IMG/VR virus record: IMGVR_UViG_3300019487_000074
Location: 1 to 31,426 of that record
Strand: one strand, 5' to 3'
Source: a virus
Length of the DNA: 31,426 nt
The notes under the pieces are model-generated. The model saw only the letters and a program-made list of their open reading frames with translations. It ran no database searches and had not been told where the DNA came from. Position 1 is the stretch's first letter. Each line of letters opens with the position of its first letter. The translations under genes were made by a program, and so were the position numbers. Shown here in pieces: positions 1 to 31,426 of this stretch.

Positions 1-215
1 CATGCTAGTAGCCACCCTAAGGGGGTGTCGTAGGTGTCTGATCCCAAACCAAACTCTCTTGCTGTAACGTATCTACCACCCGGACCCCTCTCCAGATACT
101 CCAGGCGTAGCGGGCGCACCCCTTGAGGTCGCTTCTTTACGAAACCACGATTTACGCCCCGCACCAAGCGATGCCCATTAATCAGGCGATGCTTCCCTGG
201 GAATCCCTGCTTCAC
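1..215 (-). CDS. Hypothetical protein, 3' end beyond the window
   Basis: Leftward reading frame open from a GTG start at 215 to the left edge, 71 codons visible. The start is chosen because a GGAGG ribosome site lies 8 bases upstream on the minus strand (around 224-228), inside the end of the preceding small gene. The visible part is basic and rich in Arg and Gly (it begins with M-K-Q-G-F-P-G-K-H-R) and has no motif I recognise. It is the last visible member of the leftward accessory array. Confidence 0.5.
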   Translation of the reverse strand, partial: MKQGFPGKHRLINGHRLVRGVNRGFVKKRPQGVRPLRLEYLERGPGGRYVTAREFGLGSDTYDTPLGWLLA

Positions 216-219
216 GTAT

Positions 220-324
220 CTATCCTCCGCTCCGCCGCTCCACTCGGCGAGCAAATTCGGAGCCACAGGTTCGGCACGGAGAAGAAGCGACGGCTAGACC
301 ACAGTTACTACATACAATAGTCAG
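220..324 (-). CDS. Tiny zinc-ribbon protein, start uncertain
   Basis: A 34-codon frame containing C-S-N-C followed nine residues later by C-R-T-C, the four-cysteine knuckle of a zinc ribbon, then an Arg-rich tail. Four spaced Cys pairs are unlikely by chance. It lies between two leftward genes with a few bases on either side. The start is not clear: there is no in-frame ATG, GTG or TTG, only CTG at 324 or ATT at 318, and no strong ribosome site. It could be translated by coupling to, or frameshifting from, the gene ending at 326. The function is unknown; such knuckles commonly bind nucleic acid or protein. Confidence 0.4.
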   Translation of the reverse strand: MTIVCSNCGLAVASSPCRTCGSEFARRVERRSGG

Positions 325-325
325 G

Positions 326-568
326 CTAGGCAGGACCCTGTCTGTTTCGGTTCTCTTCTTGAACAGACCCTTCAGACTCATAGGTACTCACTCCTTCCTT
401 GGCTAGCAGGGAGAGCAATGCTCTCCACCCATTCTTTCTGGCATGATCCCTCACGAATCCCTGGTCTAGTGTGTAGCCGTTGACATTAATCGTGTAAGCA
501 TAATCACTTACCTTGGCGGGGATACCATCCTCCGGTGGAGAAATGTTTAGCAACGTAACAGTTAGCAT
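326..568 (-). CDS. Small hypothetical protein (80 aa)
   Basis: ATG start preceded by a near-perfect ribosome site (AAGGAGGTGA) about four bases upstream, the strongest on this arm. The protein has a beta-rich N-terminus (M-L-T-V-T-L-L-N-I) and a charged C-terminus ending in E-E-N-R-N-R-Q. I recognise no family. It begins just downstream of the tRNA-Trp on the same strand, so tRNA processing would release an mRNA that starts close to this ribosome site. Confidence 0.65.
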   Translation of the reverse strand: MLTVTLLNISPPEDGIPAKVSDYAYTINVNGYTLDQGFVRDHARKNGWRALLSLLAKEGVSTYESEGSVQEENRNRQGPA

Positions 569-587
569 TGGTCACCTCCTTTTATTT

Positions 588-658
588 TGGCAGGGTACCC
601 AGGAATCGAACCTGGCTGGCTAGGCTTTGGAGGCCCGGCCGCGCCCAGCGCGTACCCC
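588..658 (-). tRNA. tRNA-Trp (anticodon CCA)
   Basis: On the minus strand the 5' GGGGTAC pairs with the 3' GTACCCT to give a seven-pair acceptor stem with one G-U. It is followed by discriminator G and an encoded CCA tail (588-590). The T arm CCAGG-TTCGATT-CCTGG is perfect. The anticodon loop CTCCAAA has CCA in the anticodon position, so it reads UGG (Trp), and G73 agrees with bacterial tRNA-Trp. The D arm is unusually short and the top anticodon-stem pair is a C-A mismatch, giving about 71 nt including CCA. The gene overlaps the 3' end of the zinc-finger CDS above it. Confidence 0.75.
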
Positions 659-823
659 TTTACGACCCTTAACCCCGAACATATCCCAGAGCTTGTACTG
701 CTCAGAGTGGTCCTCACAGGTTCGGACCGTAAACTGCTTTGTTATCAACCACTTAGCCGCTGATTTCCGACAACCTAATGGCCACTGGCATAGTTTGATT
801 CCGGGTAGATCTGCGGGTGGGAT
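620..823 (-). CDS. Zinc-finger protein with probable ATC start
   Basis: A 67-residue frame with C-Q-W-P-L-G-C and, about 22 residues later, C-E-D-H. This C-x5-C ... C-x2-H arrangement looks like a real metal-binding fold, and aromatic and basic residues lie between the ligands. No ATG, GTG or TTG is in frame before the first ligand. The best start is ATC at 823, which overlaps the stop codon of the upstream gene by one base (TAATC, the exact layout of a common TAATG coupling) and sits six bases after GAGGAG. The last 13 codons lie inside the tRNA-Trp gene, and its stop is in the tRNA anticodon stem. The function is unknown. Confidence 0.5.
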   Translation of the reverse strand: MPPADLPGIKLCQWPLGCRKSAAKWLITKQFTVRTCEDHSEQYKLWDMFGVKGRKGVRAGRGRASKA

Positions 824-1065
824 TAGTATCTCCTCTTCTTTTGCAGGTCTAAATCTAGAGAGATTAAGTAGTCCCGGAGTCTGGCTGCATTCTTCCGGTT
901 GTAGTTCCCTCCAGGGATATTCACCGTGGCGGTATCACCATCCATCTCCAGATATACCTTAGATTTTAAGGTGCTCCCCAGCCAAGACAAATCTATTGAG
1001 AGTCCTTCCTTGAGCTGAAGGGCTAGTTTGCTAACCTGCTCGAACTGAGTGAAACTATAGGCCAT
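823..1065 (-). CDS. Small hypothetical protein, LRDYL family
   Basis: An 80-aa protein that starts with ATG next to the stop codon of the upstream gene, with AGGGGGCA as ribosome site. Its C-terminal third has the pattern R-L-R-D-Y-L after a predicted beta region (K-V-Y-L-E-M-D-G-D-T-A-T-V-N-I). The genes at 2045-2356 and 2612-2863 carry the same arrangement (L-R-D-W-L-T), so it appears to be one of three diverged paralogs on this arm. The family is not recognised. The short beta-hairpin plus final helix suggests a small single-domain fold. Confidence 0.65.
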   Translation of the reverse strand: MAYSFTQFEQVSKLALQLKEGLSIDLSWLGSTLKSKVYLEMDGDTATVNIPGGNYNRKNAARLRDYLISLDLDLQKKRRY

Positions 1066-1066
1066 C

Positions 1067-1618
1067 TTAGTGCCCCCTCTCTACGACGTATTCCGTCTCG
1101 TCGTCCTTGTACACCTTGGCCAACCGAATCCATTTACTACAGATAGTATGCCCTTTGAAGAAGGCAATGGCTTCGCCTAGAGTAGGAAACACGGACCGGA
1201 CCCTATTTTGACTCAAGCGAAACAGATCGTATTGATCCTGGAAGACTAAGGTATGTTCTGTCCACTTCGGCCAAGGCCCTACCTTAGCTGGCGGTTCTGG
1301 TGGCTTAGGAATGCCACAGCCCCATCTTACCAGGTAGGCGTCCTTTATATAGCCCTTGTATTCCAGTACAGCCCAACGTAGGTCAATATACTGCCGTATA
1401 TCCTCCAGGAATGCCTCGGCGTCAACCAAAGCCCGGAACTCGCATCCTCCGTGTCGGAGCGCTTCCAGAGTAGGATCGCCAACAGTTCTTAGCCTCCTTT
1501 TTCTTTCCGTGTTATACTTCTGCTCTGGAATTAAGCCTCGGTATTTCTGTTGTCGTTTTGTATCCTCGGATAGTTGATGGTCCGAGGCTCCTACGCCCAG
1601 GTCTAGATATTCACTCAA
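1067..1618 (-). CDS. Hypothetical protein (183 aa)
   Basis: Starts with TTG at 1618, overlapping the stop of the preceding gene in a TTGA junction, so the two are translationally coupled. The N-terminal 50 residues are highly charged (K-R-Q-Q-K-Y-R and E-R-K-R-R-L-R-T). The middle contains E-A-F-L-E-D-I-R-Q-Y-I-D-L-R-W-A, probably helical, then a Pro-rich linker (P-K-P-P-E-P-P) and a C-terminal mixed region. No recognised domain, signal peptide or membrane segment. It is the longest gene in the first 3 kb. Confidence 0.65.
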   Translation of the reverse strand: MSEYLDLGVGASDHQLSEDTKRQQKYRGLIPEQKYNTERKRRLRTVGDPTLEALRHGGCEFRALVDAEAFLEDIRQYIDLRWAVLEYKGYIKDAYLVRWGCGIPKPPEPPAKVGPWPKWTEHTLVFQDQYDLFRLSQNRVRSVFPTLGEAIAFFKGHTICSKWIRLAKVYKDDETEYVVERGH

Positions 1619-1800
1619 GGCTTAGCTCCTAGGATCATGTAGTATCCGGAAAGCATGGGGAATCCACTCGGAGCACAGGAGCATCTGTGAGGCTCCGGCC
1701 GGGACCAATTCTCGTGGCCCGCAGTAGTAATGCACTGACAGTGAATCACCGAACCAGTAGCCTCGTCGCGGGACGACGTAGTCGCATTACAGATTGCCAT
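1615..1800 (-). CDS. Small cysteine-rich protein (61 aa)
   Basis: ATG at 1800 with GGGGGAG upstream; the stop overlaps the TTG start of the next gene. It has five Cys, with C-Q-C and C-S-C pairs and nearby His residues (T-A-G-H-E-N-W and E-P-H-R-C), consistent with a small zinc-binding protein. No family is recognised. Confidence 0.5.
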   Translation of the reverse strand: MAICNATTSSRDEATGSVIHCQCITTAGHENWSRPEPHRCSCAPSGFPMLSGYYMILGAKP

Positions 1801-1804
1801 GATC

Positions 1805-2023
1805 TTAGCTCCCCCAAGACCCGGAGGGTCGGAAACGGAAACTAGACCACACTTCTGTCTTGATAGACATAAAAGGAATCCACATCTGACCGAGAGCGCC
1901 GACCTGGCTAACTACTCCGAGGTCTGTGGTGCTTTCACAGGAACAAATGCTTACCCCTGGAGGTAATGACACGACTCCATCTTGATTCCGGAAGCACGCG
2001 GCAATCATCGGAAAGGAGTCCAT
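1805..2023 (-). CDS. Hypothetical protein (72 aa)
   Basis: ATG at 2023 with AAAAGGAGGA a few bases upstream, a strong translation signal. The protein is mildly hydrophobic with a C-S-C near the middle and has no clear membrane segment or known motif. It is spaced a few bases from the next leftward gene, as in an operon. Confidence 0.55.
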   Translation of the reverse strand: MDSFPMIAACFRNQDGVVSLPPGVSICSCESTTDLGVVSQVGALGQMWIPFMSIKTEVWSSFRFRPSGSWGS

Positions 2024-2044
2024 CGCTCCTCCTTTTAGAGGGGT

Positions 2045-2356
2045 TTAGAGATTATCTTTTGGCTGTCCCGGATGAATCTCTTTCCAGTCAAAAACCATGC
2101 TCCCCCTCTCCGGTTCCTCTTCTACCTTAACGGTTTCGGTCTCGTCAAAGTATTTGGTTAGCCAATCCCTAAGAGCCAGAGGTATTCCAGCCGCAGTAGG
2201 ATAGACAGCGGTATAGCTTCTTCCTTCCTCGGAAGAAAGCATTGTTAACTCTAGATCACCAGTACGAGTGACTCGGAAGGTGTGAAGCTTGGTTAGGTTA
2301 AAGTCGGTCGGTTTACTCTTGTTGGCTTTGGCCCACTGCTGCGCTAGACTTGCCAT
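2045..2356 (-). CDS. Small hypothetical protein, LRDWL family (103 aa)
   Basis: ATG at 2356. The C-terminal half contains T-R-T-G-D-L-E-L-T-M-L followed by P-L-A-L-R-D-W-L-T-K-Y-F. This is the same beta-rich segment and L-R-D-W-L helix as the genes at 823-1065 and 2612-2863, pointing to paralogs. The ribosome site is weak (AGAGAG). A degenerate copy of the arm's repeated upstream element lies about 20 bases before the start. Confidence 0.65.
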   Translation of the reverse strand: MASLAQQWAKANKSKPTDFNLTKLHTFRVTRTGDLELTMLSSEEGRSYTAVYPTAAGIPLALRDWLTKYFDETETVKVEEEPERGSMVFDWKEIHPGQPKDNL

Positions 2357-2374
2357 TTATCTCTCTTTCAATAG

Positions 2375-2399
2375 CTGCATACGTTACCACGGTTTATGG
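2375..2399 (-). promoter_or_regulatory. Degenerate copy of the leftward upstream element
   Basis: Plus-strand CTGCATACGTTACCACGGT matches, with four differences, the flank of the 2596 palindrome (CTGTATACGTCACCGCGGT). Like that copy it sits about 20 bases upstream of a leftward start codon (2356). Probably an operator or promoter part; the role is inferred. Confidence 0.4.
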
Positions 2400-2576
2400 T
2401 CGCTTCCTCGCACGGAGTCGAGCGAGGACATCATCCACGAACCAGCCTACCAACATAGCCGCCACCGCTATACCAGCGCAGGCGCCGATAACGGGCCAAC
2501 CGTCAGCAAGCACTCCGCGACGCAGAAGTACCGTGCATGCGCCGATCACTACTAGAGACGCAGCCAGCATCCCCAC
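2394..2576 (-). CDS. Small membrane protein with two transmembrane helices
   Basis: A 60-aa protein starting at GTG 2576 (ATG two codons later is possible), with AGGAAGGGGAG about six bases upstream. Two hydrophobic stretches, roughly residues 3-17 and 27-46 (the second includes G-I-A-V-A-A-M-L-V-G-W-F-V), flank a short R-R-G-V-L-A-D-G-W-P loop. The end is basic (A-R-L-R-A-R-K-R-P), so both ends are probably cytoplasmic. It could be a holin-like or superinfection-exclusion protein, but nothing in the sequence decides this and no lysin is adjacent. Confidence 0.6.
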   Translation of the reverse strand: MGMLAASLVVIGACTVLLRRGVLADGWPVIGACAGIAVAAMLVGWFVDDVLARLRARKRP

Positions 2577-2595
2577 AAGTAACTCCCCTTCCTGT

Positions 2596-2609
2596 TATAC
2601 AGCTGTATA
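2596..2609 (-). promoter_or_regulatory. Perfect palindrome TATACAGCTGTATA
   Basis: Self-complementary 14-mer about 20 bases upstream of the GTG start at 2576. On the minus strand its downstream half reads GTATAA, which could act as a -10 box. It is one of a family of similar sites on this arm (2375, 3172, 4961, 5733). Confidence 0.5.
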
Positions 2610-2611
2610 CG

Positions 2612-2863
2612 TCACCGCGGTGTTGATAGTCTTTGAAGTTCTGCCCTCGCTGCCCCGGCTGATGGTGTTGAACAGACGTCCCTCTCAAAGGTCTCAGTGA
2701 GCCAGTCGCGAAGCCGTATCGCTTCGCGTGCATTTACGATTATATCGCGACTGATAACCAGTCGGCCGTCGTCGGATACGTTAAAAAGATGTAATCCACC
2801 GATGAGGATCTCTGGCCGGCTTAGCCATGACAGGTCCCGTGACCACTTCTCTGCTCGATTCAT
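2612..2863 (-). CDS. Small hypothetical protein, LRDWL family (83 aa)
   Basis: ATG at 2863 with no clear ribosome site. Residues 25-60 hold a beta segment (G-R-L-V-I-S-R-D-I-I-V) and E-A-I-R-L-R-D-W-L-T-E-T-F, the same core as the genes at 823 and 2045. The C-terminal 20 residues are Ala/Arg-rich and look disordered. Three such paralogs on one arm suggest a locally expanded family of unknown function. Confidence 0.6.
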   Translation of the reverse strand: MNRAEKWSRDLSWLSRPEILIGGLHLFNVSDDGRLVISRDIIVNAREAIRLRDWLTETFERDVCSTPSAGAARAELQRLSTPR

Positions 2864-2904
2864 GCTAAAAACGTTTTACAACATTGACTTGGATTTCGTT
2901 GCTA

Positions 2905-3144
2905 TTACTCATAGGCAGTCTCCTCTATCATTGGAATTCCCTTGGGTCGGTTATCGGCATACCAGCGGTAGCGTAGCAACCACCACAGCTGACCACAGCA
3001 GGTATGGGACTGAAGAATGTCCTGGTCTGAGTCCTCCCGCTTCGGGGGATTATGGGACCAAACTCGCCCACACTTACCACACTCATGGCTATGTATACCG
3101 CGAATGGTTTCTTTGGGGTTGCCAGGGTTAGTCTGAATTCTCAC
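2905..3144 (-). CDS. Zinc-ribbon protein (79 aa)
   Basis: GTG start at 3144 with GAGGTG five bases upstream, placed 28 bases after a perfect copy of the repeated palindrome. Ligands are H-E-C-G-K-C-G and, about 25 residues later, S-H-T-C-C-G, a plausible four-Cys zinc ribbon. The W-W-L-L-R-Y-R-W-Y stretch that follows is strongly aromatic. No named family is recognised; small zinc ribbons in phages often bind host enzymes or nucleic acid. Confidence 0.6.
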   Translation of the reverse strand: MRIQTNPGNPKETIRGIHSHECGKCGRVWSHNPPKREDSDQDILQSHTCCGQLWWLLRYRWYADNRPKGIPMIEETAYE

Positions 3145-3171
3145 CGCGGCACCTCGCAGACTCCTCAGGGT

Positions 3172-3185
3172 TATACGGCCGTATA
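3172..3185 (-). promoter_or_regulatory. Perfect palindrome TATACGGCCGTATA
   Basis: Self-complementary 14-mer 28 bases upstream of the GTG start at 3144. The minus-strand downstream half reads GTATAACCC, again -10-like. Member of the leftward upstream-element family. Confidence 0.5.
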
Positions 3186-3205
3186 CCTGATCCGGAGAAA
3201 CAGGA

Positions 3206-3235
3206 CTACCCCGGGACCTTTCGGTCCCAGGGTAG
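3206..3235. repeat. Long perfect stem-loop in a leftward intergenic gap
   Basis: CTACCC and GGGACC arms pair with GGTCCC and GGGTAG around a TTTC loop, 12 pairs interrupted only by single opposed bases. It lies in the 230-bp gap between the leftward genes ending at 3375 and starting at 3144. Two other stems lie nearby: GTGAGCT paired with AGCTCAC, and GAAGCG paired with CGCTTC. It may be an RNA-processing site or a weak terminator; no clear T-run follows on the minus strand. Confidence 0.45.
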
Positions 3236-3374
3236 CTTACTGCCCCAAACAGAGAGAAACAAAGCGGGCGTTAATGTTTAGCGAAGCGATTCCGCTTCGC
3301 CTTTGTGAGCTACGCCCCAGCTCACTTCAGAAGCCTCTCCGAGAATCCTCAGGGTCGCCAGGAAAAAGGTTAGG

Positions 3375-3848
3375 TTAGATAGCGAAGTGTTCTTTGATAC
3401 CGAAGTCCCGTCGGAACTGGATCATGTCATTTCCCAGTTTGGCGCTGTTCATTTGGAGTTTGGCGAGGCGGTCTTCGGTCCGGATGATCTTGCGCTCTAG
3501 AGCCTCTCTGGCCCTCAGCAATTCGGAGTAGCGGTCAAGATCGTGTTCGGACATCTGCGCTTGGGCGGTCACAGGTTCCGGCTTCAGCTTCGGCTTCGGA
3601 TTCAGCCAGAGCGAAGCCTCATCGGCGATTTGCTTCGCTTCGAGCAGGGTCAGCCCGAGACGGCCCCGAATCGACTTGATAGCGTAAATCTTGAAGTCAT
3701 TTCGGATGTCAGCCATTTCGGTCGGAGTCAGGGTAACCGTGAGGCGCACGGTCTCACCACCCGGACTCTGGACGGAACCGTTGACGATGAGACCCTCCAC
3801 CATAACCCCGGTGGGTCGGGTTTCGAGGATTCCGGTAGAATTGTCCAT
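3375..3848 (-). CDS. Protein with ribosomal L7/L12-like domain and coiled coil
   Basis: A 157-aa protein. Roughly residues 52-75 contain K-I-Y-A-I-K-S-I-R-G-R-L-G-L-T-L-L-E-A-K, which closely follows the helix-turn signature of the ribosomal protein L7/L12 C-terminal domain (IK-x-IR-x-x-x-G-L-x-L-x-EAK). The N-terminal 45 residues are beta-rich, a Pro/Lys linker follows, and residues about 105-150 (R-A-R-E-A-L-E-R-K-I-I-R) form a probable coiled coil. In L7/L12 this fold recruits translation GTPases. Here it may be a stand-alone module; a role in translation takeover is only speculation. Confidence 0.6.
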   Translation of the reverse strand: MDNSTGILETRPTGVMVEGLIVNGSVQSPGGETVRLTVTLTPTEMADIRNDFKIYAIKSIRGRLGLTLLEAKQIADEASLWLNPKPKLKPEPVTAQAQMSEHDLDRYSELLRAREALERKIIRTEDRLAKLQMNSAKLGNDMIQFRRDFGIKEHFAI

Positions 3849-3943
3849 GCTACGGGCTCGCTTTCTTCGGCGACCCGGGGATTCGTCGGGGAGTCAGGGG
3901 AATTTTTGCGAGCCGGGGAGGATTCGATTTAAGGGTTTGTGGG

Positions 3944-4879
3944 TTAGGCGACCTTTGGGACGGGACCCGGTTCCGCCGTCTTTTCCGCCTTGACGACGAC
4001 GCACGGCTCCCCTAAAGACTTGATAATGCTGGCGTGCTGATTCGGATCGAACTTGCCGGAGAACTTGACGGCAATGGCGCAGATCGCGGCGACAGCGTTC
4101 TCCACGGAAGCTGTAGCCTTGACTTGTTCAAAGACTTCCTTGCCGTCCTTTTCGGTGACAACCTTAGCTGAAAATCCGTCGGCGGCAGTCCTGAAAGCTT
4201 CCTCGGTGGTGCGACCCGCCGTGGTGGGTCGGCCCCCTTTCTTTTCGGCCTTGACGGCGCGAACCGCGTCGGCGAAAGATTCGTACACCTTCGAGAAAGA
4301 GACGCCAGAGGTTCGGAGAGCGTCCGACGCGGAATTGTAGACCTTGTTATTGATTGTGACTCCGCGCAGAACAGCCTCTTTCTCTTCGGTCTCAGTGATA
4401 AGACTGTGCAGGGACCAGCGGGCCAGCGCGATGAAACGGCTCACGGATCCGGCGGTAGGTTCCTTGTCGGTCCGCTTGTCCAGAACGCCGCGCTCCTGCA
4501 GCATTCTCGCGATGTCCTGATTCTTGATTCGATACTTGTCAACAACCCAGTTGTTCGCTTCGAGGATTCCCGCGATGATGTCGACAACTCCAGCGTACTG
4601 CCCCGCGAGCTTGACGATACTGTTACCGAGAGCACTCGCGGCCTTTTCGAGCTTGCCGACCAGGACCTTGAGCCGACCCAGAGCGGTTTCCTCTGCCTGA
4701 GAGGCGTCTCCCATCTTCTGATTCATGCCGGAGACCTTAGGGCCCTTGTCGCGAGCTTGGCTGGTCGAATCCTCGCCCTGTTCGGGTTCGGTGGCATCTT
4801 GCTTCGGTCCGATGGAAACCATCGCGTCCAGCTTTACTTCGGGCTTGACGCTGGTTTCTTTGACTTGAATCTTAGCCAT
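3944..4879 (-). CDS. Hypothetical protein (311 aa)
   Basis: The largest leftward gene. The first 70 residues are charged and low-complexity, probably disordered. Residues about 75-125 form a long hydrophobic/helical region (I-V-K-L-A-G-Q-Y-A-G-V-V-D-I-I-A-G). A helix-turn-helix-like stretch follows (N-Q-D-I-A-R-M-L-Q-E-R-G-V-L), and a basic segment (V-K-A-E-K-K-G-G-R-P-T-T) lies about two-thirds along. It may be an abundant DNA-associated early protein, but no family is recognised. The ATG at 4879 lacks a good ribosome site. A TATAC-N4-GTATA element sits 82 bases upstream. Confidence 0.65.
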   Translation of the reverse strand: MAKIQVKETSVKPEVKLDAMVSIGPKQDATEPEQGEDSTSQARDKGPKVSGMNQKMGDASQAEETALGRLKVLVGKLEKAASALGNSIVKLAGQYAGVVDIIAGILEANNWVVDKYRIKNQDIARMLQERGVLDKRTDKEPTAGSVSRFIALARWSLHSLITETEEKEAVLRGVTINNKVYNSASDALRTSGVSFSKVYESFADAVRAVKAEKKGGRPTTAGRTTEEAFRTAADGFSAKVVTEKDGKEVFEQVKATASVENAVAAICAIAVKFSGKFDPNQHASIIKSLGEPCVVVKAEKTAEPGPVPKVA

Positions 4880-4960
4880 GAGGATTAACTTGACTTTCTA
4901 TCGAATCGACCCAGGCTCGTAGGGAGTTTAAACCGGACGAATCTTCGAGTTATGAGACCC

Positions 4961-4974
4961 TATACGGCGGTATA
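4961..4974 (-). promoter_or_regulatory. TATACGGCGGTATA upstream element
   Basis: Copy of the repeated palindrome (outer TATAC/GTATA arms perfect, centre not) in the gap between the leftward genes ending at 4980 and starting at 4879. Probably a control site for the latter. Confidence 0.45.
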
Positions 4975-4979
4975 CCTAG

Positions 4980-5300
4980 TTACTTGACTTTTAAGCCTAG
5001 AACAGCGAGTGCGATGTCGTCCCATTCACGCGGTAGCTTTGCTTCCGCGTCTAGAGCGTACCGGACCGAATCTGGATTCTCCGACTCGCAGTAGTACACT
5101 ACCTCGTAGTAGCTGCCGAAGTCATGTGGATTCGACTTGATCGAGAAGTAGGTTTCTCCCGGTTCCGGTCCGAGGGTTCTCCGGAGTTGCTCGATCAGGG
5201 CCCGGCATTCCCGCTTAGCCCGAACCGCGTAACCCTCGGAACCCACTTGAGCGCAGTCCTCATCCGACGGAGCACATCCGATACCGATGCAAAGTTTCAT
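4980..5300 (-). CDS. Hypothetical protein (106 aa)
   Basis: ATG at 5300 with AGGAAGTGA upstream. It has a compact mixed composition with several Cys in the N-terminal third (C-I-G-I-G-C and D-E-D-C-A-Q), then helix-like R-E-C-R-A-L-I-E-Q-L-R-R-T-L and a beta stretch Y-Y-E-V-V-Y-Y-C-E. It looks like a real folded small protein but matches nothing I recognise. It is the first gene of the leftward array after the control region. Confidence 0.6.
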   Translation of the reverse strand: MKLCIGIGCAPSDEDCAQVGSEGYAVRAKRECRALIEQLRRTLGPEPGETYFSIKSNPHDFGSYYEVVYYCESENPDSVRYALDAEAKLPREWDDIALAVLGLKVK

Positions 5301-5391
5301 GGTCTGTTTAGTCTCACTTCCTGACTCATCCGGTCTAGACTCCCGACGAACCCTAGCTGCGGATTGTTCCGAGATTAGACCAGAGGAACCG

Positions 5392-5643
5392 AACCGGCCT
5401 ATAAGGCCGTAAGGAATCTTTCTAGGATTCCTCTCTGACCCGAAACAATCCCCACCCGTCCCTGGGCTAGCCTAGACCGCCGGGCCCCTAACCCAACCGG
5501 CCTATAAGGCCGTAAGGAATCTTTCTAAGATTCCTCTCTTGGGAGGGTTAGGGTACCCGGAGCCTCCGACCTATAACGAATTACCGGACGGTTTACACGG
5601 GAGCCAGAGCCTAACCTGGTTACCCTACCGGCCTATAAGGCCG
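5392..5643. repeat. 45-bp direct repeats of paired hairpins
   Basis: Two 45-bp copies (5392-5436 and 5495-5539) differ at one base, and a 17-base partial third copy lies at 5627-5643. Each full copy is two adjacent stem-loops: GGCC-TATAA-GGCC, then AGGAATC paired with GATTCCT. The single difference (G to A) lengthens the second stem in copy two. The AGGAATC/GATTCCT arms are the same as in the double-hairpin elements at 7248, 7703 and 18450. Confidence 0.7.
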
Positions 5644-5732
5644 CCCGTCCTATGTCCCGCCAGCTTACCGCTGGCCCTTTCCGATCCGCTACTAACATAC
5701 CCTCTCGAAGCTCCAAAAAAAACACCCTGGAT

Positions 5733-5746
5733 TATACCACGGTATA
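5733..5746 (-). promoter_or_regulatory. TATACCACGGTATA upstream element
   Basis: Inverted repeat with TATACC/GGTATA arms. On the minus strand it runs into GGTATAATCC, which contains a perfect TATAAT hexamer, so it may be both operator and promoter for leftward transcription toward 5300. No good -35 hexamer is visible. Confidence 0.45.
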
Positions 5747-6146
5747 CTCTAAAGCTGAGAGGGTACGCCTATAACATACCCGCCAAACTCTCAATAAAAA
5801 ACACTAAACAAATGTTTGGTGGTTCGGGAGCCTACGGCTCCCTCTACCCAGTCCCGGGCCCCCCGGGCCCCCCCAGGTTCTGGGCACTAGTTTCTAGGCA
5901 CCCCCCTCTTAAAATCTTCTGCCGTCCCCGTCCCGTAAGTATGCGGAAAATAAGACCTTTCTTGAGGCCGAAGTCCCGGAGCGAAGCCACTCCCGTATTT
6001 TTTCCATTTTCCATTTCCCCAGGAGACCCCTTTCAATTTAATCAATAAAATCAAGCACTTACCTTGCTATCTGACAGTAATTCTGTTTTAATTTGGGGAG
6101 TAATTATGTCTTAATTTTAAACCCGTTTTAGTTTCGTTAAAGTTAT

Positions 6147-6196
6147 TAAACTAAAAAGGCCCCTTTAGCTTCGCTGTTTGAAGCGTTCGGGGGCCT
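6147..6196 (-). terminator. Intrinsic terminator for leftward transcription
   Basis: Read leftward, AGGCCCC pairs with GGGGCCT (arms at 6157-6163 and 6190-6196), with an inner GCTTC/GAAGC stem, and is followed at once by TTTTTAGTTTA. It lies about 450 bp downstream of the leftward promoter at 6644-6672 and faces it. There is no comparable T-run on the plus strand. Confidence 0.7.
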
Positions 6197-6218
6197 AGTC
6201 TTTCTTTCCAGGAGTCTT

Positions 6219-6583
6219 TTCAGAAGCCTTTAGGCTTCTTAAGGAACCTGAAAGGTTCCTCAGACTCCGCCGGGGAGCCCGTTGGGCTCCTGGGGGGGTT
6301 CCTGCTCGGCCCCTCCGGGGCCTCGGGGAGGTTTCTGCGGGAGCCTTTCAGGCTCCGGGGTGTTCTATAGCTTTCCTCGGAGCCTTGGGAAAGGCTCCTT
6401 TCTCCTGGCTACTGAGGGCCCGTTGGGCCCCCGAAGGGGGAGATTCTATCCCCCTGAGATGAAGGTGGGGCGGGGACCCGTTGGGTCCCCGGGGAGGATC
6501 GGAGAGTTAGAGATCCTCCCCCCGGGACTCGGTTTTTGCTTTCGGGCCTTTTTCAGGCCCTCAGCGAGGCCCGTAGGGCCGAA
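6219..6583. repeat. Dense array of short palindromes
   Basis: About eleven separate stem-loops in 365 bp, each 5-9 pairs with a 2-6 base loop. Examples: AGAAGCCT/AGGCTTCT (6222), AGGAACC/GGTTCCT (6242), GGAGCCC/GGGCTCC (6274), GGCCCC/GGGGCC (6308), GGAGCCT/AGGCTCC (6341), GGAGCCTT/AAGGCTCC (6379), GGGCCC/GGGCCC (6416), GGGGACCC/GGGTCCCC (6472), GGAGGATC/GATCCTCC (6493), GGGCCT/AGGCCC (6544) and GGCCC/GGGCC (6568). They share a design but not a sequence. The whole array lies inside the leftward promoter-terminator unit. Confidence 0.75.
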
Positions 6584-6634
6584 GCTATCTGGCTCGTCAC
6601 TGCTCGCCGCGTTATTATGGATTTCTATTTCCAT
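6446..6634 (-). CDS. Possible small protein, nearly leaderless
   Basis: A 62-codon frame whose ATG at 6634 lies only nine bases past the -10 box of the leftward promoter, so its mRNA would be almost leaderless and has no ribosome site. The N-terminus (M-E-I-E-I-H-N-N) looks protein-like, but residues 20-60 are written through the palindromes and are rich in Gly and Pro. It may be a real short gene invaded by hairpins, or just the 5' part of a structured non-coding RNA. Confidence 0.3.
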   Translation of the reverse strand: MEIEIHNNAASSDEPDSFGPTGLAEGLKKARKQKPSPGGRISNSPILPGDPTGPRPTFISGG

Positions 6635-6643
6635 TCTCTATAT

Positions 6644-6672
6644 ATTATACCATACTTTTACCCCCTTGTCAA
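6644..6672 (-). promoter_or_regulatory. Sigma-70 promoter, leftward
   Basis: Minus-strand TTGACA (6667-6672), a 17-base spacer and TATAAT (6644-6649), a perfect consensus with a TG one base upstream of the -10. It shares TTTTACTTGAC and the block AAAAGTRTGGTATAATA with the rightward promoter 230 bp away. It drives the hairpin-rich unit that ends at 6147. Confidence 0.85.
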
Positions 6673-6902
6673 GTAAAAAATTTTACCCCTTTAGAATCAA
6701 ACACTTCCAATACACCCCGAAGAGCTTAAAAAGCTCTTCGCTAACCAAATTTTTTTACCAAAAACCAAGTCTAAAAGAGCTTTATAATCAGGTACTTGCA
6801 CGTTTTTCTGAAAAACCTCCCAAAACTACCCTCCAGGAGTCTAAAGACCCCGCTTTCTTTCTCCTTTATAATCAAGTATTTACATTACACTAAAGATTTT
6901 AC

Positions 6903-6931
6903 TTGACTTTTAGGCAAAAGTGTGGTATAAT
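6903..6931 (+). promoter_or_regulatory. Sigma-70 promoter, rightward
   Basis: TTGACT (6903-6908), a 17-base spacer and TATAAT (6926-6931), with TG one base upstream of the -10. It is the only strong promoter seen ahead of the rightward genes, so it probably starts the 7032-onward operon. A TTG here can be read as a start codon in frame with the next gene, but the promoter match makes that unlikely. Confidence 0.85.
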
Positions 6932-6936
6932 AGTAG

Positions 6937-7033
6937 AGAGAATAGAAACAGATAAGGAAAAGGAGCCCCTCGGGGCTCCGGAGGGATTTTGTGAGGAACC
7001 TTTTAGGTTCCTTAAAAAGTCCGGAGGACTTTT
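6937..7033 (+). promoter_or_regulatory. Hairpin-rich leader with ribosome site in a stem-loop
   Basis: Three consecutive stem-loops follow the promoter: GGAGCCCC/GGGGCTCC (from 6962), AGGAACC/GGTTCCT (from 6994) and AAAAGTC/GACTTTT (7016-7033). The third holds the GGAG ribosome site of the 7032 gene in its loop and the first bases of its start codon in its 3' arm, so folding should lower translation of that gene. Confidence 0.5.
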
Positions 7034-7202
7034 GTACTACCTTTACGAACTAGCCCCTTGCCCGAAGTGCTCTAAGAATCTCTGGAAACGGGACGTTCTC
7101 CACGAAATGCGGTCCCGGGGCCAAAACCGTTCCTTGAGGTTTGCTTGTGTTTACTGTGGTTTAGACCATTTCTCGTCTAAAATTCAAATCCAGGAGGATT
7201 AG
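7032..7202 (+). CDS. Zinc-ribbon protein (56 aa)
   Basis: Start set at TTG 7032, four bases after GGAGG, because the longer frame upstream runs through the promoter and leader hairpins. The protein begins M-Y-Y-L-Y-E-L-A and has C-P-K-C and, about 27 residues later, C-V-Y-C, a standard four-Cys zinc ribbon with a basic segment between (M-R-S-R-G-Q-N-R). The stop is two bases before the next start. First gene of the rightward operon; zinc ribbons in this position often act on transcription, but that is inference. Confidence 0.6.
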   Translation: MYYLYELAPCPKCSKNLWKRDVLHEMRSRGQNRSLRFACVYCGLDHFSSKIQIQED

Positions 7203-7204
7203 TC

Positions 7205-7705
7205 TTGTTTCGTTCCGTTACCGTTCCCGTTCTTCCCGTTCCCGTTCTGAGGAATCTTACAGATTCCTTAAGACTTTCAGTCTCAGCGCTTCTCACCCTT
7301 CTAGCGGCTCTAGGAGCCGTTTCTAGCCCCGTCGGGGCTGACTACACCCCTACCCCCATCCCCGGGGAACAGAAGGCCACGGAGGGGCCGCAGAGCCCCT
7401 CTAGTGCTGTTTTTCCGTTTAGGAACGCCCAAGAGCTGGTAGGGGAGGACTTTTCCCAGAAGTGGGTGGTTTGCGGGGAGACCCCCGTCCTACAACTCAA
7501 GCAGAACCAGCTTCCTGGCTGGGTAGCCTTCTATGAATCCAAGTCCCAGAGGTTTATCGCTGCCTACTACGACGGTACTATCTGGCACCACCTCGTTACT
7601 GGTAAGGTTAACCCGAATACCCTGGACCTGGAGGAGGTCGTAGTTAAGCCTTTTGATTATTCGGTTCAGCCCTGCGACCTTCTGGTTCCCGACATCAAGA
7701 CTTGA
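7205..7705 (+). CDS. Secreted hypothetical protein with signal peptide
   Basis: TTG start at 7205 with CAGGAGGATTA just upstream. Residues about 22-45 form a signal-peptide core (L-R-L-S-V-S-A-L-L-T-L-L-A-A-L-G-A-V) ending in V-G-A, a good cleavage site. The mature part has a Thr/Pro-rich linker, then a beta-rich domain with W-V-A-F-Y-E-S-K-S-Q-R-F and a matching Y-Y-D-G-T-I-W-H-H. An in-frame double-hairpin element encodes about residues 15-27, just ahead of the hydrophobic core, and further palindromes fall at 7304, 7327 and 7380. Its stop codon belongs to a second element. It may be a periplasmic or surface protein acting on the host; the function is unknown. Confidence 0.65.
   Translation: MFRSVTVPVLPVPVLRNLTDSLRLSVSALLTLLAALGAVSSPVGADYTPTPIPGEQKATEGPQSPSSAVFPFRNAQELVGEDFSQKWVVCGETPVLQLKQNQLPGWVAFYESKSQRFIAAYYDGTIWHHLVTGKVNPNTLDLEEVVVKPFDYSVQPCDLLVPDIKT
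7248..7285 (+). repeat. Double-hairpin element, copy 1 (inside a gene)
   Basis: TGAGGAATC, a five-base loop, GATTCCTTAAGACT, a short loop and AGTCTCA: two stem-loops joined by TTAA. It is translated in frame as part of the secreted protein. The same arms with other loops occur at 7703 and 18450. Confidence 0.7.
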
Positions 7706-7743
7706 GGAATCTGTAAGATTCCTTAAGACCCTAAAAGGGTCTG
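7703..7743 (+). repeat. Double-hairpin element, copy 2 (supplies a stop codon)
   Basis: TGAGGAATC, loop TGTAA, GATTCCTTAAGACCC, loop TAAAA, GGGTCTGA. Its first three bases are the TGA stop of the secreted-protein gene. The arms match copy 3 at 18450 almost exactly while the loops differ. Confidence 0.75.
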
Positions 7744-7763
7744 AAAAGTCAGGTGAAACCGGG

Positions 7764-8294
7764 TTGAAACCGGACTGGCGGGTCTTAGAGGCCAAGGTAG
7801 CCGAATACTTCGGCGGAAAACGCCGAAAGATGAGGCGCTACCAGCTACAAGGTCCCGACGTTAACAGCCCCTTGGCTGACTTGGAGGTAAAGCTACGGAA
7901 CCGAATACCCAGCTGGATCGTGAAGTACTTGAAGAAAGCCCGCTCCTGGAGAGGGAGCCGGGGCTTAGGGTTCGAGCCCCAGGGGCTCTCCCTGAGGACC
8001 GAAGGTCCGAAAGGGAAGATAGTAGCCGTAGTCTTGTACGAGAAGCCGAAAGACTCTCTCTCCCCCCTCTCCCTCCCCCCAAGGCCCGAAGAGGGCGTGG
8101 CCCTTCTATCTACCAGCGACCTGAAGGAACTCTTGACGACCTACGGCCAGTTTCATTTAGAGCTATCCTCTCGGAACGAACCGGAATCAGCTTCGACTCC
8201 TCCGGGGAAGGTAAGGTCTCGTTTAGCGTCGCGGCGTCAGAAGCCCCGGAAGTCGTTAAACTCCTTCTCTACGCCAACCGAGTCTTTAAAGTAA
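7764..8294 (+). CDS. PD-(D/E)XK nuclease-like (resolvase-like) protein
   Basis: Start taken at TTG 7764 with AGGTGA six bases upstream; the frame stays open further left but only through the double-hairpin element. Layout by residue: E-A-K-V-A-E-Y-F-G-G-K-R-R near 10, then G-P-D-V about 35, L-E-V-K-L-R-N-R-I-P-S-W about 45-56, and K-I-V-A-V-V-L-Y-E-K about 90. The E helix, P-D and (L/V)-E-x-K order is the PD-(D/E)XK nuclease core, of the kind annotated as Holliday-junction-resolvase-like in phages. Palindromes at 7976 and 7996 are translated as an insert between the E-V-K helix region and the next strand. The Ser/Arg-rich C-terminus looks disordered. Confidence 0.55.
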   Translation: MKPDWRVLEAKVAEYFGGKRRKMRRYQLQGPDVNSPLADLEVKLRNRIPSWIVKYLKKARSWRGSRGLGFEPQGLSLRTEGPKGKIVAVVLYEKPKDSLSPLSLPPRPEEGVALLSTSDLKELLTTYGQFHLELSSRNEPESASTPPGKVRSRLASRRQKPRKSLNSFSTPTESLK

Positions 8295-8311
8295 CCATCA
8301 CAGGAGATTAA

Positions 8312-8797
8312 TTGGCTCACGAACAATCCGAAACTATTGAGCGTGATGGTAGGTATTTCAATGTCTATGGACACGCCCTACCCCAAGCTGGCCAGACACT
8401 ACCAAACGAACCACTTAGGGGTTACTCAACCTTAGAAGAGGCGGTTAACGCTGCCAAGGCTAGAAGCGAGAGTTTCCGTAACCACGAGAGGAGATTACCA
8501 GTTATGCCCTTTCCTTATCCTTCCTCAGATCCTACTCCCACATCTCAAGGGCTGGGTAACCAGACCCAGGGCCCTTCGGGCCTGGGCGGCATAGCGGCTC
8601 TGCTTAGGTCGCTACCCCCCGATTTCCTTATGCGACTCTTCCAGAGGACCCAACCTACCCCGGCTGACGTTACCATGACTCCGGAGCAGTTGCCCGCTAC
8701 AGCAGCGGGAGCGGCCGAGGAAGCTCAGGCGGTAGGGGCCCGTACTCCTTTTGAAGGGGGTAAGGAGCTGTTCCGTCGCCGGAGGCAGGTTTATTAA
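8312..8797 (+). CDS. Hypothetical protein (161 aa)
   Basis: TTG start at 8312 with CAGGAG upstream. Residues 1-55 look like a folded domain (E-R-D-G-R-Y-F-N-V-Y-G, then Y-S-T-L-E-E-A-V-N-A-A-K-A-R). The rest is Pro/Thr/Gln-rich and probably flexible, with L-L-R-S-L-P-P-D-F-L-M-R-L-F as a short helix and a basic end. A palindrome (8567-8586) is translated within the linker. The stop is one base before the Tad2 start. No family is recognised. Confidence 0.55.
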   Translation: MAHEQSETIERDGRYFNVYGHALPQAGQTLPNEPLRGYSTLEEAVNAAKARSESFRNHERRLPVMPFPYPSSDPTPTSQGLGNQTQGPSGLGGIAALLRSLPPDFLMRLFQRTQPTPADVTMTPEQLPATAAGAAEEAQAVGARTPFEGGKELFRRRRQVY

Positions 8798-8798
8798 G

Positions 8799-9059
8799 AT
8801 GACTTTCTCAGAAGCTCTTAAATCACTGAAATTTGGTGGCAAACTAGCCAGAGCCGGGTGGAACGGCAAGGGAATGTTTATCTTCCTAGTTCCCGGTTCT
8901 GAGTTCGAGGTGAACCGACCCCCTCTTCTAGGCATCTACCCGGAGGGTACTAAGATCAAGTACCGCGACCATATTGATATGAAGACAGCTCAAGGTGACG
9001 TAGTGCCTTGGGTGGCTTCCCAAACTGATCTTTTAGCAGAGGATTGGGTGGAGGTCTAA
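8799..9059 (+). CDS. tad2: Tad2 anti-Thoeris protein (DUF2829)
   Basis: An 86-aa protein starting at ATG 8799, chosen over the upstream GTG-type starts because family members begin M-x-F-x-E-A-L. It carries the DUF2829 signatures in order: S-E-A-L-K-S-L-K-F-G-G-K-L-A-R, then W-N-G-K-G-M-F-I-F-L-V-P-G-S, R-P-P-L-L-G-I-Y-P-E-G-T, H-I-D-M-K-T-A-Q-G and W-V-A-S-Q-T-D-L-L-A-E-D-W. Known members bind and sequester the cyclic ADP-ribose-type signal made by Thoeris immune systems, preventing effector activation. The length matches the family and all conserved blocks are intact, so it should be functional. It sits with the early rightward genes, before the packaging genes. Confidence 0.9.
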   Translation: MTFSEALKSLKFGGKLARAGWNGKGMFIFLVPGSEFEVNRPPLLGIYPEGTKIKYRDHIDMKTAQGDVVPWVASQTDLLAEDWVEV

Positions 9060-9062
9060 AAG

Positions 9063-9245
9063 TTGGCCTACGTAGACCCTAAGACGGATTACGTTAAACG
9101 ACACGAAGCCTTTCTTAACAAACTGAGAGCGAGTGAGACTGCCGATGCCAGCGGGAGACGTAAGGCCCCTTACCAAAAAGCAGCGCGCCTCAATACTGCG
9201 CGCGTTCGTAAAAGTAGCCTCGAAGAAACCGTGGCTGCTGACTGA
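9063..9245 (+). CDS. Small basic hypothetical protein
   Basis: TTG at 9063, three bases after the Tad2 stop, with GGAGGTC upstream. The first 25 residues look genuine (D-Y-V-K-R-H-E-A-F-L-N-K-L-R-A-S-E), the rest is Arg/Ala-rich. The last 110 bases overlap the next gene in another frame, which is long for a phage overlap. Either both are real, or one protein is split by a frameshift near 9140-9180. Confidence 0.4.
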   Translation: MAYVDPKTDYVKRHEAFLNKLRASETADASGRRKAPYQKAARLNTARVRKSSLEETVAAD

Positions 9246-9474
9246 AGCTTGGGAAAGAGGTCTGGAGGGAACCAAAGCCCTGGCTTACCTAGAACTAGGC
9301 GCCAGGCTTCTAAAGGAAATAGGACGAGACGAGTCCAAGGCTCCTCCCCAGGTAGCCATTATCCTTTCTGCTGGTTTAGACGTGAAGAAGCTTAAGCAAG
9401 CTAAGATTATCGAGGCGAGTCCGGCGGCTCTCAGCCCGGCTCCAGAAGTAGCGGAATCCTCGAAGAAAAGGTAG
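9133..9474 (+). CDS. Candidate terminase small subunit
   Basis: Frame with GTG at 9133 and ATG at 9145; the latter may be the true start. The protein has L-T-K-K-Q-R-A-S-I-L-R-A-F-V-K-V-A, probably a DNA-binding helical pair, then A-Y-L-E-L-G-A-R-L-L-K-E-I-G-R-D, a long helix, and a Lys/Ala/Pro-rich tail. Size, all-helical pattern and place immediately before the large terminase fit a small subunit, but no signature proves it. Its last codons and its TAG stop lie within the first copy of the 74-bp duplication, so the C-terminus has probably been altered. Confidence 0.5.
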   Translation: MRLPMPAGDVRPLTKKQRASILRAFVKVASKKPWLLTEAWERGLEGTKALAYLELGARLLKEIGRDESKAPPQVAIILSAGLDVKKLKQAKIIEASPAALSPAPEVAESSKKR

Positions 9475-9683
9475 AACTCAGCATTGACTACCGTCCCGCT
9501 GAGACTGCCAAGAGCTTTATTGAGGACCCTACATTTGGATTCCTTACGGGCCCCAAAGGGCCCGGAGAAGTAGTACAGGAAAACCTTGCCGTCCAAAGTT
9601 AAGGCCAGTGAAGAAAAGGTAGAACTCAGCATTGACTACCGTCCCGCTGAGACTGCCAAGAGCTTTATTGAGGACCCTACATT
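9462..9683 (+). repeat. 74-bp perfect direct duplication
   Basis: Positions 9462-9535 and 9610-9683 are identical over 74 bp. Copy 2 encodes terminase residues 9-33. Copy 1 lies across the end of the upstream gene and continues into a diverged stretch with a perfect palindrome (GGGCCC-CAAA-GGGCCC) where copy 2 has the Walker A codons. The 74 bp between copies holds the terminase TTG start. Confidence 0.9.
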
Positions 9684-11073
9684 CGCCACGGGATTCTTCG
9701 GGCCTTTGGGTTGTGGTAAGTCTACCGCCGGGGTTATGAAGACTTTTCTTTACTCCCAAGCCTGGCCCGGAGCTACGATAGCAATCATTAGAGATACCTA
9801 CCCGAACCTAATTGACACGACGCAGCGTACCTTTTTTGATTGGTTACCAGAAGGCTCCGCCGGAGAGTACGTCCGTAGTACCCGTACCTTCTACCTAAGG
9901 ACCTCAGATCCGTCTCGACCCGCCGAAATCAAGTTTAGAGCTATGGATCAGAAGGACGACATTACCAACATCCTCTCCTTGGATCTAGCCGCCGCTTGGG
10001 TCGACGAGCCCCAAGGCGGTCTTAATCTAGTAAGTGAGAGTCTCACAAAGGAACCAGGCATTGACCACGAACTCATGTTACTCCTCCAGTCCCGACTTGG
10101 GCGTCAAAAAGGTTATCAGCCCATGCTGTGGCTTACGGGCAACCCCCCCGCTCCCTCACATTGGATTGCCCGAGACTTCGGTTATTCTGGGACGGGTTTA
10201 CCGACAAATCCCTTCCCAGAATACAAGCTATACCTTGGTACAAGAGATACCAATCGAGACAATCTCACCCCCGGTTATTACGAGCGCCTAGAAAAGCTGT
10301 TCGGTAAGGATACTCCCCTAGCGAAGCGGTTCCTTTACGGGGAGTGGATAGAGTTCGCTCAGATGAACCCTTTCCATTCCTCCTGGATTCAATACTGGGG
10401 ACAGGGTACTGAAATCCAGAAACCTGATGATCTAATTATAGAAATAGGGTTTGATCCAGCTATCTCCGAGAAAGATAACTCAGCGAAGTCTGCCTTGGTT
10501 GTTGCGGGACAATGCAGAACAGGCCTGGAGAGGGGACGAATCTATGTTTTGGAGGCTTCGGCCGGTCACTGGTCCGTCTACGAGCAAGTCGATCAAATCA
10601 TTACTGTTGCTCAAAGGTACCGAGCCCGAGCGGTCCGTATTGAAGACGTAGCCTACCAGAGAGCCCTAAAAGAAATCTTGGAGCACGAGCTTAGAGCCAG
10701 AGGTGTCAATCTTTACGTGGATCTGGTTAAACCCGACGGAGACAAGCTCAGACGAGCCAACGCTTGGTCAGCTTGGGTAGAGAGCGGTACCGTAGTTTTT
10801 GGACAGAACCAGAAAACTCTAGTAGATTGCATGCTTTCCGTTCCCGGGGACCGTAACTCCTGGGATCTAGTAGACGCCGCCGGAATTTGTGTTAGGGGCT
10901 TTCCGGCGCTTCAGTGGGCTGGGGCAACCCAGGGGTTTGGTATTGCTAGCCCTAATAGGGCTGAGACGTACGCTACCCGACAGGACGTAAGACCGCGTAC
11001 ACTGCTCAGTCCAAGTGCTAAGCGCCTAGCCCGGGGCAAGACCTATTTCAGAAATAGCCTGGTAGGAATATGA
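9586..11073 (+). CDS. terL: Terminase large subunit
   Basis: A 495-aa packaging ATPase and nuclease. Walker A is G-P-L-G-C-G-K-S-T at 39-47, Walker B ends in W-V-D-E with D140 and E141, and a coupling-type stretch W-L-T-G-N-P-P follows. The nuclease half opens with I-G-F-D-P-A-I-S (D290), then R-I-E-D-V-A-Y-Q and a late D-L-V-D-A-A-G, the acidic residues expected of an RNase H-like terminase nuclease. The start is TTG at 9586 with ACAGGAAAA upstream; it lies between the two copies of the 74-bp duplication. The stop overlaps the next ATG (ATGA). It docks on the portal and drives DNA into the prohead. Confidence 0.9.
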   Translation: MPSKVKASEEKVELSIDYRPAETAKSFIEDPTFATGFFGPLGCGKSTAGVMKTFLYSQAWPGATIAIIRDTYPNLIDTTQRTFFDWLPEGSAGEYVRSTRTFYLRTSDPSRPAEIKFRAMDQKDDITNILSLDLAAAWVDEPQGGLNLVSESLTKEPGIDHELMLLLQSRLGRQKGYQPMLWLTGNPPAPSHWIARDFGYSGTGLPTNPFPEYKLYLGTRDTNRDNLTPGYYERLEKLFGKDTPLAKRFLYGEWIEFAQMNPFHSSWIQYWGQGTEIQKPDDLIIEIGFDPAISEKDNSAKSALVVAGQCRTGLERGRIYVLEASAGHWSVYEQVDQIITVAQRYRARAVRIEDVAYQRALKEILEHELRARGVNLYVDLVKPDGDKLRRANAWSAWVESGTVVFGQNQKTLVDCMLSVPGDRNSWDLVDAAGICVRGFPALQWAGATQGFGIASPNRAETYATRQDVRPRTLLSPSAKRLARGKTYFRNSLVGI

Positions 11074-11180
11074 CTGTAATTGTTTGTCCGAAGTGTGGGC
11101 AGCTAGAGGTAGTAGACAAGTATACTCCAAAATGTAGATGTGGGCGGAGACCGCCTGTAAAGACGAGGGTACCTAAATAA
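11070..11180 (+). CDS. Tiny zinc-ribbon protein (36 aa)
   Basis: ATG overlaps the terminase stop in an ATGA junction, so it is translationally coupled. The protein has C-P-K-C near the start and C-R-C after 15 residues, followed by a basic tail (G-R-R-P-P-V-K-T-R). It is too short for routine gene calling, but the paired cysteines and tight coupling support it. The function is unknown. Confidence 0.6.
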   Translation: MTVIVCPKCGQLEVVDKYTPKCRCGRRPPVKTRVPK

Positions 11181-11183
11181 GTT

Positions 11184-11390
11184 ATGTCTGAATGGAGCAG
11201 TCGACCCAGAACCACCCCTATGGCAGGACGACGCAAAGCTACTCTAAGGTATTGTGTGCATTGTAGGGAGTTTCACCGGACCCACCGACATTCCCTAGGT
11301 GAGGAGATCTGTCCTCGAGAGGATCTGTTCTCCCCAGTCAAGCCTAGTAATATAGACTTCCCTCACGTTAGACTTAAGCCAAGGACTTAA
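11184..11390 (+). CDS. Small Cys/His protein (68 aa)
   Basis: ATG three bases after the previous stop. The motif Y-C-V-H-C-R-E-F-H-R-T-H-R-H with a later C offers a C-x2-C ... H/C metal site. The N-terminus is Arg-rich (M-A-G-R-R-K-A-T) and the C-terminus Pro-rich. It fills the gap between terminase and portal, with the portal start two bases after its stop. Not recognised. Confidence 0.55.
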   Translation: MSEWSSRPRTTPMAGRRKATLRYCVHCREFHRTHRHSLGEEICPREDLFSPVKPSNIDFPHVRLKPRT

Positions 11391-11392
11391 TA

Positions 11393-13303
11393 GTGCCTAG
11401 CCTCGAAGAGATGAGACAAGACCCGGCGGCCTCCGCCGAGGGTCTAAACAAAGCTAAATCTCTAAGTACTACCCATCTTTCAGAGCTGGTACGGGTCCAG
11501 AAGATGGAGTCGGAGAAAGCTACCCAACGACTCCGAGAAAACCAGAGATCTTGGTGGAGGCTCTGGCAGAACGACGTAGACTTTCCAGGCAAAGAGGATT
11601 GGCAAACCAAGCTCTGGATACCTAAACCATACAGTGCTGTGGAGCAAGCTACCGCTCTTATTGAGCGTTCCCTCTTGGAATCCAGGGAATCCTTTGGGGT
11701 CGAAGGCTTTGACGCCAGAGACCAGGAACGAGCCGCTAAGCTTTGGACACCCCTTTTGAGGCTGTTCCTAAACAACGCCGGGTTACCTTACAAGTTCTCG
11801 GACGGTACCAAGGTTGGATTCATTACCGGGGTAGCCGGATACTGGAAGCTTCGGCCCGTTTCTGTTTCAGTTCCGAAGCTTATGTCTGCTTCACTAGATC
11901 CTATGACTCAGAGAGCACAACCCCAGTTCCAATATGGAACCCGTACCTTTCTAGGTATAGATTTGGTAATGCCTTGGAATATCTACAGGGATCCGGACTC
12001 TCGTCCCAGAGAGAATTTCTCTGGTTCTTATCTGTACCACTGCGAGTGGAAGGATCGTTCCGCTCTCCAGCAGATGGGCCAGATGGGTTGGGATCAGCAA
12101 GCCCTCTCTGAATTGCTATCGGCCCCCGATAAGGGCCTAGGCAATATGTATGCTACCGAATCGCAGCGTCATGAATACGAGCGGAAGCAGTACAGTTTTG
12201 AGCGCCACAAGTTCCGGAAGTCTTATCTAATAGATGAGGCTTGGTTAGATATTCTAGACGAGAATGGAGATGTTGTTTTCCCCAATGCTCTACTGGTGCA
12301 CAGCAATGGCAAGATCTTGTACGGACCTGTGGACAATCCTATTTGGGCCACTGATCTCAGCACTGGTCGCCGCAAGTGGCCTTTTATTGCTGGTAGTCCT
12401 GTCGTACATCCTTCTAGGTTTGAAGGACGGGGAATCCTAGAGCAGGATGCTCCCCTCTCTGCCTTGTTCTCTAACGTGTTCATGTTGTGGGCTGACGGAC
12501 TTAACTGGGCGGTTAATCCTCCCACAGAGATTCACCAAGACGCCTTGGTGGACTGGGAGGATCTAGACCACTACCCTGGTAAACTCTGGGTTAAACACAC
12601 CGAGTCTCCAGCTCTTATCCCGGCTAACATGGGTAAGATGGACACTAACGAGATCCTAGCAGCCCTTAACTACATTGATGCTAACCGACAAAACGTCAAC
12701 TTTGTTACGGACTTCGCGGTTGGTCTTCCGGGTAGCCGAAGCGATATAACCAAGGGTGAGGTTCAGATCAAGACATCTCAGTCCTTGGCCATCTTTGAGG
12801 CTATGGGAAAGAACCTGGAACACGCTGGTAGACAGCTTGTAGAGCTTAGCTACGACATGATCCTACAGTTCTTTGATGCCTACTCCGATCCCAACATAGG
12901 TCGGATCTTGGGTCCAGAGGCTCAGATGGTTCTAGCTCAGATGCCTATTGAGGAGCGTATTGAGGCTCTCCAAGGCAACTACGACTTTGTGTTTACTGGA
13001 GTTACCCAAGCCCTTCAGAAGTCAGAGGAGCTTCAAAAGATCATACAATTCGCTACTTTAGCTGCTTCCCCAGGTTACCAAGGCTATACGAATCCCTCTC
13101 AGGTACTCAAGGTGATCTCGGAGCGTATGGGAGTTAATGAGCGCCTTGACGTATTTGAGGAGCCTATGATTCCAAAGTCTCAGGTAGATCAGATGATTAA
13201 CCAGATACAGATGCAACTCGCGGCCGGTCCAGCAGCAGGGGCAGAAGCCGGTTCCCCGGCTCCTGAGGTACCCCCCGGACCGACTCCACCTCCGGGAGGT
13301 TAG
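11393..13303 (+). CDS. Portal protein
   Basis: A 636-aa protein with GTG start at 11393, following terminase as usual. Features of podovirus-type portals: a helical N-terminus, W-W-R-L-W-Q-N-D-V-D-F-P-G near 55, Q-A-T-A-L-I-E-R-S-L-L-E-S-R about 90, the N-I-Y-R-D-P-D-S-R loop near 205, and a long helical C-terminal domain (A-I-F-E-A-M-G-K-N-L-E-H-A-G-R-Q-L-V-E-L) ending in a Gly/Pro tail. The dodecameric ring is the DNA entry channel and tail attachment site. The TAG stop shares its last base with the first base of the following tRNA. Confidence 0.8.
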   Translation: MPSLEEMRQDPAASAEGLNKAKSLSTTHLSELVRVQKMESEKATQRLRENQRSWWRLWQNDVDFPGKEDWQTKLWIPKPYSAVEQATALIERSLLESRESFGVEGFDARDQERAAKLWTPLLRLFLNNAGLPYKFSDGTKVGFITGVAGYWKLRPVSVSVPKLMSASLDPMTQRAQPQFQYGTRTFLGIDLVMPWNIYRDPDSRPRENFSGSYLYHCEWKDRSALQQMGQMGWDQQALSELLSAPDKGLGNMYATESQRHEYERKQYSFERHKFRKSYLIDEAWLDILDENGDVVFPNALLVHSNGKILYGPVDNPIWATDLSTGRRKWPFIAGSPVVHPSRFEGRGILEQDAPLSALFSNVFMLWADGLNWAVNPPTEIHQDALVDWEDLDHYPGKLWVKHTESPALIPANMGKMDTNEILAALNYIDANRQNVNFVTDFAVGLPGSRSDITKGEVQIKTSQSLAIFEAMGKNLEHAGRQLVELSYDMILQFFDAYSDPNIGRILGPEAQMVLAQMPIEERIEALQGNYDFVFTGVTQALQKSEELQKIIQFATLAASPGYQGYTNPSQVLKVISERMGVNERLDVFEEPMIPKSQVDQMINQIQMQLAAGPAAGAEAGSPAPEVPPGPTPPPGG

Positions 13304-13380
13304 CTGACGTAGCTCAAAGAAGGTAGAGCGACTGCTTTGTAAGTAGAGGGTTGGGGGTTCAAATCCTCCCGTCAGCGCCA
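13303..13380 (+). tRNA. tRNA-Thr (anticodon TGT)
   Basis: GCTGACG at the 5' end pairs perfectly with CGTCAGC, followed by discriminator G and an encoded CCA. The D stem is GCTC/GAGC, the T arm GGGGG-TTCAAAT-CCTCC. The anticodon loop TTTGTAA gives anticodon TGT, reading ACA (Thr). The first pair of the anticodon stem is an A-A mismatch. It lies inside the virion operon, its first base being the last base of the portal stop codon, so the tRNA must be cut out of the structural mRNA. Confidence 0.9.
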
Positions 13381-13403
13381 TACTTCCCTACTAAAGAAAG
13401 AAA

Positions 13404-13793
13404 ATGAACGTACCAGCACCCATGCCATTGATTCCACAGCTAAAATCCCGCAAAGCTATAGAGCTTATGCGTCTAGACGAAGCTAAGTTAGACGAAAAGG
13501 AGGTTTCCCAAGCAGAACGAACCCGGCGTTTAGTTGCCTTTTTCAACTCGGACCTGTGGGTTAAGGACTTTCTTCCTATTCTCTACAAACTACACGACGA
13601 CTATCTAGACGAAGTCAAGAAGAAGACGGTAAGTCCTGATGTTCTCAAAGTATTAGACGATTTCATCGTCCGCCTCGGTGGCGAGGTTCAACTCGGCCTA
13701 GGGGCTATGGAACGCATCGCGGCACGCCGGATGGCGGGTGCTCAAGCGAAGCAATCCCTACAAGACAAACAACTAGAACACATTGGCTTCTGA
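13404..13793 (+). CDS. Hypothetical head-module protein (129 aa)
   Basis: ATG at 13404, downstream of the tRNA, with only a weak ribosome site (AAAGAAAG). It is mostly helical and charged (I-E-L-M-R-L-D-E-A-K-L-D-E-K-E-V-S), with L-H-D-D-Y-L-D-E-V-K-K-K in the middle and a basic C-terminus. Its place between portal and scaffold suggests a head-assembly or packaging accessory role, but I recognise no family. Its end overlaps the first possible start of the next frame. Confidence 0.6.
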   Translation: MNVPAPMPLIPQLKSRKAIELMRLDEAKLDEKEVSQAERTRRLVAFFNSDLWVKDFLPILYKLHDDYLDEVKKKTVSPDVLKVLDDFIVRLGGEVQLGLGAMERIAARRMAGAQAKQSLQDKQLEHIGF

Positions 13794-13809
13794 AGGAGAT
13801 TTTCCCTTT

Positions 13810-14688
13810 ATGGATACACCAGTTCAAGGCGCGGCGGCTCCCGGTTCTCAGGATTCAGCCACCGCTCCGACGGCGCCCCAGCAGGGCTCGGCTCCCGCTG
13901 CGGCCCCTATAACCATCCCTACTGTCCCAGCACAAGCCCCGCCAGGTGGCGATTCGGCAGAGCTGCAAGCTCAGCTAGAGGCAGCCGAGAAACGAGTCCA
14001 GGATACGCAGCGTGCTTTCCATGAGAAGGCTCAGGAGACGGTTAAACTCAAGAACGAGCTTAACTCGATCTTTAACCACCCGATCTACGGTCCAGTCCTC
14101 AAGGCTGGTCTTGGCGATCAGACCGTGGTGCCTGGTAAGCCTGTCGAGGATGACGTTAAACGGGCTTGGCTCGAATACCAGTCAGCTCCGAACGACGAAG
14201 CGGCCTTTGCTAAACTCCTCCAGTTTGCGGAGGATAGAGGTTCGCGGAGAGCTATGGGTGAGCTTGAGATCAGGCTCAACAAGCAAAGGGACGAGCAGGC
14301 TGCTGTCCAGAGGCAAGTATTAGCAGCTCAAACCATTAATGAAGCGGTGACCCAGCAAGCTCCTGACGTTCCCTTGGAACTGTTCTGGGCCATGGCGGGT
14401 CGCGCGGAGCGGGAAACTCCGGGTCATGTTACTCACCCTGATGATCGCTTGGTCTGGCAGATTGCCCGAGCCGTTGAACTTTCCAGAGGGGTTTTGAACC
14501 CGATGCTACAGAAAGCAACAGCAGCGGCAGGTGTTCAGACGAGTGTTAATCAGGCGGGTGCCGTGATTATGCCGGGTGGAGGGGCTTCCCCAACACCTGG
14601 TGGAGGGGCCGCGCCAGCGCAGGCCAAGAACATGGTCGAGCAGATCAAGGAAATGCAAGCTCGGGCTATGACTGGTCGCCGCGTCTAA
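13810..14688 (+). CDS. Scaffold-like protein
   Basis: A 292-aa protein; ATG 13810 is preferred over TTG 13783 because GAAGGAGA lies between them. The first 50 residues are Ala/Pro/Gln-rich and disordered, residues about 50-85 form a coiled coil (L-Q-A-Q-L-E-A-A-E-K-R-V-Q-D-T-Q-R-A-F), the middle is helical, and after a Gly-rich linker a final basic helix (M-V-E-Q-I-K-E-M-Q-A-R-A-M) ends the chain. This disordered-coil-basic-tail plan, immediately upstream of the major capsid gene, is typical of internal scaffolds, whose C-terminal helix binds the capsid protein. It has no protease motif. Confidence 0.6.
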   Translation: MDTPVQGAAAPGSQDSATAPTAPQQGSAPAAAPITIPTVPAQAPPGGDSAELQAQLEAAEKRVQDTQRAFHEKAQETVKLKNELNSIFNHPIYGPVLKAGLGDQTVVPGKPVEDDVKRAWLEYQSAPNDEAAFAKLLQFAEDRGSRRAMGELEIRLNKQRDEQAAVQRQVLAAQTINEAVTQQAPDVPLELFWAMAGRAERETPGHVTHPDDRLVWQIARAVELSRGVLNPMLQKATAAAGVQTSVNQAGAVIMPGGGASPTPGGGAAPAQAKNMVEQIKEMQARAMTGRRV

Positions 14689-14705
14689 GATAAAGGAGTC
14701 TAAAA

Positions 14706-14817
14706 ATGGCACAGGAGTTTCAATGGACTCTCGACGCGCCTGCGGGAGTCTTTAAGAATTGGGCGCTCAGCTCCAAGATTCGGGAGGCGGCTATTGCCGA
14801 ATCTAAGTTCATGCAGT
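14706..14817 (+). CDS. Major capsid protein (N4-gp56 type), exon 1
   Basis: ATG at 14706 with AAGGAG upstream encodes 37 residues (M-A-Q-E-F-Q-W-T-L-D-A-P ... A-E-S-K-F-M-Q) before a TAG that lies in intron 1. The exon ends ...GCAGT; the final T is the first base of a split Tyr codon completed by AT at 15491. A 5' exon ending in T fits the conserved U-G pair of group I splice sites. Unspliced mRNA would give only a useless 37-residue peptide. Confidence 0.8.
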
Positions 14818-15490
14818 AGGGCGTAAGCCCCATGCTGCCCCGGGCTGTATGCTGGAAAATCCTAAGAGCCTATCCGTGCTACTTAGCAAAAATCGGAGGG
14901 ATATATGGACAATCAGCAGGAAATTCTTACTGATTCTGAAGCAGGATGGTTAGCCGGTATTATAGAAGGTGACGGCTACATTACCATCATCACCCAGAAG
15001 AATGCTAAGGTAAAGCGCAATTCTGGACTGGTGGTTGCACCTAAGATAGGGATCACCAATCAGGATGGTCTCATCATTGAACGAGCATCTGACTTGTTTA
15101 AGAAACTAGGTGCAAGTGGTATTTGGCTAGTCACTGAAAAGGCTAAGGATTGTAGCCACAAGATCAACGCAGATATACTACATCTTAGTACTGCGCGTAT
15201 CTCAGCGTGCTACAAGATTCTAATTATGATCCTTCCCCATCTTGCAGGGCAGAAGGCAGGCCGAGCACGTCTCCTTCTGAAGTTTGTGGAGAGCCGATTG
15301 GCCCACAAACACTTTCCCTACAACGCCGACGAGCTACAAATCATCAAACAGTTTGTAGAGATGTATCCAACTTGGCGGCGTAATAAAGGATTAGAGAAGT
15401 TCCTCAACGACTATACGCCTGGGACCGAAGGCTCATAAGTTCGGTCAAGATATAGTCTGTCCTTACGGGAGACCGTAAGCTAACATAGAG
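14818..15490 (+). mobile_element. Group I intron 1 in the capsid gene
   Basis: 673 bp splitting a Tyr codon (T|AT). Group I marks in order: a candidate guide GCTGC (14834-14838) that pairs with exon GCAGT, the core block TGCTGGAAAATC near 14850, a P7-like CAACGACTATA near 15402, a P8-like GACCGAA/TTCGGTC stem, AAGATATAGTCT near 15447, and a P9-like hairpin CTTACGG-GAGA-CCGTAAG (15462-15479) with a GNRA loop. It ends TAACATAGAG, with the terminal G expected of group I. The core blocks recur in intron 2. It carries a LAGLIDADG endonuclease gene whose last codons form part of the ribozyme core. Confidence 0.85.
14905..15438 (+). CDS. LAGLIDADG homing endonuclease, intron 1
   Basis: A 177-aa protein with its own ribosome site (GGAGGG). 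A single LAGLIDADG motif, W-L-A-G-I-I-E-G-D-G, occupies residues 15-24, so it should work as a homodimer; the last acidic D23 is the metal ligand. Family-like features follow: P-K-I-G-I-T-N-Q-D about 52-60 and L-P-H-L-A-G-Q-K-A-G-R-A about 112-123. The enzyme would cut intronless capsid alleles at the exon 1-exon 2 junction and so spread the intron. The protein appears intact. Confidence 0.85.
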   Translation: MDNQQEILTDSEAGWLAGIIEGDGYITIITQKNAKVKRNSGLVVAPKIGITNQDGLIIERASDLFKKLGASGIWLVTEKAKDCSHKINADILHLSTARISACYKILIMILPHLAGQKAGRARLLLKFVESRLAHKHFPYNADELQIIKQFVEMYPTWRRNKGLEKFLNDYTPGTEGS

Positions 15491-15665
15491 ATGTGGACGT
15501 GGAGCCGGGCTACGGCAAGAAGAAGGGTGAGAGTGTCACCATCACCCGAGTTAAGAATATTCCGGAGCCGACGGTGGCTACCTTCACAGAGGGCCAGCGG
15601 GTTCCGATCGACACGTTCAGTCTCAGCACGAAACAGATTACTGTTACGTACTGGGGCCGCGGGAT
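15491..15665 (+). CDS. Major capsid protein (N4-gp56 type), exon 2
   Basis: 175 bases, in frame after joining T|AT: Y-V-D-V-E-P-G-Y-G-K-K-K-G-E-S-V-T-I, then P-E-P-T-V-A-T-F-T-E-G-Q-R-V-P, ending T-V-T-Y-W-G-R-G and AT of a split Ile codon (AT|C). The K-G-E/D-x-V-x-I strand and the T-V-T-Y-x-x-G-R-G turn are recognisable in N4-gp56-like capsid proteins. Read alone this segment has no start and runs into a stop seven bases after the splice site. A 67-codon frame starting with ATG at 15491 is out of phase and not real. Confidence 0.8.
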
Positions 15666-16360
15666 CAACTAAGGTCCGGCGATCAGGTAACTGATCGCGT
15701 CTAAATCAGCCCAAGTGCTGGAACATCTCGACGAAGCTCATTCCCGGGGAGGAACAATATGAGCGGAGAGACAATCAGCAGGGAAGTGCTTTTAGGTTGG
15801 TTTGTTGGTTTGTTTGATGGTGAAGGTAGTATCGGATTCGTTCTCAGAGACAGAAGGTATCAGTTGCCTCGTATCACGCTGGCAATTGAGAGCGAAGCCG
15901 GAGCTATGCGGTGTAAGAAGTTTCTGGTTGAGTTTAACCTACCGTATTGGCAGGGTAAGCAAAAGCCCCGAAAGAATATGAAAGCTACGATGTACGACTT
16001 CCATTTCTTTGGTTATCGTACGATAAAGAAACTTCTAGATGTTATCACTCCATACCTAATCATCAAACAGGAACAAGCCGAAATTGTTAAGGGGTTCGTG
16101 GAGTACCGGATAAGCCTAGGAAATGAGAACGATATTCGGACGCTTTCAGAAGAAGAGAAAGCCAGGCTTATAGGGGTACGAACCTTAGCAATACAACGCC
16201 TAGATGAGTTAAATAAAAAGGGAATTCGGGTACGTAAATGGCCCGACGGTACCCTTACTCGTCGAGCACAGCCCTCAACGACTACAGAGGTTGATTCCCC
16301 GTCGTCTGTCGGGGAAATGGTATAGTCTGGTCTAGTTGGCGACAACTAGTTAACACAACG
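15666..16360 (+). mobile_element. Group I intron 2 in the capsid gene
   Basis: 695 bp splitting an Ile codon (AT|C). The 5' exon ends GGAT, which pairs with GTCC at 15675-15677 and the preceding G, placing U opposite G. Core blocks parallel intron 1: GTGCTGGAACATC near 15717, TCAACGACTACA near 16275, CCCCG/CGGGG stem, GGTATAGTCT near 16319, then CTAGTTG-GCGA-CAACTAG (16332-16349), again GNRA-capped. The end TAACACAACG aligns with intron 1's TAACATAGAG and finishes with G. The LAGLIDADG gene inside is quite different from that of intron 1. Confidence 0.85.
15759..16325 (+). CDS. LAGLIDADG homing endonuclease, intron 2
   Basis: A 188-aa protein with GGGGAGGAA upstream of its ATG. One LAGLIDADG motif, W-F-V-G-L-F-D-G-E-G, covers residues 14-23 with E22 as the expected metal ligand, followed by R-I-T-L-A-I-E-S-E near 45 and F-F-G-Y-R-T-I-K-K-L-L about 84-94. 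A single-motif enzyme acts as a dimer. It shares the fold but little sequence with the intron 1 enzyme, so the two introns probably arrived separately or exchanged endonuclease genes. The last 15 codons lie in the intron core. Confidence 0.85.
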   Translation: MSGETISREVLLGWFVGLFDGEGSIGFVLRDRRYQLPRITLAIESEAGAMRCKKFLVEFNLPYWQGKQKPRKNMKATMYDFHFFGYRTIKKLLDVITPYLIIKQEQAEIVKGFVEYRISLGNENDIRTLSEEEKARLIGVRTLAIQRLDELNKKGIRVRKWPDGTLTRRAQPSTTTEVDSPSSVGEMV

Positions 16361-17030
16361 CGAGTACAGCGAGCAGGCTGATCTCCTCAGCCACTTCGAT
16401 ATCACTGACAAGATCCAGCGTAAGCTGAAGCAGCAAATGGGTCTGGTCATGGATACCGCTTCGGCTGCGGCTTTCAAGACTGCTCAGATCAAGTTCATCC
16501 CAACCTCCGTGACGGGTGGTACGTTCGATACGGATGGTACGCCTTCTACGCAGGCTACTGAGAACCTGACTGTGTCCCATGTGAAGGTCATTCGTGACTA
16601 CATGATGGATACGATTCACGTTCCTGGGTGGCGCGGTGGGGATCGGTACGTCTGCCTGGCTTCTACCAAGGCGCTTCGTGGTCTGAAGAATGATCCGGAG
16701 TTCTTGCAGTGGAGACAGTTTGGACAGTCCGAGGAGTCCTTTACGCGGGGCATGGTTGGTGTTATCGAGAACATTGAGTTCATCGAGGTCAACCACACCA
16801 ACGCACTTTCTAACTCTAAGGGTCTCGCTGGTGTTCTAGGTGAGGCCGTCTTCTTTGGTGATGATGCGGTGGCCATGGCTGTAGTCATGGACCCCGAGCT
16901 TCGAGCCGCGATCCCTGGTAACTTCGGTCTACAGTACGCTGTTGCTTGGATCGGGATGCTTCAGTTTGGTATCGTTTGGGATACCAACACTGACGGTGAG
17001 GCCCGCATTATTCACGTCACTTCTTCCTAA
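16361..17030 (+). CDS. Major capsid protein (N4-gp56 type), exon 3
   Basis: 670 bases completing the split Ile codon and then encoding E-Y-S-E-Q-A-D-L-L-S-H-F-D-I-T-D-K to the stop at 17030. Joining 14706-14817, 15491-15665 and 16361-17030 gives 957 bases: 318 residues, no internal stop. Recognisable blocks of the N4-gp56 capsid family include I-R-D-Y-M-M-D-T-I-H-V-P, G-D-R-Y-V-C-L-A-S-T-K-A, the loop F-L-Q-W-R-Q-F-G and E-A-V-F-F-G-D-D-A-V-A-M-A. About 320 residues is normal for an HK97-fold shell protein. A frame starting at ATG 16437 is only the 3' part of this exon. Gene callers will fragment this capsid gene. Confidence 0.8.
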
Positions 17031-17058
17031 GTTTGGTTAGGGAAAGGAGGGTAATTAG

Positions 17059-17514
17059 ATGATTTCTCCGCTGTCTAGTCCTACTCTGTTCTTGTGGGCC
17101 GCCGGAGCTAACACCGGCGACCCCACCATTGATGCTACGACTACGGGCGACAAGGCTAATATCCTTGTTCCGTTTAAGTGCGAGGTGATTAGGGCTTTTG
17201 TCCTGCTTAATGCTGCCCCCGGTGACGCGGGTGTTGTTAAGTTCGACAAGCGCCCGACTTACGCCTCTGATACTGGTCGAGGCGATGGTGATGTTGGTGT
17301 TATCAATCTGCTTACGACTCACACCGCCGGTAAGTTCATCTATAAGGAAATTCCGGTGGCGGGTACGGGGCATGTGATTCTGGTGGAGGGCGATGAGGTC
17401 ATAGTTGAGGTTACGGATGCTTCGGCTGCCGTTACCGAGGCTCGAGCGGGCCTACTGGTACGGGAGGTTCCGGAGGTTCCTGGCAACAACAGTGACATGG
17501 TCGCTACGACTTAA
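17059..17514 (+). CDS. Putative head decoration protein (151 aa)
   Basis: ATG at 17059 after AAAGGAGGG, 28 bases past the capsid stop. It is beta-rich with few charged helices: A-N-I-L-V-P-F-K-C-E-V-I-R-A-F-V-L-L, then G-H-V-I-L-V-E-G-D-E-V-I-V-E-V. Small beta-sandwich proteins directly after the capsid gene are often decoration or stabilisation proteins; that is the basis for the call. A strong hairpin with a U-run follows its stop. Confidence 0.45.
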   Translation: MISPLSSPTLFLWAAGANTGDPTIDATTTGDKANILVPFKCEVIRAFVLLNAAPGDAGVVKFDKRPTYASDTGRGDGDVGVINLLTTHTAGKFIYKEIPVAGTGHVILVEGDEVIVEVTDASAAVTEARAGLLVREVPEVPGNNSDMVATT

Positions 17515-17529
17515 ACTAGCTTTTAACCA

Positions 17530-17557
17530 GGGGCCGGCTTCGGTCGGCCCCTTTATT
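17530..17557 (+). terminator. UUCG-capped hairpin terminator
   Basis: GGGGCCGGC, loop TTCG, GTCGGCCCC (nine pairs with one G-U) followed by TTTATT, 15 bases after the stop at 17514. Probably a partial terminator that makes capsid and decoration messages more abundant than downstream ones, since no promoter is obvious before 17646. Confidence 0.75.
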
Positions 17558-17645
17558 CCAACGTCTTCAGCGTAAGCTAGCTCCTGGTATTCCCGACTCC
17601 GTCGGCGAGGAGAGCGAAAGAAGGCGTCAAGGAGGAAGCTTAGAA

Positions 17646-17999
17646 ATGGCTGCTCTAGATTCTGCTGATGTTACGATTGTTGTCCAGGACCGCTGGATTG
17701 CAGACGCGAAGCGTCATGTCCGTGGTACCCTCGCTATTGCTGGGGTAGACACGTATCCTACGGGCGGTATTCCACTGCCGGTGAACAGTGCATTTGGCTT
17801 CTATCGCCAAATGGATGTTCTCCAGGTTACGGGTTCCGGAGGCAACACGACCGAGTACGTCTACGGGTACGATCGGGTTAACCGAAAGCTTCAGCTGTTC
17901 GAGGAAGAGGCTGCTGCTGCTGGTGGCCCTCTCCTGGAGGCTGACACGTCCGAGGTTCCTGGAGCAAGAACCGTTAACTTTTACGCAATTGGTTGGTAA
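17646..17999 (+). CDS. Hypothetical structural protein (117 aa)
   Basis: ATG with AAGGAGGA upstream. Beta-rich composition typical of small virion proteins: V-H-V-R-G-T-L-A-I-A-G-V-D-T-Y-P near 25-40 (approximate), then Y-V-Y-G-Y-D-R-V-N-R-K-L-Q-L-F. A second UUCG hairpin lies immediately after the stop, as for the preceding gene, suggesting it too needs a set dosage. No family is recognised. Confidence 0.5.
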   Translation: MAALDSADVTIVVQDRWIADAKRHVRGTLAIAGVDTYPTGGIPLPVNSAFGFYRQMDVLQVTGSGGNTTEYVYGYDRVNRKLQLFEEEAAAAGGPLLEADTSEVPGARTVNFYAIGW

Positions 18000-18001
18000 C
18001 C

Positions 18002-18022
18002 GGGGGGCTTCGGCCCCCCTTT
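18002..18022 (+). terminator. UUCG-capped GC hairpin
   Basis: GGGGGGC, loop TTCG, GCCCCCC, then TTT, two bases after the stop at 17999. A compact, very stable stem-loop; the U-run is short, so it may be a weak terminator or an mRNA 3'-end protector. Confidence 0.65.
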
Positions 18023-18038
18023 CCGAGAGGAGATTATT

Positions 18039-18452
18039 TTGGGTCAGGTGCTTTGTTTAGGTAAAGATAAGTACATTACGGTAGATAGAACCTTTAGGGA
18101 TAACGGCAAAGAGCCAATTTGGGCAATTATTGGGGGTAGCAAGATACTTAGCGAGCCTGGTCTTCCGGCTCGTCCCGTTATCTTCCAGAGTGGTAAGGAC
18201 TTCTTCTATCATGATGGTTCCCCGGTCACTGAGCTAGAGGATGTAGACTTTCTCCCTCAGCCCTATCGAGCCCTAGCGGAAAAGTTTGTTCTAGAAGGCA
18301 GGGCACAGCCTTTGAAGCAGTTCAAGGCTAAGGAAGACGCTGAAGTTCAAGCCTCGAAGCGAAAGCCGGGGCGACAGAAGAAGCCGACCAAGTTGGTTAC
18401 CGAAATTAAAGATGCTGGTTCACTGCTTGCAGTGGGCGGGCCTGCTATTTGA
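18039..18452 (+). CDS. Hypothetical protein (137 aa)
   Basis: TTG start at 18039 with GAGAGGAGA upstream. The first 90 residues look folded (V-L-C-L-G-K-D-K-Y-I-T-V-D-R, then R-P-V-I-F-Q-S-G-K-D-F-F-Y). Residues about 95-125 are Lys-rich (S-K-R-K-P-G-R-Q-K-K-P-T-K), a probable nucleic-acid or protein-binding tail. Its TGA stop is the first codon of a double-hairpin element. Not recognised. Confidence 0.5.
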   Translation: MGQVLCLGKDKYITVDRTFRDNGKEPIWAIIGGSKILSEPGLPARPVIFQSGKDFFYHDGSPVTELEDVDFLPQPYRALAEKFVLEGRAQPLKQFKAKEDAEVQASKRKPGRQKKPTKLVTEIKDAGSLLAVGGPAI

Positions 18453-18490
18453 GGAATCCCTTGGATTCCTTAAGACCCTTCTGGGTCTCG
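18450..18490 (+). repeat. Double-hairpin element, copy 3 (supplies a stop codon)
   Basis: TGAGGAATC, loop CCTTG, GATTCCTTAAGACCC, loop TTCT, GGGTCT. The arms are identical to copy 2 at 7703, the loops unrelated. The initial TGA ends the gene at 18452, exactly as copy 2 does for the gene at 7705. Confidence 0.75.
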
Positions 18491-18508
18491 AGAGGGAGGT
18501 AAAGGTCT

Positions 18509-18892
18509 ATGGCCGTTAAGGCATTCACGCGCACCGCAATGCCTATAGGGGAGCAGGTGCCTACCGGAGTCTTGGTTGGCTTTTGGGATGACCTTGACGC
18601 CGGAGACAGCGGTACTCCTGTTCCGGTCTGTAATATGACTGACAAAGCAGTTACGATTGAATTAGGTACCGCCGGAGATTCTACCATAACGATTCAGGGC
18701 TCTCTGGAGCCTACGAATCCTACGGTTTGGCACACGTTGAATGACCCCCAGGGCAACGCTCTAACTGGTATTGCAACTTCCAGGATTGAGCAAATCCTAG
18801 AGAACGTTTATTTTATCCGGCCTCTTCTGGGTGGCACCACTGGTGCTAACTGGGTTGTCCGGCTGATCGCCTCTACCACGGCCCGGAGGTAA
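18509..18892 (+). CDS. Hypothetical structural protein (127 aa)
   Basis: ATG with AGAGGGAGG upstream, directly after the double-hairpin element. Beta-rich: T-G-V-L-V-G-F-W-D-D-L, N-M-T-D-K-A-V-T-I-E-L-G and S-T-I-T-I-Q-G-S-L-E-P, followed by W-H-T-L-N-D-P-Q-G-N-A-L. The N-terminal part and its repeated T-I-x-I strands resemble small virion sheet proteins, but no family is certain. Confidence 0.5.
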   Translation: MAVKAFTRTAMPIGEQVPTGVLVGFWDDLDAGDSGTPVPVCNMTDKAVTIELGTAGDSTITIQGSLEPTNPTVWHTLNDPQGNALTGIATSRIEQILENVYFIRPLLGGTTGANWVVRLIASTTARR

Positions 18893-18896
18893 AGAG

Positions 18897-19421
18897 ATGC
18901 CTGAGATGAGTTTAGCCGAAGCACAGAATGTCTTCGAGAAAATGGAGACGTGGCTCCGAGCTGTCCAGAAAGTACGAGAAGCAGCGAGTGTCGTGCTTAA
19001 GTATGAGAACCACATAGCAGCTCTGGAGCAGAAAGCAAAGGAACTGGAAGGTGTTGTAGCCGATGCGACTACCAAGGCTGTAGCTGCTGAGGAAGCAGCT
19101 GTTAGAGTAGAGGCGACTTGTGCGGAGAGAAAGGCAGCTGCTCAGAAAGCCGCCGACGAGGCAGTTAACGAGTCCCACAGCATTCTAGATAAGATTCATA
19201 TCAAGTTAGCAGAGACTAAGAAAGACACAGAGGCTGCAGCCTATTCTCTCGTCTCTCAACTCGAAGATGCAAAGCTGGCTAACACCCTAGAGTTAGGGAA
19301 TCTCCAGAAACTACTGGAGTCCGAAAAGGTACGGTACACCGCAGAGATTGCTGGCTACGACAAGCAACTAGCCCTAGCTAAAGCGGCTTACGAAGAGTTT
19401 CTCCGGCGCTTCAAGGGCTAA
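18897..19421 (+). CDS. Coiled-coil protein (174 aa)
   Basis: ATG four bases after the previous stop. Nearly the whole chain is Ala/Glu/Lys-rich heptad sequence (L-E-Q-K-A-K-E-L-E-G-V-V-A-D-A and R-K-A-A-A-Q-K-A-A-D-E-A-V), so it is a long alpha-helical coiled coil, probably a rod or a multimerising linker. The final F-L-R-R-F-K-G is basic. Its place between small structural genes suggests a virion or assembly role. Confidence 0.55.
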   Translation: MPEMSLAEAQNVFEKMETWLRAVQKVREAASVVLKYENHIAALEQKAKELEGVVADATTKAVAAEEAAVRVEATCAERKAAAQKAADEAVNESHSILDKIHIKLAETKKDTEAAAYSLVSQLEDAKLANTLELGNLQKLLESEKVRYTAEIAGYDKQLALAKAAYEEFLRRFKG

Positions 19422-19442
19422 ACTAAGGATTTCTAAAAAGAT

Positions 19443-20024
19443 ATGGTAACCGAAGTTGTTCCAATTAAGGTTAAGATCGGTCTTCGTCCGAACGGGCACG
19501 CAGATCACCCAGCATGGGAGAGGTTACCCATGATTGCCGGACCGCTCGCAGGAAATCTATCACCGGAGCGTATTGATATCCAGGTTCGGCAGCATATGTG
19601 TGGGAGTTGGCATTATGATAAGCAGTCTGGACATGAGGTTTCGACTGTTGATAGTCCACGTGGTATGCAGTGGGGTATGCTGCTTGTGAGTCGTCGGTTC
19701 GCTGATGAGGCCATCGCCACATTCCCAACTCTTATAAGTGTCATGACCCAGGCGGAGACTCAAACATTCTGGGACACCAAAGCCTATGCACATCTCCCGG
19801 ACGAGAATATAGACGGTGACACTCTCAACGCCTTACAGACGCGACGGAATCTTCTATTGGCTCGTAATGCTAGTCAGGCCAGGATAGATGCTGTTCATAC
19901 AGATATAGATAAAGCCCTGGATCCTAACGATACCTCCCCAGGTGTTAAACGTAACCTGCTACGTCGGTGGGCAGATCAGTTCACCAGGCTAGGTATTACG
20001 TTCCACCCAAGTGTACAGCCATAA
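19443..20024 (+). CDS. Hypothetical protein (193 aa)
   Basis: ATG at 19443; the stop is immediately followed by the next ATG. It starts with P-I-K-V-K-I-G-L-R-P-N-G-H-A-D-H-P-A-W, followed by H-M-C-G-S-W-H-Y-D-K-Q-S-G-H, which offers several His/Cys. The C-terminal 70 residues are helical (A-R-I-D-A-V-H-T-D-I-D-K-A-L). Tight linkage to the glycosyltransferase-like gene suggests a shared function, but I recognise no domain. Confidence 0.5.
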   Translation: MVTEVVPIKVKIGLRPNGHADHPAWERLPMIAGPLAGNLSPERIDIQVRQHMCGSWHYDKQSGHEVSTVDSPRGMQWGMLLVSRRFADEAIATFPTLISVMTQAETQTFWDTKAYAHLPDENIDGDTLNALQTRRNLLLARNASQARIDAVHTDIDKALDPNDTSPGVKRNLLRRWADQFTRLGITFHPSVQP

Positions 20025-20753
20025 ATGAAGCGTGTCTTAGTTACATTCCCCAACGAGCACTGGTTACACCGAGCCCTGATGCCTGTTTGGGCTGCTCTGC
20101 TTCGAGACCAACGCTACGAGGTTAGCTTACGGCCTCCGGCAGCAAAGCCGTTTGAGAATAACCTGCACCACATTGTCATTGATTTTCTCCGAGAGAAATT
20201 TGATTTCTGGCTCTCAATCGACCGAGATAACCCCCCTATCTGCAACCCCCTAGATCTAGTTGAATTGGATCTAGACATTGTAGGCTTACCAACACCGGTC
20301 TGGCATTGGCGCGGGGGAGTCAGGGAACGGCCCATTCACTGGAACGGCTACGATTACGACCCATCGGTTGATGCATACCGGGAACACGTACCACGCGAGG
20401 GTTTGCAGCGCGTAGATGCGATCGGTACTGGCTGCTTTATGGTTGCGAGACGCGTCTTTGAGCATCCCGATCTTCAGAAGGGAGCGTTTACTCGTAAGCT
20501 CTATCCGGATGGGCGAGTCAATAAAGGCAATGACTTCAGCTTCTGTGAGCGAGCCCGAGACGCGAAGTTTTCTGTCTGGTGCCATTACGACTACCCATGT
20601 CACCACTACCAGGAGATTGATCTACACGATGCGGCACAGGCGATCAAAGGGCTACTGACACATAAGTCCTCATGTCCTATCTCGGATCTTGTCTGTGAGT
20701 GTAATGCCGTAGTCACAACAGCGGGTGAAGCAGGAGAGCGCGTTGCCAGGTAA
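20025..20753 (+). CDS. Glycosyltransferase-like protein (GT-A type)
   Basis: A 242-aa protein with M-K-R-V-L-V-T-F-P-N at the start and the metal-binding sequence F-W-L-S-I-D-R-D-N-P-P near residue 64 (D-x-D). Later, G-T-G-C-F-M-V-A-R-R-V-F about 134-145 and K-G-N-D-F-S-F-C-E-R-A-R about 167-178 follow the acceptor-side motifs of phage family 2-like glycosyltransferases. The His/Cys-rich W-C-H-Y-D-Y-P-C-H-H-Y may close the active site. It could glycosylate virion proteins or host surface sugar. It lies directly before a repeat-built tail protein, a possible target. Confidence 0.7.
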   Translation: MKRVLVTFPNEHWLHRALMPVWAALLRDQRYEVSLRPPAAKPFENNLHHIVIDFLREKFDFWLSIDRDNPPICNPLDLVELDLDIVGLPTPVWHWRGGVRERPIHWNGYDYDPSVDAYREHVPREGLQRVDAIGTGCFMVARRVFEHPDLQKGAFTRKLYPDGRVNKGNDFSFCERARDAKFSVWCHYDYPCHHYQEIDLHDAAQAIKGLLTHKSSCPISDLVCECNAVVTTAGEAGERVAR

Positions 20754-21510
20754 TACGCCATGGTGTGGTCAGGTCCTCACCGCCAAACTCTACCTACAAT
20801 CGGGCGAGTTCTCGGCCACACTGAAGACGAGTCGTGCGATCAACGTGATCGATACCAGCCCACAAGGGATTTCGTGGGACGGAGCAAACACTCCCTGGGT
20901 TGGTATCACAGATGACAAACTCTATCTGCAGTCAGGACAATTCTCAGCAACGCTGAAGACGAGCCTTGCGGTTGGCGGTGTCGATACCGCACCACGGTCG
21001 ATCTCATGGGACGGTACGGATACTCCATGGTGCGGCGCACTGTCCGACAAGCTCTATCTTCAATCCGGACAATTCTCCACTACTATGAAAACCAGTATGT
21101 CTATCGTATTGGTCGATAACGACCCACGGGGAATCTCGTGGGACAATACGAATACCCCATGGTGTGGCCAGGGGGGCGACAAGCTCTATCTTCAATCCGG
21201 ACAATTCTCCACTACTATGAAAACCAGTATGTCTATTCTATCAGTCGATAACCTTACGACCGGGATCTCATGGGACGGTACGGATACTCCATGGATTGGC
21301 AATCAGTTCGACAAGCTCTATCTTCAATCCGGACAATTCTCTGCAACGCTAAAGACGAGTCGGTCTATCACAGCGATCGACGACCTTCCGGCCGGCATCG
21401 AGAACACGGAGCGCCCATTGAGCGATTCCTTTACCACGGATCCCCCAAGATCAGACCCACCCTCCAATTCAATGATCTCTGTAGCAAGACGACGCGGAAC
21501 TCGTCCATGA
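20743..21510 (+). CDS. Tail/receptor-type protein of 44-residue repeats
   Basis: Start set at TTG 20743, six bases after GGAG; it overlaps the end of the glycosyltransferase gene. The body is five tandem copies of a 44-residue unit built on N-T-P-W-C-G, D-K-L-Y-L-Q-S-G-Q-F-S-A-T-L-K-T-S and G-I-S-W-D-G-T, each likely a blade or a pair of beta strands, as in propellers or beta-solenoids. Units 3 and 4 share a 59-base identical stretch (21046-21104 and 21178-21236). The last unit runs into a Pro/Ser/Arg-rich tail with no W-D-G-T. Probably a surface-exposed virion protein; a role in adsorption is inferred. Confidence 0.6.
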   Translation: MPGNTPWCGQVLTAKLYLQSGEFSATLKTSRAINVIDTSPQGISWDGANTPWVGITDDKLYLQSGQFSATLKTSLAVGGVDTAPRSISWDGTDTPWCGALSDKLYLQSGQFSTTMKTSMSIVLVDNDPRGISWDNTNTPWCGQGGDKLYLQSGQFSTTMKTSMSILSVDNLTTGISWDGTDTPWIGNQFDKLYLQSGQFSATLKTSRSITAIDDLPAGIENTERPLSDSFTTDPPRSDPPSNSMISVARRRGTRP

Positions 21511-21520
21511 GGGTAGAATC

Positions 21521-21802
21521 TTGAAATCTCTTTTTCACGGTTCTGGTTATCTCCTCAACGATGATCGAGCCTCTGGTGGCAAGCTTACAGAGGAGGATGT
21601 TCTCTGTTGCAGCCACTGTCAAAAGATACTCATAAAGGCGAAATGGAAAGAGGATGGTGGTTGGTGTGGGTGTTGTGGAGCACCAGTCTGTGGGCCTTGT
21701 TCGGATAGGACCTTAGTTGAAGGATGCCGTCCACACATTCAGAAGATTGATGAGCAAGTAGAAAGACTAGAACGTCAACGCGCTCTTTTAAGGAGAGGAT
21801 AA
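21521..21802 (+). CDS. Zinc-binding protein with C-terminal coil (93 aa)
   Basis: TTG start at 21521. A double Cys cluster, C-C-S-H-C near 29-33 and W-C-G-C-C-G-A-P-V-C-G-P-C about 48-60, plus G-C-R-P-H, makes a treble- or double-knuckle zinc domain. A helix E-Q-V-E-R-L-E-R-Q-R-A-L-L-R-R closes the chain. Proteins of this layout are common as unnamed genes in phage tail modules. Confidence 0.6.
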   Translation: MKSLFHGSGYLLNDDRASGGKLTEEDVLCCSHCQKILIKAKWKEDGGWCGCCGAPVCGPCSDRTLVEGCRPHIQKIDEQVERLERQRALLRRG

Positions 21803-21803
21803 A

Positions 21804-22265
21804 ATGCCAAGTTTCAGTGGAAACCAAGGTGCTTTTACACCGTCAACGGTCCAGGATAACTGGACTCTAGAAGCAGACGGTGCCGGTGAGGTGGGAGAGG
21901 TAATTTCTATCGGGTGGGGGGGCCGTATGACCACCACGACAGGTTATCGAACCCGATGGGTTCGTCCATCTACGGCAGGAGCCAGTACATTTACACCCGT
22001 AGGAGCAATCCAGGGACATAATCCAAATTATAATACGGCTCTGCTGCGGTTTGGTACATTCGCGACGGCTCCCGTTTTGCCAACCGATCCTGAGAACCTT
22101 CACGCCCAGGACTGGAACGCACACGGAGGTCTTGGGTTTGTCGTACTCCCTCTGGCAACACCCTGGCGAATCATCAACGGCTTACTGCGTAGTCAGATAA
22201 GCTGTCGGAACGTCGCCGGAGTTGATGCAAATGGATCATCCTATTCAGTGGAGTGGGTTGAGTAA
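21804..22265 (+). CDS. Hypothetical structural protein (153 aa)
   Basis: ATG one base after the previous stop, with AGGAGAGG upstream. Gly/Thr/Ser-rich and beta-heavy (T-T-T-T-G-Y-R-T-R-W-V-R-P-S-T-A-G), with an H-A-Q-D-W-N-A-H-G-G stretch. It has no membrane or signal segment. It begins like the next two genes (short Gly/Ser/Thr N-terminus), probably a virion component. The stop overlaps the next ATG (TAATG). Confidence 0.5.
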   Translation: MPSFSGNQGAFTPSTVQDNWTLEADGAGEVGEVISIGWGGRMTTTTGYRTRWVRPSTAGASTFTPVGAIQGHNPNYNTALLRFGTFATAPVLPTDPENLHAQDWNAHGGLGFVVLPLATPWRIINGLLRSQISCRNVAGVDANGSSYSVEWVE

Positions 22266-22546
22266 TGCCTACGGGGACTGCAACTCTGGATTTTGGTCCA
22301 ACCCCGACCGACGAAGCCTCCGTCACAATTACCGGGCAGGCGTCTATATTGGCATCATCCCATATTGAAGCATTCTTCATGGGTGATACTACAGCTGATA
22401 ATGGCGTAGATGAGCACGAAGAGGCAGGATCTCTCTGTCCTTTGGTGTGCGGTTCAGTTGTGGCTGGAACGGGATTTACCATTAAGGCACATTCATTGGC
22501 GGCATTAGGGACTGGACTATTTAATGTTCGGTGGGCATGGATCTAA
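22265..22546 (+). CDS. Hypothetical structural protein (93 aa)
   Basis: Coupled to the previous gene by TAATG. It starts P-T-G-T-A-T-L-D-F-G and contains A-S-V-T-I-T-G-Q-A-S-I-L and N-V-R-W-A-W-I at the end, a small beta-sandwich pattern seen in unnamed podovirus tail-region proteins. Two Cys pairs may be structural. Confidence 0.5.
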   Translation: MPTGTATLDFGPTPTDEASVTITGQASILASSHIEAFFMGDTTADNGVDEHEEAGSLCPLVCGSVVAGTGFTIKAHSLAALGTGLFNVRWAWI

Positions 22547-22557
22547 GAGGATAGACT

Positions 22558-23244
22558 ATGAGCTGGCTCCATAAAGTTCTAGGTAAAGACAGTGTAACAC
22601 AGCTCGCAGTAGATTCAACGCACTTCGCCGCCAGAATGTCAGAGCGACCCATGCACTTGGGAACAAGAGGATCCTATTCTCTTAGCGCACCAAGTGGTAC
22701 TATGGCCGCTGGTCTCGGAGCAAACGCAGAGATCTTTCAGTTTCGATGGACAGATACAACTAGAAAGATGCTCCTCCGCTCGGTTAAGTGCGCTGGAGGA
22801 GGTATAGCTGCTTTCACGGCTGGATTTGGGAAGTTTGAAGTGGTTGTTGCTCGCAGCTGGACAGCTGACGGAACCAGCGGAACTGCTATCTCTTTTGGTA
22901 CTAATGACCAAAAGAGACGAACAGACTTTGCTACGACTCTTGCTCCATCAGGACTTGGAGTTCGTATTTCGTCAACTGCGGCTCTTGGGGCTGGAACAAA
23001 GACTCTTGACGCAAATGCCTTTGCCGGACATGCCTTCGGCCTGAGTGCTACGGCTGGAGCAACTCTTGGTAATCCAGGGATCAGTATTTGGGAGAGGGAT
23101 ACTGGAGATGAGTATCCCCTTTTATTTGAGCAGAATGAGGGTTTTATAATTAGGGCCACTGTTCCTGCCACTGGTACGTGGACTTTCGTGGTTCAGGTTG
23201 AGTGGGCAGAGATAGATGCTACTGAGGTAGACGGCTGGGCTTAA
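22558..23244 (+). CDS. Hypothetical tail-region structural protein (228 aa)
   Basis: ATG at 22558. The N-terminal 40 residues are mixed, then a Gly/Ala/Thr-rich domain (F-Q-F-R-W-T-D-T-T-R-K-M-L-L) and a C-terminal beta region ending F-V-V-Q-V-E-W-A-E-I-D-A-T. Ligand-type R-S-V-K-C-A-G-G-G-I and other surface-like loops suggest a virion surface protein, without a match to a named family. A 21-base palindrome (AGAACC/GGTTCT at about 23247) lies just after the stop. Confidence 0.5.
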   Translation: MSWLHKVLGKDSVTQLAVDSTHFAARMSERPMHLGTRGSYSLSAPSGTMAAGLGANAEIFQFRWTDTTRKMLLRSVKCAGGGIAAFTAGFGKFEVVVARSWTADGTSGTAISFGTNDQKRRTDFATTLAPSGLGVRISSTAALGAGTKTLDANAFAGHAFGLSATAGATLGNPGISIWERDTGDEYPLLFEQNEGFIIRATVPATGTWTFVVQVEWAEIDATEVDGWA

Positions 23245-23271
23245 GAAGAACCTTCTAGGTTCTTTTAAACT

Positions 23272-23829
23272 ATGTCACTGCTTCTTGTCCTGGGACAAAC
23301 TCCTTCTAACGGAGCGCCAGTCGTCTTTGTCTATGACGATCAAACGCGGGACTTTGACTCTGTTCTGCGCTCTTTCCCTGGAGAATCGGTTGTTCTTGAG
23401 ATTCCTCCATTCGGGGGGAGTATTATCTCTTTTCCCCACCGACGAGAGCAGAACCCTGATCCTGTTCTACGTTTCCTACTTGATCTATCCGATCCTGTTT
23501 TCGGTAGATCTATTCCTGCTTTCCAACTACAACAAAGACAAAATCTTGATCCTATCTTACGTTTCTTAACCGATCTATCTACTCCTGTTTTTATTGCTAG
23601 TACACCTACTCTCCAATTAACGCAAAGACAAAACTTTGATGCTGTTATACGTTTTATAATTGGAGAAGCAGCTGCTCCTGTTAGCAACATATCTATTACT
23701 AATCCTGTCCTTTATGCCCCACCAAGACAGGAATTTAATCCTGTTTTGCGCTTCATAATCGGAGAGGTAGTAGTAGCGGCTCCTACAGGTGGAGAGTATA
23801 TTCCCACGTTCCGTCCGAGACGGAGGTAG
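23272..23829 (+). CDS. Protein with internal Q-N-x-D-P-V-L-R-F repeats (185 aa)
   Basis: Five repeats of a pattern ending R-Q-N-x-D-P-V-L-R-F (variants D-F-D-S-V-L-R-S, N-P-D-P-V-L-R-F, N-L-D-P-I-L-R-F, N-F-D-A-V-I-R-F and E-F-N-P-V-L-R-F) spaced 35-40 residues. Each is preceded by a short hydrophobic segment and ends with S-x-P-V-F or G-E-A/V. The end is Arg-rich (F-R-P-R-R-R). Such repeats suggest a rod or filament subunit, possibly a tail fibre part. No family is recognised. Confidence 0.5.
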   Translation: MSLLLVLGQTPSNGAPVVFVYDDQTRDFDSVLRSFPGESVVLEIPPFGGSIISFPHRREQNPDPVLRFLLDLSDPVFGRSIPAFQLQQRQNLDPILRFLTDLSTPVFIASTPTLQLTQRQNFDAVIRFIIGEAAAPVSNISITNPVLYAPPRQEFNPVLRFIIGEVVVAAPTGGEYIPTFRPRRR

Positions 23830-23831
23830 TT

Positions 23832-24161
23832 TTGGCAGTTTCTAGGTGGTACAGTGAGGGACAGAAGGTAAATCCTGCGGCCAATGATCTATTGGCAGAT
23901 ACCGGGGCCTTTAAACCCTCGGTGAACAAGACGTTCAAAGTTCTAGTTAGTTCCTCGGCAGCAGCTTCTATACAGTTGCAACACCGAGATTCTGCGAACA
24001 CTACCACGCTCCGGAGCCAATTGATACATGTAGTTGCTCTTACTCCCCTGACTATAGATCCTATGGTTAATGGTATTACCCTGGGAGAAAATGAACGCTT
24101 CCGAGTGGTTGTGGATACTACGTTAGTCGGTACTATCCAGGCTTCTATTTTTCACGATTAG
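23832..24161 (+). CDS. Tail-region protein, tandem paralog A (109 aa)
   Basis: TTG start two bases after the previous stop. It begins S-R-W-Y-S-E-G-Q-K-V-N-P-A-A-N-D-L-L-A-D-T-G and ends G-T-I-Q-A-S-I-F-H-D. The next gene has the same frame of landmarks (S-R-W-Y-S-E-G, N-K-T-F-K-V, G-I-T-L, S-A-S-I-F), so they are duplicates. Beta-rich, without known motif; probably a virion protein present in two versions. Confidence 0.6.
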   Translation: MAVSRWYSEGQKVNPAANDLLADTGAFKPSVNKTFKVLVSSSAAASIQLQHRDSANTTTLRSQLIHVVALTPLTIDPMVNGITLGENERFRVVVDTTLVGTIQASIFHD

Positions 24162-24169
24162 GAGTAGAA

Positions 24170-24511
24170 ATGCCTTCTAGATGGTACAGTGAGGGTATCA
24201 AGACTAACCCTATTGCTGGGGATCTTCTGGCAGATACAGGAGCCCTCAGTCTGGCCGATAATCTTCGGTCCCCCAACAAAACTTTTAAGGTGATGGTTTC
24301 TGGTACGATCCTCGCCAGGGTTGAGATTCAACACCGGAATGCTGCGAACTCAGCAACACTAGCTACCCAATTGCTAACTGTATTAGCAGATAGCCAGTAT
24401 CTCTGGGATCCAACAATAAGCGGCATTACACTGGCGGAAAGCGAGCGTATCCGAGTAGTGATGTTCGCTAACGCGCTAGGTTCTGTTTCCGCATCAATTT
24501 TTACGAGTTAG
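24170..24511 (+). CDS. Tail-region protein, tandem paralog B (113 aa)
   Basis: ATG with AGGAGTAG upstream. Landmarks match paralog A in order: S-R-W-Y-S-E-G-I-K-T-N-P, D-L-L-A-D-T-G-A, N-K-T-F-K-V-M-V-S-G, Q-H-R-N-A-A-N and G-I-T-L-A-E-S-E-R. It has a four-residue insert (L-A-D-N) absent from A. The pair is a recent-looking gene duplication, as the protein core is about half conserved by eye. Confidence 0.6.
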   Translation: MPSRWYSEGIKTNPIAGDLLADTGALSLADNLRSPNKTFKVMVSGTILARVEIQHRNAANSATLATQLLTVLADSQYLWDPTISGITLAESERIRVVMFANALGSVSASIFTS

Positions 24512-24520
24512 GAGACAGCC

Positions 24521-25402
24521 TTGGCTGAGTTTGATCTAGGTATTGATATTTTACGTAACGTAGTAAGACGGGCCGGAGAGATGTTGCCAACCGACGTGTC
24601 CACAGAAGCCCAGGCCGATCACTACATTGACGTAAAGATCTACATTAATAGGGCTTACTGGGAGATCTGTGCTCTGAAGCCCTGGCGTTGGGCCAGGAAA
24701 CGGACCCAGTTCGTCTCTATAGCTCAGGTAACTGGTACGGTAACTTCTATAGTAGGAGCTACGGTTACTCTATCCGCTACCATCGCTACCTCTATGGCGG
24801 GACGTAAGTTCTACTTAGAGTCCGATGGGATTCCTTTTAGAATCACCGCCCATACCGCAGGAACCGATACTCTAACGCTGTCGGCCAGTTATACTGGCAC
24901 GAATACTAGTGGTTCCTTTATCATCTTTCAAGACGAGATTACGGTAGCCTCAGACATCCTGGCTTTCCCAGTCCTTACCCAGCTACACTTCTGGGACGAT
25001 ATAACTATTATTCCAGAATCTGAATCTCTGGGTATGTCACCTCGAAATATCTACGGTACCACTAGATCCCTTTACGCCGCCTTTATTACGGACAGTGTGA
25101 TTCGTTTGGTACCGTGGACTATGGATCCTCACCTTTTTCAGGTCTCCTATAACTACCGACCGGATCCCTTAGATTTCGGGGGTTTACCAGCTACAGATAC
25201 CCCTATCCTGCCTAGGGATGATCGTATAGTTATCGCTCAGAGATCCCTAGAACTCTTGGCTACAGATAAGAGAGATGCTCGTTTACAGGAGTACAAGACA
25301 GAGGTCAGGGAATCTTTGGCTAGGATGTCTGCCAAGGAAAGTACCTTTGTTAAGCCTAGAGTTAGGCCTAGACCTGGATCTACGGTAGGGGGCTGGGTCT
25401 AA
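24521..25402 (+). CDS. Head-tail adaptor (T7 gp11-like)
   Basis: A 293-aa protein with TTG start. The N-terminal helical part (L-R-N-V-V-R-R-A-G-E-M-L-P-T and I-Y-I-N-R-A-Y-W-E-I-C-A-L-K-P-W-R-W-A) matches podovirus adaptor proteins, which begin with a helix bundle and a W-rich hook. An inserted beta domain (about residues 65-135) is rich in Thr/Ser (V-T-G-T-V-T-S-I-V-G-A-T-V-T). The C-terminal helices return with A-Q-R-S-L-E-L-L-A-T-D-K-R-D. It would join the portal ring to the nozzle encoded next. The call is mainly from layout and position. Confidence 0.55.
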   Translation: MAEFDLGIDILRNVVRRAGEMLPTDVSTEAQADHYIDVKIYINRAYWEICALKPWRWARKRTQFVSIAQVTGTVTSIVGATVTLSATIATSMAGRKFYLESDGIPFRITAHTAGTDTLTLSASYTGTNTSGSFIIFQDEITVASDILAFPVLTQLHFWDDITIIPESESLGMSPRNIYGTTRSLYAAFITDSVIRLVPWTMDPHLFQVSYNYRPDPLDFGGLPATDTPILPRDDRIVIAQRSLELLATDKRDARLQEYKTEVRESLARMSAKESTFVKPRVRPRPGSTVGGWV

Positions 25403-25403
25403 A

Positions 25404-26969
25404 GTGGCTATCATACAGATTCCTATTGCTAGTAGGGGTTTAACGGCGGAGCACGATCCCAGCCGGATAGTTACAGGGGATCTAGTAGATGCCCAGAACA
25501 TCGACTATACTGCTGGTAATCTGCTCCAAAAAGATGGTGGCTCTACTAAGTTTAATAGTACCGTCATTTCCGGGACCCCTGTCGTATTTGAGGGGAATGA
25601 TTGGTGGCCTGATACGTCTACCCAGAAACAAATCCTAGCTACCGGGGACGGTAAGCTTCTTAAGTTTGATATGACTGGGGCTTTAGAGGCTACTCTAAAG
25701 AGTGGCTTGGGTTCTAATAAAGTAACCCAGTTTATCGCAGGTGGCAAGGAAACTAGCGGCAATAACCGGAAACTATTTTCGGTTAATGGTAATGATGTAA
25801 TCCAAGTCCTTAGTGGAAATGGAGTTACCACGTCTAATATCTCCAGCCCCCCTGTGGAGTGGACTGGTACTAACCAGCCCACCTTCGGTTTTCTGTTCCG
25901 AAACTGCTTTGTGGCCGGGGGGAATCTTAACGCACCCCACAGACTTTACGGCTCAGACGCTGGAGATCACGAGAATTTAACCACCGGAGGATCCTTCAGC
26001 CTGAATATTTATCCCGGTGATGGACAGCGCTTGGTAGCAGGACTAGCCTCTATTACCCGAGCTTTCCTGTGGAAATATCCCTTTGGTGTTTACTACATAG
26101 ACGATTCAACAACTACCCCTACGGGTTGGTTCGCAAAGCCTATTACCCACGAGTTCGGATCGGCTCCTACACCCCACTCCGTTATAGCTATTGATAACGG
26201 AATTCTAGCGTTTATGTCCAACACTGGGGACATTATCCTTATGCAAGAAGGAGACGGTACTCTTTCTGGTATCCAGTTTGTTAACTTAATGAAAGCCCTA
26301 AACTTAAGGACCTTCATTCAGCAGAACTTCAACCTGGCTAGACTGGACCGGACCCAGTTGGAGTGGTACGAGGATAAGAAGCAACTACACGTAATCTACG
26401 CCGCGATAGCGACAACCGTCGAGAACCGACGCCTCGTCTTTGATTTCAACTCGGAGCGAACCCGGGTTAGTGTGGTTAATAAGGATGTTAATGAGTCCCT
26501 CTGGATGGTTCTGGATTCTACCAACATTCCTAGGCCATTTGCCGGGGATAATGTGGGATTTGTCAGGAAGCTAGACCAGACAAATCGGTTGGTTGACGGG
26601 GCAGCCTACACTCTAATCGCCCAAACGGTTCCCCACGATTTCTCTGACGTTCAGCCTGAGTTCATGGTTAAGAAACTGTTCTATAGACTCCATATGGAGT
26701 ACGAAGCCACGGGTAATTATGATGTAGGATGCGAGGTAACTATTGACAGCCGCTCCATCGGAACAGTCTACTTTAATCAATCCGGTACTGGAGCCATCTT
26801 GTCTTTTACGCTCCCTGCCGTGCTCGGGGGTAACGAGATCAGACGCAGATCCAGAGATATTGGTGGAGAAGGCTACTATCTGTCTCTACGACTTTTTGAG
26901 TCCGGACCAAACAACCCAAAGATTGCCAGAATGTGGGCAGAATTTGATCCCCTGGTACCAGCGAGGTAA
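25404..26969 (+). CDS. Tail nozzle-type protein (T7 gp12/P22 gp10-like)
   Basis: A 521-aa protein with GTG start one base after the adaptor stop. It is beta-propeller-like throughout: G-D-L-V-D-A-Q-N-I-D-Y-T-A-G-N-L-L-Q-K-D-G-G near 25-46, later W-K-Y-P-F-G-V-Y-Y-I-D-D, I-A-I-D-N-G-I-L-A-F-M-S-N-T-G-D, and W-Y-E-D-K-K-Q-L-H-V-I-Y-A. The opening G-D-x-x-x-A-x-N-I-x-Y block and V-x-K-x-G-G are standard in podovirus tubular/nozzle proteins. It closes the DNA exit tube and interacts with fibres. Confidence 0.6.
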   Translation: MAIIQIPIASRGLTAEHDPSRIVTGDLVDAQNIDYTAGNLLQKDGGSTKFNSTVISGTPVVFEGNDWWPDTSTQKQILATGDGKLLKFDMTGALEATLKSGLGSNKVTQFIAGGKETSGNNRKLFSVNGNDVIQVLSGNGVTTSNISSPPVEWTGTNQPTFGFLFRNCFVAGGNLNAPHRLYGSDAGDHENLTTGGSFSLNIYPGDGQRLVAGLASITRAFLWKYPFGVYYIDDSTTTPTGWFAKPITHEFGSAPTPHSVIAIDNGILAFMSNTGDIILMQEGDGTLSGIQFVNLMKALNLRTFIQQNFNLARLDRTQLEWYEDKKQLHVIYAAIATTVENRRLVFDFNSERTRVSVVNKDVNESLWMVLDSTNIPRPFAGDNVGFVRKLDQTNRLVDGAAYTLIAQTVPHDFSDVQPEFMVKKLFYRLHMEYEATGNYDVGCEVTIDSRSIGTVYFNQSGTGAILSFTLPAVLGGNEIRRRSRDIGGEGYYLSLRLFESGPNNPKIARMWAEFDPLVPAR

Positions 26970-26973
26970 CCAC

Positions 26974-27142
26974 TTGAATCACAGTATGGAGGCGGCCTAC
27001 GCCAGGTAATTGCGCTATCTTCAGATCTTGGAACACAGGCGACACGCTTACCGCCGCTGACCTAACTACCAGCTTTACTACGGTAGGTGTAACAAACTCT
27101 ACTCCGGCTTGTCTGGATGACTACTCTGTAGATGTCACCCAG
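26974..27142 (+). other. Likely coding N-terminus of the tail fibre, start unresolved
   Basis: The frame of the following gene stays open back to a TGA at 26975-26977 and reads like a tail-fibre start (F-R-S-W-N-T-G-D-T-L-T-A-A-D-L-T-T-S-F), but contains no ATG, GTG or TTG before 27143. A separate TTG/ATG frame (26974 or 26986 to TAA at 27009, ending E-A-A-Y-A-R) follows GCGAGGTAA. A +1 shift at AGG-TAA would join it to the fibre frame. Other options are an ATC start at 26978 or a sequence error. Confidence 0.5.
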
Positions 27143-28324
27143 ATGAATATAAACACTAATCCCTATCCAGCGTCAGTAGCTTCCTTGGCTACCTCCCTGG
27201 CCGGAGAGCTGGAACGGATCAGATTTATTATCAAGACTCTTACAGGTTGGTCTCAGTGGTACGCCCACACCGAGACCCTCGCGGGTCTGATTGGCACCGC
27301 TACCAGCGGTATGCCTGACGGTACAGAAGCTCTACCGGGCTGGGAGTTTACAGCAGATACAGACACCGGCTTCTTCCGCTCCGCTGCTAATACCATTGAT
27401 TTTTCAGCTGGGGCTAAGCGTGTTTTCCAAATGACGGGGGCTGCCTCAGCGGTTAACTATCTCGATACCGAAAACTCAGCTACTACTGCCCCCCTTATCA
27501 TTCGTGCCGAAGGTACCGACACCAATATTGATATCAATATCATTCCAAAGGGAACTGGTGTTGTAAATCTAGGCGGTGCCACAGGATCCCGTATTGGTCT
27601 ACAAGATGGTACAGCAGCTGCTCCGAGTCTGTTCTTTACATCCGATACTGATACTGGAATCTTTCGAGTTTCCGCTAATATTTTCGGTATCGCCGCCCAG
27701 GGTCGTGAGTCACTTCGACTAACTGCCCAATCCTCAGCAGTCAACCGCTTCCAGATTACTGGTGTCAACACCGGCCAGGCCCCTACCCTGGAGGTTGTTG
27801 GTTCCGACGCGAATATCGGTCTCACCATCAACACCAAGGGTGTTGGTACTTTGACCCTTGATACGGTTGGTGGCGGTAATATGGATTTCAATAACACTGG
27901 TTCTACCATCATGCGGCTTATCAGTACTGGCCTACAAGCCCAGGCTACTCAAGCCTTTATTGGTGGTAGTGTTAGCGGTACACCAGCTGCCCATGGCCTG
28001 TATCGACAAAACATACTAAAGGGACTGGCCCGTATTGACGTAGCCGGTGGCGTTCCAGCAATCAATCCCTCCTCTGATTTTAACGCCACTTCGGTTTCTG
28101 ATGATGCTGTGGGACGATTCACAATTACCTGGGACCGGGACTTTTCGGGTGCTGGATCTAACGGAACCATGGCGACGAGTGGTGTTACACCTTCTAACAG
28201 TGTAGCGGCTATTAATTCTCTGGCTACTGGTACTACAACCATTGACACTTTTGCGGTTGATTCTACCGGAGGAACTCTCCAGGACGTTACGGTTACTGTG
28301 GTTTGTGCGTGGGGAGATCAATAA
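27143..28324 (+). CDS. Tail fibre-like protein
   Basis: First certain start ATG 27143, though the protein probably begins further upstream (see 26974-27142). Near the N-terminus L-A-T-S-L-A-G-E-L-E-R-I-R-F-I-I-K is a helical segment with the fibre-base pattern seen in phages. Then beta-helical repeats built on D-T-D-T-G-F-F-R-S, D-T-D-T-G-I-F-R-V, T-N-I-D-I-N-I-I-P-K-G-T-G-V and G-L-T-I-N-T-K-G-V-G-T-L follow, a common tail-fibre repeat. The end is Thr/Ser-rich. The protein of 393 residues or more likely binds the host surface. It is followed by the probable assembly chaperone. Confidence 0.65.
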   Translation: MNINTNPYPASVASLATSLAGELERIRFIIKTLTGWSQWYAHTETLAGLIGTATSGMPDGTEALPGWEFTADTDTGFFRSAANTIDFSAGAKRVFQMTGAASAVNYLDTENSATTAPLIIRAEGTDTNIDINIIPKGTGVVNLGGATGSRIGLQDGTAAAPSLFFTSDTDTGIFRVSANIFGIAAQGRESLRLTAQSSAVNRFQITGVNTGQAPTLEVVGSDANIGLTINTKGVGTLTLDTVGGGNMDFNNTGSTIMRLISTGLQAQATQAFIGGSVSGTPAAHGLYRQNILKGLARIDVAGGVPAINPSSDFNATSVSDDAVGRFTITWDRDFSGAGSNGTMATSGVTPSNSVAAINSLATGTTTIDTFAVDSTGGTLQDVTVTVVCAWGDQ

Positions 28325-28325
28325 A

Positions 28326-28805
28326 ATGGCTAAGTTACGTTGCGTTGTTCGGGTAGACGGTTCAATCGTTACTATCATTAGACCTTCTGAAAAGTTTCGT
28401 CTCCTCGGTGAGTCGGACGATGCTCTACTGGATCGAGCCGCTACTCTGACTATTCAGAAGAATCCTCGATACCAAGGTTTTACTACGGTAGACATTGAGG
28501 AAACTGACATGCCTACAACCCGTAGGTTTCGGAATGCTTGGGGTCGTGTAGGAGCCAAACTCGAAGTGGATATGCCCAAAGCTAGGACACAAAGATTAGC
28601 CGAGATTAGAAAAGATCGGGATAAGCTTCTGGATGAGTCCGATAAGGATATACTTAGGGATCAGGAACAGGGTGGAGCAAAGCAGGCTGCTCTTAGGGCG
28701 TACCGTCAAGCACTGAGAGATCTCCCTACAACCCTGAACCTAGACGCTATTTTAACACCAGAGGCTCTAAATACTTTTCGGCCTACGTTTCCAGTAAAGC
28801 CCTAA
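28326..28805 (+). CDS. Tail fibre assembly/chaperone-like protein (159 aa)
   Basis: ATG 28326, one base after the fibre stop; the longer frame from 28242 lies inside the fibre gene. Layout: beta-rich N-terminus, then T-T-R-R-F-R-N-A-W-G-R-V about 67-78, and K-A-R-T-Q-R-L-A-E-I-R-K-D-R-D-K-L-L-D. Last, A-Y-R-Q-A-L-R-D-L-P-T-T-L about 128-140. Helix with R-x-x-R-D-x-L-L-x-x-S-D followed by Y-R-x-A-L-R-D-L-P is the signature pattern of fibre assembly proteins, and the position supports it. Confidence 0.6.
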   Translation: MAKLRCVVRVDGSIVTIIRPSEKFRLLGESDDALLDRAATLTIQKNPRYQGFTTVDIEETDMPTTRRFRNAWGRVGAKLEVDMPKARTQRLAEIRKDRDKLLDESDKDILRDQEQGGAKQAALRAYRQALRDLPTTLNLDAILTPEALNTFRPTFPVKP

Positions 28806-28815
28806 GGAGTATTCT

Positions 28816-30294
28816 ATGGCTCTCTTAGGCGAATACGATCCCTACGCCAGATTGGCCCTAAAAGCTTCCAGATTTGTAACTCCCTATGTCTCCCCAACGG
28901 CGAGTGGAATATCCGGAGCAGCTAGTGGACTTTACGGACTCGCTAAGGCTGTAGAATCCGAAGGGGATCCTACCGGGAGAGCTTTAGGAGGTCTAACCTC
29001 TGGTATGTCTGGGTTAAAGGGACTAAGTCAGATACCTGCCCTTGAGTTAGGAGAGCTTGGTAGATTTGCGGGAGCCGCCGCTCCGGTAGCTGGTCTAGCC
29101 TCTAATATCTATGGACTTACCCAAAATCCTAAGGATCCCGGTGCTATTATAGGTACCGGACTGAGTGGTCTTCAGGCTTATGAGGGCTTGTCTAGTCTAG
29201 CTGGTGCGGGTGGTACAGGGCTTGGTGCAGCGGCAGGAACCGCGGGAGCATTTGCGGCACCAGCCTTAGCTCTTACTAATATGCTCATGAATCCCGAGGC
29301 AGGTGGCTCAGAGATAGGTAGGCAGACTGCTATATCAGCACCAATTCTCACAGCCTCAGTTATGTCGGGTATGACAAACCCAATTGGTTTAGCAGCAATC
29401 CCTTTGTTAATGGCAATTGCGATCGGCTCCGAGGCTCTCGCATCTAAGGAGAATAAGTTCATCCAAAGAGAGCTAGGCCGTAAGGCCGACGCGTCGGTGG
29501 GTGAGGCGCAAAGACAGGCGTTGGAACGCCTAGGACCAGCTCAGAATCTTGACCTAAGGTCTATGAATCCCGAGCAGCTACAGAATTTAGCAACTAATCT
29601 TTACAGTCCCCAAACAATATCGGCGGGCGACTGGTCGGGCAAAGGGGACCCCGGAATAGGTACTCCTCGCTATGACCAGGAGCGGTACTTCTCCCAGACC
29701 AGGTTCGGCGGTGAGTTCCCCGGAACGGGTAATCCCGCAGCCTATGGCGGACAGGCCGAGTCTACTCTAAAGGACTGGTATACGAAAGAGGCCGCTTCAC
29801 TTAATCGTCTACAGGACGTCTTTGCTGAAGCGCAACGTCGGGGCATCGAGCTAAAGCCTCCAGAGGGCTTCGACCTAAGCCGTCCCGAAGGTAAAGGCTT
29901 TGGCTACGATACTTGGCAGGATGCAGTAATAGGTGAAGCCGCAACTTACCTCGGCTCCAGAATGCGCCAGATGGGTATCCCAGAGGAACAGGGACTCCGT
30001 AGCGTTGACGCATACGCAGCAAAAGCTTCCCAAGCAGAGGCGCGTAGGCAACAGTATGACCAAGAGCAATGGTTTGTAGATACCTTTGCTGGCTCTGCTG
30101 CCGGTAACCCTCTCGCTCGTGACCCGAGCTGGATGATTGACCGAGCTTACCAGAGATATCTCGGTCGTAAACCGTCTGAGGAAGAGAAGGGTGCTTGGTG
30201 GAACGCACCAGGAGCACGAGGCAATACCGTATCTAGACTGTACGATGTCTTAAGGGGTATTGAAGCATCTCCTGAAGCACAAGCCCGTCGATAG
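28816..30294 (+). CDS. Putative internal virion protein with DUF4214-like end
   Basis: A 492-aa protein. Residues about 30-230 are Gly/Ala/Leu-rich and hydrophobic in blocks (I-I-G-T-G-L-S-G-L-Q-A-Y, A-A-G-T-A-G-A-F-A-A-P-A-L-A-L). The middle is charged and Gln/Arg-rich. Near the C-terminus I-D-R-A-Y-Q-R-Y-L-G-R-K-P-S-E-E-E followed by a W-W residue pair matches DUF4214-type repeats (xYxxxLGRxPxxxE). The hydrophobic stretches suit a protein ejected into, or anchored at, the host membrane. Position after the fibre fits podovirus internal-core genes. Confidence 0.55.
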   Translation: MALLGEYDPYARLALKASRFVTPYVSPTASGISGAASGLYGLAKAVESEGDPTGRALGGLTSGMSGLKGLSQIPALELGELGRFAGAAAPVAGLASNIYGLTQNPKDPGAIIGTGLSGLQAYEGLSSLAGAGGTGLGAAAGTAGAFAAPALALTNMLMNPEAGGSEIGRQTAISAPILTASVMSGMTNPIGLAAIPLLMAIAIGSEALASKENKFIQRELGRKADASVGEAQRQALERLGPAQNLDLRSMNPEQLQNLATNLYSPQTISAGDWSGKGDPGIGTPRYDQERYFSQTRFGGEFPGTGNPAAYGGQAESTLKDWYTKEAASLNRLQDVFAEAQRRGIELKPPEGFDLSRPEGKGFGYDTWQDAVIGEAATYLGSRMRQMGIPEEQGLRSVDAYAAKASQAEARRQQYDQEQWFVDTFAGSAAGNPLARDPSWMIDRAYQRYLGRKPSEEEKGAWWNAPGARGNTVSRLYDVLRGIEASPEAQARR

Positions 30295-30307
30295 AGGATT
30301 ATATTAA

Positions 30308-30565
30308 ATGATTGACCAAGCTGCTATGCTACAACTTCCGGGACTACCAACCGCTATGAGATCAAACCTCAGCCCCTCAGCTCTGGGCTCTCATGATCCC
30401 ATGGCTCGGATTAGAGTTAATCAGCCAGGCTTGGGTCAGTTGATGCCGAAGCCTCCCCAGTTAGGTGGTCTTGGTTCCTTGGCCGATTTTGGTAGAATGA
30501 TGCTGGGCCCCAGCTTTAGCCAGGAAGGCTATGCTGGGACTCGCAGTTTATTGGGAGGTCTTTAA
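30308..30565 (+). CDS. Hypothetical protein (85 aa)
   Basis: ATG with AGAGGATTATATT upstream. Pro/Leu/Gly/Met-rich (L-P-G-L-P-T-A-M-R-S-N-L-S-P-S, then L-M-P-K-P-P-Q-L-G-G-L-G). It lacks clear secondary structure and may be a small linking or scaffold-like virion peptide. The stop overlaps the next ATG by one base (TAATG). Confidence 0.5.
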   Translation: MIDQAAMLQLPGLPTAMRSNLSPSALGSHDPMARIRVNQPGLGQLMPKPPQLGGLGSLADFGRMMLGPSFSQEGYAGTRSLLGGL

Positions 30566-31426
30566 TGGCTTGGCATATTGACCCCGATACCGGAGAATTG
30601 TACGAGATCCCCGATGTAGATGAGTTCGGGGCAGGAGTTGAGCCAGGAGGAGTTGATCCCGGCTTTAATATGGAATATAATCCTGGAGGCCCCCCTATTA
30701 CTAACAGGGTAGATGGATCCCCGATAGGGGCGGGCGGTGGTGGTATGCCTCCAGTTGGGGCTAATGTCCCCGCTGGACCAAACCAAGGTATCCTTTCTCA
30801 GATAGGTAGTAGTATTCTAGATGCGGTAAAGAAGAATCCTCTCCAGGCACTTACCTTGGGAGCTGGTGGTGCCCTAACTCTCGCTGGTTTGGTCTCGGAG
30901 GGTGGGGGTAAGGTCCGTTTACCTGACGGACGTACCGTTCAGCTTTCTCCCCAGGAACAGCAATATCTCGATGTTCTCACCCAGCAGGCTCAGCAGCAAG
31001 CTCAGGTTTCTAGTGGGCTTCTGGGTATTCAGGCCGGGGCTCTCGCTGAGTCAACTCCTGCCATAAGGGAATATTACAAACAGGCCTTAGGTGGTCTGCC
31101 CCGTACCGAGGCTGAGTCACGGGAGCTTCAGGATATTTCAGGACGAGCCCTCTTCGGGGGAAGACTCCCCGGTTTAACAACCATGGCCCCTTACGGAACC
31201 GCAACAGCGGGGGGTCAGGTTGACCCGTACAGCCTGATCTCAGGCTTTACCGGAGCGGGGGAGTTCGCGGGGACCGCTGCTAGTCTCAGAGACCCACAGG
31301 CGGCTACCGCTTACGTTACCCGACTGTACCGGGAGGGTCTGGGTCGAGAGCCAGACGAAGCTGGGCTACAAGCCCACGTAAACGCTTTGGTATCGGGAGC
31401 AGATCCCACTCAGATCACTCAGGGTA
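30565..31426 (+). CDS. Putative internal virion protein, runs off the right edge
   Basis: Starts at ATG 30565 (coupled TAATG) and stays open to the window end, 287 codons. The N-terminal 75 residues are Pro/Gly-rich (V-E-P-G-G-V-D-P-G-F), then I-L-S-Q-I-G-S-S-I-L-D-A-V-K and a hydrophobic L-T-L-G-A-G-G-A-L-T-L-A-G-L-V. A Gln-rich helix follows (Q-Y-L-D-V-L-T-Q-Q-A-Q-Q-Q-A-Q). Near the edge V-T-R-L-Y-R-E-G-L-G-R-E-P-D-E-A-G-L matches the same DUF4214-like repeat as the 28816 gene, so the two are related in their last part. Function as an internal or ejection protein is inferred. Confidence 0.6.
   Translation, partial: MAWHIDPDTGELYEIPDVDEFGAGVEPGGVDPGFNMEYNPGGPPITNRVDGSPIGAGGGGMPPVGANVPAGPNQGILSQIGSSILDAVKKNPLQALTLGAGGALTLAGLVSEGGGKVRLPDGRTVQLSPQEQQYLDVLTQQAQQQAQVSSGLLGIQAGALAESTPAIREYYKQALGGLPRTEAESRELQDISGRALFGGRLPGLTTMAPYGTATAGGQVDPYSLISGFTGAGEFAGTAASLRDPQAATAYVTRLYREGLGREPDEAGLQAHVNALVSGADPTQITQG

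Follow-up and report, generated by a model that had tools for sequence, protein, structure and literature searches.

The window analysed here covers 31,426 bases, the whole of one viral record in IMG/VR. Its gene order is TerL-portal-capsid, with a portal of the SU10 type, and the capsid gene lies in three pieces. The exons 14706-14817, 15491-15665 and 16361-17030 join into one frame of 957 nt (318 amino acids plus the stop codon); they are separated by inserts of 673 nt (14818-15490) and 695 nt (15666-16360), each preceded by a T and ending with a G. Reading resumes at A15491 after T14817 and at C16361 after T15665, so that the split codons are those of Tyr38 (T/AT) and Ile96 (AT/C). The three segments, the two gaps and the splice sites put forward in the initial annotation are thus exact. 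The features of the locus are as follows.

14706-14817, + strand: capsid exon 1, from Met1 to the first base of Tyr38
14818-15490, + strand: group I intron 1, 673 nt with a terminal G (Rfam, held-out model R3, helices, empty alleles)
14813-14838, + strand: intron 1 P1, exon GCAGU (14813-14817) with guide GCUGC (14834-14838), U-G wobble at the splice site
14839-14845, + strand: intron 1 P3 5' strand, pairing with 15417-15423
14850-14918, + strand: intron 1 P4 and P5 extension, P4 being 14850-14855 with 14913-14918
14905-15438, + strand: LAGLIDADG ORF 1, 177 aa, motif LAGIIEGDG at 14950-14976
15409-15479, + strand: intron 1 P7, P8 and P9, fold z -3.2
15491-15665, + strand: capsid exon 2, 175 nt
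15666-16360, + strand: group I intron 2, 695 nt with a terminal G (held-out model R3, helices, empty alleles)
15662-15677, + strand: intron 2 P1, exon GGAU (15662-15665) with GUCC (15674-15677), U-G wobble at the splice site
15679-15698, + strand: intron 2 P2 hairpin, 8 bp, GUAA loop
15704-15711, + strand: intron 2 P3 5' strand, 8 bp with 16289-16296
15716-15780, + strand: intron 2 P4 and P5 extension, P4 being 15716-15721 with 15775-15780
15759-16325, + strand: LAGLIDADG ORF 2, 188 aa, motif FVGLFDGEG at 15801-15827
16280-16349, + strand: intron 2 P7, P8 and P9, helices by direct inspection
16361-17030, + strand: capsid exon 3 with the stop codon, matching TIGR04387 by itself (E 6e-8)

The joined protein matches PF25209 (Phage_capsid_4) with 29.2 bits, above the cut-off of 27, and TIGR04387 with 51 bits (E 1.3e-13), under the cut-off of 60; it is for this reason termed N4-gp56-like. 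The PF25209 match and the position after the portal agree with the N4-gp56 type first assigned to the gene. The capsid is also truncated by automatic calling, as had been foreseen: the caller gives only a 197-aa C-terminal piece. The similarity of the portal to its relatives stops about 45 residues short of the portal end. A tRNA-Thr gene (anticodon TGT) is found at 13303-13380, its first base being also the final base of the portal's stop codon, and a tRNA-Trp gene (CCA) lies on the minus strand at 588-658, close to the left end of the window.

Six relatives from IMG/VR (L002-L007) have a capsid frame that is unbroken at both sites, with 61-78% identity to the joined frame, and the alignment is indel-free at both joins. 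They are syntenic with the window, with terminase, portal, two small genes and the downstream genes in order, some of these contigs being cut short. Apart from one base, the 16 bases preceding site 1, TCYAAGTTCATGCAGT, match those of the window in five of these relatives, and site 2 falls within conserved GRGIEY codons. Alignment to capsid homologs had been named as a way to see if these continue through the inserts: none of the six does so, the capsid frame passing from exon to exon with no indel at the joins. By this comparison the six relatives are empty alleles of both intron sites. Three of them (L003-L005), with intact capsid genes, carry at about 6967-9645 a row of 17-20 tRNA genes between two genes; this array is absent from the window, where the same flanking genes are about 40 bases apart.

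Direct inspection located P1 with its U-G wobble, P3 (7-8 pairs), P4, P7, P8 and P9 in both introns; P6 is short in both and has no score of its own. In intron 1, P1 has an inner hairpin (14819-14830), bases 14828-14833 pair with the 3' exon at 5 of 6 positions (P10), P7 is formed by 15409-15415 with 15451-15457, P8 by 15423-15429 with 15440-15446, and P9 by 15462-15468 with 15473-15479. The corresponding helices of intron 2 are P7 (16280-16284 with 16323-16327), P8 (16295-16301 with 16310-16316) and P9 (16332-16338 with 16343-16349); a P10 was sought there and no pairing was found, so that P10 is present in intron 1 only. When the partner of P3 was swapped for those of other introns, the pairing was as good as with its own partner in 2 of 160 and 0 of 160 swaps, and base pairs of P5 and P9 show wide covariation in the intron class described below. 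The full set of core helices, the U-G pair at the 5' splice site and the terminal G all support the claim of two group I introns in the capsid gene.

Against the Rfam model RF00028 (gathering score 50 bits), intron 1 scores 35.2 bits (E 7.8e-7), which alone excludes chance. Intron 2 is matched weakly (E 0.029 at 19.9 bits), and its 5' end is misplaced in the match; both introns are below the gathering score, intron 2 clearly. A covariance-model search for group I introns had been suggested as a check, and a held-out model of the 5' domain (R3), trained on 58 other introns with the window excluded, matches both, with E 1.2e-11 for intron 1 and E 1.8e-9 for intron 2, the 58 having been chosen by a pattern that holds 20 letters from the window's own P4 strands. 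In 89 kb this model gave exactly two matches, the two introns, and it had no match in the six relatives. For intron 2, chance is excluded because of the empty alleles together with the match to a model trained without the window, subject to the way in which its training introns were chosen. An in-frame TAG is formed across the 5' junction of intron 1 and an in-frame TAA occurs shortly past that of intron 2; these stops rule out a reading of the inserts as inteins.

Each intron holds one ORF with a single LAGLIDADG motif in which the acidic residue is kept (the D of GDG in ORF 1, the E of GEG in ORF 2). Family searches place them at a distance from known profiles: the best Pfam scores are 17.5 bits (gathering 23.1) and 13.9 bits (gathering 22.5), with ORF 1 reaching E 0.008 against PF00961, below the cut-off, and both match phrog_5046 in PHROGs (E 1.4e-9 and 1.2e-9). 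The AF2 models (pLDDT 86.4 for ORF 1 and 82.4 for ORF 2) both present the LAGLIDADG fold (alpha-beta-beta-alpha-beta-beta-alpha), and Foldseek searches of the PDB matched both with I-CreI, I-MsoI and I-CvuI (to I-CreI, E about 3e-7 for ORF 1 and 2e-7 for ORF 2). As modelled, both ORFs are I-CreI-like single-motif LAGLIDADG nucleases, and the motifs, models and structural matches confirm that there is one such gene in each intron. They share fold and size with I-CreI and I-MsoI, but the identity is about 18%, and these two enzymes come from algal organelle introns; the present ORFs are predicted nucleases. Single-sequence scans of the viral contigs gave no relatives of either nuclease; among cultured phage records ORF 1 had one weak match and ORF 2 none, and two members of the intron class had one relative and none. 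The phrog_5046 family is labelled 'HNH endonuclease'; it matches 49 of 70 intron ORFs among the matches listed, many of them with LAGLIDADG motifs. This label looks wrong, being contradicted by the two members modelled here.

The ORFs run into the ribozyme. ORF 1 overlaps the 3' strand of P4, P6, the 5' strand of P7, the 3' strand of P3 and P8, and the UAG stop of ORF 2 belongs to the 3' strand of P7, an overlap known as 'core creep' from other introns (PMC3073962). The Shine-Dalgarno sequence of ORF 1 (GGAGGG, 14895-14900) is inside the predicted P5 stem, and the AUG of ORF 2 (15759-15761) is paired in the predicted P5. Pairing of the start regions suggests that intron folding may limit nuclease translation, for which there is precedent in other phage introns (PMC3073962). 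The 3' strand of P4, GACAAUCAGCAGG, occurs at 14911-14920, at 15773-15782 and at the same place in the contigs L014-L132; each of its three frames is used to begin a different nuclease (DNQQ, TISR, QSAG).

Taken as a whole, these data make it very probable that the window is from an uncultivated tailed phage with two mobile group I introns in its major capsid gene, for which we propose the following scheme of splicing and homing. Each intron would fold in the late capsid pre-mRNA, guanosine would attack at the U-G pair and the exons would be joined. Capsid would be made from the spliced mRNA only, because translation of unspliced RNA would run into an in-frame stop at either 5' junction. If exon 2, with its 175 nt, were skipped, the reading frame would be lost. 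Each LAGLIDADG protein would act as a homodimer and cut, at its own site, a capsid allele that lacks the intron; the intron with its ORF would then be copied into the cut allele during mixed infection. The folded intron would dampen nuclease translation, the ORF 1 Shine-Dalgarno and the ORF 2 AUG being paired in P5 and both ORFs spanning the core.

Three other readings of the locus are to be weighed. The introns might be immobile, with endonuclease ORFs that are inactive or serve as splicing maturases. This is possible but rather unlikely: the maturase fate is frequent among LAGLIDADG proteins (PMC3073962) and both ORFs are divergent, below the Pfam cut-offs, yet each motif retains its acidic residue, the frames are full-length and intronless relatives exist as targets. 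A broken capsid gene (a pseudogene, a chimeric assembly or capsid pieces with chance ORFs between them) is very improbable; the source is indeed a single metagenomic contig, but capsid residues are neither lost nor duplicated at the joins, both of which coincide with valid group I splice sites, and the two ORFs between the pieces are intact and of a selfish kind.

The third reading concerns the origin of the pair: one intron could derive from the other by copying within the capsid gene, as they are of the same class and have identical P4 strands. That identity, however, is common to more than 100 contigs, and the two introns have different 5' leaders, with a P2 hairpin of the kind described above in intron 2 only. 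Moreover, BLASTP aligned the two nucleases well at the motif only (16 residues), and 0 of 200 bootstrap trees joined the two ORFs, in a nuclease tree with long branches, above all that of ORF 2. We regard such copying as improbable, and the tree likewise disfavours a tandem intron duplication. Within the preferred reading of two mobile introns, separate acquisition is favoured because the nucleases align only at the motif and never group in the bootstrap trees; the two introns were probably acquired separately.

Several published systems resemble this one. In LittleE, a Cluster J mycobacteriophage, splicing of a group I-type intron in the capsid gene was established by RT-PCR and N-terminal sequencing (PMC3706429). 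As in the window, the major capsid gene is split, with a U before the intron, a G at its end and an I-CreI-related LAGLIDADG ORF; unlike in the window, there is a single intron, the ORF is on the opposite strand and the capsid is that of an HK97-type actinophage (PMC3706429). The MCP gene of a crAss-like Zeta group phage (cMAG OLRF01000054), also uncultivated, is in five pieces with four inserts, the pieces being separated by group I intron domains as here; this is however a gut phage that is not N4-gp56-like, and the intron domains are recognisable in three of the four inserts (PMC7886860). Bastille-type phages have many introns, one with a LAGLIDADG ORF, and exon skipping in one terminase (PMC11878797), and an intron nuclease can take part in competition between phages (PMC11620839). 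Judged from its sequence, the capsid intron pair is real and well-defined, and its kind is already known from published precedents.

To determine how common such introns are, viral and genome contigs were searched with the P4 DNA pattern TGCTGGAAN{30,60}ACAATCAGCAGG. It matched at least 119 IMG/VR contigs and at least 117 genome contigs, many of the latter from Patescibacteria. The contigs were chosen by intron RNA and not by host gene, and some are near-duplicates, so that the tallies that follow describe this intron class only. Among the matches listed, 70 ORFs in viral introns include matches to LAGLIDADG_3 (38), LAGLIDADG_1 (15), LAGLIDADG_2 (9), Endonuclease_7 (3), GIY-YIG (1) and HNH_3 (1). 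The initial annotation had considered LAGLIDADG less usual than HNH or GIY-YIG; in the matches listed for this class it is the dominant enzyme. For 69 downstream exon frames, again among the matches listed, almost every one of the larger families is annotated 'major head protein', capsid genes being the commonest hosts, and the NCBIfam capsid matches listed are podovirus-type (10), N4-type (10), Caudo_2 (6) and HK97 (2), with some overlap.

In eight other contigs with the same intron class, only introns without an ORF reach the Rfam gathering score, so that ORF-bearing copies are missed by default annotation. The contrast exists within one contig, L029, between its ORF-less intron (5051-5381) and its first intron (6091-6787). 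The class as a whole would be missed because the ORF-bearing copies are under the Rfam threshold, PHROGs labels the enzymes 'HNH' and the records of cultured phages contain almost no close relatives of them. We are somewhat inclined to see the window as a sample of a large class of group I introns with ORFs in uncultivated phages, for the most part unannotated, with the major capsid gene as favoured host and an I-CreI-like LAGLIDADG as usual enzyme.

The main interest of the locus is this class of capsid-dwelling, LAGLIDADG-bearing introns, which standard tools miss or mislabel. In practice, gene callers truncate the capsid genes of environmental phages and the enzymes bear a misleading family label. 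Few late products of a phage are as abundant as the capsid protein, and two introns in its gene would imply efficient splicing; the phage would be well suited to testing what mobile introns cost and how co-infecting phages interfere with one another by targeting the capsid.

Contigs with several introns are common among the matches listed. L088 and L109 have, like the window, N4-gp56-type capsid genes with two introns of this class each, and a LAGLIDADG motif ORF is found in all four introns; they are from different, uncultivated phages and are interrupted at other capsid sites. A third N4-type capsid gene, that of L029, has two introns, the second ORF-less. Compared by eye, the insertion sites of L029, L088, L103 and L109 differ from those of the window. 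With at least two other N4-type genes so arranged (L088 and L109) and the published capsid precedents, a capsid gene with two introns is not the unusual arrangement it was first taken for. Two further contigs have more: L097 (3204-4012, minus strand) has three introns within about 810 bases, all lacking a large ORF, and in L074 (7578-11043, minus strand) four introns are found in 3.5 kb.
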